A stretch of DNA of 64,000 nucleotides, taken from positions 2,623,014 through 2,687,013 of the forward strand of contig NC_021313.1 of assembly GCF_000403645.1 (NCBI RefSeq), given 5' to 3'. Each line of letters begins with the position of its first letter. The first letter of the stretch is position 1. Positions 1-64,000 of this stretch are shown here, piece after piece. The notes below the pieces were generated by a model that saw only the letters and a program-made list of their open reading frames with translations, was not told the DNA's origin and did no database searches. This DNA comes from Salinarchaeum sp. Harcht-Bsk1. Its GTDB lineage: Archaea > Halobacteriota > Halobacteria > Halobacteriales > Salinarchaeaceae. Both the position numbers and the translations under genes were made by a program.

Positions 1-2
1 TG

Positions 3-776
3 TCAGTGCTCGTGATTTACTTCCGTGGCTACCTCGTCCCAGGGACGCCAGAGTTGACGAAGCGGTACCTGCCCGATTCAGTGCTCGCTCGGTTCGATCA
101 CGCCGAGAGTCACCCCGCCGAGAGCGGAGGAACTGGGGTGCGTGGGGACGAAACGGGGACTGGTGCCGGCGCCGACGACGCCTCCGACGGCGACGAACCG
201 GAGTTTGAGGCCATACAGAAGCTCGAGGAACAGAGGGCCAACGAGGTAGATCCGGAGACGTTCCTGCAGGACAACGGCGTCATCGAGCCAGGGCCGTCCG
301 ATGACCCCGTCTTGACCGATGCGTTCACCGAACGAGTCGCTCGTCACCTCGAAGGGCTCGCCGTCGACGACCTCGACGACGGGCTCGCGACGTTGTTCGA
401 GGTCGAACCAGCCGAGCTCGAACACGTCGATCGAGACTATCCGGCGATCAAAATCGACGCCCGCATCCGGCAGTGGCCGTCCGAGGCGGCGTTGCTCGCG
501 GACGTTGCCGCTCACGAAGCACTTCTCGCGAGCGACGCCGACTGGCTCGACGTTCCGCTGGAACAGCGACTGAACCTCCTCGAATCGCTCCGGTCCTTCC
601 GCCAAGCGTGCCCGGCGTGTGGCGGTTCGGTCGTGGGTAACGAGTCGGTCGTCCAGTCGTGTTGCCGATCGTTCGATGTCGTGACCATGGCGTGTGAGGA
701 TTGCGAGGCGCGGATCCTGGAGCTCCCGGCCCACGCCGCGGACGGGATCGATACGCCCGGCGGCACGCTCCGCTAG
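3..776 (+). CDS. Zinc-ribbon haloarchaeal protein, 5' end outside window
   Basis: The reading frame is open from the first complete codon, so the true start probably lies upstream of the window. A GTG at 6 is the first possible internal start. The visible 257 residues begin with a hydrophobic, membrane-exit-like stretch (VIYFRGYLVPGTPE). An acidic Gly/Asp-rich linker follows, then a globular part. Two cysteine pairs lie near the C-terminus, CPACGG and CEDCEA, with two more Cys between them; together these look like a zinc ribbon. This resembles conserved haloarchaeal proteins of unknown function. It converges on the next gene, leaving a 74-nt gap. No function can be assigned. Confidence 0.7.
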   Translation, partial: SVLVIYFRGYLVPGTPELTKRYLPDSVLARFDHAESHPAESGGTGVRGDETGTGAGADDASDGDEPEFEAIQKLEEQRANEVDPETFLQDNGVIEPGPSDDPVLTDAFTERVARHLEGLAVDDLDDGLATLFEVEPAELEHVDRDYPAIKIDARIRQWPSEAALLADVAAHEALLASDADWLDVPLEQRLNLLESLRSFRQACPACGGSVVGNESVVQSCCRSFDVVTMACEDCEARILELPAHAADGIDTPGGTLR

Positions 777-850
777 CGGCCCGGTCGGTGCATGAGGTAG
801 TAGGTGTCACTGCAACGGACGCCCGCGAACGTCACAGCAAAGACGCCCCA

Positions 851-1393
851 TCAGTCTTCGTCTATCCGGATAGTCGTCGTTGCCTCGAGGCCGACGTCTG
901 CTGGATTTGCGACGTTCACCGCGACGCTGATGGCGTGCTCGCCGGCAGCCGCCGGCTCCCACTCCCTCCTGGCGATACGGAACGAACCGGACCAGTGTCG
1001 CGTGAACTCCTTTGCCTCGCCTCGATCGAAGTGGTAGCCGCGACGTTCGTCCGGGACGGTCGTTCGCTGGACGTGGGAGGCTTCGGGGTGGCCGTCGACG
1101 GCCCACGTCCACGGAAGGGGCGATTCGATCGGCAGTGTGATCGGGATCGGTAACTCGTTGCGCATCCGGATGGTGAACGGGACGCGCTGTCCCTGCTCGA
1201 AGGTGCGATCGGGGGTCGAGACGTCGACCGAAACAGCCCGATAACGCAGCCAGTAGGGGACGAAGAGCTTGCTCAAGAAGCCGCTCGGTACCGACCGCAT
1301 CGCCTGTGGCCTGGCCTCCCGGTTGCGCTCACGCGGAGCGTGCGTCTCCGCGTCGTCCCGATGGAGCGCGCTCGAGTCGTAGATCCGTCGCAT
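851..1393 (-). CDS. Conserved haloarchaeal protein of unknown function (DUF7974-like)
   Basis: This encodes a 180-aa acidic protein starting MRRIYDSSALHRDD. The frame is open further upstream, but the upstream residues are Arg-rich and unlike haloarchaeal coding sequence, so the ATG at 1393 is preferred. The middle and C-terminal parts alternate polar and hydrophobic residues, as expected of a beta-sandwich (VSVDVSTPDRTF, VPFTIRMRNELPIPITLP, ATTTIRIDED). There is no signal peptide or membrane segment. From memory it matches a small haloarchaea-only family (DUF7974); I could not verify the family name. It lies just downstream of the dpp operon on the same strand, separated by 62 nt. Confidence 0.7.
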   Translation of the reverse strand: MRRIYDSSALHRDDAETHAPRERNREARPQAMRSVPSGFLSKLFVPYWLRYRAVSVDVSTPDRTFEQGQRVPFTIRMRNELPIPITLPIESPLPWTWAVDGHPEASHVQRTTVPDERRGYHFDRGEAKEFTRHWSGSFRIARREWEPAAAGEHAISVAVNVANPADVGLEATTTIRIDED

Positions 1394-1455
1394 CTGTCTC
1401 TGCGTTGGCGTGTGAGTCGCTAAAGCGTTCCGAGTGAAGTGTACTCGTCCGCGGC

Positions 1456-2901
1456 CTAATCGTCCGCCGTCGCGTCGCCCGGACTCTGGCCCTCCCAGAC
1501 CGGCCGCGTTCCCTCGTGGGTGTCGTCGTAACGGAGACACGCGATCTGGTGGGTGCCGCCGACGTGGATCTGCTCGGGAGTGGTCGTCTCGCAGGGTGAG
1601 GGGAGTTCCTCGTCGATGTGCTCGCTCGCGCCCCGAACGTCGCCCTCGTGGAGCGCACCGATCGTGTCCGAGAGGACGGATTCCGCGCGGCTGTCGGCGA
1701 GCGTCGCCGGCAGTTCGAACTCGTCGCGAACGAGCGTGTCGAGTTCGGCGCGCGACGCGGTCTCCGGATCGACGTGTCCCTCGGCCGTGATCTCGGAGGA
1801 GGTATCGACGGCGGACGTCTCCTCGGCGCCCTCGATTGCCGTGACCGATTCGAGGCCTTCGGCTTCCCGGAGCCGGACCTTGAAGTCCATCAGCGACCGC
1901 CAGTCCGCCTGTTCCAGGTCCACGCTCTCGGGCTGGATCACCCGCGGACACCGGGAGTGGAACCGGCAGCCGCTGGGTGGGTTGATCGGCGACGGCACGG
2001 TCCCGGGCAGGAGGATGCGATCGCCCTCCCAGCCAGGGTCGGGCTCGGGAATCGCCGAGAGAAGCGCTTCGGCGTAGGGGTGGTACGGTGGTTCGAAGAT
2101 CTCCTCGGTCGTTCCGACCTCCGCGAACTCGCCGAGGTACATCACCGCGATGCGGTCGGAGATGTGCTCGACGACGCTGAGGTCGTGGGCGATGAAGACG
2201 TAGGAGAGCCCGAACTCCTCCTGGAGGTCCTCGAGCAGGTTCAGGATCTGCGCCTGTACGCTGACGTCCAGAGCGCTCACCGGCTCGTCACAGACGATGA
2301 TCTCCGGGTCGACCGCCAGCGCTCGCGCGATCCCGATGCGCTGGCGCTGCCCACCGGAGAACTCGTGTGGATACCGGTTGACGTGGCTCGGGTTGAGCCC
2401 GACGGTGTCCAGGAGCACCTTGATCCGGTCGTTGCGCTCCTGGCCGCTCGCGATGTCGTGGATGTCCAGCGGCTCACCGATGATGTCTCCGACGGTGAGT
2501 CGTGGGTTCAGACTCGAGAACGGATCCTGGAAAATGTACTGCAGGTCCGTCCGGAGGCTCCGGAGCTTCCGGCTCGACAGATCCATCAGGTCGATCTCCT
2601 CTCGCTCGGTCGATCGCGTGCCGTCGCCAGCCGTCGCGTCGTCGACGCGCTGGCGGTAGGTCACGGATCCGTCGGTTGGTTCGAGCAAGCGGAGCAGCGT
2701 CCGTCCGAGCGTCGTCTTCCCACAGCCACTCTCGCCGACGACGCCGAGCGTTTCGCCCTCGTAGAGTTCGAGGTCGACGCCGTCGACGGCCTTGACCATC
2801 TGCGACCGACCGAGGAGGTCGTCGATGAATCCCTCGCTCGTGTCGAAGTGCTTGGTGAGATTCTCCGCGCGGAGGATCGGCTCCTCGTTCGCTCTAGACA
2901 T
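1456..2901 (-). CDS. dppF: Peptide/nickel-type ABC transporter ATP-binding protein
   Basis: This is one of two ATPases powering the Dpp/Opp importer, acting at the cytoplasmic face of the membrane. It shows Walker A GESGCGKTT, Q-loop YIFQDPFSSLNP, signature FSGGQRQRIGIARAL, Walker B and D-loop EIIVCDEPVSALDVSVQ, and the switch His in IAHDLSVV. The C-terminal oligopeptide (HPY) domain begins GCRFHSRCPRVI. It is interrupted by about 110 acidic residues before its second half (PSPCETT...HQIACLRY), an insertion common in haloarchaeal DppF. The start is ATG 2901, because GGAGGTGAT at 2906-2914 is well spaced for it; a GTG at 2910 is less likely. It overlaps the end of dppD by 8 nt and is the last gene of the operon. 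Confidence 0.92.
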   Translation of the reverse strand: MSRANEEPILRAENLTKHFDTSEGFIDDLLGRSQMVKAVDGVDLELYEGETLGVVGESGCGKTTLGRTLLRLLEPTDGSVTYRQRVDDATAGDGTRSTEREEIDLMDLSSRKLRSLRTDLQYIFQDPFSSLNPRLTVGDIIGEPLDIHDIASGQERNDRIKVLLDTVGLNPSHVNRYPHEFSGGQRQRIGIARALAVDPEIIVCDEPVSALDVSVQAQILNLLEDLQEEFGLSYVFIAHDLSVVEHISDRIAVMYLGEFAEVGTTEEIFEPPYHPYAEALLSAIPEPDPGWEGDRILLPGTVPSPINPPSGCRFHSRCPRVIQPESVDLEQADWRSLMDFKVRLREAEGLESVTAIEGAEETSAVDTSSEITAEGHVDPETASRAELDTLVRDEFELPATLADSRAESVLSDTIGALHEGDVRGASEHIDEELPSPCETTTPEQIHVGGTHQIACLRYDDTHEGTRPVWEGQSPGDATADD

Positions 2902-4264
2902 CGCTATCACCTCCCTGTGCGTCGACCGCGGCCTGGTTCTCCAGGTCGACGTCGGCGTCCTCGACCTTCACCTCGTAGTCGAGACCGCCCTCGAGGTCGC
3001 CGGTGTACTCGAGACACGCCGCGCCACGGTCGGCCATCTCGTCGACCTCCTCGCCAGTCGAGGGGTCGACGAGTGCTGGTTCCTTCCTGGTACAGGCCTC
3101 TTCTGCGAACGGACAGCGCGGGTGGAAGCTACACCCGGGCGGCAACTCGACGAGGTCCGGCATCGTGCCGGGAATCGTCTGGAGCCGCTCGCTCTGGTCG
3201 CCGACCCGCGGGATCGAACTCATCAGTCCGACCGTGTAGGGGTGTTTGGGATCGTAGTAGAGCTCTTCGACGGACGCCTTCTCGACGGGCTTGCCGCCGT
3301 ACATCACCATCACGCGATCGCAGATCTCTGCGATGACGCCCAGGTCGTGCGTGATGAACTGGACGGCGGTGTCGAACTCCGCAGCAAGATCCTGAATCTG
3401 TTCGAGGATCTGTGCCTCGATGGTTACGTCTAGCGCAGTCGTCGGCTCGTCGGCGATCAAGAGGTCGGGGTCACAGGACAGCGCCATCGCGATGACTGCG
3501 CGCTGTTGCATTCCGCCGGAGAACTCGTGTGGGTAGTCCGAGTATCGCGCCTCTGCGTCGGGGATCCCGACCTCGTCGAGGAGCTGGATCGCTCGCTCCT
3601 TCGCCTCTGACTCGGAGTAATCGAGGTGGTGACGGATCGGCTCCGCGACCTGCTCGCCGACGGGGTAGACCGGATTGAGCGCCGTCTGGGCGTCCTGGAA
3701 GATCATCGCGATCTCGCGACCGCGGATCGACCGGACCGCCGGTTCGGGCGCACGCATCAACTCCACGTAGCTGTCGCTGCCGTCGTGGACGATGAAGTCG
3801 TGCTCGTCGATGAGTCCGAGGTCGACGGCGTGGCCCCGCTCCAGAACGTCGTGGAAGTCGTACTCGCTCGCCGGGACATCCGTCGGCGACATTCCCTCGT
3901 GGGCGTCGTTCCCCGTCAGGTCAGCGCCGTCTGCCCCGGTCTGGGCGAGATCCCGCACGACCTCCGACAGGTCGTACTCTGTGCGGAGTTCGTCGACGTC
4001 GATGACGCGCTCGGGATACTCGCCTTCGAGCCGTTCGGTCGTGTCGGGATTGTCGAAGCGGATCGAGCCACCGACGATGCGGCCTGGATCGTCGATAAGC
4101 TGCATCAGCGAGAGGGAGCTGACGGACTTGCCCGCTCCGCTCTCTCCGACGACGCCGAACGTTTCGCCGCGTTCGACGTGGTAGGAGAGTTCGTCGACGG
4201 CGGTGACGACGCCCTCCTCGGTGTAGAACTCGACCGTCAGGTCGGAGATCTCGAGCAGTGCCAT
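2894..4264 (-). CDS. dppD: Peptide/nickel-type ABC transporter ATP-binding protein
   Basis: This is the second ATPase of the importer, 456 aa. Walker A is GESGAGKS near residue 40. The Q-loop [11 protein letters not shown] lies only near residue 187 because an acidic insertion of about 90 residues separates it from Walker A. This is longer than in bacterial DppD, but such inserts occur in haloarchaea. Further on are the signature [15 protein letters not shown], Walker [15 protein letters not shown], switch FITHDLGV and the C-terminal HPY domain ([15 protein letters not shown]). Its ATG abuts the dppC stop, and its own end overlaps the dppF start, so translation is probably coupled. The exact substrate (dipeptide, oligopeptide, sugar or nickel) cannot be read from the ATPase. 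Confidence 0.93.
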
Positions 4265-5296
4265 CTATCCACCACCTCCCTGGCCGACGGTGCTGACTTC
4301 CTGGGCATCGAGTGCGTCGTTGATCCCGTCGCCGATCATGTTCATCGCCATGACGAACAGGAAGATTGCGCCGCCGGGATAGACCGTGGCCCACCACGGA
4401 ATAGAGCCGCCGGGGCCCTGGATCAGCGTCTGGCGAGTCGAGTCGAGCATCGTTCCCCACTCTGGCGTTCCGGGTGGGAAGCCCAGTCCGAGGAACCCGA
4501 GCGCGGCGACGCCGATCACGACGGTTCCGATCGACAGCGACGCCTGGACGATCAGGGGTGCGATCGCGTTCGGAACGATGTGCCTGAAGATGACGGAGGC
4601 GTCGCGTGCACCGAGCGCCTTGGCTGCGGTGACGTACTCCTCCTGTTTGACCTTGAGAATCTCTCCCCGGATGAGACGGGCGTAACTGGCCCACCCGAAC
4701 GCCGAGAAGGCCAGGACGAGTTCCCAGTATCCCTTCCCGAGCATCGTCACGATGACGAGTGCGAGTACGAGTCCGGGGAACGCGAAGATCGTGTCGACGA
4801 ACCGCATGAGGAGTTCGTCTACCCATCCTCCGTAGTACCCGGCAATCGCGCCGTAGATCAGCCCGATCGTGCCAGTGATCGCGACGACGATGAAGCCAAT
4901 GGAGATGCTGTATCGTGCACCAACCATCACGCGCGAGAGCATGTCGCGCCCGTTCTGGTCGGTTCCCATCGGATACTCGAAGTTGGGCTGCTGGTAGATG
5001 CTCACGTCGGGATTGGTCAGGTAGAGGATCTTGTCCGGCCGGTGTGGCGCCAGGTGGAACGGCTGGACCGTCACGCCGAACACCTTCACCGGCATCGAGA
5101 AGAACGCAATCGCTGCCATGAGAGCGACGATCAGCAGTCCGAGCATCGCGGAGCGATTCCGACGGAATCGTCGCCACGCGCGCCACCATCGACTCTTCGT
5201 TTCAGAGCTGGATTCGTCGGTCCAGTCCGACAGTGCTTCCCGTTCAGTCACGCGCTCCGGATCGAACCCGGAAATCGTGATGCGTCCACGTTCCAT
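4265..5296 (-). CDS. dppC: Peptide/nickel-type ABC transporter permease
   Basis: This is an inner permease subunit of 343 aa. It has a short charged N-terminus, a first membrane helix (AMLGLLIVALMAAIAFF), then an extracellular loop containing GTDQNGRDMLSRVMVGARYS, the hallmark of DppC/OppC proteins. About five helices follow. The cytoplasmic EAA-type loop is around YVTAAKALGARDASVIFRHIVPN and contacts the ATPases. The C-terminus is a short Gly-rich tail. It lies 4 nt downstream of dppB, and its stop is adjacent to the dppD start. It functions as a heterodimer with DppB. Confidence 0.93.
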   Translation of the reverse strand: MERGRITISGFDPERVTEREALSDWTDESSSETKSRWWRAWRRFRRNRSAMLGLLIVALMAAIAFFSMPVKVFGVTVQPFHLAPHRPDKILYLTNPDVSIYQQPNFEYPMGTDQNGRDMLSRVMVGARYSISIGFIVVAITGTIGLIYGAIAGYYGGWVDELLMRFVDTIFAFPGLVLALVIVTMLGKGYWELVLAFSAFGWASYARLIRGEILKVKQEEYVTAAKALGARDASVIFRHIVPNAIAPLIVQASLSIGTVVIGVAALGFLGLGFPPGTPEWGTMLDSTRQTLIQGPGGSIPWWATVYPGGAIFLFVMAMNMIGDGINDALDAQEVSTVGQGGGG

Positions 5297-5300
5297 ATCT

Positions 5301-6257
5301 CTAGTCGTATCTGATCCGCGGGTCGAGGATGGCGTACACGATGTCTGCGATGAGGTTCATGACGATGATCACGAACCCAACGAAGAGGGTGATCGCCATG
5401 ATGAGATTGACCTCACGGTCCAACGCAGCCTCTACGAGTTCTCTCCCGAGGCCCGGCCAGTTGAATACCTGTTCGACGACGACGGACCCCGCGAGGATGT
5501 TGGCCGTCAGGAACGCCGCTACGGTCGCGACGGAGATCAGCGAGTTTCGAAGGACGTGCTTCAGAATCACTGTCCGCTCCGGGAGCCCCTTGGCTCGTGC
5601 GGCCGTGACGTACTCCTTGTTCAACTCCTCGGACATCGAGGACCGCATGATGCGCATCAGTACGGCTGACGACGCCGTTCCGATCGTGAGCCCGGGCAGG
5701 ACGAGGTACCAGAGCATTTTCGGGTGGTAGAGTGGCTCCCGAGGTGCAAGCACAGGCCACCAGCCCAGCCACAGGGCGCCGATCAGGATCAGCATGAGCC
5801 CGAGCCAGAAGTTCGGAATGGAGATCCCGAAGAGTGCGACGAACCGGCTGACGTCGTCAGCGAGCTCGTCCTTCTTCACCGCAGCGTAGATCCCCGTCGG
5901 GATCGCGATGATCAGACCGAAGGCCCAGCCGAAGAGGCCGAGGGCAGCGGTCGGTGGGATCCGTTCGACGACCAGGTCCGACACGTCGCGGTTGGTCTGG
6001 TAGACTCGTCCGAAGTCGCCCTGGAGCGCGTTAATCATCCAGTCGAAGTACCGCTCGTAGACCGGATCGTTGAGGCCGTAGCGCTCGCGAAGTGCGGCCT
6101 CTTGGGCCGGACTTATGTTCGGATTCAGGCTCGTCATCAGGTCGACCGGATCACCGGGGGTCAGGTAGACGAGGGCGAACGTAATGACGGAGACTCCCCA
6201 GAGTATCGGGATGGTCAGTAGCAGTCGCTTCAGTACGAACCGACGTAGCCCACTCAT
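5301..6257 (-). CDS. dppB: Peptide/nickel-type ABC transporter permease
   Basis: This is a permease of 318 aa and pairs with DppC. The N-terminus RRFVLKRLLLTIPILWGVSV is the typical first helix of DppB. It is followed by the periplasmic-type loop with LTPGDPVDL and the region YFDWMINALQGDFG, both diagnostic of the family. The EAA-type loop is EYVTAARAKGLPERTVILKH. The protein ends in a final helix and YAILDPRIRYD, as DppB proteins normally do. The gap to dppA is 66 nt with no obvious separate promoter, so it is probably cotranscribed with dppA. Confidence 0.93.
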   Translation of the reverse strand: MSGLRRFVLKRLLLTIPILWGVSVITFALVYLTPGDPVDLMTSLNPNISPAQEAALRERYGLNDPVYERYFDWMINALQGDFGRVYQTNRDVSDLVVERIPPTAALGLFGWAFGLIIAIPTGIYAAVKKDELADDVSRFVALFGISIPNFWLGLMLILIGALWLGWWPVLAPREPLYHPKMLWYLVLPGLTIGTASSAVLMRIMRSSMSEELNKEYVTAARAKGLPERTVILKHVLRNSLISVATVAAFLTANILAGSVVVEQVFNWPGLGRELVEAALDREVNLIMAITLFVGFVIIVMNLIADIVYAILDPRIRYD

Positions 6258-6323
6258 GTGGCGTATGAGAGCTGCATTGTGGCGATGAAAACGATCGGTA
6301 GCTATGGGGGTGTCGCTTTCAGC

Positions 6324-8276
6324 TCACCGGTCGATGTACGTGATCTGTTCGTCTGCTGGCGTGTACAGAGCGTAGGGAACGACGCTCTGCGTGCTCGGGT
6401 AGGTGTTGAAGCCGTAGATGCCCTCGGTCGGGTGGACGCCGACGGTCGCACCGTGGGTTCCGTAGGAGTTGGCGTTGAGTTCCAGGACACGCTCCCAGAC
6501 TTCCTCGTACCGCTCCTGTCGGACCTCCTCGTCCTGGACGGCCTCCATTCCGTACCGAGCCTCCTGGAGCAGGCTGTTGAGGTCGTCGTCGTCGATGTTC
6601 TGGAAGTTACAGCACTGGAGGTAGTTGTCGGGATGGTGGACGGCCTTCGCGTAGCCGTGCGGACTGAAGCCACCGGAGAGGCCGACGACGGCAATGTTCC
6701 CCTCTTCCGCGTAGGACGGCTGGTAGAACGCGCCGATCATCGTGATGAGGTCGGCGTACGTGTCCAGGCTCGCGTTGAAGTGATCCGACTGGTTCAGCGC
6801 CTCGACGACGACCTCACACATCGCAACGCGGTTGTCGTCGTTCGCGTTCGTGTTGATCGTGACCTCGATGGGCGTCTCCCAGCCGTTCTCCTCGACGGCT
6901 TCCTCGACGAGACTGGCCGCTTCCTCCTGATCGTACTCGTTGTAGCTCTTGAGGTCCTCCACCATCCCGTCGTAGTCGGTCGTCCCCATGCCGGCTGCGA
7001 GCGGGGGCATCGGCACCCACGCAGGGAGCTCCCAGCCGTTGAAGATGTTGTCCGAGATCTGCTGTCGGGGGATCAGGTGGTTGATCGCCCGGCGGACGCG
7101 CGCGTCCGTGAAGGGTTCGACGGTGACGGGGAACTGGAAGAAGTTGAAGCCGGCGCCCTTGGTGTACGCCGTCCGGTAGTTCTCGGAGTTGTCGAACTCG
7201 GTGAGGTTCGACGTGTTGAGTCCGAACGTCAGGTCGACCTCGCCGTTTCGTAGTGCGGCGGTCCGTGACGCGGGATCGGGCACGATGCTGATGTCGACTT
7301 CGTCGACGACAGGACCGTTGGGGAAGTCGTCGGGCCCCTCGAACCAGTCCTTCTTGTCCGTGTCGAACCAGTAGTTCTCGTTCTTCGTCGCGCGGAAGTA
7401 CTGGTCGGGCTCGAACTCCTCGAACACGAACGGACCAGTCCCCATCGGCTCGTTGCCCTGGCGTGGGTCGTGTGCCTGCGGTGGAAGGTCCGTGACCTCG
7501 GTTGGCCAGATCGAAATGATGATCGTGTTGCGGAGGAACCCGGCGTCCGGCTCCTGGGTGTAGAAGTCGACGGCGTAGTCACCGTCGGCCTGCACGTCCA
7601 GCAGCGCGTCGTAGACCTGCCCGGAGAGGGCCGAACCCTGGGTGCGCTCGTAGGAGGCGACGACGTTGTCGGCCGTCATCTCTTCGCCGTTGTGGAACTC
7701 GACGCCCTCCTCCAGTTCGAAGCGGTATCGCATCCCGTACGTACCGTCCGCGACGGCGTCGGGCGCCTCGTTGACGGTCAGGAACATGTCCGTCCCGTCG
7801 CCCGTGTTGTCGGGATGCTCGACGACGATCTGCCCGTCTAGCTGCGGGGCACCCTCGTCGCCGTACTCTGCCTCGACCATGTAGGGTTCGTAGTCGGCCG
7901 CCCTGACGTCGTTCACTTCCTCCTGAGAGTACGAGGAGGCGAGCCAGGGATACATCGTGCCGTCTGCACCCGTAGTGATGAGGCCCTCGTAAAGCACTCC
8001 CTGCATGTTGGTCGCGTAGGCGGAGCTGCTGTACGGTTCGTCGAACGTGTCGACGCCGCCGGGAATGGCAGTGCTAAACGTTCCGCCCTCGACGATGTCT
8101 TCGGGGTCGACGGTAACGCGGTCACGGACGGGATTCACGCCGTCGCCGCCACCGCCACCGCCGCCATCACCGCTTCCGAAACAGCCTGCGATACTCGTTA
8201 CGCCCAGGGCGCCGAGCCCCTGGAGAATCCGTCGTCGGTTAGTTAAGTCCTGCACGCGGTTGGCTTTCTGCGCCAT
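6324..8276 (-). CDS. dppA: ABC transporter substrate-binding lipoprotein (family 5)
   Basis: This is the extracellular solute receptor of the importer, 650 aa. The N-terminus has a twin-arginine signal (RRR at residues 14-16, hydrophobic core LQGLGALGVTSIAG) and a lipobox Cys at 32, followed by a Gly/Asp linker. It is therefore exported folded by Tat and membrane-anchored by lipid. The body is SBP_bac_5-like (FEEGVEFHNGEEMTADNVVASYER; FDTDKKDWFEGPDDFPNG). The length is above the usual 500-600 aa. The ATG at 8276 is chosen over upstream in-frame starts because it places the Tat motif correctly and lies 26 nt from a TATA-like element, suggesting a leaderless transcript. It is the first gene of the operon. 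Confidence 0.92.
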   Translation of the reverse strand: MAQKANRVQDLTNRRRILQGLGALGVTSIAGCFGSGDGGGGGGGDGVNPVRDRVTVDPEDIVEGGTFSTAIPGGVDTFDEPYSSSAYATNMQGVLYEGLITTGADGTMYPWLASSYSQEEVNDVRAADYEPYMVEAEYGDEGAPQLDGQIVVEHPDNTGDGTDMFLTVNEAPDAVADGTYGMRYRFELEEGVEFHNGEEMTADNVVASYERTQGSALSGQVYDALLDVQADGDYAVDFYTQEPDAGFLRNTIIISIWPTEVTDLPPQAHDPRQGNEPMGTGPFVFEEFEPDQYFRATKNENYWFDTDKKDWFEGPDDFPNGPVVDEVDISIVPDPASRTAALRNGEVDLTFGLNTSNLTEFDNSENYRTAYTKGAGFNFFQFPVTVEPFTDARVRRAINHLIPRQQISDNIFNGWELPAWVPMPPLAAGMGTTDYDGMVEDLKSYNEYDQEEAASLVEEAVEENGWETPIEVTINTNANDDNRVAMCEVVVEALNQSDHFNASLDTYADLITMIGAFYQPSYAEEGNIAVVGLSGGFSPHGYAKAVHHPDNYLQCCNFQNIDDDDLNSLLQEARYGMEAVQDEEVRQERYEEVWERVLELNANSYGTHGATVGVHPTEGIYGFNTYPSTQSVVPYALYTPADEQITYIDR

Positions 8277-8297
8277 ACCCGAGTGTTGGTCAAACAG

Positions 8298-8324
8298 TGC
8301 ATAAATGCAATGGTTATTCATTGC
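8298..8324 (-). promoter_or_regulatory. dppA promoter with small palindrome
   Basis: On the minus strand, ATTTATGC (8298-8305) sits about 26 nt before the dppA ATG, the normal distance from an archaeal TATA box to a leaderless start. Directly upstream is an inverted repeat, GCAATG-N6-CATTGC (8307-8324), covering the BRE position where a repressor could block TFB/TBP. The IR and spacing are seen directly; regulation is inference. Confidence 0.4.
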
Positions 8325-8724
8325 TTTATCATTGGTGAAATATACCCGGGCGGGGTGTATAAGCAGAGGCTTTCTAGCGTACAAACAGAACGGACGTTGT
8401 GCGACGTTGTGCTTTGATGCATACTACTGGGAGGATCTCCGAGCTCGTTGGATCCCCCAATTTCGGGGAATAGAGGCCTACAGACGGCTATAGTATGGAA
8501 TAGCGGAATCGGTATTAACGACCGTTTATTGCCTCCTGTTCACAGGGAACACAGGCGTGGTTCGTTCGGAAAGGGTATATGCGATGTTTCGGCCCGAGCC
8601 AGGTGCGCGCGAGCCAGTTCGTTTCGAGAGTGCCGATCAACGCTCGCGTCATTTCTTCGGAATCACCTCGCCCGCGCTGGGCGAGCCACCTGGTTTTACT
8701 GTGGCAGGCCATCTGTCGAGAGAC
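8325..8724. other. Intergenic region between dppA and mgtE-like gene
   Basis: These 400 nt separate divergent genes. The dppA-proximal 80 nt are AT-rich. The mgtE-proximal end has GGTTTTACTGTGG (about 8690-8702), which puts a TATA-like element about 30 nt before the ATG at 8725. I see no conserved ORF, repeat array or RNA gene here; the open frames present are Arg-rich and unconvincing. Confidence 0.5.
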
Positions 8725-9303
8725 ATGGACGCTCGCGGGTCGGTCTGGACAATCTACCGCGAGTCGTTGCCAGTGCTGCTTGCTAGCCTCGCCGGCGGTA
8801 TCTTCGCCGGCTTCGTGCTCGGGACGCCAGCGATGGTCGAGGGGTTCGAGTCCTACCCCGGCCTGCTGCTCGCGTTGCCGGCCTTCCTCGCCACGCGCGG
8901 AAACGTCTACGGGGCGCTCGGAGCACGAATCGCGAGCGGGCTCCACCAGGGGATCGTCGAACCCAGGCTACTGTGGCAGCGGCGCCTCGTGAACGCGGTC
9001 GCAGCCGCCGTGATCAACGGGCTCACGATGTCGGCGTTCATCGCTCTCGCGTCGTGGACGATACTCTCCGTGCAGCCTGGCCGATCGCCGGCACCGCTGT
9101 TCGAACTCGTCGGCGTGCTCGTGCTCGCCGCCCTCGCCACCGCGACCGTGCTGATCGTGGGGCTCCTCGCGCTGGTCTTCGCAGGCTACCGGCGCGGGGT
9201 GGACCCCGACAACCTCATCGGGCCGATCGTGACGACCCTTGGTGATGTCTTCGGCGTCGTCTTTCTCCTCGTTTCGATGACCGCCGTCGGGGTGGTGACC
9301 TGA
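8725..9303 (+). CDS. MgtE/SLC41-like divalent cation transporter, half-size (first)
   Basis: This is a 192-aa integral membrane protein with about five helices. It contains the MgtE transmembrane-domain pattern: LPAFLATRGNVYGALGARI, then the helices LTMSAFIALASW and VLVLAALATATVLIVGLLALVFAGYRRGVDPDN, then GPIVTTLGDVFGVVFLL. In bacterial MgtE the motif PVVTxxxD near the last helices lines the Mg2+ pore. Here it is GPIVTTLGD. The cytosolic N and CBS domains of full MgtE are missing. The protein is one MgtE-type domain, and the gene immediately downstream encodes a second, so the two probably pair. ATG 8725 is chosen because the upstream in-frame extension is Arg/Pro-rich and not membrane-like. 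Confidence 0.82.
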   Translation: MDARGSVWTIYRESLPVLLASLAGGIFAGFVLGTPAMVEGFESYPGLLLALPAFLATRGNVYGALGARIASGLHQGIVEPRLLWQRRLVNAVAAAVINGLTMSAFIALASWTILSVQPGRSPAPLFELVGVLVLAALATATVLIVGLLALVFAGYRRGVDPDNLIGPIVTTLGDVFGVVFLLVSMTAVGVVT

Positions 9304-9316
9304 TGGGGGTGTGCCC

Positions 9317-9892
9317 GTGAGCGACCCGTCGCCGAATCGCGTCGACACCTGGTCGGTCGGACACATCGTCCGGACGATGGCCCCACTCCTCCTCGTCCTC
9401 TCCGTGCTGGAACTCGGATCGGGACTGGTCCTCGAGTCGCTCCAATCGACGTACCTCGGCAATCCGACGCTGCTCGTGCTCGTCCCGGTGATGATCGGGA
9501 TGGGCGGGAACCTCGGCGCGATCATGGCAGCACGGCTCTCCACGCAGCTCCACCTCGGTACGATCTCGTTCGACCCCCGCGAGCCACAGCTCCGTGCGGG
9601 AATCCTCGCCATCATGGGGCTCGCCGCGACGGTGTTCACCGTCCTCGCGATCGTCGCCTACGGGCTCGGACACCTCCTCGGGTCGCCGATGGCGCTGTCG
9701 GATCTGTTGACGATCTCGCTCGTCTCCGGTCTCTCGCTGGCGGCGATCGCGGTCAGCCTCGGTATCGCCGCCACGTACGTTTCCTATCGACGTGGGTACG
9801 ACCCGGACGACGTGACGGTGCCTGTGGTGACCAACGTCTGTGACATCCTGGGCGTCCTGATCCTCTCTGTGGTTGCGATCGTGGTACTCTAG
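9317..9892 (+). CDS. MgtE/SLC41-like divalent cation transporter, half-size (second)
   Basis: This is a 191-aa membrane protein homologous to the preceding one. It contains MGMGGNLGAIMAARLSTQLHLG, the counterpart of the NAGNQ-like pore helix, and the closing motif VPVVTNVCDILGVLIL, the pore Asp-containing motif of MgtE. Five hydrophobic helices are visible. The start is taken as GTG 9317, since GGGGGTG at 9305-9311 gives it a normally spaced ribosome-binding site; GTG 9311 would also be in frame. It lies 13 nt after the first half, so the two are almost certainly cotranscribed and may form a heterodimeric Mg2+ (or other divalent cation) channel. Confidence 0.82.
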   Translation: MSDPSPNRVDTWSVGHIVRTMAPLLLVLSVLELGSGLVLESLQSTYLGNPTLLVLVPVMIGMGGNLGAIMAARLSTQLHLGTISFDPREPQLRAGILAIMGLAATVFTVLAIVAYGLGHLLGSPMALSDLLTISLVSGLSLAAIAVSLGIAATYVSYRRGYDPDDVTVPVVTNVCDILGVLILSVVAIVVL

Positions 9893-9934
9893 GCCGGCAC
9901 GTGACGGGGAAGAAGGAATTGCCTGCCCCGACGT

Positions 9935-11146
9935 TCACTCGGCCCTTGCGAGCGTCTTGAACGAGTCGGCCGCCGTCCGCGTCCCTTTCGCGATCAACAC
10001 GTCGCCGGCCTGGAGGACCTCGTGGGACTGGCCGACGAGCACCCAGCCGACTTCCGGTCGCCGGATCGCGATAACCGTCGTGCTCGGACCGACCGCGGGC
10101 ACGCCTTCCCTGAGTTCCTCGCCAGCCAGCGCACTCCCCGCCTCGACCTCGATGCGGGTGAGCACCTCGTCGCTCTCGCGGACGGCCAGTTCCACGACCG
10201 GATGGACGTCGATGTCGCGAAGGACGCCCTCGCTGATCTCGAGTGCGGCGTCGCTGATCGTCTCCGTGGCGAACCCGAGTCGGATGAGCCCTCGCAGGGT
10301 AACTGGATCCTCGGCCTCGGCGGCAGCGCCCAGCGTCCACGCCTCGAAGCGTGACTGGAGGGCGTCCACCTCGACCTCGAGGTTTCGCACCTCCTCGGCG
10401 AGCGCAGCGTCGTCGAACAGCACCGAGCCGTAGGCCAGGTCGACGGCGAGTTCGGAGAGGTTCTTCATGTGGACGATCGAGTCGACCGCCCGATCGAGGT
10501 CGTCGATCGCGGGTTCGGGTTCGGCGTGGGACTCGTAGCCCTCGTCGGCGATCGTCTCGTAGACGTCGTCGATGGCGTGGTCCGGGCCCCTGATCAAGGC
10601 GACGTCGTCGGCAGCCAGTCCGGTGTTCGGCCCCGGGTTCAGGAACCAGTCCTCGCCGCGGCGGATCCCGATCACGCGGACGCCGGTCTCGCTCTCGAGG
10701 TCGATCTCGCCGAGCGTGCGACTTGCGTAGGGCGAGTCGGACGTGACCGTCGCGCGCTCGAGGGGTTCGAAGGCCTCCGGAAGCGCTGCGCGCATCGCGT
10801 CCGGGAGTCCCATGTCTCCGAGAACGATCTTCGCGACGTCGCCCGCCGCGTCGCTGATCTTCTCCGCGCCACCGACCACGCCGAGCACGGGCGCCAGGAC
10901 CTCGGTCTCGCTGGGGTTTCGCGCCGCCATCATGATGCTCATCCGCGCGCGGATCTCGAGCACGTCCATCTGCTCTTCGAGTCGCAACACCTCCTCGGCG
11001 ATGGCGTCGCTGTTGTGGAGCACCGCGGAGTACGCGAGGTCGATCAGTAGCTCCGAGGTGTCCTTCATCTCCACGAGGACGTCCTTGACGCTCACGGGCT
11101 CGTACTCGACGGGCTCGGAGCGGGGATCGTCCCCATCGAGGGTCAT
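9935..11146 (-). CDS. PhoU-like/TrkA-C regulatory protein (tandem domains)
   Basis: This is a 403-aa soluble protein built as an internal duplication. Each half has a PhoU-like helical segment (VLVEMKDTSELLIDLAYSAV; IVHMKNLSELAVDLAYGSV) followed by a TrkA-C (RCK-C) beta domain (VRVIGIRRGEDWFLNPGPNT; TVIAIRRPEVGWVLVGQSHEVL). Haloarchaea encode this arrangement next to MgtE-like or Trk transporters, where it probably binds a nucleotide or ion and gates transport. It converges on the two mgtE-like genes, supporting a joint role. The start is the ATG at 11146 (MTLDGDD), because the upstream residues look like untranslated leader. Confidence 0.8.
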   Translation of the reverse strand: MTLDGDDPRSEPVEYEPVSVKDVLVEMKDTSELLIDLAYSAVLHNSDAIAEEVLRLEEQMDVLEIRARMSIMMAARNPSETEVLAPVLGVVGGAEKISDAAGDVAKIVLGDMGLPDAMRAALPEAFEPLERATVTSDSPYASRTLGEIDLESETGVRVIGIRRGEDWFLNPGPNTGLAADDVALIRGPDHAIDDVYETIADEGYESHAEPEPAIDDLDRAVDSIVHMKNLSELAVDLAYGSVLFDDAALAEEVRNLEVEVDALQSRFEAWTLGAAAEAEDPVTLRGLIRLGFATETISDAALEISEGVLRDIDVHPVVELAVRESDEVLTRIEVEAGSALAGEELREGVPAVGPSTTVIAIRRPEVGWVLVGQSHEVLQAGDVLIAKGTRTAADSFKTLARAE

Positions 11147-11215
11147 ACTCGGAGGAACTCGGGCCGCTGGCAAAAGGATTGCTACGGGTACTGCTCGCAC
11201 GTTCTCCTGGTCGTC

Positions 11216-12067
11216 TCAGAGGTCCGCACGTCGAAATCGAGCCGTCCCGACGGCGAGTGGGATCACGATCCAGGCGAGGAGCACGAGGAGGCCGACCCAG
11301 TGCTGGAGGAGGGCGGCGTCGGACTCCGGCAGCGTCGTGATGGCCGCGTATTCGGGAACGAGGCCGCGGGCTGCCAGGGTGAATGCGTTCGCCGGGTTCA
11401 GGATCCCGACGAACTGGATCCAGGTCGGCAGCCCGTTCTCCGGCACCTCTCCACCGACCGTCGCGTACTGCAGGCCGACGAGCACGACGTTTCAGAACGC
11501 GAGAAAGATCGCGTAGAGGACGATGGCGCCGAACAGCGCCCGGCTACGGGAGCGGGCGAACGCAGAGAAGCCGACGGCGATCGAGACGTAGGTCGTGCCG
11601 TAGCAGATCGTGAGGAGCGTGTACGCCAGAAAGGCCGCTGCGTCGAAGGTTGCGTAGAAGCCGAGTGCGATCAGTCCGACGACGCCGTAACCGACGAGGA
11701 TCGCCGTCGAGACGACGGCCGTCCGACCGAGGACGGTCCCGAGCACGACGCTGCCCCGACCGACGGGCAAGCCGAGCACGAGTTTGATACTGCCCCGCTC
11801 GACGGCGCCGACGATCGCACCGTAGCCGAGCGCGATCCCGATCGCAGGTACGAGCAGCACCGTGGGCTGGCGCATCCTGTTGAGCATCGCGAGCGTACTG
11901 GTCGGGACGTGGCTGTCCCGAAACATGATCGGCACCCACTGGATCGCAGCCAGGCCGCCGGCGAAGCAGACGAACAGGACCGAGAGTACGAGCAGGGCGT
12001 AGGACCTGATCGAGCGTTCGAACTCCGTGACGACGATGCCGGCGACGCGTCTCGTGGCGGTCCGCAT
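11216..12067 (-). pseudogene. ABC-2 type permease interrupted by in-frame TGA
   Basis: Two consecutive pieces are in the same frame: 12067 to a TGA at 11492-11494, and the continuation to 11216. Together they give about 283 codons with roughly six membrane helices, the size of a NosY/ABC-2 permease. The first part begins with TEFERSIRSYALLVLSVLF and has the loop MRQPTVLLVPAIGIALGYGAIVGAVERG. The rest continues smoothly after the stop (NVVLVGLQYATVGG ... RFRRADL). A Trp (TGG) is plausible at the TGA position, so a single G-to-A change would explain it. No ATPase partner is encoded nearby. It could be a real nonsense mutation, a sequencing error or stop-codon readthrough. Confidence 0.72.
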
Positions 12068-12109
12068 CGGTGGAGGGCCTCCACCGAGGCGCTACGCCCA
12101 ACCGAAGTT

Positions 12110-12622
12110 TCAACCTCCCGATGCGCTCAGTCGATAGCCGTCGTCGACGGCCGTTGCGATCTCCAGTGCCGTCGCCCACGCGAGCAACCGTTCGGTGTGA
12201 TCGTTCCACTCCTCGTGCCACGTGTCGCTCCGCCGGCGTTCCCACTCGGGGACGGTCGATTCGATCGCCTCGAAGACCTCCCCGGCGGTCTGGGGCTCCT
12301 CCTGGGCTTCGAGGGCGTCGATCGTTGCCCCCACTCCGACGACGTTGGCCCGAAATCGAGTCGCGAGCGCGTCGGTGTCGACGTCGTCACGCACGCGGCT
12401 GTATCCCGCGTCGCTTCGCTCGGCGAGGCCGAGCGCGCGCAGAAAGCCGATCCACTCCGTCGCGACGTCGCGCTCCTCGATCCACGCCACCCGATCGACC
12501 AGTCGCCCACAGCAGTCGTCCTGGCTCCGGGGGACCAGCGGGAGCGCGTCGCGGACGGTCCGCAGCGCCTCCGCTGCGGGCACGTTCTCGGGCGGTGCGG
12601 GGGGAACGGTCTTGAAGCGCAT
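12110..12622 (-). CDS. Hypothetical haloarchaeal protein
   Basis: This encodes a 170-aa acidic, mostly helical soluble protein, starting MRFKTVPPAPPENVP and containing VPRSQDDCCGRLVDR, ATEWIGFLRALGLAER and RLLAWATALEIATA. The segment around LGLAERSDAGYSRVRDD looks like a winged-helix turn, but the match is weak. It lies between mch (39 nt upstream) and the broken permease (42 nt downstream), all on the minus strand, so a shared transcript is likely. I do not recognise a function. The ATG at 12622 is the only sensible start. Confidence 0.65.
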   Translation of the reverse strand: MRFKTVPPAPPENVPAAEALRTVRDALPLVPRSQDDCCGRLVDRVAWIEERDVATEWIGFLRALGLAERSDAGYSRVRDDVDTDALATRFRANVVGVGATIDALEAQEEPQTAGEVFEAIESTVPEWERRRSDTWHEEWNDHTERLLAWATALEIATAVDDGYRLSASGG

Positions 12623-12660
12623 CGGTGGCTCTGCTCGAATCGGGGCGGTGGTCCTCGAGG

Positions 12661-13593
12661 TTACAGTTCGAAACTCTCGACGAGCAGGTCCTCGTCCCGT
12701 TCGCCGAGGGCGTACGTCGGCCCGCCGACGACGTCGACGGTGACCTGCGCGGGCGCGAACACGTCCGCTGGGAGGTCGTAGAAGTCCCAGTCCGCGGCTT
12801 CGAAGATCTCGTAGAACGGCTGGCCGTACTCCTCGCCGGCGGTGGAGGGGAGTTCTTCGAAGCGATCGAAGTCCTCCTCGACGACGAGGTGGACCTGCCC
12901 GCCGTAGGCGAGCGCGTCGTTCGTCCGTGCGAGTGCGGTCTCCTCGTCGCCGGCGATCGGGGCGACAGGTGCGGCGCCGCTGACGGAGACGAGTTTCGTC
13001 GGATCGTATCCCAGTTCGGCGAGTCGGAAGGCCGCCAGCTCCGGAGCGCGGGCCGCGACGGTCACGCTCCCCACGAGGCTGGCCGTCGGGTACGTCGGGA
13101 GGAAGACCGCGCCAGGCTCGACGTCCGCGAGATCAGCGACGTGCTCGGCGACGGCCTCCGTGGGGAGTTCGTCGCTCTCGAGGGCGAGCACGGCGAACTC
13201 GAAGACGTCGGTGTACCCCAGGCGGTCGAAGATCGTCTCCTCGGCAACGAGCGCGCGTGCGGGACCGCTGCCCAGGGCCTCGTAGTCGTCGACGGATACC
13301 TCCCAGCCCGTCTTCTGGGCCCCCAGCAGCGCGAGTCCGGGCTGGTCGCTCGTCAGTTCGACGTGGGGGATCGGCGCGCCACCGACCTCGTCGACGTGGG
13401 ACTGGACCGTCGCGAGCCCGGCCGATTGAATCTCCGCGAGCAGCAGGCCTGCCTCGATGCCGCCCGAGAACTCGACGCCGAAGTCCAGCACCGTCGCCTC
13501 GTTGTCGAGTTCGTGGGCGCCGATGTCCAGCTCCCCTGCGAACTCGAGTGCCTCGTCGACGAGTTCGAGGGCCGTCCGATTGAGACTCTCCAT
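12661..13593 (-). CDS. mch: Methenyltetrahydromethanopterin cyclohydrolase
   Basis: This enzyme hydrolyses 5,10-methenyl-H4MPT to formyl-H4MPT (EC 3.5.4.27) or the equivalent reaction on the haloarchaeal C1 carrier, in the cytoplasm. The 310-aa length fits the family (about 315). Family-typical stretches include LDFGVEFSGGIEAGLLLAEI, SDQPGLALLGAQKTGW, SGPARALVAEET and YGGQVHLVVEED. The start is ATG 13593; the frame is open upstream, but those residues are low-quality and extend through a GT-repeat tract. A TATA-like TTTATTCGA (minus strand, about 13615-13623) lies roughly 26 nt from the ATG, suggesting a leaderless mRNA, and two 20-bp direct repeats lie just upstream. Confidence 0.93.
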   Translation of the reverse strand: MESLNRTALELVDEALEFAGELDIGAHELDNEATVLDFGVEFSGGIEAGLLLAEIQSAGLATVQSHVDEVGGAPIPHVELTSDQPGLALLGAQKTGWEVSVDDYEALGSGPARALVAEETIFDRLGYTDVFEFAVLALESDELPTEAVAEHVADLADVEPGAVFLPTYPTASLVGSVTVAARAPELAAFRLAELGYDPTKLVSVSGAAPVAPIAGDEETALARTNDALAYGGQVHLVVEEDFDRFEELPSTAGEEYGQPFYEIFEAADWDFYDLPADVFAPAQVTVDVVGGPTYALGERDEDLLVESFEL

Positions 13594-13628
13594 ACTCGTG
13601 GCTGGGCCGGTGATCGAATAAAGGGTTG

Positions 13629-13698
13629 CGTGTGTGTGTGTACGAGCCGTCGCCGCGGCAGCCGACGATATCGGCCCCTCGCCGCGGCAGCCGACGAT
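13629..13698. repeat. GT tract and two 20-bp direct repeats upstream of mch
   Basis: A (GT)n tract runs from about 13631 to 13640. It is followed by two exact 20-bp copies of TCGCCGCGGCAGCCGACGAT at 13650-13669 and 13679-13698, spaced 29 bp centre to centre. They sit immediately upstream of the inferred mch TATA box, where archaeal activators bind. Each copy also contains the short palindrome CCGCGG. Confidence 0.75.
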
Positions 13699-13729
13699 CT
13701 CTGTCCCGCGACGGTACGACAGTTCCCGT

Positions 13730-14680
13730 TCAGAACTGCGGCGCGACCTCGTCGATGAACCGGACCGTCGTCTCGCGCTCGTTCTTGGGCACCTGGATCT
13801 GGAAGCTGTCGATGCCAAGATCCTGGTAGGTCTCGACGCCTTCCGCGACCTCTTCGGGCGTGCCGACGAGTCCGCGGAACTCGTCGCGGTCGGCCGGGCC
13901 GGCCTTCGACGCTTCGAGGTGGTCCTCGTAGGCCTCGTGGGCCTCCTCGGTCGTGTCCCGGATCATCGTCGTGATCGTCGCGGTCTTGGTGATCTCGTCG
14001 TAATCCCGGCCGGCGTTTTCACAGTGCTCTTTGAGGACGCCGAGCTTGTGTTCGTAGGTCTCGGGGTCGGAACCGGGGATGTTCCACATGTCGGCGTACT
14101 CGGCGGTCACGCGCAGGGTGAGCTGTTCGCCGCCACCGCCGACGAGGATCGGTACGTCGTCGGGCTTGGGCTCCAGGATCAGGTCGTCGAGGTCGTGGTA
14201 CTGGCCCTCGTAGTTGACCGGCGAGTCCTCGTCCCAGGCGGTCTGGCAGAGCTTGATGACGTCGCGAAGCTCGCGGATGCGCTTTGCCGGGTCCTCGAAG
14301 GGGACGCCGATCGCGTCGTACTCGTCCTCGTACCAGCCCGCACCGATGCCGAGGATCGCGCGACCTTCCGAGAGCTGGTCGAGCGAAGCGACGACCTTCG
14401 CGAGGTACGCCGGGTTGCGGTAGTGGATGCAGGTGACGAGCGCGCTGAGGTCGATGTCGTCGGTGGCGGTCGCGAGCGCGGAGAGCCCCGAGTAACACTC
14501 CACGAAGTCCTCGTCGAGGTGGCCGCTCCACTGGAGCTGCCAGAAGTGGTCCATCAGCGAGAACCAGGTAAAGCCGGCGTCTTCGACGAGTTGCGCGCGG
14601 TCGACGAGCGAGTCGACGAGCGATCGGCTCTCGGGATCGTCTGCGTACTCGAAGGACGCGTTGTGGTAGCCAAAGTCCAT
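13730..14680 (-). CDS. LLM-class (F420-dependent) oxidoreductase
   Basis: This is a 316-aa protein of the bacterial luciferase-like monooxygenase family, the cytoplasmic TIM-barrel enzymes that use F420 or FMN. Recognisable elements are the N-terminal strand FGYHNASFEY, the SLMDHFWQ motif, the LSALVTCIHYRNPAYLAK block, LGIGAGWYEDEYDAIG, PILVGGGGEQLTLRVTAEYAD and the C-terminal IDSFQIQVP. Haloarchaea make F420, which favours an F420-dependent dehydrogenase or reductase, but the substrate is unknown. It is encoded upstream of mch on the same strand with a 136-nt gap containing the direct repeats, so it may be transcribed separately. Confidence 0.88.
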   Translation of the reverse strand: MDFGYHNASFEYADDPESRSLVDSLVDRAQLVEDAGFTWFSLMDHFWQLQWSGHLDEDFVECYSGLSALATATDDIDLSALVTCIHYRNPAYLAKVVASLDQLSEGRAILGIGAGWYEDEYDAIGVPFEDPAKRIRELRDVIKLCQTAWDEDSPVNYEGQYHDLDDLILEPKPDDVPILVGGGGEQLTLRVTAEYADMWNIPGSDPETYEHKLGVLKEHCENAGRDYDEITKTATITTMIRDTTEEAHEAYEDHLEASKAGPADRDEFRGLVGTPEEVAEGVETYQDLGIDSFQIQVPKNERETTVRFIDEVAPQF

Positions 14681-14768
14681 GCGCGGGGATCCAACGTCCA
14701 GTGACGTGAGTGTTAGTGCCGCGGTGATCCACGATGGGGTCTGCCAGGCAGCCCCGACCGATCGGATC

Positions 14769-15083
14769 CTACTCGCTGCCGGAACGAGCTTCCCGGCCGA
14801 GGTGCGCTTCGACGCGCTCGACCTTGTCCGCGGCGGAGCTCGTGGCCGTGCGCTTGTCGTCGATCTTCAGGAACGTGCTCACCCGGTCGGCGTCGACCGC
14901 GCGGTGGGCTGCCTCGACCGCGTCCATCAGTTCGCCGACGTCGTCGGTCTCGACGACGGTTCCCATCGGCGTGGTCTCGTACTCGACGTCGAAGGCTTCC
15001 AGCGCGTCGACGGCGTCGGCCACGTCGGCGGCCATGCTCCCTTCCCTCACCGGTGCGACCGAGAGGAATGCCACGACTGTCAT
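14769..15083 (-). CDS. MTH1187-family thiamine-binding protein (UPF0045)
   Basis: This is a 104-aa ferredoxin-fold protein. It starts MTVVAFLSVAPVREGSMAAD and has the family core ALEAFDVEYETTPMGTVVE followed by an amphipathic helix (ELMDAVEAAHRAV) and VSTFLKIDDKR. MTH1187/YkoF-like proteins bind thiamine or hydroxymethylpyrimidine and may act as salvage carriers; several are tetramers. The ATG at 15083 gives the conserved MTVV- start; the in-frame upstream residues are not conserved-looking. It is divergent from sod, with 173 nt between the starts. Confidence 0.85.
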   Translation of the reverse strand: MTVVAFLSVAPVREGSMAADVADAVDALEAFDVEYETTPMGTVVETDDVGELMDAVEAAHRAVDADRVSTFLKIDDKRTATSSAADKVERVEAHLGREARSGSE

Positions 15084-15201
15084 GGCCGAATCGTCGTCGG
15101 CGACGGCCTTGTAGCCATCCCTCGAATGCGGTCGCACGCCCAGCCCAGTACCGGGTCCGCGGGAGTAACGGAGTCCTTCGACGGCGGCGTTTCGTTCGGG
15201 G

Positions 15202-15246
15202 CATCTAAACCTTTAACACCACTCCGAAAGACGTTAGATTTGGAGG
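15202..15246 (+). promoter_or_regulatory. sod promoter and ribosome-binding site
   Basis: CTTTAACACC (15211-15220) is a haloarchaeal-type TATA element about 40 nt before the sod ATG. GGAGG at 15242-15246 is a strong Shine-Dalgarno sequence 10 nt upstream of the ATG at 15257. Unlike many neighbours, this gene therefore seems to have a short leader with an SD sequence. Confidence 0.5.
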
Positions 15247-15256
15247 CTACGTTTCC

Positions 15257-15868
15257 ATGCCCGAACGATCCAACCCCGAACTGCCGCCACTGCCGTATGA
15301 CTACGACGCGCTCGAACCACACATCTCCGAGCAGGTCGTCACCTGGCATCACGACACCCACCACCAGGGCTACGTGAACGGCCTCGACAGCGCCGAGGAG
15401 ACCCTCACCGAGAACCGCTCGGAGGGTGACTTCGGTAGCTCCGCGGCCGCGATCCGCAACGTCACCCACAACGGCTGTGGCCACTACCTCCACACGCTGT
15501 TCTGGGAGAACATGGACCCCAACGGCGGCGGCGAACCCGACGGCGACCTCCGCGAGCGCATCGAGGAGGACTTCGGCTCTTACGAGGCCTGGAAGGGCGA
15601 GTTCGAGGCCGCGGCTTCCGCCGCCGGCGGCTGGGCCCTCCTCGTATACGATCCCGTCGCCAAGCAGCTGCGCAACCTCGTCGTCGACAAGCACGACCAG
15701 GGCGCGCTCTGGGGCTCCCACCCCGTCCTCGCCCTGGACGTCTGGGAGCACTCCTACTACCACGACTACGGTCCGGCCCGCGGCGACTTCGTCGACAACT
15801 TCTTCGAGGTCGTCGACTGGGACAACGTCGCGAGCCAGTACGACGACGCCGTCTCGCTGTTCGAGTAA
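15257..15868 (+). CDS. sod: Superoxide dismutase (Mn/Fe type)
   Basis: This enzyme dismutates superoxide to oxygen and hydrogen peroxide in the cytoplasm. It is 203 aa, the usual length. The N-terminal helical hairpin contains YDALEPHISEQVVTWHHDTHHQGYVNG, with the first metal His in WHH at residue 31. The second metal His is in YLHTLFW, and the C-terminal pair is in LALDVWEHSYYHDYG (Asp and His). The family signature DVWEHxYY is intact. Halophilic SODs usually use manganese; the sequence alone cannot separate Mn from Fe. It has its own promoter and an SD sequence. Confidence 0.97.
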   Translation: MPERSNPELPPLPYDYDALEPHISEQVVTWHHDTHHQGYVNGLDSAEETLTENRSEGDFGSSAAAIRNVTHNGCGHYLHTLFWENMDPNGGGEPDGDLRERIEEDFGSYEAWKGEFEAAASAAGGWALLVYDPVAKQLRNLVVDKHDQGALWGSHPVLALDVWEHSYYHDYGPARGDFVDNFFEVVDWDNVASQYDDAVSLFE

Positions 15869-16044
15869 CGACCTCCCCGCCGGCTCGTGCGGTTCGATCC
15901 CACGACTTCTTTCCATTTCGACCCTCTTGGAGCCCGTCGTCTCAACCGAAGTGAGAATCGACAACAAGGTCGGATCGGATCCGCACGCCTCCGAGGTCGG
16001 TCCGGATCGGTCGGTTTACCGGGCACCTCGCCCTAGCCGTCGCC

Positions 16045-16335
16045 ATGCCCGAACCGAAGTCGGCCTTCGACGGACTGTACCCCTGTGACTTCTACGAGCC
16101 CGCGGAGCTCCTCGAACCGGACCAGTGCTATACCGTCTACGAGATCGCACGACTGCTCCAGGACCTCGATCCGGACGCGGGGCTGGAGCCCGAGACCGAG
16201 GACGTCCTGCTGGACTGGGCGATTCCCTGGATCATGACGAACGCGGAGGACCTCGTCGTCGCGGATCCCCGGAGCGACGACGAGCCGGGGTACTACGGCC
16301 TCCGCCGGCCCGAGGATCTTCCAGAATCGAACTGA
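16045..16335 (+). CDS. Small conserved haloarchaeal protein (DUF5827-like)
   Basis: This is a 96-aa acidic protein with no membrane segment: MPEPKSAFDGLYPCDFY, then LLEPDQCYTVYEIARLLQDLDPD, then VLLDWAIPWIMTNAEDLVV, then DDEPGYYGL. It looks like a single-domain helical protein widely conserved in haloarchaea; I recall the name DUF5827 but cannot confirm it. It is isolated between sod and a convergent MBL hydrolase. The function is unknown. Confidence 0.75.
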   Translation: MPEPKSAFDGLYPCDFYEPAELLEPDQCYTVYEIARLLQDLDPDAGLEPETEDVLLDWAIPWIMTNAEDLVVADPRSDDEPGYYGLRRPEDLPESN

Positions 16336-16381
16336 AACGTCTCCTTCGGCAGGACAGGCCTGCAGCAGGATTGAGCGGCGT

Positions 16382-16960
16382 TCAGCGCGCCCGCGCCGAC
16401 CGGGCTGCAAGTTCGACGTGCTGGAATGCGTCCTCCGTGACGCTCGGGCCGTGACCGGTGTGGAGTTCGCGGAGATCCTCGTCGATGACGTCGAGGACGG
16501 ACTCGATCGACTCCAGCAGCGTCCGACGATCGGCGCCGGGGAGGTCCGTCCGGCCGTAGCCGCCGTTCTGGAAGACGAGGTCGCCCGCGAAGAGCACGCC
16601 CGTCGCGTCTGCGTAGAAACAGCAGTGGTCCTCGGCGTGACCGGGCGTGTGGAGCACCTCGTACTCGTGGTCGCCGAGCTGGAGGACGTCGCCGTCTGCG
16701 AGCGGTTCGTCGACGGCGTCGTGGTTCGTATCGTATCCGTAGATAGGGACGTCGTACGCGTTCCGCAGGTCGGCAGCGTTGCCAATGTGGTCGGGATGCG
16801 TGTGGGTGAGCACCACCGCGTCGAGGTCGCCGCCGTGGGCATCGATCACCGACACAACGTCGAACCCGGCGCCCGTGTCGACGAGGACGCGCCGCTCCCC
16901 CTCCACGAGAAACGCGTTGCTCGTGAACGCCTGGACCTCGGCGGCGACGTTGCTGATCAC
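16382..16960 (-). CDS. MBL-fold metallo-hydrolase
   Basis: This is a 192-aa protein with a full metallo-beta-lactamase metal site: THTHPDHIG (HxHxDH), TPGHAEDHCCF, GDLVF and the final LHTGHGP. It is the size of glyoxalase II-like single-domain hydrolases. The substrate is unknown; thioesters such as S-lactoyl-glutathione analogues are typical of the family. The start is taken as GTG 16960 (MISNVAAEV), which has GAGG six to seven bases upstream. The frame is open to 17146, but that extension is Arg-rich and unconvincing. Confidence 0.85.
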   Translation of the reverse strand: MISNVAAEVQAFTSNAFLVEGERRVLVDTGAGFDVVSVIDAHGGDLDAVVLTHTHPDHIGNAADLRNAYDVPIYGYDTNHDAVDEPLADGDVLQLGDHEYEVLHTPGHAEDHCCFYADATGVLFAGDLVFQNGGYGRTDLPGADRRTLLESIESVLDVIDEDLRELHTGHGPSVTEDAFQHVELAARSARAR

Positions 16961-17161
16961 GATCCTCGTTCGTCCCTGTGGGGTTTGTGTCTGCCGGTCT
17001 CCGTACCGATCCGGACGCCCGATCGACGGCCAGCGACGGGATTCGGTCGCTGAGCGCTCCTGGATCCCTGGTCGAATCGCCAGCCCCGGTCGGGGATCGT
17101 CGCTGGAGATATCGTCGTCGTCGCAAAGCCTATCAGCACCCCACATGACACTCTAGTCAGC

Positions 17162-18430
17162 ATGGACCGGCCCGAGTGGATCCTGGTACTCGCGATCCTC
17201 TCGGTCGGACTGGTCGGCGCCACGGTGCCCGCTGCCGCCGGGATCGTCGACGCGGATTCCGGCGTCGGTGGCGCTGTCGAATCGATCGGTTCGACGCACA
17301 CTGCGATCTCCCAGGAAGAGCAGGCTGTGGGCACCAGCACGCTCCTCGCCCCGCTGCGTTGGCTGCCACAACAGCGCGACCAGTTCCTCGCGACCGCCCA
17401 GCAGCAGTTCGAGCGATCGACGTTCCGGGTCCGGGTGCGAAGCGACGGCGACGCTCGCTGGGTGTTCCGCTACGAACGGCCGATCGAGACCGACGACGAG
17501 CGCTCCGCGTTCGAACGGTACGCCGATCGGTTTCGGACGGAAGAGACCGACCTCTATCGGGAGTTCCAGAACCGGTCCGCCTCCCTGACGGCTCACGCGA
17601 GCGAGTTGACCGGTCGGCCGATGACTGCGAGGAACGTCTCCCGCGACGCCGGGATCGCCCAGACGCCGACGCAGGAGGAGGGGTACGTCGAGTTGGCCTT
17701 CGAGTGGACGAACTTCGGTCGCGTGAGCGGCGAGGAGGTCGTCGTCGGCGACGTGTTCGAAGGCGGTCTCTATCTCGGCGAGACCCAATCGCTGATTTTC
17801 GTCGCTGGCGAGGGCGTCGAGTTCACCTCGGTCCATCCCGACGGTTCGCCATCGAACGCCACGCTTGCCGACAGTCGCTCGGTTACGTGGACCGGCGAGC
17901 ACCAGTTCGCCGATCGGCATCCACGCGCCGTCTTCCAGATTCCCCAGCCCGTTGCCAGCGGGAGCGGCGACGACGGCGCCAGCATGCTGTGGCTCCTCGG
18001 CGGCGGCGTGATCGGGCTCTTGCTCGTCACGCTGCTCGCGATCACCCGGTACGGCGGCATCCCGCGACGCGAGGAATCGACCGCGTCGGCTGCAGCCGAG
18101 GCTCCGGCGACGCCCACCGAGGCCGACACCGTCGAGGAGGGCGCGGAGGACGCTGCCCCTTCGGCGACTGCCGATCCCGCAGCCGTCCCCGAGGAACCGA
18201 TCTCCGACGACCGCCGGGTGCAGCAGCTCCTGGAGGACGGTGGCGGTCGGATGAAACAGACGGCGATCGTCGAGGAGACCGACTGGTCGAAGTCGAAGGT
18301 CAGCATGCTCCTCTCCGAGATGGAGGAGGATGGCCGCATCAAGAAGATCCAGGTCGGCCGCGAGAACATCATCGCGCTCGCCGGCCACGAACCGGAAGCA
18401 GCGAGTTCGCCGTTCGACGACGCCGAGTAG
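17162..18430 (+). CDS. Membrane-anchored protein with C-terminal winged helix
   Basis: This is a 422-aa protein with a signal peptide (ILVLAILSVGLVGATVPAAAG) and an extracellular beta-rich region of about 240 residues (VRVRSDGDARWVFRYERPI, FEWTNFGRVSGEEVVVGDVF). One membrane helix follows (MLWLLGGGVIGLLLVTLLAI), then an acidic Ala/Pro linker and a cytoplasmic winged helix (QQLLEDGGGRMKQTAIVEETDWSKSKV...SEMEEDGRIKKIQVGRENI). This is the haloarchaeal DUF7345/DUF7343 type of architecture. It probably couples an outside signal to DNA binding; the target is unknown. It lies 79 nt upstream of tRNA-Glu. Confidence 0.85.
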   Translation: MDRPEWILVLAILSVGLVGATVPAAAGIVDADSGVGGAVESIGSTHTAISQEEQAVGTSTLLAPLRWLPQQRDQFLATAQQQFERSTFRVRVRSDGDARWVFRYERPIETDDERSAFERYADRFRTEETDLYREFQNRSASLTAHASELTGRPMTARNVSRDAGIAQTPTQEEGYVELAFEWTNFGRVSGEEVVVGDVFEGGLYLGETQSLIFVAGEGVEFTSVHPDGSPSNATLADSRSVTWTGEHQFADRHPRAVFQIPQPVASGSGDDGASMLWLLGGGVIGLLLVTLLAITRYGGIPRREESTASAAAEAPATPTEADTVEEGAEDAAPSATADPAAVPEEPISDDRRVQQLLEDGGGRMKQTAIVEETDWSKSKVSMLLSEMEEDGRIKKIQVGRENIIALAGHEPEAASSPFDDAE

Positions 18431-18508
18431 GCGTCGTACGTCACGCCGTGCCGCGGGCGGGTGGAAACGCAACTGTTAAACTGCACTCTCGGTTACCCGG
18501 AAGTGCAC

Positions 18509-18583
18509 GCTCCGATGGTGTAGTCCGGCCAATCATATTGCCCTCTCACGGCAATGACCAGGGTTCGAATCCCTGTCGGAGCA
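18509..18583 (+). tRNA. tRNA-Glu (anticodon CTC)
   Basis: This 75-nt cloverleaf has acceptor stem GCTCCGA paired with TCGGAGC and discriminator A at 18583. The anticodon stem is TTGCC/GGCAA with loop CTCTCAC, giving anticodon CTC (Glu, codon GAG). The T-arm is CAGGG-TTCGAAT-CCCTG. No intron is visible and CCA is not encoded. The 3' half is the target of a later 23-bp duplication. Confidence 0.97.
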
Positions 18584-18704
18584 TCCTGCGACGAACGTAC
18601 GTGAGGAGCGGATGCTCCAGAAGGGATTCGAAGCTCGCGAGTCGCAGCGACCGAGCGTCGCGAGGTCGACCGTCTCACCTCGGGTTCGAATCCCTGTCGG
18701 AGCA
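18561..18704 (+). repeat. Duplicated tRNA-Glu 3' end (att-like scar)
   Basis: The last 23 nt of the tRNA gene (18561-18583) are repeated exactly at 18682-18704, without the rest of the tRNA. Between them, TGCTCCAGAAGGGATTCGAA (18613-18632) is an inverted, 17/20-identical copy of the same sequence. Such direct repeats of a tRNA 3' end are the attL/attR footprints of tyrosine-recombinase integration. Only 98 bp separate the copies and no integrase is present, so either the element was lost or the second copy is one edge of a larger, eroded island to the right. Confidence 0.75.
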
Positions 18705-18888
18705 CTCTCGTCCTTTCACTTTCGTGCGGTTTCGGTCGTCGTGGTCGACCATGATCGCGAAATCTTCGCAGCGAACTGACGAATCGATCACGACGCAGAC
18801 TGGCGATTCTGGTGAAATATGGGCAAGCACTTTAGCACTCTGCTACCATTATGAACCATGACAGTAAATACACCCCAGCCGAGATCAA

Positions 18889-19458
18889 GTGAAGGCGCAG
18901 TTACGGCGCATCCGCCGGAAACGTCATTCCTCTAATCGGAGTTCCAACAATGAACATGGAAGCGGGTCAGCTAGTAACACTCAGGATCTCAAGGAAATAG
19001 CAGATGAGCTAGATGAGTCTGAGTCTACGCATCATCAGCGGGAGAAAGTCAGAACGGAGCTTGGCCGGGATGAGGATGACGGCGAAGCCGATTCACGCAA
19101 CGAACTCTTCGTCGCCCACCACGTCCACGCAGTCAGCGACGACGGCGCCGCGTTCGTGCAAGCAAATCAGGATCGCCTTGCCGACATCATCGCCGAGAAC
19201 GAGATGACTCTCCGCACGTTCTGGAACAGACTCAACCACCCCAATCGAGATATCCAGAAGTACACTGGCCCCGACGACGTGAAAGACGTACTACAGAACA
19301 AGCACGGCTCGGATTACTGGAAGCGTCTCTACTTCGGCTGGGAAGTCGACACCGACCAGAACGCTAATACGATCGTCGAAGACACTGTCGAGAAGCTGAC
19401 CGACTTAGATCGGCTGTTCCACGACCCGGCAGACGGATTAGACGAGATGCCGGTCTAA
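18889..19458 (+). CDS. Hypothetical protein of the AT-richer island
   Basis: This is a 189-aa protein with a basic, Ser/Asn-rich first 30 residues, then an acidic helical middle (DLKEIADELDESEST) and a conserved-looking C-terminal half (NELFVAHHVHAVSDDGAAF ... MTLRTFWNRLNHP ... YTGPDDVKDVLQNKHG). I recognise no domain. The start is uncertain: GTG 18889 opens the frame, but ATGs at 18851 and 18858 are better placed relative to a TATA-like ACTTTAGC (18828-18835). Those ATGs open other frames that stop after 13 and 25 codons, so a 5' frameshift is possible. Codon use is less GC-biased than in the flanking core genes. Confidence 0.5.
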   Translation: MKAQLRRIRRKRHSSNRSSNNEHGSGSASNTQDLKEIADELDESESTHHQREKVRTELGRDEDDGEADSRNELFVAHHVHAVSDDGAAFVQANQDRLADIIAENEMTLRTFWNRLNHPNRDIQKYTGPDDVKDVLQNKHGSDYWKRLYFGWEVDTDQNANTIVEDTVEKLTDLDRLFHDPADGLDEMPV

Positions 19459-19575
19459 CTCACTCACGGGAGCGTTTCTCCTTGTCACATTTCGGCTGAT
19501 CGACCGAAGCGGTGTCGACGTGATCTCCGTGCTATCCTCCTTTGTGTCTACGCCGAAGATGTGTACTATAGTATT

Positions 19576-21009
19576 TCACTCGCGATAGGACGCCGGGAGT
19601 TCGTCGTTCGAGGGTTCGCCGTTGTCTTCGTACATCCAGATCACATTGTGGACGTCCAACATCGAAACGGATTGATCTCCACCGAGCTCTTCGACGGCAC
19701 TCTGGATTTCATCGCGGAACGTTCGCAGCGCGTTCACTACCGACCGGTACTGACGCGGACGAAAACCGGACTCGTAGTCATCTAACGTAGTCTTCGCTTC
19801 AACGAACTCGGCTGTCTTCGATGGTGGGAGTCCGATTTGCTCATCGGGTTCACAGACCATCATGAGCGACGTCGCCATCCGTTCGATCGACCCGGGGCTA
19901 CGCCCCTCTTCTTCCTTGATGTGGATCGTATGTTCGCGGAAGAGTCGAAGCCGTGTGACGTCTGGTTTCGAACTGTCGAAGAACTCTGAGAGAACGGCGC
20001 TGGCCTCTTCTGGATTCGAAGTAAAGTATTCCTCTACATCGTTCCAGACGTACTGCCCCCACTGCCCGCCCATGAGGTACTCGATCACCGATGCATTGAG
20101 ATTCGTCGCTTCTCGGTCGGTCAAAGCCTTGAATAACGGCTCAATCTCCTCTGCTTCGAGATCATCGAGCGTAAACTCGTCACGAATCGTTTCCTCGACG
20201 TAGTCACAGTATTCGCGTTTCCAGTTTTCCCAGTACCCGCCGAAGAACCCGGACACGTCGGGCTCGTCGTACGCATCGTTAACCTTCCCATGGGCGTACG
20301 CATACGCCAACGGCCCGATGTCGACCAGTTCAACTGGGTCAGGCCGCCCTCTGTCCATTGCAGAGCCACCGTACAGTCCCCGGTAAAACTCGCTGTACGG
20401 GCCCTTCAGCTGTGCTGAGAGATCACCACTATCTAACGTCGCAAAAGCATGGAAGAGCTGTTCCATCTCCGCTCGGACGGATGCTTCATGCTCTGTTCCC
20501 TTCGTCGCGTGCCCAACAACGTCGAAATACGTCTCTCGAAACGCCTCCAACACGTCCATCCGTTCGGCGAAATCACCACTGCACTCCACTCCGAACCACC
20601 GTAGCGCTTCACAGGCTTCTCGTGTCAGAATCCCTGGTTCATCTGTATTACTACGGGAGTAGAGTTCCCAGAGCGCCCATTTCCACGTCAGCGTGTCCTC
20701 CCAGGCAGCATCGTACTCAGAGGCAGCCGCGAGCGTTTCCAAGAATGACGCGAAGTCCTGATAGTCTTCAAACCCCGCCAGCAGGATTGCCTGGCCTGGA
20801 TTGTCCGCTGAATCGACCGCGTCGGCACTCCAGAACTCCTCAAGTGTTTCCTCACACGGGTTTTCGAGAAATGCTTCCAGGCGATTCTGGAATACCTGCT
20901 GCCGGTTGGGGGTGAACGAGTAGCCTGGCCCCGCTGGTTCTTCCGCAATCATCTCTCCCCACGCACGGAGCATCCCCTCTCCGCGAGGCCGAAGCACGGC
21001 AGTCGACAT
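19576..21009 (-). CDS. Unknown 477-aa island protein
   Basis: This encodes a 477-aa acidic, aromatic-rich soluble protein. Features include WGEMIAEEPAGPGYSF near the N-terminus, WKWALWELYSRSN, EYLMGGQWGQYVWNDVEEYF and a C-terminal LRTFRDEIQSAV...MLDVHNVIWMYED. I recognise no catalytic motif, membrane segment or zinc site. The C-terminal block faintly recalls helical domains attached to type IV restriction (McrB-like) proteins, but this is a guess. The start is ATG 21009 rather than TTG 21036. It lies 248 nt downstream of the giant ATPase gene on the same strand and shares its AT-richer composition, so the two may be one module. Confidence 0.65.
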   Translation of the reverse strand: MSTAVLRPRGEGMLRAWGEMIAEEPAGPGYSFTPNRQQVFQNRLEAFLENPCEETLEEFWSADAVDSADNPGQAILLAGFEDYQDFASFLETLAAASEYDAAWEDTLTWKWALWELYSRSNTDEPGILTREACEALRWFGVECSGDFAERMDVLEAFRETYFDVVGHATKGTEHEASVRAEMEQLFHAFATLDSGDLSAQLKGPYSEFYRGLYGGSAMDRGRPDPVELVDIGPLAYAYAHGKVNDAYDEPDVSGFFGGYWENWKREYCDYVEETIRDEFTLDDLEAEEIEPLFKALTDREATNLNASVIEYLMGGQWGQYVWNDVEEYFTSNPEEASAVLSEFFDSSKPDVTRLRLFREHTIHIKEEEGRSPGSIERMATSLMMVCEPDEQIGLPPSKTAEFVEAKTTLDDYESGFRPRQYRSVVNALRTFRDEIQSAVEELGGDQSVSMLDVHNVIWMYEDNGEPSNDELPASYRE

Positions 21010-21257
21010 GACTTGCCCATCAAACCCGTCTATCAAAAACTCTCTTGCCGATGTCTTCCAAGATTAACTGTTTGGATACCACCTTCACCACTCAGCATCA
21101 TCACGCTCGTACACTTGGCCCTCGACGCCCATCTGCGCCTTTCAACACTGGTTTATTCAATTGGGGAAACGCGTAGCCCTCTCCCAGGATATCTTAGCCC
21201 TATTGATCCGTGGCCAGGGGTTTCAATGCCTGGAGTGCCATGGTTAGAGGGTAAACC

Positions 21258-24200
21258 CTAGTCAGTCTCGGTCACATCGGCGAGCGGCGTTTCTTGGATT
21301 TCTCCTCGCTTCCGGAAGTTCGTGATGTCGACTTTCACCTCTCGCTTCGTCTCTGAGTGTTCCTCCGTTTCGGGGCGGAGTAATTCAAACGGGTTACGAA
21401 TAGCACGTACATATGGGTCGGAGCGGATGTCCTTCCGCAGGTTTCCAACGATGTATAGGTAGAATCGGTCGCTCACGTCTTTGGTTCGGGCAGTTTTCCA
21501 CTCGTTCCACGAGATCCCTGGTGTTCGCGTATCGTGCCCGGAGGACTTCAACTCGATTAACCGATCAGCCTTCCCCGTATCTGGATTCACTGTGAGGATG
21601 TCGAATCCCGGGTAGGGAAGCGGGAGTCCGACCTCTTCGACCAGCTTCTTGATCACGGGTGCCGCATTAGAGTCACTCCTACGAGCATCTTGTATCGCCT
21701 GCTCTGTATGGACCTTGAACACGTACTCCTCGGGCGATGTGTCACGGCTCTCGAAGTCGAATTCTTCCCGGAGCCGCGCCCGTTCATACTCCATCGTGAT
21801 CTGCATCCCTAATTTGTCGACTACAGTGCGATATTTCATGTCCGGGTTGCTACCGCCCCCTTGAGATTCCCTGGTGTCTGAATAGTCGTCCTCATCTCCG
21901 TTCTCCTCGGCAGGTTCAACAATGATTGTCTCTCGATCACCGGCAATCGCCAATTCCCCTGGTTCGTAGATCGGGCGTTCCTGCCGCTGAGGCGTCCGGT
22001 CTTTGATCGGTTCTCTTGCCGGGTCTGGGGAATTGTCTGGCTTGTACTCCACGTCCTCATCGGTGTAGTCGCTCGGATTCACTATCGGTGCCTCGAGGGG
22101 CTCCGCTGTGTCCTCACGGAGTGCTTGTCGCTTGCTTTCGATCTCATCGATCGATGACGGTGCTCCGGCCAGACGCAGATAATCTCGACGGTCACTGTCA
22201 TCCGTGGCGGTGAGCATCGTCACGACGCCTTCGAATTGCGTGACATTCAACGCTCCACAGAGTGCCCGCGCTAAATATCGATACTGTTCGTCGTCGTTTT
22301 CTGCAGCCCTGACGATCGGTATCGCGGGTTCCGATCGAGCACGATCACGACGGTCAAGATAGTACGGGGGATTCGAAGTCACGGGCGCCACGTTCTCGCC
22401 TGGGAACTCGTAATCCACCTCGATCGAGTCGACGATCTCCAAATCGGTGCAGAATGCTCTCAAGCCGTTTAGGTCACGTGTGATCAATTCCTGGGACTGG
22501 CGCTCAGCTTCGAGTCGGCAGAGGATGTACGGTGCAGCTCGTTTCAGTTCCTGGATGAGCTGTTCCCGCACCGCGGGGCGTTCATCGAGGAACCGTGGTG
22601 TCGAATCCGCAGCTCTCTCCAGATCACGCATCCCGAAGTGCACCCCGAATCCGACGGCTTCTGTCTCCTGAAGCACAAATACCGGCAGGCTGGGGATCGG
22701 GATCTGCTCAAGAACGTCCGGGGCGCTAACGAAGTACGCATCTTGCGCTCGAATGATCTCGAACTCCCCATCGGGATACCGGCACAGGACGCCGACATCC
22801 TCCAGCCCTGTCTGACTCGTTTGCCAGTCTTCGTCCTTGATGTCTCGCTGTTGATCAGGAAGGGCTGGCAGCAGTTCACTTGTGTAGCGGTACGCCGATT
22901 TGATCTGGCGAAGCGAGTCCCCAACCGCAGCGGTGGCTGTCAGATTCCCATCGGCATCGGTGAACGTGTTCGCAATCGTCCCGACGATCGTCCGCGCATC
23001 GCGCGGCCGGAATGTAGACTGAGATAATTCCCGACGAACGCCGACTGCGTCGAAGAACCCTGCTGCATCCCGCGTTTGCTCTGCCACGTTACTCGGAATC
23101 ACAGGCAACAGCGAATTACCGCTCAGCTGAAACCGGGAGTGGACGCTCTCGGTCGGTAACCACGCTTCATCAGGCCGTCGGACACCGTGCTCCGTCGGGC
23201 ACCAGCGAGCGTTCTTCAGTTGCCACAGCCACAAGTTGAGTCCAACGCGACGCTTTTCGCTCTCCGCAGGGCAATTCTGGTTCCGTCGTCCAAATGATTG
23301 TACGTCGTGTGTGGCGAGCACTGGATTCCGGTATTTCTGGAAGCTCTCTCGCCACCACGCACCAATGTGCTTGAGAAGTTGCTCGCCGACGCTAGAGGAT
23401 ACCGATTCTCCTTCCACCGTGTTCTCAACATTTCCTGCCGCCTCAAGGAACTGACTCAAGAATTCGATGCTTTGCATCTGGTAGATCGAGTCGTACTCCC
23501 CGCGCTGCCCACCAGCCTGATCCAAGCACTCCGTGAGATGGTGCTGGTATTCCGTCCACAGGTCCTCATCTAACGCGTCCAATTCCGAGCGGGCGTCCGG
23601 TCGTTCAATACCAATCGTCGATCGCAGGCGACGTCGAGTCTGCGGATCGAAAAACGGCTTCAACCGGAGATGCGGAGATACCCCCAACCACTGGAAGAAA
23701 TTCCGCCACTCGTCAAACTCAGACTCCTCCCCAATATCAGGTTCATCCACCACGTCTGCAGGGTGTTCGATCCCCGGGAATGTGTCGGGAGGCGCCAGGT
23801 AGTGAGCATCTTCGATGCCGGCCGCGTCGAATAACGGTTCGACCTGCGTGGCCGCGCTCGCATCCGGCTGCCAATCCGATCCGAAGTACACGCGACAGGC
23901 AGGCTCCCAGTCCCCGTCTCTCGTCGGCACCGGGAGGAGACAAAGCCGATGCAGTGTCTGGGTTCGCTCGATATGCGGTAATGGAGCAGCCGCATCTACT
24001 GATTCGCCGGCAAGCCGCCACACGAGTTCCAGAATACTGCGCTTCCGAAGCGGCGTGTCATCAGCATCGAGTTGCTGCGGACTCGGCAGGACAGGGAACA
24101 ATGCTGCTCGAGCAACCTCTTCGAATTCGAACTCATTGACACCCCATATCGACTCTAACGCGGGTTTCAACTCCGTAACGAGATTACTTTGAGTCCGTGA

Positions 24201-26102
24201 ATCAACGTTTGCCTTCGGACGGTACAATGGTGGACTCAGGAATTCAATTCCCGGGAGATCAACATCCGGAATATCGTTCTGCGGCGGGAAGAACAACTCG
24301 CGAACCCCGCCGCTGTCACGCGCAACATGCCTGACGATGCCCGCCTCAGTTGGTCGACCAACCGGGAACACCGACGCACCCTGGCACGCAGCTTTGAACT
24401 CGCTCAACACGTCATCCTGATCGCTAATTGTCTCGAACACCCAGATCAACACTTGCAGGATTGGGTCGACAGCCAATTCATCAACAGGCTCCGGATACTT
24501 GTTCAGCGGAGAACGCGAGTCCGACACAGCCCCTAACACGAGAGGGATATCCCGAGCCGAAAGAGTATCTGCACCGAGTGAATCCAAAACCCGTGCGTGG
24601 CTTGGGGTCAACAATTTCGTCTGGAGAAAATACCCCTGGCTATCGACTTCACTGACTTCCAATCGGGTCGCACCGTGGATCCGCGCAACGTACCCGGCGA
24701 TATCCGGCCGGGTCTCGGCGTAATAGGGAATGACTGCCTCCCGGATCGAACGTAACGAAGCGTCTCCATCTGCATCCGAAAACGCCGGCAGAAATGCCAC
24801 ATCGGCGAACGCAGTTTTCACGGCGTTGATAAACCGCCCTTCCAGTGAGTCGTCATCATTCCGAGATTCTTCAGTAAGGTGAGTGAAATCGAGCCACCCC
24901 AGGATTTCCCCGGCACTGGTGGCGGTTTCCTTCGCGTACCCCACGACATCTGTCGCCAGTAAATCGGCGATTTGCTCAACGAGGAATCCGTTATAGTTCT
25001 CTGCGCCGGCAGTCACGTCGACACTGGTTCTGGAAATCTTCGTGTAGAATGCCCCATTGGCAAGCACCGGTATCGGGCATCGCTCTTCAGTTGGGAGGAA
25101 TACGTGGAGAAACGGTCGTTCACGCAACCGCTTTAGATGGATGCCATCGGATTCACGAGTAACACGAAGTGCGACACCAATCCGCGTGTGATCGACTTCC
25201 CCCCAAGTATTCGCATCGATGCCACCCGTATTGTTGCCGATCGGGATTCGCAGCCGCGAAAACAACGCGAATGTCGTACTGGCCGACTCCTGAGTTTCGG
25301 CTTCATGTTCGACGGTCACGAACTCCAGATCGCTTTGCACGCTCTCGGTTCGCTTCACATCTCGTTGGATTCGCCATTCTTCAGTCGATCCGTCGAGACT
25401 GAGTTCTAGCTCCTCGAGGTTCTGGAGAAACACCGCGGTGTGTTCATCGAGTTCTGAAATAGCAGTGATCGTATCCTCCCGGATACTGGAACTCTTCAAC
25501 TCGAATCGAAATACAGTGTTGTACTCCTGCTCCAGTAATTCCTGGACACGAGGCGGCGTCTCGTCTGGCGGGAATGGAAGCCGCATCAGCGGAATGCCGT
25601 CGATATCAGGTTCCGACCACTCATCATGTTCCTCAACCGCGTCGAGAATCGCGTCTCGGGCATCACCGCGATCGAACTCAAACGAAACGCCAGTCGAGAA
25701 CACCTGCGGTCGGTTCGTCAGATCGAGAACGGAGCTGAATCCGCGACCCTTGTGACCGATAGGAGCTTCCTGTTCGGCGTCGCTACTCGCCTCTTTCGTC
25801 GTATAACTCATCGTGCAGAGGGCCTTCACATCGTCTTCATCGATCTGACGCCCAGTATTCGCGACGAGTAACGTCTCCCCGTCCAACTCGAACCTGACCT
25901 TCCTCGTTCCTTCACTGTCCGACATCGCATCGTCGGCGTTCTGGATCAGTTCAAACGCGAACCGTCTATGATAGTCCGCCTGAATCTGCCCTTCGTCGCT
26001 GTAATGAGCGTTGATATCCTCGGGCGTACTCTGGTAAGAACGAAGACGTCTTTCACGAAACCCGGAGAGAAATTCAGATTCTTCACTGACCCCTGATGAC
26101 AT
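21258..26102 (-). CDS. Giant sacsin-like HATPase / DUF3883 protein
   Basis: This is a 1614-aa cytoplasmic protein. The N-terminus is a GHKL (HSP90/sacsin-type) ATPase: N-box ELIQNADDA at 51-59, LLVANTGRQI near 79-88, and the glycine lid IGHKGRGFSSVL at 115-126. About 1200 residues without a clear domain follow. The end is a DUF3883 domain, a PD-(D/E)XK-like nuclease fold, with GFDILTVN near 1499 and DRLIELKSSG near 1515-1524, giving a D...ExK pattern. Related proteins are frequent in prokaryotic defence islands and probably combine ATP-driven conformational change with DNA cleavage. It is large, AT-richer than the core and next to other accessory genes. The function is inferred, not shown. 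Confidence 0.82.
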   Translation of the reverse strand: MSSGVSEESEFLSGFRERRLRSYQSTPEDINAHYSDEGQIQADYHRRFAFELIQNADDAMSDSEGTRKVRFELDGETLLVANTGRQIDEDDVKALCTMSYTTKEASSDAEQEAPIGHKGRGFSSVLDLTNRPQVFSTGVSFEFDRGDARDAILDAVEEHDEWSEPDIDGIPLMRLPFPPDETPPRVQELLEQEYNTVFRFELKSSSIREDTITAISELDEHTAVFLQNLEELELSLDGSTEEWRIQRDVKRTESVQSDLEFVTVEHEAETQESASTTFALFSRLRIPIGNNTGGIDANTWGEVDHTRIGVALRVTRESDGIHLKRLRERPFLHVFLPTEERCPIPVLANGAFYTKISRTSVDVTAGAENYNGFLVEQIADLLATDVVGYAKETATSAGEILGWLDFTHLTEESRNDDDSLEGRFINAVKTAFADVAFLPAFSDADGDASLRSIREAVIPYYAETRPDIAGYVARIHGATRLEVSEVDSQGYFLQTKLLTPSHARVLDSLGADTLSARDIPLVLGAVSDSRSPLNKYPEPVDELAVDPILQVLIWVFETISDQDDVLSEFKAACQGASVFPVGRPTEAGIVRHVARDSGGVRELFFPPQNDIPDVDLPGIEFLSPPLYRPKANVDSRTQSNLVTELKPALESIWGVNEFEFEEVARAALFPVLPSPQQLDADDTPLRKRSILELVWRLAGESVDAAAPLPHIERTQTLHRLCLLPVPTRDGDWEPACRVYFGSDWQPDASAATQVEPLFDAAGIEDAHYLAPPDTFPGIEHPADVVDEPDIGEESEFDEWRNFFQWLGVSPHLRLKPFFDPQTRRRLRSTIGIERPDARSELDALDEDLWTEYQHHLTECLDQAGGQRGEYDSIYQMQSIEFLSQFLEAAGNVENTVEGESVSSSVGEQLLKHIGAWWRESFQKYRNPVLATHDVQSFGRRNQNCPAESEKRRVGLNLWLWQLKNARWCPTEHGVRRPDEAWLPTESVHSRFQLSGNSLLPVIPSNVAEQTRDAAGFFDAVGVRRELSQSTFRPRDARTIVGTIANTFTDADGNLTATAAVGDSLRQIKSAYRYTSELLPALPDQQRDIKDEDWQTSQTGLEDVGVLCRYPDGEFEIIRAQDAYFVSAPDVLEQIPIPSLPVFVLQETEAVGFGVHFGMRDLERAADSTPRFLDERPAVREQLIQELKRAAPYILCRLEAERQSQELITRDLNGLRAFCTDLEIVDSIEVDYEFPGENVAPVTSNPPYYLDRRDRARSEPAIPIVRAAENDDEQYRYLARALCGALNVTQFEGVVTMLTATDDSDRRDYLRLAGAPSSIDEIESKRQALREDTAEPLEAPIVNPSDYTDEDVEYKPDNSPDPAREPIKDRTPQRQERPIYEPGELAIAGDRETIIVEPAEENGDEDDYSDTRESQGGGSNPDMKYRTVVDKLGMQITMEYERARLREEFDFESRDTSPEEYVFKVHTEQAIQDARRSDSNAAPVIKKLVEEVGLPLPYPGFDILTVNPDTGKADRLIELKSSGHDTRTPGISWNEWKTARTKDVSDRFYLYIVGNLRKDIRSDPYVRAIRNPFELLRPETEEHSETKREVKVDITNFRKRGEIQETPLADVTETD

Positions 26103-26557
26103 GATCCCCTCAATTCAGCGGCAGAACAAAAAAGCTGAGGCACACCCACGGAACCATTCTAACCACAGCCGGTGAGACACGCAGTCTACGCCACGTCACT
26201 CCCGGCGCCGCTTACCCCTTGAACGAATCCCCCTCTGCCTTTCTCGCCACCATCCTCATCGGGCGGCCATACCTCCTCCCGCTCCCAAGCTGTTTGACAC
26301 CATCCTGACCGCTCTCCACCGCCGGTTCACCGACGGTACCCAGTCCCTGTTGCTCCTCACCGTCGCCAACCCCCGTCGACGGTCCGTCCGACCCAGCAGG
26401 TGACTCGCCCGCTGCACCGATCGCATCGCCCTGCTCTAACGCCTCCAACGGGAACGCGTACGCTTGCGCTCGCCGCTGCTTGTACCACGACGTCCGCTCC
26501 GCGATATCCATCACCTCGATCACCGTCGACCTGTGGAACGATGCACCGGGGACATGG
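26103..26557. other. Junction region between island and folE remnant
   Basis: These 455 nt lack a complete conserved gene. They start with AT-rich sequence upstream of the giant ATPase gene, which should hold its promoter, and contain a degenerate minus-strand frame described separately. The change of base composition at about 26.5 kb marks an insertion boundary. Confidence 0.45.
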
Positions 26558-26568
26558 ATGACAGACAA
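26212..26568 (-). pseudogene. Degenerate gene fragment
   Basis: The minus frame reads STVIEVMDIAERTSWYKQRR then AQAYAFPLEALEQGDAIG before dissolving into Gly/Ser-rich sequence. The only start is a TTG at 26568, inside the folE remnant of the other strand, which looks accidental. The first 40 residues look like real protein (amphipathic helices, perhaps a DNA-binding or transposase fragment). This may be the tail of a gene whose front was replaced at the recombination point. The identity is unknown. Confidence 0.3.
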
Positions 26569-26952
26569 TCAGTTTCACTACGAGGAGACGACGGCCGTTC
26601 CAGTGGAGGACAGCGAAATCGACCTCGAGAAGGCTCGGCGGGGGACGAGACTCCTGCTCGAGGCAATCGGGGAGGAACCCAACGAGGCCCCGCTAACCGA
26701 GACGTTTGAACGGCGGGGTCCCGAAATACTTGCGACACTGACCGAGGGAACGCGCGAAACCGCCAAACCCGACCTTCGAACCTTCGAGGCCGATGCCGAC
26801 GAACTCGTCGTCAAGACGGAGATCCCCATCTACAGTCTCTGCGAGCATCATCTGCTCCCGTTCTTCGGCGTCGCGCATATTGACTACCGTCCCGGTGAGG
26901 AGATCGTCGGACTCTCGAAACTTCCCGCTACGTGCGCTGGCATTCACGCCGG
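26558..26952 (+). pseudogene. folE: GTP cyclohydrolase I, frameshifted and truncated
   Basis: The frame from ATG 26558 (MTDNQFHYEET) gives a clear FolE N-terminal part: ARRGTRLLLEAIGE, the zinc/active-site block IPIYSLCEHHLLPFFGVAHI and VGLSKLP. After that the frame breaks. Restoring one C in the CCC at 26924-26926 gives SKLPRYVRWHSRR, as in intact enzymes, so a 1-nt deletion is present. Even in the corrected frame the rest of the enzyme, including the later zinc Cys, is missing. FolE makes dihydroneopterin triphosphate for pterin or deazaguanine synthesis; this copy cannot. A different frame downstream (26953-27137) contains VALGHIHKEAA, perhaps a fragment of another gene. Confidence 0.75.
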
Positions 26953-27160
26953 AAAGTACGATTTCGATCGACGCCGTGGCGCTCGGTCACATTCACAAGG
27001 AAGCTGCGGCGACGTTCAGGCAGTGCACGGCGTTTTGTAACGGGGCGACGGAGCGGTTGACTGCTGACCTCGAGCCGAGCGTGGACACGATTACTATCGA
27101 AGACGGCGAACTGTCGCGCACCCCGCACCGACTTTGATATTCACGCGGTCACGGTGGTAG

Positions 27161-30100
27161 TTACAGTTCCGTGCTCGCCCAGTCGAGCAGTTCGTCGACG
27201 TCTATCCGTGTTACCGTCCGGTGAGGGACGTCGCCGGTGTCGGTGAAGATGAGGGCGATGGTGACGTGCTCGGCGTCTGGATCGTTCTGGAAGAGTGCGC
27301 CGGCGTAGGCGAGGAGCTGTGGTAGATAGTGCTCGGTGTAGCTCGCGATGGATTCGCCGTCGAGGTCGCTTGTTTTGTAGTCGGCGACGAGGTAACCTGT
27401 GTCAGTGACGGAGAGGTGATCGATGTCGCCAACGACTTTGGCGGCGTCCAGGTCCAGCGTGACGGTGAGTTCGGCGTGACGAGAGCGGATCTCGTGCATA
27501 GCTTCGAGCTCGTCGAGTGCGGTGAGTCCGGCGTCAGCGTGACGCTCGATGAGGCTGATGTCGGTTTCGGTGAGTGCGTCGGGATCGTCGACGCTGCGGC
27601 GAATGATGGTTGGCCAGTCCTCGCGTGGCGGGGTGAGTTCGCAGAGTTTGTGGACGATCGTGCCGAGCGTGGCACTGTTGATGGCGGGGTCGGCGTCGAT
27701 GTGCTCGGGTCCGGTTCCGTCCCCGCCATCTTCCTGGAGGAGATCTGGGCGGGATTGGGTGTCTGCGAGTTGGTCGCGAAATTGGGAGGCTGAGAGGCGT
27801 TGTTTCGCGGGTTGCCGGGCGGGTTCGGGGAGTTCGATGTCGGTTGGGACGGCGTCGTCTCCGCCTGGTGGGGTCCAGTCGCCGGGTTCTGGTGGGCGGC
27901 GGATCGTGTACTGCCCTTCGTCGAGGTCGGCGGTGATTGCGTCGTGCTGGGAGAGTTGCGGGACGAGGTCCGGGATGTCGAGCATCGTGGGTTGGACCCA
28001 ATCTTGCCAGGAACTGGCGTCGGCCCAGTCGCCGGCGTCGGATAATCCAGATTCCGTATCGTCGTCGATGCTGTGCGTGCCGGTGAGGACGAGGTGGTCG
28101 CGGGCGCGTGTGGCGGCGACGTAGAGGAGGCGGCGTTGCTCGGCGCGTTCGCGGTCGCGGTAGTGTTCGCGGACGTGCGTGTACATCGCGGAGTTCGTAT
28201 CGTCGAACACGGTGTCGATGCTCGGTGCTTTCAATCCGAGGAGGGGCTCGTCGTTGATGCGTTCGAAGTGAGCTTTGGTGATGCGTGATTGGTGGTTGAA
28301 TCCGCGGGTGATCTCGGGAACGATCACGATCGGGAATTCGAGGCCTTTCGCGGAATGAATGGTGCGGAGCTGGACGCCGTCGATGTCGCCGGGGATGGTT
28401 GCTTCGCTCGGGTCGTCGGTGCCGTCGCGGGCGCGTTGGATTCGGTTGAGGAGCGCGGTGACGGATCGGGCGTTGCCTTCCTCCCAGTTGCGGAGTTGTT
28501 GGCGGAATTTTTCGACGTTGGCGACGGCTTGCTGCGGGCGGTCGTCGGCACCGATGCTGACGAGATACGCGGTGTCGTCGATGACGCGGGAGATGAGGGC
28601 GCTCCACTGTCCGACGGCCGGGTCCGGGCCGGTGCCGGCGTCGGTGCGCCACTCGCGGATCTGCTCGCGGGCGGCTTGCAGTTCGGGCGTCGCGGTTTCG
28701 AGAGCGTTCCACAGTGCCGTGTCGGCGGTGTATGCGTTGGCGAGTTCGTTGTCGGTGAAGCCGAACAGCGGGGAGCGCAGGACGCCGTACAGCGGGATGT
28801 CGGCGTGCGGGTCTTCGAGCACGCGGAGCAGGTTGATGAGTGGGCGGACTTCCGGCGTGTCGTAGAAGCCGCTGCCGGCGAGGTTCGTGTACGGGATGTT
28901 CTCGGCGTCGAGTGCGCGTTCGAACGCGTCGAGGCGGCGGGATGATCGGAACAGGAGTGCGACGTGCTCGGGTTGCGCGGTGACGTATTCCTCAGCGTCC
29001 GGGCCGTACACCTCGGTGTCGCCGGCGAAGAGGTTCGTGAGGTGCGCGGTGACGGCCGTGGCTTCGCGTTCGGCGCGGGAGAGGTACTCGTCGTCCGTGA
29101 ACCACGTGTCCTCGAGGCCGAGCGCGGCGTCTGCGTCTTCGTCGTCGGGGACGACCAGGTACTCGACGGTGCCGTCGACGTCGGGGCCGTCCGGGCGTTC
29201 GGCGGTGAGGCGTTGCGGCTCGGCTTCGTACGGTTCGTGGGTGCTGTCGTCTTCCCGACCGGCGGGTTGGAGGAGTTCCTCGAACAGGTCGTTGATCGTG
29301 TCGAGGGTGGGTGCGACGGTGCGGAAGTTCCCGGTGAGTTCGAGGTCTCCGTCGACGCCGGCCGGGTTGTCGTCGATGAGCGTGGTGCGGGCGTCGCGGA
29401 ACTGCGTGACGTCGGCATCGCGGAACCGGTAGATGCTCTGTTTTTCGTCGCCGACGAGGAACACGTTCTGCCCGTCGAATCGGTCAGGGTCGTCGCCGCT
29501 TAACAGTTTGATGAGCTGCCATTGCCGCGGGTCGGTGTCCTGGACTTCGTCGACCATGATGTACTCGAACTCCTCACGGAGTGTGCGGCGCGCGTCGTCG
29601 TTGGTTTCGAGGAAGTCGATGGCGCCGGTGATGAGGTCGGAGTAGTCCAGTGCGGTGCGGCGTCGTTTCCGGCGTTCGTACTCGGCGCGGGTGACCTGGA
29701 AGACGCGGGCGAGTGCGATGGCTTGCCTGGCAGCGTTCCGTTCGACGGCGGGGTCGTGATCGAGATTCCGATCTTCGGGTTCGACGAGCGCGGTGAGTTT
29801 GTCGAGCGCGTCTTGAAGCGCGTCTTGCTCGGTTTCGTGGCCGTTCCCGTGCCAGTTCCCTTTGGTGCCTGCGTAGTAGTGGGATCTCGAGTACAGGGTG
29901 CCGGCGTTGCTCGTGACGCCGTTGGCGAGGGTGAGGAAGAATCGTTGCCGGTCGGCTGCGGTTCCGTCGTCGGTGTGCGCGCGAGTCTCGGTGAGGATGC
30001 CGGCGAGGTCCTCGAGGAGTTCCCTCCCGTTGTCGTCGGCCGGGACGTCGAGATCCTCCGCAGCGATGCGGCGTATCTCTTCGATGGCGGTTTGCGCGTC

Positions 30101-30868
30101 TTGGTTGTCCATGAGCTGGTCGGCCTCGGTGACCGGGATGGAGACGTCGATGAACTCCGCGCAGTACGCTTGATATGCTTCGGCGGTGCTGTCGGCCCAC
30201 CGGTCGGCCCACTCGGTGCTGTCCGGGCGTTCGCTGAACAGGCTGGTGAGCGCCGAGTGCAGTGTCGATCGGGAGTACAGTTGGGTGAGCGTGGCGAGCT
30301 CGTCGTGCGTGTCCCACGGCCATTCCGCAGTGTGGGTTTGCTCGTTCTGGTCGCGTGGGGCGAGGCGTCCGGCCGGCGCTGGCGGGCCGTTTTCGACGCC
30401 GTACTGGTCGAGCACGGCCGTGACGGTCTCGCTCAGCAGGTCGTCTGCGTCGCCTTCGTCGAGCGTTTCGAATTCGGGGTGGACGTCGGCTTCGACGGCG
30501 AACTCGCGGAGGATGCGGCTGCAGAACGCGTGGATCGTGTGGATGTACGCGTCTTCGAGATCGTCTTTCGCGGTCCGCCACCGGTCGTACTCGTCGCCGG
30601 TGGCGTCGGCGAGTTCCTCGTCGATCACGTCCCGGATCTCGTCGCGGAGTTCGCTGGTCGCGTCGGTCGTGAACGTGAGCGTCGGGACGTTTTGCGGCCC
30701 GATGTCCGGGTTGGATGCCAGGATCTCCCGGTACCTTTCTTTGAGCGTCGTTGTTTTGCCGGTGCCGGCGCCGGCCGTGATTGCGATGTTCCGGTCGAGT
30801 TTCAGCGCGTCTTGCTGCTCGTCGGTGAGTGACACGTCCGCTTCGTCCGCTGAAGCGTCTTCACGCAT
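27161..30868 (-). CDS. AddA/RecB-like helicase-nuclease
   Basis: This is a 1235-aa UvrD-superfamily (SF1) helicase. Walker A is AGAGTGKTT (residues 32-40); motif II is MVDEVQDTDPRQW; later motifs include VFLVGDEKQSIYRFRDAD and QLRTIHSAKGLEFPIVIVPE, and the C-terminal motif is RLLYVAATRARDHLVLTG. The C-terminus is a RecB-type PD-(D/E)XK nuclease: VVGDIDHL with Asp near 1150, VADYKTS (Asp 1163, Lys 1165) and YLPQLLAYAG. It unwinds and resects double-strand ends as a partner of the AddB-like subunit. ATG 30868 is chosen because it overlaps the AddB-like stop by 8 nt. AddAB is mainly bacterial, and in archaea it suggests transfer or a defence/repair role. Confidence 0.88.
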   Translation of the reverse strand: MREDASADEADVSLTDEQQDALKLDRNIAITAGAGTGKTTTLKERYREILASNPDIGPQNVPTLTFTTDATSELRDEIRDVIDEELADATGDEYDRWRTAKDDLEDAYIHTIHAFCSRILREFAVEADVHPEFETLDEGDADDLLSETVTAVLDQYGVENGPPAPAGRLAPRDQNEQTHTAEWPWDTHDELATLTQLYSRSTLHSALTSLFSERPDSTEWADRWADSTAEAYQAYCAEFIDVSIPVTEADQLMDNQDAQTAIEEIRRIAAEDLDVPADDNGRELLEDLAGILTETRAHTDDGTAADRQRFFLTLANGVTSNAGTLYSRSHYYAGTKGNWHGNGHETEQDALQDALDKLTALVEPEDRNLDHDPAVERNAARQAIALARVFQVTRAEYERRKRRRTALDYSDLITGAIDFLETNDDARRTLREEFEYIMVDEVQDTDPRQWQLIKLLSGDDPDRFDGQNVFLVGDEKQSIYRFRDADVTQFRDARTTLIDDNPAGVDGDLELTGNFRTVAPTLDTINDLFEELLQPAGREDDSTHEPYEAEPQRLTAERPDGPDVDGTVEYLVVPDDEDADAALGLEDTWFTDDEYLSRAEREATAVTAHLTNLFAGDTEVYGPDAEEYVTAQPEHVALLFRSSRRLDAFERALDAENIPYTNLAGSGFYDTPEVRPLINLLRVLEDPHADIPLYGVLRSPLFGFTDNELANAYTADTALWNALETATPELQAAREQIREWRTDAGTGPDPAVGQWSALISRVIDDTAYLVSIGADDRPQQAVANVEKFRQQLRNWEEGNARSVTALLNRIQRARDGTDDPSEATIPGDIDGVQLRTIHSAKGLEFPIVIVPEITRGFNHQSRITKAHFERINDEPLLGLKAPSIDTVFDDTNSAMYTHVREHYRDRERAEQRRLLYVAATRARDHLVLTGTHSIDDDTESGLSDAGDWADASSWQDWVQPTMLDIPDLVPQLSQHDAITADLDEGQYTIRRPPEPGDWTPPGGDDAVPTDIELPEPARQPAKQRLSASQFRDQLADTQSRPDLLQEDGGDGTGPEHIDADPAINSATLGTIVHKLCELTPPREDWPTIIRRSVDDPDALTETDISLIERHADAGLTALDELEAMHEIRSRHAELTVTLDLDAAKVVGDIDHLSVTDTGYLVADYKTSDLDGESIASYTEHYLPQLLAYAGALFQNDPDAEHVTIALIFTDTGDVPHRTVTRIDVDELLDWASTEL

Positions 30869-33800
30869 CGGTGTCACCCCCAGGAAGTTCGTCCAGCACG
30901 TCCCCTGCGCCGGCGCCCGCGGGAACGTACGCGTGGTGCCCGGTGTCGGTGACGTGATCGACCACGTCGTATCGGCGGTGGTGTCGAACGTCGCAAATGT
31001 CGCTGAACTCGCAGTAGGAGCACTGTGCAGTGCGTTCACCGACGACAGCCGGGTGGAACGCGCCATTCTCGATCGCTCCTGTGACCGCGTCGAGTCGGTC
31101 CGGGATCACGTCGGTGATGAACGCGTCGTAGTCGATGTCGTCGAACCGGTCGGCGAGGCTGCGCCGCGGTTTGACCTGCGGGTTGTCGTTGATGACGTAG
31201 TACCGTGCGGCGACGTCGGACGGGGTGAGGTCGGTGTCGACGAGTTCCGGGGCGGCGAGTGAGTAGATTGGGAGTTGGAAGTCGATCCCGTCGCGCGCCT
31301 GGTTTTCTCGTCGTCGTGCCCCGTTGACGCTGGATGCTTTGTAGTCGAAGACGGTGAGTCCGTCGGGCGTGGTGTCGACGCGGTCGACGATCCCGCCGAC
31401 TGGAACGGTGCGGCCGTCCGGGAGTTGCACGCCGTCGTCGTCGCCGAGTTCTGCTTCGAAGTAGCTGGGTCGGTGCCCGTCTTCGGCGAAGTCGAGTTCC
31501 GTGTCGAGGAACTGCGCGAACGTGCCGGAAGGGTCGTCGGTGCTGTCGTTGCCCGGCGGGGAGTAGTACTCGTTTTCGGTCGGGGAGGCCAGGCCGCTGA
31601 ACAGTGCGTGCAGGGTTTTCTCGCCGAACACGTCGTGCAGCGAGACGTCTTCATCGTCGACGGCGTCTCGTGCCGCGGCGAGGAGGCCTTGCTCGAGATC
31701 ATGCTGGTCGTGGTCGGTCAGGTCGACGGGGTCGCCGGGTTCGGTTTGGAGGTCGCGGTAGAATGTTTCGACGGTTTCGTGGACGACCGAGCCGAGCGTC
31801 AACGGGTCGATGCCTGGTTCGATGTCGTCCTCCTCGTCGAGACCCCACCCGGTGCTGAGGAGGTATTTGAACCCGCACTTGGCGTACTTCGTGAGGCGAC
31901 TGTAACTGTACGGCGCGCGCGTCAGCTTCCCGTCCAGCGATTCTATCGATCCCGTTGTGAGTTGCCCGTCGTGGGCGGTGAGTTCCTGGACGCCGCGGTG
32001 CGCGCCGCATTCCGCGCCGCGCGTCGCAGTTGCAACGAACGCGTCGGTGACGTGCCCGTTCTCTCGAGCTGCTGCGAGGGCTGGTTCTAGCGCTGCCGGA
32101 GGTGCGCCGGCCATGTCGCGTTGCAGGTCTTCTCTCGATGCGCGTGGCTCGTCGTGAAGGGTTCCAGTCGGTTCCAAGCCGGTGACGCGGGCGAGTTCGT
32201 CGACGAACGGTGAGACGAGTAACGGATCGTCGTCGATCGTCGTTTCTGGTGTCGTGATGTGGACGCGCTGTGCGTTCCCGATGAGCGTCCCGAACCGGTA
32301 CCGGTCCACGTCTCGTTGCGCATGGCGTTCGAACACGCCGAGTTGCTCGCCCAGAGTTTGGAAGAACCGTGGGCGCGTTTCGCTACCGGAGAGGTGCTGT
32401 GCCGTCGCACCGAGCACATACAGTTCCTCGAAATCCGCGCCCGGCGCGTCCTGGAGTCCGATGATTTCGACGTTCCCGGCAGTCACCTGGGTTGGCGACG
32501 GAACGCGGACACCTTCGAGTGCTGTCCCGACTTCGCCGAGCGGGTCATCGGGATCGAATTCCTCGCAAACGGTCTGGACGGACTCCAGGATTGCGTCGAC
32601 GCGACGCACGGCTCTGGCCTCGTACCCGGCGTTGAAATCAGCATTCTCATCGAGCGTCTCCACCGTACTTTCGAGCCCGATATGCCCGAGCAACTCGCGG
32701 ACTGCCGGGACAACAGCATCGGCCTCCGCCTCCCGAACAGCGGCGACGCGGTCGAGGAAGGCATCGATGCCGGAAGCGGACGCGTCGAGTTCGTCGACAT
32801 ACGCGTCGATCGCGGTCGTGTACAGGCGGCGCTGGACGTCCGCGAGTTCGACCGCGTCCGTCCCTGGGATGTCGACGAGCGGGTTGGTTGCCAGTTCTGC
32901 GATGCGGTCGCTGCGCGGGTACTCACAGCACTCGATGGCGTCCAGGACGGCGCGGCCGGCGTACGTTCGTTCGAGCAGGATGCTGACCTTGTACGCGTGA
33001 TCGATGCCGTACGCGTCGAACACGTCCGCGATCCCATCCCGGTAGGAGAGCAACCCGGGAGCGAGTACGAGCAAGTCGTCTGGCTGCCGATCGGTGGTTG
33101 CGAGTTCCTCGCGGATGCGCCGGGCGACGTGACGGATTTCTCGATCCGGTGTCGGCGCTTCGTGCCAGGACAGCTCCGCGGGCGGGGCGTCAGGCGTCTC
33201 GACTGGCTGGTACAGGCGTGTCGTGACGTCTCGAAGCGGGAGCGGATCGGCTGCTTCGACGCGTTCCTCCTCGAACCCCATGCCGCGTAGCGCAGCGATC
33301 GTGTCAGCTACGGCCGTGCTGATACCGGCCGTCGGTGCTTCCGGCGTGACGGTCGGCATGAGGACGCGGACGGGGAAGTCCTCCGCAAGCCGCTCGATGA
33401 CAGCGAGCTCGGTCGCTGACGGGTCCTCGAGATTAGAGATGACGATCGCATCGAGATGCGGCAGCACAGTCCTCAAAGACTGGTCGGTCTCTGCGACGGC
33501 GGCGAGTTTCTCGTTTTGTGTCTTCGACTCTGGGTGCGCGATGCGTCCGCGAAGCTCCAGATACCCTTCGAACACCTCGGTGAGAACCGTTTGCTGGTGC
33601 TGGGTACAGGTACTCGAATCGAGTCGATCTTCGAGGGTTGCGATGTCTCGGACGCCGTCGGCTTCGAGCTCCCGCAACAGCTCAGAAATCGACGGCGTGT
33701 GCTGGCCGGCGTCGCGAAGCACGTCGTTCTCGTCGAGTCGGTGGAGCGCTTGCTCGATCGTGCGGCGTCGTTCGAGCGTTTCGATTCCGGGATACGGGCC

Positions 33801-34031
33801 GTACAGTCGCTCGTGAATCGTGAGCGCGAAATCGGCGATTCCGGTGACGGTCAGGCGAAGTGCATCGTGCTCCTCGCGCCACGCGGTAGCGATCGCGTCG
33901 CGCTGGTGGGCGTTGGATTCGAGAAATACTGCGCTCTCTGGTGATTCTGCAGTGTTCGTATCGAGCCAGTTGAAGGCGTGATCTCGAAGGGCAGTGTAGG
34001 ACGGACTATAGCAGATGCATCCCCCAACCAT
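30861..34031 (-). CDS. AddB-like nuclease subunit with predicted Fe-S cluster
   Basis: This is a 1056-aa partner of the AddA-like protein. The N-terminus (MVGGCICYSPSYTALRD) has no GxxGxGKT, so its helicase domain is probably not an ATPase. The C-terminal nuclease has VGGIVDRVD (Asp near 883), VFDYKAS (Asp 896, Lys 898) and FQLPIYSLA. Four Cys frame the nuclease: Cys 719 in AKCGFKYLL and Cys 1004, 1007 and 1013 in CSYCEFSDIC. This is the 4Fe-4S arrangement of AddB and Cas4. It is encoded first and translationally coupled to the AddA-like gene. The start is ATG 34031; the frame extends further but becomes basic. Confidence 0.85.
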   Translation of the reverse strand: MVGGCICYSPSYTALRDHAFNWLDTNTAESPESAVFLESNAHQRDAIATAWREEHDALRLTVTGIADFALTIHERLYGPYPGIETLERRRTIEQALHRLDENDVLRDAGQHTPSISELLRELEADGVRDIATLEDRLDSSTCTQHQQTVLTEVFEGYLELRGRIAHPESKTQNEKLAAVAETDQSLRTVLPHLDAIVISNLEDPSATELAVIERLAEDFPVRVLMPTVTPEAPTAGISTAVADTIAALRGMGFEEERVEAADPLPLRDVTTRLYQPVETPDAPPAELSWHEAPTPDREIRHVARRIREELATTDRQPDDLLVLAPGLLSYRDGIADVFDAYGIDHAYKVSILLERTYAGRAVLDAIECCEYPRSDRIAELATNPLVDIPGTDAVELADVQRRLYTTAIDAYVDELDASASGIDAFLDRVAAVREAEADAVVPAVRELLGHIGLESTVETLDENADFNAGYEARAVRRVDAILESVQTVCEEFDPDDPLGEVGTALEGVRVPSPTQVTAGNVEIIGLQDAPGADFEELYVLGATAQHLSGSETRPRFFQTLGEQLGVFERHAQRDVDRYRFGTLIGNAQRVHITTPETTIDDDPLLVSPFVDELARVTGLEPTGTLHDEPRASREDLQRDMAGAPPAALEPALAAARENGHVTDAFVATATRGAECGAHRGVQELTAHDGQLTTGSIESLDGKLTRAPYSYSRLTKYAKCGFKYLLSTGWGLDEEDDIEPGIDPLTLGSVVHETVETFYRDLQTEPGDPVDLTDHDQHDLEQGLLAAARDAVDDEDVSLHDVFGEKTLHALFSGLASPTENEYYSPPGNDSTDDPSGTFAQFLDTELDFAEDGHRPSYFEAELGDDDGVQLPDGRTVPVGGIVDRVDTTPDGLTVFDYKASSVNGARRRENQARDGIDFQLPIYSLAAPELVDTDLTPSDVAARYYVINDNPQVKPRRSLADRFDDIDYDAFITDVIPDRLDAVTGAIENGAFHPAVVGERTAQCSYCEFSDICDVRHHRRYDVVDHVTDTGHHAYVPAGAGAGDVLDELPGGDTDA

Positions 34032-34154
34032 TGGATGGACAGTGAGTCGCTGGCGACCTACTTGGGGATTGTGGCGAGGGTTCCTCCGCCCGCTCCGACA
34101 CCTCGACATTCGGCCGTGTTATTTCAGGGGCTGAAAGACCGCACTGAACTACGT

Positions 34155-34520
34155 TCACTCCAGTTGGCGAACGTCGTCCTGGACTTTGTCCATCTTGCAC
34201 TCGACGCAGAGGTCCTCGGCGAAACAGGAGACGTTGTCGTAGGGACAGTCGTAGTCTTCGACGTCGACGCCCTGGCGGAGTTTCTCCTGTTTCCAGATCG
34301 ACTCCCACGTGTCGATGTCCATGGCTGTCGAGGAAAATACCGTGTCACCGTCTTTGTCTACGATCTTGGTCACTGCGTCCGTGAATCGGTGTTCTTTCGC
34401 GATGTCGATCGCCTCGACGTAAGACGAACACCGTTCGACTCGTTTCCCGGTGTCGTCGTCGAGGATCCGGACCGTGACGCTTCCATCGTAGCTCTCGGTC
34501 GGCCCTTCCCGATCGTTCAT
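34155..34520 (-). CDS. Hypothetical protein with Cys-rich C-terminus
   Basis: This is a 121-aa acidic protein. The first part alternates strands and helices (SVTVRILDDDTGKRVERCSS, EAIDIAKEHRFTDAVTKIVD, DGDTVFSS). The C-terminus carries four clustered cysteines (DYDCPYDNVSCFAEDLCVEC), a likely zinc or metal site. It lies between the AddB-like gene and the CARF-like gene, transcribed toward AddB. No family is recognised. ATG 34520 is the first start and is preceded by AT-rich sequence. Confidence 0.65.
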   Translation of the reverse strand: MNDREGPTESYDGSVTVRILDDDTGKRVERCSSYVEAIDIAKEHRFTDAVTKIVDKDGDTVFSSTAMDIDTWESIWKQEKLRQGVDVEDYDCPYDNVSCFAEDLCVECKMDKVQDDVRQLE

Positions 34521-34538
34521 TTATATTACAAACGGGTG

Positions 34539-34646
34539 ATGGTCCCAATAACGTTCTGCCCAAACTGCGGCGTCTCCAAGTCGATCGGTCACGCCGAACC
34601 AGGCTTCGAACGAGGTTTCTCTGTTGCCAACCGCCACCATGGTTAA
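34539..34646 (+). CDS. Possible 35-aa CPNCG peptide
   Basis: The frame ATG 34539 to TAA 34644-34646 encodes 35 residues, starting MVPITFCPNCGVSKSIG, with a single CxxC knuckle. It lies directly upstream of the CARF-like gene and overlaps the TATA-like element proposed for it. It may be a small zinc protein, a remnant or chance; there is no SD sequence. Confidence 0.22.
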   Translation: MVPITFCPNCGVSKSIGHAEPGFERGFSVANRHHG

Positions 34647-34672
34647 TGTCGGTTGGCGTGAACGCGTACCGT

Positions 34673-35146
34673 ATGACTCGAACGTGGGTGACTACCGCGA
34701 GTACGAACGTGGAGGCGGTGGTCAATAGCCTGACAGCGGCCTGTGACAACGGGTTCGTGCCCGACGAGATCCACGCACTTTCTCTCCCCGCGATCGAGGC
34801 GGAAGTCGAGGAGGCACTGACGTTCGCGGAGCGGACTGTCGAAGCCTACGGTGGCGATTCTCCGTCCGTGTTCAGAACGGAAATCGACGACGAGATAGCG
34901 TTCGGCGAGATTCAGGAACACGTCCAATCAGTCGTGAAGGCAGCCGGGGACGATGATGCGGTCGCTGTCGACATCACACCAGGCCGGAAATTCATGTCGG
35001 CGATCGCGTTCGCGGCCGGGATGCGGTACGGTGCCGATCACGTGTACTACCTGTACATCTCTTCGACGGAGAATTACTTCGGGCGACTGTACCCGGAGAT
35101 TCCGCGCACCGCGACGCAACTCTACGATCTCACGGAGGGATACTGA
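34673..35146 (+). CDS. CARF-like (Rossmann) ligand-sensing protein
   Basis: This is a 157-aa single-domain protein. The N-terminal strand-loop-helix (TWVTTASTNVEAVVNSL) matches the first CARF motif region. After an alternating alpha/beta core comes VAVDITPGRKFMSAIAFAAG (residues 98-116), the position and pattern of the CARF signature usually written (D/N)xTGGTKxM. Then comes the strand DHVYYLYIS. CARF domains bind cyclic oligoadenylates made by type III CRISPR complexes and switch on attached nucleases. Here the nuclease is a separate PIN-like protein whose ATG overlaps this stop codon (TGATG). ATG 34673 is preferred over 34646 because the domain starts there. No cas gene is nearby. The CARF assignment rests on motif reading only. 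Confidence 0.7.
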   Translation: MTRTWVTTASTNVEAVVNSLTAACDNGFVPDEIHALSLPAIEAEVEEALTFAERTVEAYGGDSPSVFRTEIDDEIAFGEIQEHVQSVVKAAGDDDAVAVDITPGRKFMSAIAFAAGMRYGADHVYYLYISSTENYFGRLYPEIPRTATQLYDLTEGY

Positions 35147-36162
35147 TGGAACTCGAACGCGGACCACTCACGATCCTCCTGAACGCATTGTTCGATGCCG
35201 GAGAAGACGAGATCGCAGTTCGCCATCCGGCAGACGAAGTCGGGGAGCTACTGCGTATCGAACTCGGCGATCCAGGGAGTTCGACGGTCCACTTTCCAGC
35301 TGATCACGACGATTACGCCAACGCGAGACACGCTGTAGAACGGGAGTACGGGTCCGGCGTCTCTGACGAACTCCCGGATCCCCGGTCGTACTGTAACGGG
35401 CTCATGGCCGGTGGGTTGGTCGACCCTGCGAACAGCGACGACATCGAGGCGTTCCTCGACCGGTACGGCAGCCCCGATCTGACGGCGGGGCACAAGCCGG
35501 TCGTCGCCGGGTTCGACACGAACCTTCTCCCGTGGCGGATCGCTGACGTGCTCGAACTGTACCCTGGGCCGGAGGCGACGGTTAACGGGTTCGCGCTCGC
35601 CACGGGTGTCCGCGACGAGCTCGATTGGGATCACAAGCGATCTGACACTGGCCGGATCGAATCGGCCTTCGGCAGCGAGTTCAGTGCGCTCTGGAACCAA
35701 CCCGCCGGCTCTCGACGGGAGGGCCGCCTCGGTGAGAACTACTACCGGCTGCTCCGCGATCACCGCTACGCGGACGAAGTCACGACGGATCGAGGCGATG
35801 AGGATATCGTCCAGGGGTACGACGCCTACCAGGACGACAACCGGAAAGAGGTCCTGCTATTCAGTAACGACCGTGACTTCATCGAGCGAGCACGGTCACA
35901 CAGGGTGCTGGCCCAACGCGTGGAGGTCCCGCGATCGCTCCCCGAGATGGCGGAGGCGTCGTGGGACGACATCTGTAATGCCCTCTACGTCCTCACGGTC
36001 CTCTTCGGAGTGCTGGAGCTCCCGAAAGTGACGCTGTACGGCGTGTGGCAAGGCAAGGGCGGGCAGGCGTGGCAGCGCGAGCAACTGCGGGTGGATTGCC
36101 GGAGTCCGAAGGTCGAGGCGCCGGTGGAACGGGACCTCGAAATCCTGTCGAGCGCGGAGTGA
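35146..36162 (+). CDS. PIN-like nuclease coupled to CARF-like protein
   Basis: This is a 338-aa protein. Residues 1-115 form an unassigned N-terminal domain with short helices. Residues 118-265 look like a PIN domain: VVAGFDTNLL (Asp 124), VRDELDW (Glu 158), DEDIVQGYDAY (Asp 220, Asp 226) and LLFSNDRDFIERA (Asp 242, Asp 244). These are the four acidic positions that bind Mg2+ in PIN ribonucleases. About 70 C-terminal residues follow. Its start overlaps the CARF-like stop by one base, so the two are made together and likely form a sensor-effector or toxin-regulator pair. Specificity (tRNA, mRNA or DNA) cannot be told from sequence. Confidence 0.7.
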   Translation: MELERGPLTILLNALFDAGEDEIAVRHPADEVGELLRIELGDPGSSTVHFPADHDDYANARHAVEREYGSGVSDELPDPRSYCNGLMAGGLVDPANSDDIEAFLDRYGSPDLTAGHKPVVAGFDTNLLPWRIADVLELYPGPEATVNGFALATGVRDELDWDHKRSDTGRIESAFGSEFSALWNQPAGSRREGRLGENYYRLLRDHRYADEVTTDRGDEDIVQGYDAYQDDNRKEVLLFSNDRDFIERARSHRVLAQRVEVPRSLPEMAEASWDDICNALYVLTVLFGVLELPKVTLYGVWQGKGGQAWQREQLRVDCRSPKVEAPVERDLEILSSAE

Positions 36163-36246
36163 GGTCGCGCGCCGCAGCGACAGGGATCAGCACGTTCGCG
36201 AAGCGGTGTGAGCGGTTGCCCGATCTCTCGATCGATCGCATCGCTT

Positions 36247-36402
36247 TCAGACGATGCCCATCCTGCTGGCATCGAGGAGGATCTGCTGTCGGTGCTCCTG
36301 GACGAACTCCTCGCCTCGCTCATCGCGGACCGCTTCAAGGAGCTCCGCTTCGTCCATTCGTTCCTCGGCCACGTCGAGATCGCCGGGTACTATCTGGATC
36401 AT
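36247..36402 (-). CDS. Small acidic 51-aa protein
   Basis: This is a short frame from ATG 36402 to TGA 36247-36249. It encodes a 51-residue acidic, helical protein (MIQIVPGDLDVAEERMDEAE ... FVQEHRQQILLDASRMGIV). It lies 37 nt downstream of the metallophosphoesterase stop on the same strand. The composition (Asp/Glu/Val, few Ser/Arg) is typical of real haloarchaeal coding sequence. The function is unknown; it is possibly the last gene of the vWA-HAD-HEAT-MPE cluster. Confidence 0.5.
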   Translation of the reverse strand: MIQIVPGDLDVAEERMDEAELLEAVRDERGEEFVQEHRQQILLDASRMGIV

Positions 36403-36439
36403 CTTCGGTCGTGTTTTCTCTCGGTCGGACTCTCACCCG

Positions 36440-37105
36440 TCACTTCCCGAGGAACAATCGGTCGCCCGATTCGGCTGGTAATCCCTCGACGGCGATCTCG
36501 TGGTGAACTCGGTCGACGTCGTAGTGCACTCGATGCAGTTCAGCGTCGTTTTCCTCGGTGTCCAGGACGGCGTACGCGGCGTTCGAGTTGCCGTCGCGAG
36601 GCTGCCCGACGCTCCCGGGGTTCACGACGAGGCGACCGTCGACGTGGGCCTTCCCCTGGACGTGCGTGTGGCCGAGGACGACGCCGTCGTAGTCCTCGAG
36701 GTACGGTCGCAGCTCGGCGAAGTCCTCAGGGTAGACGTAGTTGCCGCGGTGCTCGGGATGGGAGTGAACGAGCAGGTAGTCGCCGTTCCCGAACGTCGTG
36801 GAGGCTGGCAGTTCGCGCAACCACTCGAGTTGTGCTTCCGAAAGCGTATCGAGGGCGTACTGCAGGCCCGCGTGGGCCATCTGGTTCGCTGCGTACCGAA
36901 CGGGTGTCTCGACCATCCTGTCGTGATTCCCTTGGACGGTGACGGCAGCGACGTCCCTGATTCGCTCGACGCAGTCAGCAGGCCACGGGTTGTATCCGAC
37001 CACGTCGCCGGCGCAGACGATCGAGTCCACGTCCGGCATGTCGTCGAGGACAGCCTCGAGGGCCGGCAGGTTCGCGTGCACGTCGGAGAGCAATCCGATT
37101 CTCAT
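36440..37105 (-). CDS. Metallophosphoesterase (YfcE/MJ0936 family)
   Basis: This is a 221-aa calcineurin-like phosphodiesterase with all metal motifs: IGLLSDVHANLPAL (DxH), VCAGDVVGYNPWP (GDxxG), VQGNHDRM (GNHD), LLVHSHPEH and VVLGHTHVQG (GHTH), followed by VNPGSVGQPRDG, typical of the MJ0936 subgroup. These enzymes hydrolyse phosphodiester model substrates with Mn2+ or Ni2+; cyclic nucleotides are possible natural substrates. It is cytoplasmic. It is part of a minus-strand cluster with a HEAT-repeat and a vWA protein, 40 nt after a 23-aa micro-ORF. Confidence 0.92.
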   Translation of the reverse strand: MRIGLLSDVHANLPALEAVLDDMPDVDSIVCAGDVVGYNPWPADCVERIRDVAAVTVQGNHDRMVETPVRYAANQMAHAGLQYALDTLSEAQLEWLRELPASTTFGNGDYLLVHSHPEHRGNYVYPEDFAELRPYLEDYDGVVLGHTHVQGKAHVDGRLVVNPGSVGQPRDGNSNAAYAVLDTEENDAELHRVHYDVDRVHHEIAVEGLPAESGDRLFLGK

Positions 37106-37145
37106 TGTACTGGGGGAAATCTGTGATTCGGGTGTCTGTTGCTGA

Positions 37146-37217
37146 TCAGGGACCGACGCGGTTCCAGCGTTCGTCCCAATGCTTTCGCCGTTCGTCTATG
37201 GGTTTGGTGGCTGCCAT
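37146..37217 (-). CDS. 23-aa micro-ORF coupled to HEAT-repeat gene
   Basis: An ATG at 37215-37217 overlaps the HEAT-repeat gene stop (TGATG) and opens a frame of 23 residues (MAATKPIDERRKHWDERWNR VGP) ending at TGA 37146-37148. Its stop is 40 nt before the metallophosphoesterase start. It may be a real microprotein or a translational relay between the two genes; its length makes chance likely. Confidence 0.28.
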   Translation of the reverse strand: MAATKPIDERRKHWDERWNRVGP

Positions 37218-38560
37218 CAGCAGTCCTCGATCTCCGAGAGTGCCCACATCGCCCTGGTACGGACGTCGGCTTCCTCGTCGTTGCCTGCAACGCGTTGCAG
37301 GGACGATGCTGCCGTGTCCGCCTGCACGTGTCCCAGTGCCCAGCAGGCGTTCTCCCGGACTGTTGGATCATCGTCGTCGAGCAACTCGACGAACTCGCCG
37401 ACCAATTGCTCGACCGACGCCGGGTAGTCCTCCGCGATCCGTGCCACCACGCAGCTGGCGTTGATCCGTGCGTACCGTTCGTCGACGATGAGCAGCGGTA
37501 CCAGCTGGTCGACGTACGGGCGAACGGCGTCGGTGTGGATGAGTGCGATATCGCCGAGGAGTGCGACGCCGTTGTTTCGGAGTCGCTGTGCGTCCTCGTC
37601 AAGGAGCGTCGCAATCTCGTCGACGTGGTCGACCCCAACTGATGGCGACTCGTGTACCACGCGTCCGAGTGCAGCCGTCGCGTTCAACCGGATTTCATCC
37701 GAGAGCTCCCTGTTCGTCGCCGCCGTGAGTAGCGACGGTGCGAACGGCTCGACTGCTTTCGGTGACTCGCCGGCAATCAGTCGCAACCCCCACACGGCGT
37801 ACCGTCGACTGCGACCGCCTCTTTCGAAGATCGCCGCGAGCTCCTCGGCAGCGGGTTCGATGTCGGCCGGGTATTCCTCGCCGATCGCGACGATACACCG
37901 CGTCGCTTCGTAGCGAGCGCCCGGATCCTCCGCGTCGAGGTACGACCCCACTGCTTCGAAGGCGGGAGCGATCTCTTCGGGCAGCTCCTCACCGATCGGT
38001 CGGAGCACGGCCAGCGCGGCAGCCGTGGCGGTCGTATCGTCGTCGCCGAGGATCTCACGAATGACTGGGACGGCGGGAGCGCAGTCCTTGGGGCGCTCCG
38101 AGGCGATCCCCTCGAGCGCTTCGAGTATCCGTTTCCGTCCGCGGCTACCTGGCGCTGCTTGCTCGAGGAGGGCCAGGAGGTCGACAACGTCGATCTCGTG
38201 GGGATCGCTCGTCGATAATCGGCGGAATCCCCGCGCTTCCTCGGCGATCGTCTCGGCATCGGCCACGTACTGCTGGGCAGGCGGATCGGCGAGAGCCACG
38301 GTGTGGATCTCGTCGATGCGGACGGTGAACGAGTCGCGACGGCCGTCGACCGGGGAGCACTCGACAGCCGGGGCCGCGGCCGGTCGATCCAGCGTCGAGT
38401 CGATCGGATCGATATCGGCTACCAGCGCCGGCTTCGGCGTGGTCGTCTCGTACTCGATTTCGAACGCAGGGGTGTTCGGATGTCGCTCGAGGAAGGTGGT
38501 CAGTTCCGAGGGACTCCGGACGAAGATCCGACTGCCGTAGGCGAGCTCTGCTTCCTTCAT
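37217..38560 (-). CDS. HEAT-repeat protein
   Basis: This is a 447-aa protein. The N-terminal 130 residues are unassigned (YGSRIFVRSPSELTTFLERH). The rest is tandem alpha-helical HEAT repeats of about 38 residues, for example RYEATRCIVAIGEEYPADI, RINASCVVARIAEDYPASV and VRENACWALGHVQADTAASS. It is a solenoid scaffold for protein-protein contact, with no enzyme motif. Its ATG 38560 overlaps the HAD-like stop by 4 nt (ATGA), and its stop overlaps a micro-ORF start. Its place between a HAD-like protein and a vWA protein suggests it assembles a complex from the cluster's products. Confidence 0.85.
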   Translation of the reverse strand: MKEAELAYGSRIFVRSPSELTTFLERHPNTPAFEIEYETTTPKPALVADIDPIDSTLDRPAAAPAVECSPVDGRRDSFTVRIDEIHTVALADPPAQQYVADAETIAEEARGFRRLSTSDPHEIDVVDLLALLEQAAPGSRGRKRILEALEGIASERPKDCAPAVPVIREILGDDDTTATAAALAVLRPIGEELPEEIAPAFEAVGSYLDAEDPGARYEATRCIVAIGEEYPADIEPAAEELAAIFERGGRSRRYAVWGLRLIAGESPKAVEPFAPSLLTAATNRELSDEIRLNATAALGRVVHESPSVGVDHVDEIATLLDEDAQRLRNNGVALLGDIALIHTDAVRPYVDQLVPLLIVDERYARINASCVVARIAEDYPASVEQLVGEFVELLDDDDPTVRENACWALGHVQADTAASSLQRVAGNDEEADVRTRAMWALSEIEDC

Positions 38561-38991
38561 GGGTTCACCCTCACCGGAAGATCGGACTGGCAGTTCCCGG
38601 CGTTCACTGCGCGGACGAAGTCCCAGGGGTAGTAGTGGGTCCACCCCTCGACGTAGCTCAGGTCGAGATCGTCGACGACCACGAGCTTCTCGGCCGCTGG
38701 GTGGAGGTCGGCGATCAGCGAGAGGCGTTCCTTCCGCGTCGGCAGTTTCTCGGGATGGCCGTTGCCCGTTGGCTCACCGAGCCAGCGCTCGGAGTCGTCG
38801 GGGTGCCTGTGGACGACGTCGACGACGCCGGGGATACCTGCTTCCTCCTCGAGCATCCGGTTCCCGATCGCGTAGACCGAGTGGTCCGGATCGTCGGCGA
38901 GCAGCCGGACCCACTCGAGGGGAACCGAATCCTTGCTGGGGTGTGCGTTGACGTCGACCGTCCAGTCGCGGTCGAACGCGAAGACCGTCAT
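38557..38991 (-). CDS. HAD-like protein
   Basis: This is a 144-aa protein that begins MTVFAFDRDWTVDVN, where FDRDWTV replaces the usual HAD motif DxDxT. It ends with the motif KLVVVDDLDLSYVEGWTHYYPWDF, matching the HAD DD motif. The middle motif RKERLSLIADLHP supplies a Lys/Arg. It is probably a compact HAD-superfamily phosphatase or phosphatase-like binding protein known only from haloarchaea. It overlaps both neighbours by 4 nt, so the vWA, HAD and HEAT products are made in coordinated amounts. Confidence 0.75.
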   Translation of the reverse strand: MTVFAFDRDWTVDVNAHPSKDSVPLEWVRLLADDPDHSVYAIGNRMLEEEAGIPGVVDVVHRHPDDSERWLGEPTGNGHPEKLPTRKERLSLIADLHPAAEKLVVVDDLDLSYVEGWTHYYPWDFVRAVNAGNCQSDLPVRVNP

Positions 38992-41081
38992 CCTTCGGTC
39001 ACCTCGCCGTTGATTCTGACGGGGTGCGTAGCGAGCGTCTCGAGGAGATCGATCTCGCGCTGGAGGTCCTCGTCGCCCACGGCGACCATCTCCTGCTCGA
39101 GGTACTCCCGAAGCTGCTGGAATCGGTCTGCGTGCTCGCCCGGGACGACGAGTGGCACCGACATCTCCTCGTGGCGTCCGAGAAACTTCTCCAGCTGCCA
39201 GTCGTCGACACCTGCTTCGGGCGGTTCACCTTCGTGAACGTCTCGAGCCCACGAGCGGAGCGCGCTGGCGTACCGGGTTAGCGCGACGGCCTTGCGGACG
39301 CCATCGTGACCGAAGGACACCGAGTCCGAGGGAAGCTCGACGCTCCGACGCTCCGTGTGGGTCCCGCCGTCGCGTTCGCTCCAGGTAGCGACGAGCTCGA
39401 CGTCGGCATCGGGATCCATCTGGTCCAGCCGGACGAGGACGATCCCACCTCGAGCCTCGCCGTCGGTCTTCGCGGAGGGGAACAGCGTCCCGACGTCGAT
39501 CAGCTGTCCGGTCGTCGCCTCCGCGGAAGGCGAGCGGTGGACGGCCGCGACTTCACAGCCGTCGCCGTCGAGCTCGAGCGAGAGGTCGTACACGAGCGGC
39601 GTGACCATGTAATCGAACTCCTCGCCCAGACGGCGCTCGAACTCGGCCGCGGAGTGGACGAAGTAGTGGTTCGCGCCGCGGATGCCCGAGAGCGTCTTTA
39701 CGAGGTCGGCGTTCTCGTCGAGCCCCATCCCGACGAACGTCGTGTGGATTCCCTCGACGGCAGCGTCGGCGAATCGCCGCTGGAGTGTCTTCTCGTCGGT
39801 GGTGCCGGTGTTGGGCATCATGTCCGTCATGAAGACGACGCGTTGCTCGACGTTGGGGCCGTTCCGGGAACCGAACATGCTCCGCGCGGCTTCGAATCCG
39901 TCGGCGAGATTCGTGCCACCGCCGGCCGATACGTTCCGGATGTGGCGGCGGATCGCCGGCATGTCGGTCGAATCTACGTCTCGCAGCGGCTTGGCGACGT
40001 GTGCCTGCTGGTTGAACAGGACGATGCCCAGCCTGTCGGAGGGCCGAAGCTGGGTGGTCAGCGCACAGAGCGATTGCGTGGCGGCATCGAGCTTCGTGAC
40101 GTCGTCGGCCTGCGTCTCTCGTTGCCGGCCCTGCTGGTCGTAGTAGTACTCGTCGAAGGGGCTGTTCATCGAGCCGGAGACGTCGAGGACGGCGATCAGG
40201 TCCAGGCGGGGGCGTTCGAACTCGTCGACGGAGAGCGTCGAGTCCAGTCCGACGGAGAGGAACGTCTCGGTTTCGCCGGTGATGGGGTGGTCGCTCCTCG
40301 CGGCGGCGTATCGCGGCGCGAACAGGGCGTCGGTGCTCGATCGTTCACCTGTCTCGAAGTGGTAGTCGTAGAACAGTCCCTCGTCCGTGATCGCTCCGGG
40401 TTTGGGCGTGTAGCCGTTGGCGATGTTCTCCCGGAAGTTGGTGACGTCTTTCGCGCCACCGGTGGCGAGTCCGACGGTCTCCGGTGCGGCGTGACTGTGA
40501 TTCGCTTCACAGTGGTTGCTGTCTCCGAACTGGCCGTCGTCCGGGTGGCTCTCGAGACCTGGCGCCTGCCGGACGTCCGCCCTCGTGAGCTGTCGGTGGC
40601 AGCCCCTGCAGACGTACACTGGCGGGTCGAGCCGCTCCTCGGTGTGCATCGGCTGCCAGTCGTCGATGCGATCTTCGTTCGCCCGGACCCGACGGACGAT
40701 CGCGTTCGCGTCGACGACGCCGAAGGCCTCCTCGAGCCCGAGCTCGCTCGCAGCACGTGTGACCGCCGGTCCGACTGCGTCGAAAGGGCGTCCCGGACGG
40801 AGCACCGCCCCGCAGTCCGGACAGTCCTGCTCGGATTCCGGCAGCGCCGGGAGGGGGTCTGCGCCCAGCAGCCCGGCGATCCGGTGTGTCGCCCCTGTCT
40901 TCAGATCCAGCAGCGGCTCGCTGTCCTCCGCGACGAGCACCGAGAACTGCGTCGCCGTACGGTCCGTGACGAGCAGCCGATTGACCGTCCCGTGCTCGGT
41001 TTCGATCGACCGCCTGCTGACGAGTTCGACCTCGATATCGTGTCGCTCTCCGCTCTCGATGTCGGCGTGTGTGGTGTCCAT
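38988..41081 (-). CDS. von Willebrand factor A domain protein
   Basis: This is a 697-aa cytoplasmic protein. Residues 1-110 form a beta-rich N-terminal region. A zinc-binding part is split between CPDCGAVLRPG and VYVCRGCHRQL. A linker holds a His/Cys stretch (SNHCEANHSHAA). The vWA domain starts at LIAVLDVSGSMNSPF (MIDAS DxSGS), with RLGIVLFNQQAHV, SAGGGTNLADGF and VVFMTDMMPNTGTTDE. A C-terminal beta/helical region follows. Such proteins resemble the yeast-type and bacterial vWA 'VIT/vault-like' proteins and bind partners through Mg2+. It is the first gene of the overlapping cluster. Confidence 0.88.
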   Translation of the reverse strand: MDTTHADIESGERHDIEVELVSRRSIETEHGTVNRLLVTDRTATQFSVLVAEDSEPLLDLKTGATHRIAGLLGADPLPALPESEQDCPDCGAVLRPGRPFDAVGPAVTRAASELGLEEAFGVVDANAIVRRVRANEDRIDDWQPMHTEERLDPPVYVCRGCHRQLTRADVRQAPGLESHPDDGQFGDSNHCEANHSHAAPETVGLATGGAKDVTNFRENIANGYTPKPGAITDEGLFYDYHFETGERSSTDALFAPRYAAARSDHPITGETETFLSVGLDSTLSVDEFERPRLDLIAVLDVSGSMNSPFDEYYYDQQGRQRETQADDVTKLDAATQSLCALTTQLRPSDRLGIVLFNQQAHVAKPLRDVDSTDMPAIRRHIRNVSAGGGTNLADGFEAARSMFGSRNGPNVEQRVVFMTDMMPNTGTTDEKTLQRRFADAAVEGIHTTFVGMGLDENADLVKTLSGIRGANHYFVHSAAEFERRLGEEFDYMVTPLVYDLSLELDGDGCEVAAVHRSPSAEATTGQLIDVGTLFPSAKTDGEARGGIVLVRLDQMDPDADVELVATWSERDGGTHTERRSVELPSDSVSFGHDGVRKAVALTRYASALRSWARDVHEGEPPEAGVDDWQLEKFLGRHEEMSVPLVVPGEHADRFQQLREYLEQEMVAVGDEDLQREIDLLETLATHPVRINGEVTEG

Positions 41082-41407
41082 GAGTTCCTCCGTAATCGCA
41101 CCGCCCGTCCTGCTCCCGGGTCCTCTCCGACAGTGGGACCCCGACCGAGTCTAATTAACTACATTATAGTGCGGCTTTTGAGTCTTGTACGGCCACTACT
41201 TTGGCGCAAGTGGGGAAAAAGGCTCCGTAATAGTGCATCATGCAGGTGGTAATAAGAAAGACAAATACATTGAAGTGTTCTTTATCGGGCGCTCTCCCGA
41301 AAATCGGCCGCTACGTACGGCATCTACCGTGAGAAACGCCGTTCGCGTGTCGCTATTCGTGACGAAACAATCATTGGGGAGGCGCCCGTTGATCCGTCAG
41401 TACTCCG
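41082..41407. other. Divergent AT-rich promoter region
   Basis: These 326 nt between the vWA gene and the divergent ATPase gene are clearly AT-richer than the flanks, with CTAATTAACTACATTATAG at 41151-41169 and runs such as GGGGAAAAAGG and AATAAGAAAGACAAATACATTG (described, not all quoted). They probably hold promoters for both directions. I see no conserved ORF or RNA gene here. Confidence 0.45.
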
Positions 41408-42970
41408 ATGGCGGTCGACCCAGCCGACTCGCTCGTGCGGGCGCTCGACGAACACAACCCGTGGTGGGAGCGAGGTGCGGACGCGTTCTCGCTCCCAGCA
41501 CGCCAGCGCAGTGACTTCTACCACCTCGCTCGCCCGGACGACGAGGGTAGTCAGTTCGAGGACCAGCCGATTCTCGGACTCACCGGACGGCGTGGAGCAG
41601 GGAAGACGACGCTGCTCAAGCAGTTCGTCCAGCACCGAATCCAGCAAGGCGACGCCCCCGAGCAGTTCTGCTATCTGCCCTTCGACGCCGACCCGCTCTT
41701 CCAGCTCCAGTCCGACGAGCAGCTCCGCCGGGCGGTCCGCTATTACGAGAACCGGGTCCTCTCCGCTGTCGACGAGGAGCGACCCCACTTCCTCTTGCTC
41801 GACGACGTGCACCTGATCGAACACCCGAACAAGACGACGATCGAGGGCTGGGGAACGCCGGTCGCCAAACTGATCGAAGACGCACCGAGACGACACGTCG
41901 CGGTCACGGCGAGTGCGGGTGTCCAGGTAGACCGAGAACTCGACCGCGTGGGGATCGACGAGAGCGAGTACGGCGTCCAGCCGATCCTGCCCGAGAAGTT
42001 CCGGGACTACGTCTTCTCGCTGTATCCTGATCTCGAAGAGGGCGACACGCGCGTGAGCCCGACGTCGCTCCGCGAGGGCGAGCACAGCCTGCCCGAAGTG
42101 CTGCGTACCGGCGACGTCGAGCCGTTCGTCGCGGAGCTCCGGCGCAAGTACGAGCAAGTCGAGGGCGAGGAGCGCCGGATCCAGTCCCAGCTCGTCGATT
42201 ACCTCGCGATGGGCGGCATCGTCAGCTACGCCCAGGACGGCGTCGTGGAATCGGCGAGCGATCTCGAATCGGCCGACTACGCGATGCTCCGGGAGAACGT
42301 CCGCGACGCGCTCTACCAGGAGGTCCCAGGCTTCGAGTCGATCCAGACGATCGGCGATCTGGAGCGCCTCTGTGCGCTCGCCGCTCGGAACCGCGGCGGT
42401 GAGTCGCTGAAGTACCAGGATCTGGTGGACCTGTTCGACGTCGATCGGCGGACGATCGTCGACAGCTACCTGCCGGCGCTGGAGACGTTGTATCTGTTGA
42501 CGGGCGTGAACGAGTACGACAACGCACGGCCGCGCTCCGTGCGATTGTTCCTCCGTGATCCGGGTCTCGTGGTCGCGCTCACTGGCGGGTCGGCGGGGTC
42601 GGTCCTTGCGGATTTCGACCTCGAGACGGATCTCGCCCGGGTGACGGCGTTCGACCACACGATGCGCTTCGCCTACGGGATCGAGGCGATCCAGGGCCGC
42701 GACGAGGCGCCGTCGGTGCAGTACTGGGAGGGACGCGAGGGTGAGGTCGACTTCGTCTTCGAGGTCGACGGGACGCCGGTGCCGGTGGGGCTGGCGTATC
42801 GGTCGGGTGACCGGGAGGTGACACGCTCGGCGATTGGGGAATTCCGCAGCGAGTACGAGGCCCCGATCGGAATCCTGCTCACGGGTGACACTGCTGGGCG
42901 AGCGTCGATCGAGGACGTGCAGCAAGGGATCGTCACGCTTCCCTACTGGTTCTACCTGCTTCTGTGCTGA
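41408..42970 (+). CDS. AAA-family ATPase (AAA_14/DUF4143 type)
   Basis: This is a 520-aa protein. It has Walker A GLTGRRGAGKTTLLKQF, a strand with Walker B FLLLDDVHLIEH, and VAVTASAGVQ as sensor 1. A winged-helix-like middle is followed by a C-terminal DUF4143-like region with VQYWEGREGEVDFVFEVDG, where E...E.D and a later K/R resemble a PD-(D/E)XK-type fold. Members of this large archaeal/bacterial family are often expanded and mobile; their substrate is generally unknown. It is divergent from the vWA cluster across an AT-rich spacer. It is probably an independent transcript. Confidence 0.85.
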   Translation: MAVDPADSLVRALDEHNPWWERGADAFSLPARQRSDFYHLARPDDEGSQFEDQPILGLTGRRGAGKTTLLKQFVQHRIQQGDAPEQFCYLPFDADPLFQLQSDEQLRRAVRYYENRVLSAVDEERPHFLLLDDVHLIEHPNKTTIEGWGTPVAKLIEDAPRRHVAVTASAGVQVDRELDRVGIDESEYGVQPILPEKFRDYVFSLYPDLEEGDTRVSPTSLREGEHSLPEVLRTGDVEPFVAELRRKYEQVEGEERRIQSQLVDYLAMGGIVSYAQDGVVESASDLESADYAMLRENVRDALYQEVPGFESIQTIGDLERLCALAARNRGGESLKYQDLVDLFDVDRRTIVDSYLPALETLYLLTGVNEYDNARPRSVRLFLRDPGLVVALTGGSAGSVLADFDLETDLARVTAFDHTMRFAYGIEAIQGRDEAPSVQYWEGREGEVDFVFEVDGTPVPVGLAYRSGDREVTRSAIGEFRSEYEAPIGILLTGDTAGRASIEDVQQGIVTLPYWFYLLLC

Positions 42971-43133
42971 GCAAAGGTGAATCCCTCGGAGTGTGAGGGC
43001 AGTTCCGCAGAACGTACCGGTATCTGCCCACCGGCCTTTTTTGCCTCTCACCACACCGACTCCCCGTCTTGAGAGCGGTGTCCCGACCAGCGTCCACTCG
43101 AACGCATAAGGGCCGAGCGCCCGAGGAGTGCGT

Positions 43134-44105
43134 ATGGCGCTACCGTTGCTCGATGCGAACGGGTGGTCGCTCGACGACGTTCCCGACCAGTCCGGCCGCA
43201 CCGTGGTGGTCACCGGCGCGAACAGTGGGCTCGGCTACCACGCCACGAGAGCGTTCGCCAGGAAGGGCGCCGACGTCGTGATGGCGTGTCGCAGTCTCGA
43301 GCGCGGCGAACGCGCCCGGGACGACCTCGCCGACGCGGTCCCCGCGGACCGCCTCGCGGTCGAACGGCTCGATCTCGCCGACCTCGAGTCCGTCCAGTCC
43401 TTCGTCGAGCGGTTCGAAGCGGACCACACCGAGCTGCACGTGCTGTGCAACAACGCCGGGATCATGGCGATCCCGCGCCGTGAGACGGCCGACGGGTTCG
43501 AGTACCAGTTCGGCGTGAACCACCTCGGCCACTTCGCACTGACCGGCGGGCTCCTCGACCGGCTCCGCGCGACTGAAGGGGAGACCCGGGTCGTTACCCA
43601 GAGCAGCGGCTTGCACGCCAACGGCGAGATTCAGTTCGACGACCTGCAGTTCGAGGACGAGTACGGCGAGTGGACGGCGTATGCCCAGAGCAAGCTCGCG
43701 AACGTGCTCTTCGCGTACGAACTCGACCGGCGGCTCGACGCGGCCGGGTCGGACGTCGCCAGTCTCGCCTGCCACCCGGGGTACGCCGACACCAACCTCC
43801 AGCGACGCGGTCCGGAGCTCCGCGGCTCCCGACTCCGACTCTGGGGGATGCAGGCGGCGAACGCGCTCTTCGCACAGTCCGCCCGGCGAGGTGCGCTCCC
43901 GATGCTCTACGCCGCGACGAGCCCGGAGCTGACCGGCGGCGAGTACGTCGGCCCGGGCGGCATCGCCAACCTGCGAGGCGCCCCCGAAGTGCAGGCGTCG
44001 AGCGACCGGTCCTACGACGAAGCCCTGGCGCGTCGGCTGTGGCCGGTTTCCGAGGAGCTGACCGGCGTCGAGTACGAGTTCGGGGACGCCGTCACGGCGG
44101 AGTGA
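43134..44105 (+). CDS. Short-chain dehydrogenase/reductase
   Basis: This is a 323-aa SDR of the retinol-dehydrogenase-like group. The cofactor motif is VVVTGANSGLGYH (TGxxxGxG) followed by ACRSLERGE, where the Arg suggests NADP preference. NNAGIM is present, as is the catalytic set: Ser in VTQSSGLHA, Tyr in WTAYAQSKLANVLF and the Lys three to four residues on. It is a cytoplasmic oxidoreductase of unknown alcohol or carbonyl substrate. ATG 43134 is used because GAGGAG lies five bases upstream; an in-frame GTG at 43128 sits inside this SD. Confidence 0.92.
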   Translation: MALPLLDANGWSLDDVPDQSGRTVVVTGANSGLGYHATRAFARKGADVVMACRSLERGERARDDLADAVPADRLAVERLDLADLESVQSFVERFEADHTELHVLCNNAGIMAIPRRETADGFEYQFGVNHLGHFALTGGLLDRLRATEGETRVVTQSSGLHANGEIQFDDLQFEDEYGEWTAYAQSKLANVLFAYELDRRLDAAGSDVASLACHPGYADTNLQRRGPELRGSRLRLWGMQAANALFAQSARRGALPMLYAATSPELTGGEYVGPGGIANLRGAPEVQASSDRSYDEALARRLWPVSEELTGVEYEFGDAVTAE

Positions 44106-44241
44106 GGTCCTGCGAGGCGTCGGTCGACGATCGTCGGGCGCCGGTCGGCGTCCGCCCGCCGACCGGGGGAGCGTTTTTGTCCCCGCCTGCGCAGCGTTCT
44201 GACATGCATTGTGGTCCCACGCACCACGGTGATCGGTGCTA

Positions 44242-45915
44242 ATGGTGCGAACGACGGATGCAATCGCGGCGATATTCGAGCAGGCAGGTATCGAGACGGT
44301 GTTCGGGTTCCCCTGCGAGCAGATGGATCCCTACTACGCGAGTCTTGCCGCATCGGACTTGCGACATATCTTGGCGCGGAGCGAGGCGAGCGCCGCCCTC
44401 ATGGCCGACGGGTACGCCCGTGCTGCCCGGACGGTCGGCGTCGTCGACGGCGTTAGCGGCCCTGGCGCGGCGTACATGGGCGTCGGGCTCTGCGAGGCCA
44501 GCGGTGCCTCCTCTCCCGTGCTCGCGCTCACCGGTGGCAACGACCGCACGACGCGGGGCAACGGCGTCATACAGGACGGCGACAACGAGGCGATCCTCGA
44601 ACCGTTCGTCGGCACGACGGCGGACGCCGAAACGCCGGAGCGGGCCGTCGAGCACGTCGAACAGGCCCTGCGAGCGGCGACGACCGGCGTTCCCGAACCG
44701 GCCCACGTCAACCTCCCCGAGGACGTGATGGCCGAGGAGACGGATCGAAACCCCCGTGGCGACGTGGCGGCCGACTATCCACGGACCCGGCCAGAACCCG
44801 ACGACGAGGCGGTGGCCGACGTGGTCGAACTGCTCGCCGACGCCGAGCGGCCGGTCGTCGTCGCCGGGGAGGGCGTCCTGCGTGCCGGTGCGAGCGACGC
44901 GCTGGCCGACTTCGCCGAGACGGCGAACGTCTCGGTCGTCACGTCGATGAACGGCAAGGGTGCGGTCGCCGAAACCGCGCCGTACGCGCTCGGCGTCGTC
45001 GGACGCTGGGGCTTCTGCCAGGTAGCCAACGACGCCGTCGAGGATGCAGATCTCGTTCTCGGCCTCGGGACCCGCTTCGGCGAACTCACGTCGGTCGGGT
45101 GGACGCTCGTGCCCGAGGACGTGCCGGTGGTGCACGTCGATCTCGACCCCGAGTGGCTCGGCCGGAACTACGAGCCGATGGTCGGAATCCGTGCCGATCT
45201 CCGGGCGACGCTAACCGCGCTGACAGCTGCCGCCGAGGGAGCGGCGACCAGTGCGACGGACGAGGATGCCGATCGTACCGACCGGATCGACGACCTCGCC
45301 GAGGATCGCCGGGCGTGGCGAGAGGAGCACGCAGACGATCTGACGAGCGACGCCACGCCGATCAAACCCCAGCGCGTCGTGGGCGAACTGAACGAACGCT
45401 TGCCTGCGGACGCGGTGCTGGTGAGCGCGACGAGTTTCCCGGGTTTCTTCTCGGGCGCATTCTACGAAACCGAGCGGCCGGGGCTGGGCTACCTGCAGGC
45501 GAGAGGGAGCGACGGAATCAACGTCTGCCTTCCGCAGGCGCTGGGCGTCCAGGCCGCGCTGCCGGACCGACCGGTCGTCGCGCTCTCCGGCGACGGCGGC
45601 ATCGGGTACCACATCTCGGATCTCGAAACTGCGGCCCGGGAGGAGCTCCCGATCACCGTCGTCGTGACGAACAACGAGTCGCTTGGCTCCTCGAAGATGA
45701 GCCAGCTCGGGACGTACAACGTCGACCAGTCGACGGACTTCCACGCCGGCGTCGACTACGCGCAGGTCGCCCGCGGTTTCGGCTGTGCTGGCGAGCGGAT
45801 CACCGATCCAGACCGGGTCGGGCCGGCCATCGAGGAGTCGCTCGATGCGGACGTGCCGACGCTGCTCGACGTGCAGGTCGATCCCTACGCCGCGCCGCCG
45901 GTGCTGGTGGAGTAG
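44242..45915 (+). CDS. Thiamine-pyrophosphate enzyme (acetolactate synthase-like)
   Basis: This is a 557-aa protein with the three domains of the ThDP-dependent decarboxylase/synthase family. The N-terminal pyrimidine-binding domain has the catalytic Glu in ILARSEASAALMADGYAR. The central Rossmann-like domain contains RPVVVAGEGVLRAGA. The C-terminal diphosphate domain has the motif LSGDGGIGYHISDLETA followed by VVTNNESLG (GDG-NN). It is about the size of IlvB, but without a nearby IlvN or ilvC the substrate is open: acetolactate synthase, benzoylformate decarboxylase-like and sulfopyruvate-type activities are possible. The start is ATG 44242, six bases after an in-frame GTG. Confidence 0.88.
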   Translation: MVRTTDAIAAIFEQAGIETVFGFPCEQMDPYYASLAASDLRHILARSEASAALMADGYARAARTVGVVDGVSGPGAAYMGVGLCEASGASSPVLALTGGNDRTTRGNGVIQDGDNEAILEPFVGTTADAETPERAVEHVEQALRAATTGVPEPAHVNLPEDVMAEETDRNPRGDVAADYPRTRPEPDDEAVADVVELLADAERPVVVAGEGVLRAGASDALADFAETANVSVVTSMNGKGAVAETAPYALGVVGRWGFCQVANDAVEDADLVLGLGTRFGELTSVGWTLVPEDVPVVHVDLDPEWLGRNYEPMVGIRADLRATLTALTAAAEGAATSATDEDADRTDRIDDLAEDRRAWREEHADDLTSDATPIKPQRVVGELNERLPADAVLVSATSFPGFFSGAFYETERPGLGYLQARGSDGINVCLPQALGVQAALPDRPVVALSGDGGIGYHISDLETAAREELPITVVVTNNESLGSSKMSQLGTYNVDQSTDFHAGVDYAQVARGFGCAGERITDPDRVGPAIEESLDADVPTLLDVQVDPYAAPPVLVE

Positions 45916-45968
45916 CCGCACCTCCTGATCACGGCGCGATGGAGGAGCAGCCGGCCGGACGGATCGCC

Positions 45969-47165
45969 TCAGAAGATCGGGTCGTACACCGCCGCGCCGG
46001 TCTCGGCGTAGCGTTCTTCCAGCGCCTCGCGGAGGAACTCGCGGCCGAGCATCGACTCGACGTCGAACGGCCCGATCTCGCCCCCGGAGCCCCGCCTCAG
46101 CACCTCGTCGATCGTGTCCTCGTCGCCGACGCCGTCCTCGACGAGCCGGTGAGCCTCGTTGACGAGCGCTCCAACGACGGGCGTCACGTCGTGTGGCTCG
46201 TCGACCTCGGGGAGCCGGCACGCGTCGCCGTCCCACTCGAAGAACCCTCGCCCCGATTTCTTCCCACAGTCGCCCGCCTGGACCATCGCCTCCATCCGCT
46301 CGCGGATCGCCGGCGGCGGCGCGTACCGATCGCCGTACGCCTCGCCGAGGTTGTCGACGGTCGCGAGGTGCACGTCGACGCCGATGAGGTCGACGAACTC
46401 GATCGGGCCGCGGTCGAACCCGATCGCCGCCGCACCGCGGTCGATCGCCGCGGCCTCTGCCTCGAGCAGTTCCCAGGTGCCGGCGCACTTGATGCTCGCC
46501 GAGAGCCGGGACAGGCAGTTCGCGCGGTACTCCGCGTCGAGCAGGATCGGGGTCCGGCCGATGGCCTCGGCGACGTCCGTAGCCGTCGAGAGCGCGTGGT
46601 CCGTCGCGTCGTCGCCCGAGATTTCCACGATATCGCGTTCCAGCGCCGGGTTGGCGAAGTGAAAGAGCACGACGCGTTCGGGCGCCGCGGCGTCCGCCGC
46701 TATCTCGCCGGGCGTGAGCGAGGAGGTATTGGTTCCAATCACGGCGTCGTCACCGAGGACCGTTTCGAGGTCGGCCAGCAGGTCTCGCTTCAGTTCGAGT
46801 CGTTCGGGGACGGCTTCCACGACGAACTCGCAGTCGCCGAGTGCGGCGAGGTCGGTGTCGTACTCGATGTGGCCGAGGAGGCCTGCTCCCGCGTCGACGC
46901 TATCGTCGGTGGCTTCGTCGTCACCGGTGTCTCGGGCTCCGCCGGTGGCTTCGTCGTCACCGGTGTCTCGGGCGCCATCGGGGTCGAATCCCGCGTCGGC
47001 GAGCGCGTCGACGAGTTCCGTCTCGTGGTAGTCACGGGCCAGTGCGAGTGCGTCGGGGTCGACGTCAACGAGGGTGACCGGGAACCCGCCGTTGGCGAGC
47101 AGCCCAGCGATGTCCCGGCCCATCAGGCCGGCGCCGACGACGCCAGTTGCGTTGGGTCGTGTCAT
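45969..47165 (-). CDS. 3-hydroxyacyl-CoA dehydrogenase
   Basis: This is a 398-aa NAD-dependent enzyme of beta-oxidation. It has the Rossmann motif GVVGAGLMGRDIA, FVVEAVPERLELKRD, the catalytic region IGTNTSSL with VLFHFANPA, and the 3HCDH C-terminal domains (GFDRGPIEFVDLIGVDVHL, GDCGKKSGRGFFEW). Odd point: after residue 60 there is a 12-residue tandem duplication (GARDTGDDEATG repeated) in a surface loop, encoded by an exact 30-bp repeat. The ATG overlaps the stop of the upstream APC permease by 4 nt (ATGA), so the two are translated together. It converges on the TPP enzyme gene. Confidence 0.92.
   Translation of the reverse strand: MTRPNATGVVGAGLMGRDIAGLLANGGFPVTLVDVDPDALALARDYHETELVDALADAGFDPDGARDTGDDEATGGARDTGDDEATDDSVDAGAGLLGHIEYDTDLAALGDCEFVVEAVPERLELKRDLLADLETVLGDDAVIGTNTSSLTPGEIAADAAAPERVVLFHFANPALERDIVEISGDDATDHALSTATDVAEAIGRTPILLDAEYRANCLSRLSASIKCAGTWELLEAEAAAIDRGAAAIGFDRGPIEFVDLIGVDVHLATVDNLGEAYGDRYAPPPAIRERMEAMVQAGDCGKKSGRGFFEWDGDACRLPEVDEPHDVTPVVGALVNEAHRLVEDGVGDEDTIDEVLRRGSGGEIGPFDVESMLGREFLREALEERYAETGAAVYDPIF
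46908..46973 (+). repeat. 36-bp-period tandem repeat inside hydroxyacyl-CoA dehydrogenase
   Basis: An identical 30-bp segment (begins GGTGGCTTCGTCGTCACCGG) occurs at 46908-46937 and 46944-46973, period 36 bp. It adds exactly 12 residues to a loop and keeps the frame, so it could vary in copy number between strains by slippage. Confidence 0.85.
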
Positions 47166-48478
47166 GTGTCGAGTGTGGGTGCGTTCGTCGCTCGGTCGGT
47201 CGTTCGCGTCCAGAGGAGGTAGTAAGCCCCGCCGACGGCCTGGCTGGCGAGCCACGCGGCGAAGATCAGCGGCGACTGGCTGGCCAGCAGGACGAGCAAG
47301 AGGATGTTGAGCGGTACGGCGAGGACGGCCATTCCTGCGATCGCGCCGCCCGGGAGCGGGATGGTATCCGTGGTTCCGGGACGGGTTCGGATGGCGACGA
47401 TCGCCGCGAGCATGACGGGCACGATGAGAAACGCACCGCCGAGCCCCAGGAGGGCGCCGAGGTCGCCGATCGGGAGTGGCGAGACGAGCGCCGCAGTCGA
47501 GAGGACGTAGACGACTGTCAGTGCCCAGTGCGGGGTGTCGTAGCGGTCGTTGGTTGCCGAGACGGCAGTGGGCATCAGTCCGTCCTCGGCCAGCACTTCG
47601 AGGTACTTCGGGGCGATCATGTACACGGCATTGACGCTCGTCGCGATCGCGAACAGCGCGCCGCCCACGACGAACAGTGTCAGGAACGGGCCCGAGAGGA
47701 AGGTCTCGGCCGGCACCGCGAGGGTCTCCCCCGCCATCGCGTCGGCGCCGACGCTCCCGACCGCGACGAGGCCGATGCTGACGTAGAGCAACAGGACGAT
47801 CGGGACACTGACGGCGAAGGACTGCGGGATCGTCACCGTCGCGTCGCGGATCTCGCCGCCGATGTCGACGACGAAGTTCGCGCCCAGACAGACGAAGTAG
47901 AGGACGCCAGCGGCGGTGACCGCACCGATGGCGCCGTTCGGGAACGCCGGTGTGAGATTACCGGTGGTCACCGTCGGCGCACCGAAGGCGACGAACGTCC
48001 CCATCGCCGCCACCAGGCCGACGAACAGCGCGACCTGCAGCGTCGCCGCGGGCTTCAGGCCGACCAGATTCACGAGGAAGAATAGCGTCAGGACCGCAAA
48101 TCCCACGACGACCGGACTGACTGGCATCACCGCGTCGAGGTACTGGCCGGCCGTCAGCGCGTACAGCGGCAGGCCGCCGGTGAGCATGCTGATGCCCAGC
48201 CCCCACGCCGAGAGGAAGGCCAGCGGGCGTGAGACGAGCGCGGCGGGGTAGCGGTAGTTGCCGCCCGTCGTCGGGAACGTCGCACCGAGCATCGCCGTCG
48301 GCACGAGACCGAGGATGGCGATCGCGAACGCGACCGCGAACGCGAGCACGACGCTCGGGCCGGCGATGCCGGCAGCGATCCCGGTCAGGCTGAACAGCGC
48401 ACCACCGACGATTAACCCGACCTCGATCGTCACTGCCTGGAGCAGGCTGATACCGTCGTCGGTGGCTCCTCGTGACAC
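47162..48478 (-). CDS. APC-family amino acid/polyamine permease
   Basis: This is a 438-aa integral membrane transporter with about 12 helices. The N-terminal helix carries the unwound substrate motif VGLIVGGALFSLTGIAAGIAG (IGxGIF-like), followed by FPTTGGNYRYPAALVSRP, typical of the APC superfamily. The GTG at 48478 is used as the start; no better ATG gives the first helix. The substrate is unknown. Coupling to 3-hydroxyacyl-CoA dehydrogenase by a 4-nt overlap suggests uptake and degradation of an amino acid or related carboxylate, as in branched-chain or lysine catabolism; that is inference. Confidence 0.9.
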   Translation of the reverse strand: MSRGATDDGISLLQAVTIEVGLIVGGALFSLTGIAAGIAGPSVVLAFAVAFAIAILGLVPTAMLGATFPTTGGNYRYPAALVSRPLAFLSAWGLGISMLTGGLPLYALTAGQYLDAVMPVSPVVVGFAVLTLFFLVNLVGLKPAATLQVALFVGLVAAMGTFVAFGAPTVTTGNLTPAFPNGAIGAVTAAGVLYFVCLGANFVVDIGGEIRDATVTIPQSFAVSVPIVLLLYVSIGLVAVGSVGADAMAGETLAVPAETFLSGPFLTLFVVGGALFAIATSVNAVYMIAPKYLEVLAEDGLMPTAVSATNDRYDTPHWALTVVYVLSTAALVSPLPIGDLGALLGLGGAFLIVPVMLAAIVAIRTRPGTTDTIPLPGGAIAGMAVLAVPLNILLLVLLASQSPLIFAAWLASQAVGGAYYLLWTRTTDRATNAPTLDT

Positions 48479-48742
48479 GTGTTACTTCGTGCCAATCCGT
48501 AGCGGGGCAAAACGGTTTCCCCATCGACGGCGTCACCGGAGGCCCGACCCCGGTGGCACAGGCAGTCGAACGCCGCTGCTCGACGGTCGGTCTGTTCCAG
48601 GATGTACTGCGGGAGGCCACCACGGCGTCCCCGTAGCCGAAACCGCGACGATTCAGGTACCGCAATCACCGAGACGCGAGCCAGTCGTTCGTTCGCTGTA
48701 CGTGCACCGATCGATCGGTCGCGCTCGTATCGGTCCCGTAAC

Positions 48743-49150
48743 CTACTCCTCGTCCATCGCGTTTCTGAGGCCGTCGAGTGCGTTGCGTTCGCCGTCGCCA
48801 CCGTCGGTCGCGGCGGCCTTCCCGCCGTCGAGGTCGTCGGGGTGCCCGTTCCGATCGTAGAAGCGCTTCGCGCCGTTGATCTCCGTCTCGTTCAGGTGGT
48901 TCTCGCAGTCCTCGTTCTTGCAAGAGGCCAGCAACTCGTCGGCCTTGACGGGCTTGAGGGTCGTGCCGCACTCGCTACACGTGCCGCTGTCGCTCAGGTC
49001 GAGTTTGTTCTCGTAGGCTTTCACGTAGAGTTCCCGTTGCTTCTCGGGCATGAAGTTCGGCCCGGTGTCCTCGACTTCCCGGCTGGACTCCGCGTCGCTT
49101 TCCGCTTCGGAATCGCCGCCACCGAGTCCGATCTTCTCGAATAGACTCAT
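48743..49150 (-). CDS. Zinc-binding haloarchaeal protein
   Basis: This is a 135-aa acidic protein. It starts MSLFEKIGLGGGDSEAES and has a central Cys4 unit (GTCSECGTTLKPVK ... SCKNEDCENH), a likely zinc ribbon, then a disordered acidic tail. The N-terminal amphipathic MSLFEKIGLGG is followed by a Glu/Asp/Ser linker. It is conserved-looking but unnamed; it may bind nucleic acid or a protein partner. ATG 49150 is chosen because the frame upstream is Arg-rich. Confidence 0.7.
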   Translation of the reverse strand: MSLFEKIGLGGGDSEAESDAESSREVEDTGPNFMPEKQRELYVKAYENKLDLSDSGTCSECGTTLKPVKADELLASCKNEDCENHLNETEINGAKRFYDRNGHPDDLDGGKAAATDGGDGERNALDGLRNAMDEE

Positions 49151-49583
49151 CGCCGGGCACCTCCCTCGCGCAGCAGTGGTTCGTCGTCGACCGTGCGAGG
49201 GCGGCCGCCACGTTCGATTGTGAGTGAATGGCACGCATCATAGTCTATCATGGTAGTTCAAGGTATATGGATCACTAAAAGTGTACTGGCAGTTTTGCCT
49301 GTTCTAAGGGCTTATTGACTTGGTCTTTCACTTGAGTGCGGGTGAATACTTCTGGAATATTCGGCATCTGCAGGTGGATTCTTCATATGTGGAATCGCTA
49401 ATTACGGGACCCGCCGCACCGGCATGGCCGTAGCCTCGTCCCGGACGGCGAGATCGTCGCTGGCGTCGAGGCTCGTTGGGTACGTCGTGGCACTGCACGC
49501 CTGGATGGATATCGATCAGGATACTCGTCGTCCGTTCGTGCTGACCGGTCGCCAGTCCGACGAACGCGGTGCGATCGACAGAC
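49151..49583. other. AT-rich intergenic region
   Basis: This is 433 nt. About 49230-49400 is distinctly AT-rich (for example CATAGTCTATCATGGTAG near 49239) and probably holds the promoter of the zinc protein gene on the minus strand. The rest is GC-rich without a convincing gene; a plus-strand frame at 49424 reads as Ser/Arg-rich and is not credible. Confidence 0.45.
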
Positions 49584-50987
49584 TCAGAGGATCCCGATCG
49601 CACTCACGCAGAGCAGGAAGGTGACCAGCGCCAGCACCGCCACCAGCGCCTCGTTCTCGCGAACCTTCCTGTGGAGCGGCATCTCGGCGTACGCGTCGGC
49701 GAACGTCTCGCGATTCGTCACGTCGTAGAAGTACCGCGTCGCGCCGGCGAAGCGGCCCGTGACAGCACAACCGGTACAGACCGGTTCGCCGACGAGTCGC
49801 TCCGTCTCCGTGTGATCGGGACAGGCGATCGCGCCGCAGTTCGCACAGTAGGTGAGGCTCCGGGCCTCCCGTTGGTCGACGCTCGCCCCGGGACCGGCGT
49901 CCTTTCGCCCCGCCTCGCAGTGCACGCAGCGTTCGAACTCGGCGTCTCGGACGAGCATCTTGCCGCCCGCGGCGTACAGCTCCAGTTCGTACTCGTACTC
50001 TCCGAGCGAGGTGGCGACGGCGACGTGGGGCAGGTAGACTGGGTCCAGCGTCTCGACGTCGACGTCGGCGTCGCCGGGCCTGCAGGTCCGCTCGTACTCG
50101 ATCCCGTTGTCTCCAGTGTAGCTGACGGTGGTCTCGTGGCGGTCCGCGAGGTCCGCGACCAGCCACTCGCGGTAGCTCCGCTCGTCGTGCTCGAAGCGCT
50201 CGATGTCGGTACGGTCGAAGGTGCCGTCGAGTGCGTGGTCGTCGAGAGCGATTCGGGATGGTTCCGCTGTCTCCACGAACTCGGCGACCGAGTCACTGTG
50301 CCGCGCTGGCTCGACGGCGTGTCCGTCGAGGATCGATCGCTCGCACTCCTCGACTTCGTGAATCACGCCGACGTCGGTCTCGAAGTTCGCGTCGACGACC
50401 GTCTCGGCGACGAGCACTGGCTCGAACCGGACGGCGGTCAGCGTCGCGCCGACCGTCCACTCGTCGAGATTGTGTACGTCCGCGGCCGCTGCTTCCAGAT
50501 AGCCCTCGAGCGTCTCGCGATCGGTCGGCGGTGCGATCGCCTCGTCGCAGACGATCTCGATCTTGCCGTTGTAGAGGTCGATTGGGATCTCCTCGCTCAG
50601 CTCGCGGAGGGCCGCGCCGTCGAGCAATTCGAAGTCGACGTCGTCGGGATCGACCGCCACGTGCTCCGCGTACTCCCGGGCGGGCGCCGTAAACCGGCCG
50701 GTGGTCGCGATCATCGCCCGGATCGGCCCGTCGTAGTCGTACGTGTGGACCGCGGAGTGGGTCTTCTGGACGACGGGGCGGCTGACGACGTCGGTGTGTT
50801 TGCACTCGACGACGACCGCGGTCGGTTCCTCGCCCGCAGCCACGTCGCGGTCGTCCACCATCGTCACGTCCCGGCCCTCGTCGGCGATCAATTCCGCCTG
50901 CTCGACGTCGCTGTAGCTCTGATGGCGAAAGACCTCGACCATGACCTCCTCGAACTCGAACCCAGAGAGCTCGTCGAGGAGGGTCAT
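49584..50987 (-). CDS. Membrane-tethered Mrr-like restriction endonuclease-fold protein
   Basis: This is a 467-aa protein. It begins MTLLDELSGFEFEEVMVEVF, as in Mrr_cat domains, followed by GRDVTMVDDRD (catalytic Asp region) and AVVVECKHTD (ExK-like core) and a helix (QKTHSAVHTYDYDGPIRAMI). A beta-rich middle leads to a zinc part (FERCVHCEAGRK; YCANCGAIACPDH; VCTGC). The C-terminus has one hydrophobic helix (ALVAVLALVTFLLCVSAIGIL). So a PD-(D/E)XK-fold domain is anchored to the membrane with the nuclease in the cytosol. Such proteins may be type IV-like restriction or DNA-repair factors. The start is ATG 50987; the frame continues to 51581 but overlaps the GH5-like gene and is unlikely to be real. 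Confidence 0.75.
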   Translation of the reverse strand: MTLLDELSGFEFEEVMVEVFRHQSYSDVEQAELIADEGRDVTMVDDRDVAAGEEPTAVVVECKHTDVVSRPVVQKTHSAVHTYDYDGPIRAMIATTGRFTAPAREYAEHVAVDPDDVDFELLDGAALRELSEEIPIDLYNGKIEIVCDEAIAPPTDRETLEGYLEAAAADVHNLDEWTVGATLTAVRFEPVLVAETVVDANFETDVGVIHEVEECERSILDGHAVEPARHSDSVAEFVETAEPSRIALDDHALDGTFDRTDIERFEHDERSYREWLVADLADRHETTVSYTGDNGIEYERTCRPGDADVDVETLDPVYLPHVAVATSLGEYEYELELYAAGGKMLVRDAEFERCVHCEAGRKDAGPGASVDQREARSLTYCANCGAIACPDHTETERLVGEPVCTGCAVTGRFAGATRYFYDVTNRETFADAYAEMPLHRKVRENEALVAVLALVTFLLCVSAIGIL

Positions 50988-51107
50988 CTGGACGGCGATC
51001 CGGGATCCTCGGTCAAATGGATTCGGAACCGAGCGAGGGGCGGACGCCGTGATGGTCGGTCCGGGGCGGCCGTGACGTTTACCTCGGGACCGTGCAATCC
51101 AGTCCCA

Positions 51108-52457
51108 ATGGCGAACGGCTGGCATCGGCGTGAGCTGCTTCGTGCGGGTTCGTTGACGGCGGCCGGCACGCTCGCCGGGTGCCTCGAGGACGGTGCCAGC
51201 GGATCGGACGCCGCCCCATCCGATCTCGACGACGTTACTGCCGACGACGGGCCACAGGAGTTCGTCTCGGTGTCGGACACTCAGTTCCACCTCGACGGCG
51301 CACCGTGGTACTTCAACGGCGCACAGTACAGCTCGTTTTACTTCACCGAGAACGAGTCCGTCGCCGCCGAGGTGCTGTCCGATGCGGACTCCGTCGGGGT
51401 CGACGTCGTGCGAACGCACTGTGGCTGTGCGGGGCGCGGTCCCGTCGCCGATCGCGTCGAGCCGTACGTCCTGCAACCGCGTCCCGGCGAGTTGAATGAG
51501 GCGGCGTTCGAGCTGCTCGATCGGGCGATCGCTCGCTCGAAGCAGTACGGCATGCGGTGGATCCTGTGGCTGGCGAACCACTGGCGGATCCAGGGGAACG
51601 GTATCGCCCAGTACGTCCAGTGGGCGACTGGCGACCCGATCCCGGAGGGTGGCTCGCTCGCCCCGGGTCGGCCGACCATGACGAGTGAGTTCGCCGAGTA
51701 CCGCGACCGGTTCTACACAAACGCCGAGGCCAAGCGGCTCTACAAAGAGTACGTCGAGCAGGTCCTTACGCGGACGAACACCGTTACGGGCGTCGAGTAC
51801 CGGAACGATCCGTCGATCCTGCTCTGGGAGCTGATCAACGAGGGGCAGGCGCTTCCGAAGAACCGTTCGGCCTGTCTCGAGTGGTACGAGGAACTGTCGT
51901 CGTTCGTCTCGGAACTAGCGCCCGACCAACTGGTCGGATCGGGTGGTCTCGGGACGTAAGCTTCGCCCCCGAGCTGGGCTTCGGAGGGCGATAGCGACTG
52001 GCTACCGGTCGGCGGCGGGATGGACTACCTCGAGACCAACGACGTCCCCGGCATCGACGCGTGTAGCTTCCACACGTACCTCGACGCGATCGGCGGACAC
52101 CCGGACGCCGCGCCCGAGGAAACGGAGCGATGGATTCGCGGGCACGTCGCCGACGCCCACGACCGCCTCGGCAAGCCCGCCTACAACGGCGAGTGGGGCT
52201 ACGGCGTCGCGTCCGGCACGGAGCGATCCGACGCGCTCACCGTCAGGAACGAGCACTACGAGCGGTACTTCGACTGGTTCGACCAGTACGATCTCGACGG
52301 GAGCGTCGCCTATCACCTCGATCCCGGCGACGCCGAGAACGCACGTACCTACGCGATCGCGTGCCCACAGGACGAGCGGACCTGCGAGTTGCTACGCGAG
52401 TACGGTGCCAACGTCGCCGAGAAGTCCGGGTCCGAGACGGCGGCGAGTGAGTCGTGA
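51108..52457 (+). pseudogene. GH5-like secreted glycosidase with in-frame TAA
   Basis: From ATG 51108 the protein starts with a Tat lipoprotein signal (RRELLRAGSLTAAGTLAGC, Cys near 25), then FHLDGAPWYFNGAQYSSFYF and WILWLANHW, typical of family 5 beta-mannanase/cellulase-like enzymes. The acid/base motif is in LLWELINEGQ. A TAA at 51957-51959 stops the frame. Reading on in the same frame, SEGDSDWLPVGGGMDYLET and YNGEWGYG (nucleophile Glu) restore the C-terminal half to 52457. The stop is therefore a nonsense change rather than a frameshift. If translated through, it would be about 449 aa and exported; as it stands the enzyme lacks its nucleophile. Confidence 0.8.
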
Positions 52458-52707
52458 CCGGTCCGTTTCGGACCACAACGAGCCCCACGGCCCGGAATTG
52501 GCGTCGTCGGCTGTTCGGACGGGCGACGGAACCCAGTCCCGTCGCCGATCCCCGCGGTCCGGCCCGGTGTGGATTCGGACGCGACGAACAGTCCCGGATG
52601 GTTTCGTTGCGTAGGGACGCGTCCGATCGCCTCGCGCGTCGGTCATCGCTGCCCGACCGCACGCGTCGATTCGGGCATCCAGCCGGTCGTATCGGGCTCG
52701 GTTCGGG

Positions 52708-53124
52708 TTACAGCCCGATCCCTAGCGAGTAGGCCCACTCGGTCCCGCTGATCGCGAGGAAGAGGACGGACGCGCCGAACAGCTCGGCGTTCTTCAGGAA
52801 CTGAATCATCTCGTCCTGGGCCTGCTCGTCGTCGACGGCCCAGAAGTCGTGCATCAGCGGCGTCGTGACGAGGAAGAACACTGCGAGTGCGCCGGCTGCT
52901 ATCGTCGGGAAGACGCCAAGGACGATCCCCAGGCCCCCGCCGAGCAAGATCAGTCCGGTACCGACGACTGCGACGCCGGGGAGCGGGACGCCCTTCATTC
53001 CGGCGTATCCCGCCATCTGGTCGGCGTTCAGGAAGTGGTTCATTCCCTGGAAGGCGAGTACGGCGCCGAACAGGAGCCGGGCGAGGAGCAGCAGGTCGCC
53101 CTCGAGTCCCGATTCGAAGACCAT
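52708..53124 (-). CDS. DoxX-family membrane protein
   Basis: This is a 138-aa integral membrane protein with four helices: LLLLARLLFGAVLAFQGMNH, VAVVGTGLILLGGGLGIVLG, IAAGALAVFFLVTTPLMHDF and a C-terminal helix (LFGASVLFLAISG). The N-terminal helix followed by QGMNHF is typical of the DoxX/SURF4 group, small proteins linked to quinone or thiosulfate redox and stress. It is divergent from an HxlR regulator with two palindromes between them, so it is probably controlled by that regulator in response to redox or electrophile stress. Confidence 0.87.
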   Translation of the reverse strand: MVFESGLEGDLLLLARLLFGAVLAFQGMNHFLNADQMAGYAGMKGVPLPGVAVVGTGLILLGGGLGIVLGVFPTIAAGALAVFFLVTTPLMHDFWAVDDEQAQDEMIQFLKNAELFGASVLFLAISGTEWAYSLGIGL

Positions 53125-53202
53125 CAGGCGGTCACCTCGACCCTGGCGGCGTCCCGATTCTGTTCACTCTCGTCGGACGTCGGCGATGCGGTGGCGGTCC
53201 CG

Positions 53203-53253
53203 TGCAACAGTGGTTGCATTACACTACCAGGTTCGCGAGCGAACCTATATATG
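53203..53253 (+). promoter_or_regulatory. Operator palindromes and TATA between doxX and hxlR
   Basis: Two perfect palindromes lie in the 163-nt divergent gap: TGCAAC-AGTG-GTTGCA at 53203-53218, and AGGTTCGC-GA-GCGAACCT at 53229-53246. The second overlaps the TATA box CTATATATG (53245-53253) of the HxlR-type gene, which would give transcription start about 14 nt before its ATG. This is the layout of an autorepressed regulator that also controls its divergent neighbour. Confidence 0.65.
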
Positions 53254-53287
53254 CGCTCGGCGACATAGTCGTCACCAGGTTCCATCG

Positions 53288-53656
53288 ATGCCATCTGGTA
53301 CGACTGGTGACGCCGCCGAATCCGCAGCCCGAACCGATACGACGACCGAGCAGGGGCCGTGTTCCCTCGTCGAACCCTTCGAGCAGATCGGCTCGAAGTG
53401 GCGACTGATCGTGCTGAACGACCTGCTGGAATCGGAGAAACGATTCAACGTACTGAAACGATCAACGGGCGCTAGCTCGCGCACCCTCTCGCGCGTGCTC
53501 GACGACCTCGAGGAGATGGATTTCGTCACGCGACGCCTCGAGGAGGACGCGCCCGTGGCGACCTACTACTCGCTGACCGATAAGGGCCAGTCGCTGGCGC
53601 CGATGTTCGCCACCATCGAGGACTGGGCGGCGGAGTGGCTGGACACGGACGAGTAA
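53288..53656 (+). CDS. HxlR-family winged-helix transcriptional regulator
   Basis: This is a 122-aa regulator. After a 25-residue flexible lead comes CSLVEPFEQIGSKWRLIVLNDL, matching the HxlR start (C near residue 26 may be redox-active), then RFNVLKRSTGASSRTLSRVLDDLEEMDFVTRR, the winged helix with recognition helix, and ATYYSLTDKGQSLAPM. It is the expected length for HxlR. It binds palindromes as a dimer, which fits the two operators just upstream. It probably represses itself and the divergent doxX gene, possibly sensing oxidants through the Cys. ATG 53288 is chosen from the TATA-to-start distance. Confidence 0.9.
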   Translation: MPSGTTGDAAESAARTDTTTEQGPCSLVEPFEQIGSKWRLIVLNDLLESEKRFNVLKRSTGASSRTLSRVLDDLEEMDFVTRRLEEDAPVATYYSLTDKGQSLAPMFATIEDWAAEWLDTDE

Positions 53657-53816
53657 CCTCGTCCTACCGCAGCCGTCGTCGTGGCAGTTCTGGACTGCTA
53701 TCAGCACGTAACGAGCGTTCCGGAGCCGTCTCTCTGCCGCAGGTGGGCCCTTCGATCTCGCTCCTGTCGTACGAACTGGGCAGCAGCTTCAAGGGGACAA
53801 CGTCCGTCACTTTCGT

Positions 53817-55487
53817 ATGGAGTTTCTGGGTCTGGATGGCTCTTTCGTCGCCTTTCTCGCCTACGTCGTCGCCTTCGGTCTCGCTGGCGTGGTCTGCCTG
53901 GTAAGCATCCCGAAGGCCGCGTCGATTTCCGACGCCGACACGCGGCGGGGCCTGATCTCGCTGCTGGTGTTGTGTGGCGGCTGGGCGATGGTCCACGTCG
54001 GTTTTCTCGTCGCGCCGACGCGGGAGCTACAGACGGGCTTCTACGTGGCCGGACTCGCTGTCGGATTCGCTGCGACCGGCGCCTGGCTGTATTTCTGCTC
54101 GGCGTACACTGGCCGAACGCTCCACCGGAACCCCTACTTTCGCTGGATCGCGGTGGGAGTGTACGTCGGTGTGATCGCACTCAAATTCTCGAATCCGCTG
54201 CACGGCCTCTACTTCTCGACGACGATGGCCTCGATGCCGTTCACGCACCTCGCCATCCACCACGGGACGTTGCACTGGGTTGCGATGGGGCTGGCCTACG
54301 CGCTCGCCACGGTCGGCTACTTCATGCTCCTCGAGCGGTTCCTCGCCGTCGGCGAGGACACTCGGCCCCTGACGTTGCTCGTCGGACTCACTGGCCTGCC
54401 GCTTGCGGTCGACGTGCTCGGGCGCCTGTCGCCGCGCCTGCTAGACATGACCTACGAGCCACTCGGCGTCGCTGCCTTCGCGGTCGGGGTGCTCTACCTC
54501 TACTTCGAGGAGTTCCGCGCGGTCCAGATAGCGGGGAGTAGCGAGGATCCGGTGATCGTGCTGGACGTCGACGGCGTCGTCCGCGAGTACAATCGAGCGG
54601 CCGCCGATCTCTTTCCCGACCTCGCCAGCGGGATCGGCACCCCACTCCGCGAGGTCGTGCCATCCGTCCAGGAGGTGATCGCTGGCGAGAACGATATCCT
54701 GACGATCCGTCGCGAGGACGGGATCGCTCACTACCGGATCACCCGCACCCAGATGGGCACCGGGGACGCCCCCGCCGGGTCGATGCTCACGATCGAGGAC
54801 GTGACCGCTGCCGAGGAGTCTCGCCGCGCGCTCGAACGCGAGAAGGAACGGCTGGATCGGTTCGCGAGCGTCGTCGCGCACGACCTCCGGAACCCGCTCA
54901 ACGTCGCCGACGGGCGACTGGACCTCGCCGTCGAGTCGCTGGAGCACGACGGGTACTCGGGCGACGGGGGTCACCCCGAGACTGCCGAGCACCTCGACGC
55001 GATCGACGACGCGCTGGAGCGGATGGAGGCGCTCATCGACGACCTGCTGACGCTCGCTCGCCAGGGCCAGGACCTCGACGAGATCGAGTCCGTTTCAATC
55101 GGCTCGTTCGCCGAGGACTGCTGGGGAACCGTCGACGGCCCGGCGGCGACGCTCGTCAGCGCCGACGACCCGACGATCCGGGCCGATCCCGAACGGTTGC
55201 GCCAGCTCCTCGAGAACCTGTTCCGGAACGCGATCGAACATGGCGGTGAGGACGTCACGATCACGGTCGGATCGCTCGACGGCGACGCCGGGTTCTACGT
55301 GGAGGACGACGGCCCCGGTATCCCGGCGGCCGACCGCACCGACGTCTTCGAGGCTGGCATGACGACGAACCCGGATGGCACGGGCTTCGGGCTGGCGATC
55401 GTCGAGGAGATTGCGGACGCACACGGCTGGGACGTGTCGGCGACGGCGGCCGACGACGGCGGGGCTCGCTTCGAGATTCGCGTCTGA
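53817..55487 (+). CDS. Membrane sensor histidine kinase (7TM N-terminus, PAS, HisKA, HATPase)
   Basis: This is a 556-aa protein. About seven hydrophobic helices lie in residues 1-230 (histidine-kinase N-terminal 7TM domain). A PAS-like domain lies near 240-335 (EDPVIVLDVDGVVREYNRAA ... SMLTIEDVTAAEE). The HisKA domain has the phosphoacceptor His 355 in FASVVAHDLRNPLNVA. The HATPase_c has the N-box LLENLFRNAIEHGG, DDGPGIPAAD and GTGFGLAIVEEIA. It autophosphorylates in response to an unknown membrane or cytosolic cue. No response regulator is adjacent, which is common in haloarchaea. The transcript is probably separate, 160 nt after hxlR. Confidence 0.93.
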   Translation: MEFLGLDGSFVAFLAYVVAFGLAGVVCLVSIPKAASISDADTRRGLISLLVLCGGWAMVHVGFLVAPTRELQTGFYVAGLAVGFAATGAWLYFCSAYTGRTLHRNPYFRWIAVGVYVGVIALKFSNPLHGLYFSTTMASMPFTHLAIHHGTLHWVAMGLAYALATVGYFMLLERFLAVGEDTRPLTLLVGLTGLPLAVDVLGRLSPRLLDMTYEPLGVAAFAVGVLYLYFEEFRAVQIAGSSEDPVIVLDVDGVVREYNRAAADLFPDLASGIGTPLREVVPSVQEVIAGENDILTIRREDGIAHYRITRTQMGTGDAPAGSMLTIEDVTAAEESRRALEREKERLDRFASVVAHDLRNPLNVADGRLDLAVESLEHDGYSGDGGHPETAEHLDAIDDALERMEALIDDLLTLARQGQDLDEIESVSIGSFAEDCWGTVDGPAATLVSADDPTIRADPERLRQLLENLFRNAIEHGGEDVTITVGSLDGDAGFYVEDDGPGIPAADRTDVFEAGMTTNPDGTGFGLAIVEEIADAHGWDVSATAADDGGARFEIRV

Positions 55488-55616
55488 CCCCGGCACGTAT
55501 TCCGTACGCCCTGATCCACTGGAGTGACGCAGTTCTAGCGAACCAAGGACCCTTAGAATCTGGAAACTACCTTCCACGAAGCGTTATCAGCGATCGGGCG
55601 ACAATCGGCACATGTC

Positions 55617-55874
55617 GTGCTGGTCCCTGCCCTCGCAGCTCTGGTCCTCGCAGTGAGCCTCACCTGTGTCGCGCGCCGACTCGACCACGAGCCAGGCCCG
55701 CCACGGTCGCACGTCCACGAAACCGACGACGGCGAACGCGGCCGCCCGTTCGAAGCGCTCGCCGAGGGCGCCGCGGCGGATCGCGGGCGGTGTCGCGACT
55801 GTGGCGAGGTGATCGAGTCACGAGTCTTCCGCCTCTGCCAGTCCTGTGCGTCCCGACCGATTCCCGGCGACTGA
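55617..55874 (+). CDS. Small membrane protein with zinc knuckle
   Basis: This is an 85-aa protein with an N-terminal helix (VPALAALVLAVSLTCVARR), an acidic linker and a C-terminal Cys4 motif (GRCRDCGEVI ... LCQSCASRP), a zinc ribbon. GTG 55617 is the best in-frame start; ATG 55612 is out of frame. The type is known from haloarchaea as uncharacterised membrane-associated zinc proteins. No function is apparent. It ends 6 nt before the stop of the convergent GH9 gene. Confidence 0.6.
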   Translation: MLVPALAALVLAVSLTCVARRLDHEPGPPRSHVHETDDGERGRPFEALAEGAAADRGRCRDCGEVIESRVFRLCQSCASRPIPGD

Positions 55875-55880
55875 GCGGTC

Positions 55881-57674
55881 TCAGTTCGCCGGTTCCGTCG
55901 CCGCCTCCCAGCTGCCCGCGACGAGGAACCAGGCGGCGTGTGGCAGCCACTGCTCGGTCCAGCGCCAGTTGTTTGTCTGGTCGTCGGCGTAGGCCGGCGG
56001 CCGGAACGCGATATCGGTCTCGTCGTCGAAGCCCGCGGTGATCCCGTTGACGATGCCGCCGGCGGTGTTCGGGGCCCCGGGGACGAACGGGACGGGGTCG
56101 TTCCCGATGCCCTCCAGCATGCAGGTGTCGTAGGGGTTCCGCCCGAGGATCCAGGAAAGCTGGTCGCGGGCGAACGCGGGTAGCGATTCCGTCAGCTCCG
56201 GGCCGTCGAGGACCGCGAGGCTCGAGTGGGCGGCGGCGGCGAGCGACGCGAGTCGCGCGTTCTCTCCCTGCCACCAGTAGCCAGACTCGTTCTCGTGCGG
56301 GAAGAAGAAGCGCGCGGCGGGTTCGTCCTCGTCGACGGCCTGGGCGTACTGCCGGGCGTAGCCGAACGGGTTGACGACGTCGTCGGTGAGTTCGAGCTCC
56401 CACTCCCAGTAGCGGGTGATTGCGTCGGCTATCTCCTCGGCGAGGTCGTCATCGGCCGGGGCCTCGCCCGGCTGCTCGTCCACCACGACGTCGAGGTAGC
56501 GGACGAGCGCGACGATCGGGAGCCCCTCGTCGGACGCGTGGAAGAAGGGCCGATCGCCGTCGTCGGCGTGGAACCAGCCGTCGTCGGTCTGGCGATCGAG
56601 GAGCGATCGCGCTCGCTCGGCGGCAGCGGCTGCGAACCTGTCGGCAGCCTCGGCCTCGCCGCGTTCCGCCGCTGCCCCCGCGAGTTCCGTAGCGGCGAGC
56701 AGTGCGCAGTAGTCGTCGATGACGTTCTCGACGCCGTCGTCGAGGTAGGCCTCGTTGTTCGCTTCGAGATGGTCGAAGCCCGTGACTGCCGATTCGTAGT
56801 ACGTCTCCGGGCCAAACTCGCCGGCGTGACCGAGCCGGCTGGCGCGGGCGAGCGCCGCGATCGCGACGCCGCCGCCCTGCCGGTAGCCCGCCTCGTAGTC
56901 CTCGGTCTTGGTTCCCTCCATTCCCTCGTAAGCGCAGACGTCCCGCTCCTCGGGATCGGAGGTCCAGGTGTCGAAAACGGTCATGTAGAAGTAGCCCGCT
57001 TCGTCCTGTGCGCGTACGAGGAAGTCCGCGCCGAAGCAGGCCTCCTCCAGCGCGTCGAAGCCGATCGCGTCCCGTTCGTCGACGTCGCCGCCGAGCCGGC
57101 CGGTGTTCGTCGCCGTCGAGAGGCGGTCGCGGGCGTCCAGAAGACTCCAGACGACGAGTGGAATCTGCTGGGGGTTCATGAAGTTCGCGTAGCTGAGGTG
57201 GGAGAGGTACTTGCTGACGTCGCCCGAGGCGTCGTACCAGCCACCGCTGACGTCGACGCGGTCCTCGCGGTCGCCGACGAACGTCGCCTCGCGGTCGTAG
57301 CGGTCGTAGATGCCGGTGCACCGCTCGACGCGGAAGTACCGGACGACGTCGGAGAGCGCGCGCTGGACGAACAGATCGTCGCCGACCTCGAACGGGCGGG
57401 ATCGCGCGACGATGTCGTCGGTGCGTTCCGGGTGAGTCACGCTGACGACGTACTCGCCCTCGGCGTCGACTGCGGAGACGTCGGCCGTCCAGTACTCCCA
57501 GTCCTTCCAGTCGTGAACGTGCCCGGCGTACTCGGGCTCGGCGGTCGTGACGACCTCGCCAGTCTGGGCGTCTTCGACCCGAACCGCCCCGGGATCGTCG
57601 TCGGCGTTCCCTTGCAGGATCACGCGTTTCGCTTCGTCGGGGCCGTACCCGAGCTGGTCGACGAGAATGTCCAT
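55881..57674 (-). CDS. Glycoside hydrolase family 9
   Basis: This is a 597-aa inverting endo/exo-beta-glucanase-type enzyme. The N-terminal Ig-like domain (VDQLGYGPDEAKRVILQG) precedes the (alpha/alpha)6 barrel with VSGGWYDASGDVSKYLSH (catalytic Asp pair), GYYFY-like substrate loops, and the C-terminal ENESGYWWQGENARLAS and SWILGRNPYDTCMLEGIG, where GH9 enzymes place the catalytic His/Arg/Glu. No signal peptide or Tat motif follows the ATG at 57674, and the frame upstream is Arg-rich and not a signal. It is therefore predicted to be intracellular, acting on imported oligosaccharides such as cello-oligomers. A broken secreted GH5 lies 3.4 kb away. Confidence 0.9.
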   Translation of the reverse strand: MDILVDQLGYGPDEAKRVILQGNADDDPGAVRVEDAQTGEVVTTAEPEYAGHVHDWKDWEYWTADVSAVDAEGEYVVSVTHPERTDDIVARSRPFEVGDDLFVQRALSDVVRYFRVERCTGIYDRYDREATFVGDREDRVDVSGGWYDASGDVSKYLSHLSYANFMNPQQIPLVVWSLLDARDRLSTATNTGRLGGDVDERDAIGFDALEEACFGADFLVRAQDEAGYFYMTVFDTWTSDPEERDVCAYEGMEGTKTEDYEAGYRQGGGVAIAALARASRLGHAGEFGPETYYESAVTGFDHLEANNEAYLDDGVENVIDDYCALLAATELAGAAAERGEAEAADRFAAAAAERARSLLDRQTDDGWFHADDGDRPFFHASDEGLPIVALVRYLDVVVDEQPGEAPADDDLAEEIADAITRYWEWELELTDDVVNPFGYARQYAQAVDEDEPAARFFFPHENESGYWWQGENARLASLAAAAHSSLAVLDGPELTESLPAFARDQLSWILGRNPYDTCMLEGIGNDPVPFVPGAPNTAGGIVNGITAGFDDETDIAFRPPAYADDQTNNWRWTEQWLPHAAWFLVAGSWEAATEPAN

Positions 57675-57789
57675 ACGTCCGGCTTGCTCGGCGGAGTGGC
57701 ATAGCTGTGACGGCACGCGTCCTGCGTTGCCGCGGTCGATCCGCGCGTGTGGAATGGCCGCCGTCCGCCAGGTGTGAGCGTCTCGGTGG

Positions 57790-58404
57790 TTACTTGAATC
57801 CCTCCATTCCGGCGGCCTCGACCAGCGCAGCCATCGCCGAGACGCCGGCGGACACCGAGAGGACGTCGGTGACGGCGTCGGTCTCCCCAGCCCACTCGTC
57901 GTAGCTCGCGTCGTCCGGGAACGCGTGGCCGTACGGACACACGAGGCCGTACATCGCTTCGGGAGTGATCTCCGGTGGCGCCTGCACGTCTGCAGCAATG
58001 CCGAACGAAAGGAGTGAACCCTCGGGCTCGACGGCGGTCACTCCGTCGCCGTCGAACTCGATCGTCACCGTCTCGTCGCTCGTCGGGGGCGTGCTCTCGA
58101 CGGTCACGGGGTCGTCGGCGAGCAGCCCGACCACGATCGGGTCCTGCACGCAGACGTAGTGGGTCGTCTCGCCGTCGAGCGTCGCGGTGTGCGGCGACGC
58201 CTCGGTGTCACAGAGGTCGTCGGTCGAGATGGATCGATCTCGCTCCGCCTCGAAGGTCTCCGCGATCGCTCTCGCCCACCCACCGTAGCTCGTCGGCTGC
58301 CGGTCGAGGTCGAACGCGCGCTGGAACCGTTCGCCAAGGGCGTCAGGTAGTTCGACGGTCGAGGGGTCGATGCCAGTCGTCGCGTCTGCCGTGTCGATCG
58401 CCAT
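57790..58404 (-). CDS. Alkylmercury lyase (MerB)-like protein
   Basis: This is a 204-aa protein. An N-terminal helical segment (LPDALGERFQRAFDL ... YGGWARAIAETF) is followed by a MerB-like beta region with HYVCVQDPIVVGLLADDPVTV and GSLLSFGIAADVQAP, ending in a YGLVCPYGHAFP segment. The catalytic Cys pattern of MerB (Cys and Asp) is only partly evident, so activity on organomercurials is uncertain. Haloarchaeal members are also annotated organomercurial lyase-like. The start is ATG 58404; ATG 58467 is in frame and closer to the TATA box (leader about 38 nt), so it could be the true start. It is divergent from an HTH_10 regulator. Confidence 0.6.
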   Translation of the reverse strand: MAIDTADATTGIDPSTVELPDALGERFQRAFDLDRQPTSYGGWARAIAETFEAERDRSISTDDLCDTEASPHTATLDGETTHYVCVQDPIVVGLLADDPVTVESTPPTSDETVTIEFDGDGVTAVEPEGSLLSFGIAADVQAPPEITPEAMYGLVCPYGHAFPDDASYDEWAGETDAVTDVLSVSAGVSAMAALVEAAGMEGFK

Positions 58405-58528
58405 TGCGTTCGTTCCGTGGCGTCCTCGCTCCCCAGCGGCTTCGCCCAACTGGCTGGGATGGTTCATACCGTGTCGAAATGCGGCGGGTGACTGGCGTCG
58501 GACACCCAGACGAGCAGCCCCGCCCCAC

Positions 58529-58538
58529 TATTTAAAAA
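58529..58538. promoter_or_regulatory. Shared symmetric TATA element
   Basis: TATTTAAAAA (58529-58538) lies between divergent genes. It contains the self-complementary core TTTAAA, so it can act as a TATA box on both strands. Plus-strand transcription would start near 58560, about 20-35 nt before the regulator start (58579 or 58594). Minus-strand transcription would start near 58505, about 38 nt before ATG 58467 of the MerB-like gene. Confidence 0.5.
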
Positions 58539-58578
58539 CGTCCCCCGTATACTGGGCACCAATCCGAGGGACTCTCGT

Positions 58579-59436
58579 GTGGACCGTGACACCGTGAGCA
58601 ACGTAACGCGATCGGAGAACGAGCACCGATCCGAAGACGAGCGTCGATCCGGGGACGAGCACCGATCCGCAGACGGGAACCAATCCGGGGACGGGGACCA
58701 ATCCGACGACGAGCACCGATCCGCAGCCGAGCACCGACCGAATCACCAACGCTCGCCAGCGACCGCCGGCCGCCCACTCGACGACGAGCCAGACCTCAGC
58801 GAAGCCGTCGTCTCGATCCCGCTCGATCGGCTCGGGGAACTCGGGATGGAAACGCTCTACGAGCGTTGCACGTCGGCGGGGCTCCGTGACTTCTCGGAAC
58901 TGGTCTGCTCGGGCGGTGGCTGCATCCTCCACGTCGTCACCGAGGAGCCGCTCCCCGCCGACGAACTCCAAGCACTCCCCTACGTCGCGTGGTGGGAACG
59001 GCTCCGAGAGCCGGCCGACGGGCCCGCGACCTCGATCGGCAAACTCCTCCCCGCCGCCGACGCGTCAGCGGTCGACTCGCCAGCCGAGCACGGGGTCGCA
59101 CCGACCGAACACGCGATCGCGGACGGCCGTCTCGCGATCTCGCTCGTGGGCGATCGCGCCGATCTCGCGGATCGGGTCCGGGAGTACGAGCGCGCCGGCT
59201 CGACGCCGACGATCGAACGGCTCGGCGCCTACGACGGTGCCAGTGCGCCGCTCGACGCGCTGACGGAGCGCCAGGAGACTGTATTGCGAGCGGCGCACGA
59301 GCGCGGCTACTTCGAGGTTCCCCGGAAGACGACCACTGCCGAAATCGCCGACGCGCTCGATCTGGACGACTCGACCGTCGCCGAGCACCTCCAGCGCGCC
59401 CAGCGATCGATCGTCGACGACCTGCTCGCGGAGTAG
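58579..59436 (+). CDS. HTH_10 (Bat-type) transcriptional regulator with Glu/Asp/Arg-rich N-terminus
   Basis: This is a 285-aa protein. The first about 55 residues are an imperfect charged repeat (units like ENEHRSEDERRS, GDEHRSADGN), low in complexity and probably disordered. The middle contains VVSIPLDRLGELGMETLYER and SELVCSGGGCILHVVTEEPL, a sensor-like alpha/beta domain. The C-terminal HTH_10 is LTERQETVLRAAHERGYFEV followed by TTTAEIADALDLDDSTVAEHLQRAQRSIVDD. Bat-type proteins regulate haloarchaeal stress and light genes. It is divergent from the MerB-like gene, which it may regulate. GTG 58579 is assumed as the start; GTG 58594 is an alternative after which the repeat still begins. Confidence 0.82.
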   Translation: MDRDTVSNVTRSENEHRSEDERRSGDEHRSADGNQSGDGDQSDDEHRSAAEHRPNHQRSPATAGRPLDDEPDLSEAVVSIPLDRLGELGMETLYERCTSAGLRDFSELVCSGGGCILHVVTEEPLPADELQALPYVAWWERLREPADGPATSIGKLLPAADASAVDSPAEHGVAPTEHAIADGRLAISLVGDRADLADRVREYERAGSTPTIERLGAYDGASAPLDALTERQETVLRAAHERGYFEVPRKTTTAEIADALDLDDSTVAEHLQRAQRSIVDDLLAE

Positions 59437-59601
59437 GATTCTCTTCCTTTCCAGGCGGGGTCATCTGCGTGCAGGCTATCGTCTCCCGGACCGGATTGCG
59501 AGGGCCCGACGCCGCGATCGCACCGGGCGCCGACGGGGGACGGTATGGTGTGCGCTTCCCGAGCCACCAGCTTTAAGCGCGATTCCGACGGCCTTGAAGG
59601 C

Positions 59602-60588
59602 ATGAAAGCCACGGCCATCGCCCACCCGATCCAGGGCATCGTCAAGTACCACGGGATGCGCGACGCCCAGCAGCGTCTCCCGTACCACGACTCGATCAGC
59701 GTCTGTACCGCGCCGAGCCACTCCAAGACGACGGTGGAGTTCTCGATGGACAACGAGGACAACACCTACCTCATCGACGGGGAGGAGGTCGAGGGCAGCG
59801 CACGCGATCGCCTCGATCGGATCGTCGAGGAGGTGCGCGAGCGATCCGACGCTCCGCACGCAGTCTACGGCGTCCGGATGGAGAGCGAGAACAGCTTCCC
59901 GACGAACGTCGGCCTCGGGTCGTCGTCCTCTGGCTTCGCCGCGATCGCCACGGCGCTCGCGGAGGCCGCCGAACTCGACGCCACGCTGGGTGAACTCTCC
60001 GCCATCGCCCGCCGCGGTTCGGCGTCTGCCGCCCGCTCCGTCACTGGCGGCTACTCCCACCTCCGCGCCGGCCTCAACGACCAGGACTGTCGCTCCCACC
60101 GGATCGATTCGGAAATCGCCGAGGATCACAAGATCGTCGTCGGCCTGGTTCCCTCCTACAAGGACACCGACGACGCCCACGAGGAGGCCGTCGAGAGCCA
60201 CATGTTCCAGGCGCGGATGGCCCACATCCACGAGCAGATCGCCGAGTGCCGCGACGCGCTCCGGAAGGACGACTTCGATCGCGTCTTCGAACTCGCCGAG
60301 CACGACTCCCTCTCGCTGGCCGCGACGACGATGACCGGCCCCGAGGGTTGGGTCTACTGGTCGCCGAAGACCCTGCAGATCTTCGCCGCCGTCCGCGAAC
60401 TCCGAGAGGAGGACGACATCCCCGTCTACTTCTCGACTGACACAGGCGCCTCCGTCTACGTCAACACCACGGAGGAACACGTCGACGAGGTCGAGGAAGC
60501 AGTCGCCGACTGCGGCGTCCAGACCGCCGTCTGGGAGGTCGGCGGCCCCGCGCGGATTCTGAAAGAGGAGGAGCAGGCACTTTTCTAA
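59602..60588 (+). CDS. mvaD: Phosphomevalonate decarboxylase
   Basis: This is a 328-aa GHMP-superfamily enzyme of the haloarchaeal mevalonate pathway; it converts phosphomevalonate to isopentenyl phosphate with ATP, and isopentenyl phosphate kinase would finish IPP synthesis. It starts MKATAIAHPIQGIVKYHGMR and shows the GHMP glycine-rich loop (NVGLGSSSSGFAAIATALAE) and GSASAARSVTGGYSHLRAG. The C-terminal block YFSTDTGASVYVNT is typical of the mevalonate decarboxylase family. ATG 59602 is preferred; the frame upstream is Arg-rich. It is essential for archaeal lipid synthesis, so this gene is core. Confidence 0.9.
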   Translation: MKATAIAHPIQGIVKYHGMRDAQQRLPYHDSISVCTAPSHSKTTVEFSMDNEDNTYLIDGEEVEGSARDRLDRIVEEVRERSDAPHAVYGVRMESENSFPTNVGLGSSSSGFAAIATALAEAAELDATLGELSAIARRGSASAARSVTGGYSHLRAGLNDQDCRSHRIDSEIAEDHKIVVGLVPSYKDTDDAHEEAVESHMFQARMAHIHEQIAECRDALRKDDFDRVFELAEHDSLSLAATTMTGPEGWVYWSPKTLQIFAAVRELREEDDIPVYFSTDTGASVYVNTTEEHVDEVEEAVADCGVQTAVWEVGGPARILKEEEQALF

Positions 60589-60593
60589 AACCG

Positions 60594-60652
60594 TTGGTCG
60601 AGGCGGGTTTCCTCACGCGCTCTCGCTCGCAGCGGAAACCCGCCTCGACCAA
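60594..60652 (+). terminator. Long perfect hairpin after mvaD
   Basis: The arm TTGGTCGAGGCGGGTTTCC (60594-60612) is the exact reverse complement of 60634-60652, giving a 19-bp stem with a 21-nt loop, 6 nt after the mvaD stop. It is followed by A14 on the plus strand (60659-60672), so a U-tract follows only for minus-strand transcripts. Hence it may stop antisense transcription, protect mvaD mRNA, or be a non-autonomous element end. Confidence 0.55.
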
Positions 60653-60821
60653 ATCTCCAAAAAAAAAAAAAAGGCGCTCCTCGGCCGCTGCGCTCCCTCG
60701 TTGCGGGTGCATCGTTTTTGCAACCACATCCTCGAACTTCCCCAGCCTCCTCCCTCGCTGGCGCTCGGTCGTCCCTCCGCGCTAGCTGGCTCGGCCGCTC
60801 GCCCGCTCGGGGCTCGCGACA

Positions 60822-60891
60822 TCGTCGATCGAAGATCGACGAGCCCTCGCTCGCTGCGCTCGCGAGGACAGCGTCGGAGCAAGCTCCGACG
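60822..60891. repeat. Pair of short palindromes
   Basis: TCGTCGATC-GAA-GATCGACGA (60822-60842) and CGTCGGAGC-AA-GCTCCGACG (60872-60891) are perfect palindromes 30 nt apart, with a CCTCGC...GCGAGG hairpin between them. Such stacked hairpins could form an RNA structure or a protein-binding array; none is assignable. Confidence 0.55.
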
Positions 60892-61010
60892 AGGATCGCC
60901 TCGCTGACGCTCTGCTCACCCACGCAAGCGCGCGTCGACGTGGTGGGCCCCTCGATTCGCACCGGGGAACGGCGAGAATCCTTTTTACTGCCAGATCGGT
61001 TCGTCCGTAC

Positions 61011-61475
61011 ATGGCGCTGGAGTTCTTCGGCAGCTACCACGCGTGGCTCGCGATGGCGATCGGAACCCACGCCCTCGTCGGGTACGTCCTCGGCGCCGCC
61101 ACGTTCAGCCGCCCGACGGTCGGCGCACTCGGCGCGGTTCTCGCGGATGTCGACCTCCTCTTCCCCGGTCCAGACGGCGCACCGCTGGGGCACCGGGGGA
61201 TGACCCACTCCGCGCTCGCGCTGGGGATCGCCGTCGCTATCGCGAGCTACTGGGGCCGTGACGTCGCGGGTTCGGTGGGGATCGGCTACGTCTCACAGCT
61301 CGCCATCGACGCGACGACGCCGAAAGGGATCCCGATCGTCTTCCCGCTCAGCACCGAGAACGTGGGCGTGGCCTGGAACCTCCACTCCAAGGACGCGACG
61401 ATCCTGCTGCTCGGACTCTGTGCGGTTGCGCTCATTCTGGAGCGACACCTGCTGCGTTCCAGGACGGACGGGTGA
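61011..61475 (+). CDS. DUF457 (YdjM-like) membrane protein
   Basis: This is a 154-aa integral membrane protein with about four helices (LAMAIGTHALVGYVLGAATF, GALGAVLADVDLLFPG, LALGIAVAIASYWG, TILLLGLCAVALIL). The motif set GTHAL..., LADVDLLFP, HRGMTHS and SQLAIDATTPKGIPI matches the LexA-regulated inner-membrane 'metal-dependent hydrolase' family DUF457, with conserved His and Asp residues inside the membrane. The family's activity is unproven. ATG 61011 is chosen because an earlier start would add an Arg-rich stretch. Confidence 0.85.
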   Translation: MALEFFGSYHAWLAMAIGTHALVGYVLGAATFSRPTVGALGAVLADVDLLFPGPDGAPLGHRGMTHSALALGIAVAIASYWGRDVAGSVGIGYVSQLAIDATTPKGIPIVFPLSTENVGVAWNLHSKDATILLLGLCAVALILERHLLRSRTDG

Positions 61476-61605
61476 CTGGCGACGTCGCTCCTCAGGCGAC
61501 GCTCGCGGGCTGACTCGTCGACGGCCACGACGGGAGAGCGGGGCAACTGGCGTCGGCGGAAAACGCGAGGACTGAGTCGGGGATCGGACTCCGCGGGCGA
61601 GTGCC

Positions 61606-61902
61606 TCAGATCTTCGCCTCGTCGATCTGGTCGACGATCGTCTGGAGGTCCGCCTTCGCCTCGACCTCGTCCTGGATCTGCTCGCGCTCGCGGACCTCCT
61701 CGGCGCTGGCGCCGTAGGCGCGGACGTACTCGGCGCGGGTGTGCTCCTCGAAGGCGTGCTTGATGGCGAGGTACCCGTCGGGAACGACGGTGCCACAGAC
61801 CTTGCACTCGTGGCGCTCGTGCTCGTTGGTCTGGTGGACCACCACGTCCTCGACGGAGTCGAAGACCTCGGCACAGCCTTCGATGCCACAACCCCACGTC
61901 AT
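61606..61902 (-). CDS. Small zinc-finger protein (DUF7565-like)
   Basis: This is a 98-aa protein. It has MTWGCGIEGCAEVFDSVEDVVVHQTNEH (C2H2-like), a second unit ECKVCGTVVPDGYLAIKHAFEEH, and a C-terminal amphipathic helix with VREREQIQDEVEAKADL. It is a likely haloarchaeal nucleic-acid- or protein-binding zinc finger. It is a single gene; I recall the family name DUF7565 but cannot confirm it. Confidence 0.8.
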   Translation of the reverse strand: MTWGCGIEGCAEVFDSVEDVVVHQTNEHERHECKVCGTVVPDGYLAIKHAFEEHTRAEYVRAYGASAEEVREREQIQDEVEAKADLQTIVDQIDEAKI

Positions 61903-61984
61903 TAAACTGGGATCGAACGCCCGTGCTCAAAACGTTTCCGCCCGATGGCAGGTGGATTCGTCCGGGCTCCTGTCGAGGGTCCGT

Positions 61985-62767
61985 TCACCGGGCTTCTGAG
62001 ACTTCGTAGGTGACGTCGGCGTCCCGGAGCGCGTCGGTGACTCGTCCGACGGCGTCGGTCGTCGCCGCGACGAGCACGTCGAGTCCCCGTCCCGCCGCCT
62101 CGGCGGCGACCTCGCCGCCGGCGAAGGACACCGCGGGCTCTGCGTCGGCGTCACGGAGTGCGACGACCGCCTCGACGCCAGCGGCGACGACGAGTTCCGC
62201 CTCGTCGACTGCCGCCGCGACCGCTTCGTCGTCGACGACGCGGCTGCCACCGGAGCGGATCGGCGGGATCTGGAGGACGGTGACGCTCCCCGGCTCCAGA
62301 TCGACGACACCCTCGAATCCGGTCACGCCCACGTCCTGGCCCGCCTCCGCGGCGGTCGTCGTGATCCCCGTGGCCTCGCCGGATTCCCCGGGCGAGGCGT
62401 GGAAGAGCCCGTCCCGCATCGAGAGCGTCACCGTCTCGCCCTCCTCGAGGTCGTCGGTCGCGATGGCGGCGTCCTCCTGGACGCTCCCGAGGACGTCTTC
62501 GGTGACGTGGTCGACGAATCGGCGGACCTCCGTCGCGTCTCGCAGGAGGAGGTCGACGCCCTCCTTCGTCACGCGGTAGCGCGAGCGGCCCTCCATCTCG
62601 ACGAGACCGTCGTCGACCAGTTCGCGGATGTACTCGCTGACTGCCTGACTGGTGACGCCGACGGCCTCCGCGATCTCGCCCTGACTGACCGCCGGCTGGC
62701 GCTCGGCGATCTCGACGAGGATCCGAAAACGGGTCGCGGCCCGCTTGTTGTCCAGCACGTCGGCCAT
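61985..62767 (-). CDS. Winged-helix regulator with C-terminal ligand-binding region
   Basis: This is a 260-aa protein. The first about 75 residues are a winged helix: AATRFRILVEIAERQPAVSQ, IAEAVGVTSQAVSEYIRELVDDGLV, EGRSRYRVTKEG. It resembles MarR/Lrp-type HTH domains. The C-terminal region contains EEGETVTLSMRDGLFHASPG, VTGFEGVVDLEPGSVTVLQI and AELVVAAGVEAVVALRDADAEP. It is an unassigned alpha/beta domain, probably the effector site. Conserved-looking in haloarchaea. Cognate genes are unknown; it lies between a zinc finger gene and the divergent GT87 gene, 162 nt from the latter. Confidence 0.85.
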   Translation of the reverse strand: MADVLDNKRAATRFRILVEIAERQPAVSQGEIAEAVGVTSQAVSEYIRELVDDGLVEMEGRSRYRVTKEGVDLLLRDATEVRRFVDHVTEDVLGSVQEDAAIATDDLEEGETVTLSMRDGLFHASPGESGEATGITTTAAEAGQDVGVTGFEGVVDLEPGSVTVLQIPPIRSGGSRVVDDEAVAAAVDEAELVVAAGVEAVVALRDADAEPAVSFAGGEVAAEAAGRGLDVLVAATTDAVGRVTDALRDADVTYEVSEAR

Positions 62768-62929
62768 GTCCCTTCGTTCGGAACCCGTGGATAAAAACCG
62801 GCGGGATCGCCGAACCGTCCGGCGCGTTCTGGCCTGTCCTCCCGTGTCCTGGTGACCGATGGCGCCCCACGCACCCAGTCGAGGAGTCGTCTCCGCAACG
62901 CTTTCGCCCCGCCGTACGAACAGCAGACC

Positions 62930-64000
62930 GTGACTGTTGCCCGGGACGCGTTTCGACGTTCGACTCGCGCCCTGCTGGTCCTGGGGATACTCGCGGGAAT
63001 CAACTCCGGTGGGGGACTCGCGCTCACCCAGCCCGAGCAACTCTCCCTCGCCACGGATGTCTACTTCCACGCCGCGACCGCGATGCTGGAGGGTGGCGAC
63101 CTCTACGCGACGACGCCGCCCGGGCTCCCCGATTATCACTACATCTACCCGCCGATCGTCGTCGTGCTCTTCCTCCCACACGCGCTGCTCGGGAGCGAGG
63201 CAGCCGCCTACGCGTTCCAGACAGTCCTGAACCTGGTCGCTGGGCTCGGCATCGCCCTGGTGCTCTTGCGAGCGATCAGCCGGCGCGGGATCGCACTCCC
63301 CCGCACCGACCGACTGCTCGTGGGTGGGTTCGCCCTGCTCTCGGCGTGGTCGGCGTCCCAGCTCGTGATGGGGCAGGTGAACCTCTGGCTGGCGCTCGCG
63401 ATCGCACTCGGTCTCGACTGGCTGGATCGCGAGCGGTTCGCCGTTCGCACGGGGTCAGCGGACGGACCGCCGGATCGCTCGACCTGGGCCGGCGTCGCGT
63501 TCGCCCTCGCCGCGCTCGTCAAGCTGTTTCCGGCAGTCCTGGGGCTCTGGCTGCTCAGGACGAGGCGATATCGCGCCCTCGTCGCTGCGATCGCGACGGG
63601 GCTCGGCGGACTGCTCCTCGGCGCGTTGGTCTTCGGGCCCGACCTGACGATCGAGTACCTGACGGAGGTCCTCGTGGGCCGCTTCGAGGGCGAGACGTTC
63701 GAAGGGTCGCCGGATCCCGATCGCAACCATACGACCGCCCGTCGAATGCTGGCCGCGACGTTCGGCGGGTCCTCGCCGATCGTGACGCCGCTCGCGATCG
63801 CACTCGTCCTGCCGCCGGTCGCGTACTGCTATCGTGACGTCTCGACGGAATCGCGTCGGCTGACGGCGATCCTCGCGACGCTGGTCGGCACCCTGTTGAT
63901 TATGCCGCTCCAGCCGCTGTACTTCTCGTTTCTCTACTTCCCGGTCGTCGTGCTCGTCGTCACGCTCGATGCTGGCCGGCCTCGGAAGCTCCTCGTCGCT
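62930..64000 (+). CDS. GT87-type membrane glycosyltransferase (DUF2029), 3' end outside window
   Basis: The frame is open from GTG 62930 (MTVARDAFRRSTRALLVLGI) to the window end, 357 codons, so the C-terminus is missing. It is a polytopic membrane protein with many helices. The early extracytoplasmic loop TDVYFHAATAMLEGGDLYATTPPGLPDYHYIYPPI contains the DxY...GxxxY pattern of glycosyltransferase family 87, and FALAALVKLFPAVLGLWLL is typical of DUF2029. It would use a polyprenyl-phosphate sugar donor to decorate a lipid or glycoprotein outside the membrane. It is divergent from the regulator gene. Confidence 0.85.
   Translation, partial: MTVARDAFRRSTRALLVLGILAGINSGGGLALTQPEQLSLATDVYFHAATAMLEGGDLYATTPPGLPDYHYIYPPIVVVLFLPHALLGSEAAAYAFQTVLNLVAGLGIALVLLRAISRRGIALPRTDRLLVGGFALLSAWSASQLVMGQVNLWLALAIALGLDWLDRERFAVRTGSADGPPDRSTWAGVAFALAALVKLFPAVLGLWLLRTRRYRALVAAIATGLGGLLLGALVFGPDLTIEYLTEVLVGRFEGETFEGSPDPDRNHTTARRMLAATFGGSSPIVTPLAIALVLPPVAYCYRDVSTESRRLTAILATLVGTLLIMPLQPLYFSFLYFPVVVLVVTLDAGRPRKLLVA

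What the first reader, a model, noticed from the sequence alone, without database searches (positions are those of the whole stretch)
19576..26102. Giant sacsin-like ATPase with DUF3883 nuclease-like end, plus an unknown 477-aa partner
GHKL motifs at the N-terminus and a GFDI...IELKS core at the C-terminus are visible; about 1200 residues between are unassigned. The downstream gene on the same strand has no recognisable domain and no known relative to me. The pair may be an uncharacterised defence module; the 189-aa gene upstream of the pair could belong too.
Basis: partly seen in the sequence, partly recalled or inferred. Interest (0 to 1): 0.65.

Follow-up and report, generated by a model that had tools for sequence, protein, structure and literature searches.

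The report
Archaeal Tiamat-like nuclease beside orphan reader
A salt-loving archaeon carries, in a gene-swapping hot spot beside a tRNA gene, a giant Hsp90-like ATPase with a nuclease tail that belongs to a known family of antiviral proteins, next to an unrelated orphan protein built from two modules otherwise found on the front of McrBC-type restriction enzymes.

Summary
The 1614-aa gene is a full-length, intact member of a haloarchaeal family (21 intact relatives aligned, window included). It has a sacsin/Hsp90-type ATPase, an Hsp90 middle-like domain by fold, and a DUF3883 (NOV_C) nuclease-like end. The ATPase and nuclease motif residues are invariant in all 21, and all 21 match PADLOC's TmtA models. 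It is therefore a haloarchaeal member of the Tiamat family, a known kind, usually without a fixed neighbour. The 477-aa gene has no library match but does have relatives. It is a stand-alone two-module protein, intact in 12 of 392 haloarchaeal genomes. Its N half (10 cases) or C half (6), never both, also forms the front end of McrB-like AAA ATPases, some of which carry EVE or MrcB_N reader domains too. The 189-aa ORF is a truncated remnant. All lie in a tRNA-Glu/AddAB-bounded hot spot with different cargo in the sister species. The most interesting part is the stand-alone McrB-type protein. Its function and the ATPase's activity are inferred, not shown.

The parts
21258..26102 (-). Tiamat-like (TmtA family) giant ATPase-nuclease, 1614 aa
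   Evidence: PADLOC TmtA 1.3e-88 over residues 9-1325; 21/21 haloarchaeal copies match TmtA; NOV_C and sacsin ATPase domains
25680..25967 (-). sacsin/GHKL ATP-binding core (residues 46-141)
   Evidence: NCBIfam NF047352 1.5e-19, Pfam SACS 1.2e-5; E51, N55, D58, G84, G116, K118-G121 invariant in 21 copies
24363..26102 (-). region folding like Hsp90 N-terminal plus middle domains (about residues 1-580; limit approximate)
   Evidence: AlphaFold2 model of residues 1-1195 (mean pLDDT 73); Foldseek against PDB: the 50 listed matches are all Hsp90-family chains or complexes, best E 3.9e-7, probability 1.0
21429..21653 (-). NOV_C / DUF3883 PD-(D/E)XK-like nuclease end (residues 1484-1558)
   Evidence: Pfam 3.5e-7; G1499-F-D1501 ... 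I-E1517-x-K1519 invariant in 21 copies
19576..21009 (-). 477-aa stand-alone two-module protein (ATG start; an in-frame TTG at 21036 gives 486 aa)
   Evidence: relatives align from the ATG; purifying selection, dN/dS ~0.06
20326..21009 (-). N module of the 477-aa protein
   Evidence: found without the C module in front of the AAA_5 domain in 10 intact McrB-like proteins
19609..20325 (-). C module of the 477-aa protein
   Evidence: found without the N module in front of the AAA_5 domain in 6 intact McrB-like proteins
18889..19458 (+). 189-aa ORF: truncated remnant; residues 70-189 match the C-terminus of a ~440-aa family
   Evidence: S. laminariae 77% over 70-189, another genome 45% over 70-188 within a 449-aa ORF
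18509..18583 (+). tRNA-Glu(CTC), left border of the hot spot
   Evidence: ARAGORN
18682..18704 (+). exact 23-nt repeat of the tRNA-Glu 3' end (integration-scar-like)
   Evidence: only two copies in the genome
27161..34109 (-). AddA-like (27161-31066) and AddB-like (30861-34109) helicase-nuclease genes, right border of the hot spot
   Evidence: Pfam UvrD, PDDEXK_1; NCBIfam AddA models, below their cut-offs; syntenic in S. laminariae

Best explanation
Two independent genes sit side by side in a chromosomal exchange hot spot. (1) The 1614-aa protein is a haloarchaeal Tiamat (TmtA-family) defence protein acting on its own: an Hsp90-like ATPase clamp (shown by sequence and fold comparison) carries a long sacsin-like scaffold and a C-terminal PD-(D/E)XK-type DUF3883 nuclease (domain and motif shown, activity inferred). 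A signal of infection, unknown, is inferred to drive ATP-dependent clamp closure that licenses the nuclease to cut nucleic acid. (2) The 477-aa protein is a non-enzymatic, all-helical, two-module reader. Each module is homologous to a domain at the front of haloarchaeal McrB-like ATPases (shown); by position and company (EVE, MrcB_N) these are inferred to recognise foreign or modified DNA. It is inferred to work in trans or alone, not as a dedicated partner of the ATPase.
For: ATPase: TmtA match 1.3e-88 and 21/21 copies; invariant GHKL and GFD...IExK residues; Hsp90 N+M-like fold; no conserved neighbour among 21 loci, as expected of a one-gene system. Reader: 13 intact stand-alone copies in 12 genomes; N module on 10 and C module on 6 intact McrB-like proteins, none with both; 16/16 of those carry AAA_5, 7 also EVE and 2 MrcB_N; in five loci (L044, L050, L057, L058, L059) the next gene belongs to one cluster, whose scanned member is Pfam McrBC at 3e-51; purifying selection.
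Against: No activity was tested. The TmtA models' best stretch stops at residue ~1325, so the nuclease end is assigned by Pfam and motifs, and only 12/21 copies reach E<=0.001 for NOV_C. The model of residues 700-1195 is partly of low confidence. The 477-aa protein has no fold match, so 'reader' rests only on the position of its modules in McrB-like proteins. Neighbourhoods were read only within 20-kb stretches.
Confidence: 0.6

Rival explanations
1. The ATPase and the 477-aa protein form one two-gene system in this lineage, with the McrB-type reader acting as specificity subunit for the Tiamat-like nuclease.
For: Same strand, 221-248 nt apart. Tiamat and type IV restriction are the two most frequent systems in one Pseudomonas island hot spot (PMC12629846).
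Against: Adjacency not seen at any of the 20 other full-length ATPase loci, nor at the other 12 stand-alone copies of the 477-aa family. The gap is long enough for a separate promoter. In the sister species the 477-aa family is at the same site without the ATPase.
Confidence: 0.12
2. The 477-aa gene is just a remnant of an McrB gene that lost its ATPase domain.
For: Modules are homologous to McrB N-terminal regions; fragments and broken copies exist (L039, L043, L062, L065).
Against: 13 intact copies share the same N+C arrangement, which no McrB-like protein found here has; dN/dS ~0.06.
Confidence: 0.07
3. The stand-alone reader is a counter-defence or self-protection factor: it occupies the DNA or protein target of McrBC-like enzymes and blocks them.
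For: Same modules without any effector; found in defence islands and sometimes near tRNA genes.
Against: No copy among the phage records; McrC (PF10117) is detected in only 4 of 13 genomes with a stand-alone copy, intact or broken, although a divergent McrC-position family would be missed by that model.
Confidence: 0.15
4. The giant ATPase is a host chaperone of the sacsin type rather than a defence protein.
For: Hsp90-like fold; sacsin acts as a chaperone (PMC3710099).
Against: Sporadic: full-length in about 22/392 genomes, sometimes on plasmids or beside Argonaute and helicase-nuclease genes; invariant nuclease-type residues.
Confidence: 0.1

Closest known systems
Tiamat (TmtA)
   Same: Best PADLOC match for the protein and all 20 aligned relatives; giant sacsin-type ATPase; mostly no fixed neighbour; Tiamat is already reported in archaea (20 of 382 complete archaeal genomes, cited in PMC13321033)
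   Different: Only 28-38% identical even to the other haloarchaeal copies; the best TmtA model (1538 positions) aligns to residues 9-1325 only; identity to an experimentally tested TmtA could not be measured here
Protein NO VEIN / sacsin (eukaryotic)
   Same: Sacsin-type ATP-binding domain; NOV_C C-terminus as in NO VEIN
   Different: No DnaJ, ubiquitin-like or HEPN domains of sacsin were detected
McrB N-terminal specificity regions of McrBC (type IV restriction)
   Same: Each half of the 477-aa protein is homologous to a region in front of the AAA_5 domain of haloarchaeal McrB-like proteins
   Different: No AAA/GTPase domain, no McrC next to it, two modules joined that are never joined in the McrB-like proteins found, not matched by Pfam MrcB_N (ADAM/DUF3578) or EVE
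McrBC census and CoCoNuTs (PMC11090510)
   Same: Describes modular specificity domains of McrB
   Different: A term search of that paper for haloarchaeal and stand-alone modules found nothing

Membership tests
Tiamat (TmtA) | Match to TmtA profile models | tested here: met
   1.3e-88; 21/21 copies
Tiamat (TmtA) | GHKL/sacsin ATPase motifs intact | tested here: met
   E51, N55, D58, G84, G116, K118-G121 invariant
Tiamat (TmtA) | Whole-length correspondence to the TmtA models | tested here: inconclusive
   best stretch covers 10-1139 of 1538 model positions
Tiamat (TmtA) | Single-gene system | tested here: met
   no neighbour shared by most loci; the commonest adjacent family noted occurs at 4 of 21. 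That Tiamat is single-gene is from general knowledge, the original paper was not readable here
Tiamat (TmtA) | Protects against viruses | not testable with these tools
   needs plaque assays
DUF3883 (NOV_C) nuclease-like domain | Profile match and conserved GFD...(I)ExK core | tested here: met
   3.5e-7; invariant in 21/21
McrBC (477-aa gene as McrB) | AAA+ GTPase domain | tested here: not met
   no AAA match; nearly the whole protein is accounted for by the two modules
McrBC (477-aa gene as McrB) | Adjacent McrC | tested here: not met
   no McrC next to it; the genome's single PF10117 match lies about 1.3 Mb away
McrB N-terminal modules | Sequence homology to the region before AAA_5 | tested here: met
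   module profiles match 16 intact AAA_5 proteins at 1e-39 to 1e-56
MrcB_N / ADAM (DUF3578) or EVE | Pfam profile match | tested here: not met
   no match in the 477-aa protein

The most novel reading that the evidence does not exclude
The 477-aa family is a stand-alone, two-headed reader that supplies target recognition in trans to nucleases of haloarchaeal defence islands: interchangeable McrB specificity modules freed from the ATPase, a kind of specificity subunit not described for type IV restriction as far as the searches here show.
Probability: 0.3. Interest if true: 0.55.

Novelty: new member of a known kind. Interest (0 to 1): 0.38.

Why it matters
The large protein adds a full-length, conserved haloarchaeal branch to Tiamat, a system that recent reviews list as mechanistically unknown, and the fold comparison gives a testable mechanism (Hsp90-like clamp controlling a PD-(D/E)XK end). 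The small protein shows that two unnamed haloarchaeal McrB front-end modules also exist as a stand-alone, selected two-module protein. If they bind modified DNA, that would be a new pair of base-reader folds.

Tried and rejected
Conserved-pair hypothesis: rejected by the neighbourhoods of 20 other full-length ATPase loci and of the stand-alone relatives of the small gene. Fold of the 477-aa protein: good-confidence all-helical model (mean pLDDT 81) but no PDB or viral fold at E<=0.001; repeated weak MutY glycosylase matches (probability 0.1-0.2, E>1) not believed. N and C modules as an internal duplication: rejected by profile comparison. Dependence of the stand-alone reader on McrBC: McrC detected in only 4 of 13 genomes. 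Reader next to AddAB-like helicase-nucleases: seen at L031, L037 and L062 (fragment) and at two McrB fusions, but that helicase-nuclease is present in 158/392 genomes, so it was not taken as a dedicated partner. The wide scan of 85k species with the small protein returned only the two nearest relatives, because only two short peptide patterns were usable, so absence outside haloarchaea is not shown.
Full report
WHERE IT IS. The window lies in a single 3,255,260-base contig, the length reported for Salinarchaeum sp. HArcht-Bsk1 (PMC3715672). The nearest relative searched is Salinarchaeum laminariae R26 (locus L132; genome handle G260). The finding sits in a stretch of lower G+C (54-60%, against about 60-70% over nearly all the rest of the window), between a tRNA-Glu gene at 18509-18583 and AddAB-like helicase-nuclease genes at 27161-34109. 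The 3' end of the tRNA is repeated exactly (23 nt) at 18682-18704, with no third copy in the genome. In S. laminariae the same tRNA-Glu and the same AddAB genes with their flank are present, but about 89 kb apart instead of about 8.5 kb (distance computed from the coordinates). The shared items in between (189-aa gene family, 477-aa gene fragment, the stretch 26251-26531) are in the same order, and the giant ATPase is absent. This is a gene-exchange hot spot.

THE GIANT PROTEIN. It has the sacsin-type ATP-binding domain (NCBIfam 1.5e-19) and NOV_C, formerly DUF3883 (Pfam 3.5e-7). Against PADLOC it matches TmtA of the Tiamat system at 1.3e-88, all nine TmtA models match, and the only other hit is a weak one (PD-T4-1, E 0.023, on the NOV_C end). 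Of 392 haloarchaeal genomes, 33 have some match; 21 intact full-length genes (window included) were aligned. In all 21 the GHKL residues E51, N55, D58, G84, G116 and K118-G121, and the nuclease-type residues G1499, F1500, D1501, I1516, E1517 and K1519, are invariant. All 21 match TmtA; all match the Pfam sacsin domain and 12 reach E<=0.001 for NOV_C. An AlphaFold2 model of residues 1-1195 (mean pLDDT 73) matches Hsp90-family structures over about 570-600 alignment columns, probability 1.0, best E 3.9e-7. So a good part of the 'unassigned' region is an Hsp90-like middle domain (inference from the alignment length). The rest shows recurring strand-pair and helix units with W/P-T-x-x-G-type motifs that resemble sacsin repeats; that resemblance is by eye only.

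NEIGHBOURS OF THE GIANT PROTEIN. No gene is shared by most loci. The commonest adjacent family noted is an ATPase with a DUF4143-type end at 4 of 21 loci, which also carry a family whose scanned member is a prokaryotic Argonaute. AddB-like genes lie within 15 kb in 4 of the 7 genomes that have both (window 4.8 kb, G320 3.8 kb, G391 6.7 kb, G002 14.3 kb) and 33 kb away in a fifth. By rough hand estimate about 1% per genome would be expected by chance. In the window AddAB is resident at the border of the hot spot, so this may only reflect shared islands. Relatives occur on haloarchaeal plasmids, several annotated as DUF3883 proteins, and more distantly on bacterial plasmids.

THE 477-AA PROTEIN. 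The libraries give nothing, but 33 of 392 haloarchaeal genomes contain a relative. Thirteen intact stand-alone copies (12 genomes, window included; one genome has two) align end to end, 27-60% identical to the window's. Profiles of the two halves show that the N half alone is present in 10 intact large proteins and the C half alone in 6, never both. All 16 carry AAA_5; 7 also carry EVE and 2 MrcB_N, domains described as modified-base readers in McrB proteins (PMC11090510). Five of the N-half proteins (L044, L050, L057, L058, L059) are followed by genes of one cluster, of which the one scanned is McrC (Pfam McrBC 3e-51). Most of the others are followed by a second family with a GRPDIV...GEVKYT motif that a profile comparison with McrC did not establish as related (probability 0.4%). 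The small protein is thus a stand-alone combination of two McrB-type front-end modules. It is under strong purifying selection (dN/dS about 0.06 against the S. laminariae fragment; synonymous sites saturated against the rest). Its model is all-helical (mean pLDDT 81) with no known fold.

ARE THEY A PAIR? No. None of the other 20 full-length ATPase loci contains either module within the stretch fetched, and no other locus of the 477-aa family contains a close relative of the giant ATPase; one McrB fusion locus (L057) has a remote sacsin-type protein about 5 kb away. In S. laminariae the small gene's remnant sits at the same site without the ATPase. The 221-248 nt between the two genes leaves room for a promoter, though none was tested. 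In a Pseudomonas island hot spot, Tiamat and type IV restriction are the most frequent systems, each in over three-quarters of instances (PMC12629846), so this kind of company has precedent as island sharing.

THE 189-AA ORF. Only its residues 70-189 have relatives: the C-terminus of a ~440-aa family with a DWVV..D...LVGYESKTG stretch that looks like a PD-(D/E)XK core (by eye). Its first ~70 residues are unrelated low-complexity sequence. It is a truncated remnant and not part of a module.

MECHANISM. Shown: domains, motif invariance, Hsp90-like fold, module sharing with McrB-like proteins, hot-spot location. Inferred: that ATP-driven clamp closure gates the nuclease; that the nuclease acts on viral nucleic acid; that the 477-aa modules read foreign or modified DNA; that the two genes act independently.

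VERDICT. The giant protein is a new haloarchaeal member of a known kind (Tiamat). The real addition is the identification of the 'unknown partner' as a stand-alone McrB-type two-module protein, probably a reader, whose function is open.

Noticed in passing
18509-18704: tRNA-Glu 3' end repeated exactly over 23 nt, 121 bases downstream, with no third copy in the genome; a scar-like att arrangement at the border of a hot spot that spans ~8.5 kb here and ~89 kb in S. laminariae.
   Followed up: partly
26558-27140: GTP cyclohydrolase I (folE)-like sequence on the + strand (identified by eye), frameshifted: the N-terminal part reads in one frame and the C-terminal part in another.
   Followed up: partly
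27161-34109: AddA/AddB-like helicase-nuclease pair; AddB relatives in 84 of 392 haloarchaeal genomes, within 15 kb of Tiamat-like genes in 4 of the 7 genomes with both.
   Followed up: partly
L031 11066-16541, L037 10746-16308, L054, L059, L062: A shorter AddB-like plus UvrD-like pair (868 + 958 aa in L031), its first gene present in 158 of 392 haloarchaeal genomes, sometimes directly beside the 477-aa family or McrB fusions with its modules.
   Followed up: partly
L045, L047-L049, L053-L056, L060, L061, L063, L064 (gene next to the McrB-like protein): A family of ~440-610 aa in the McrC position with a GRPDIV...GEVKYT motif; the member scanned has no Pfam match and the family showed no significant profile similarity to McrC; possibly a divergent McrC.
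   Followed up: partly
26251-26531: Stretch 76% identical in S. laminariae at the same hot spot, inside a decayed 118-aa ORF; identity unknown.
   Followed up: no
G000:C1:1341001-1341954 and 1366264-1369647 (outside the window): The genome's McrC match and a second AddB-like gene lie ~24 kb apart, perhaps another defence island.
   Followed up: no
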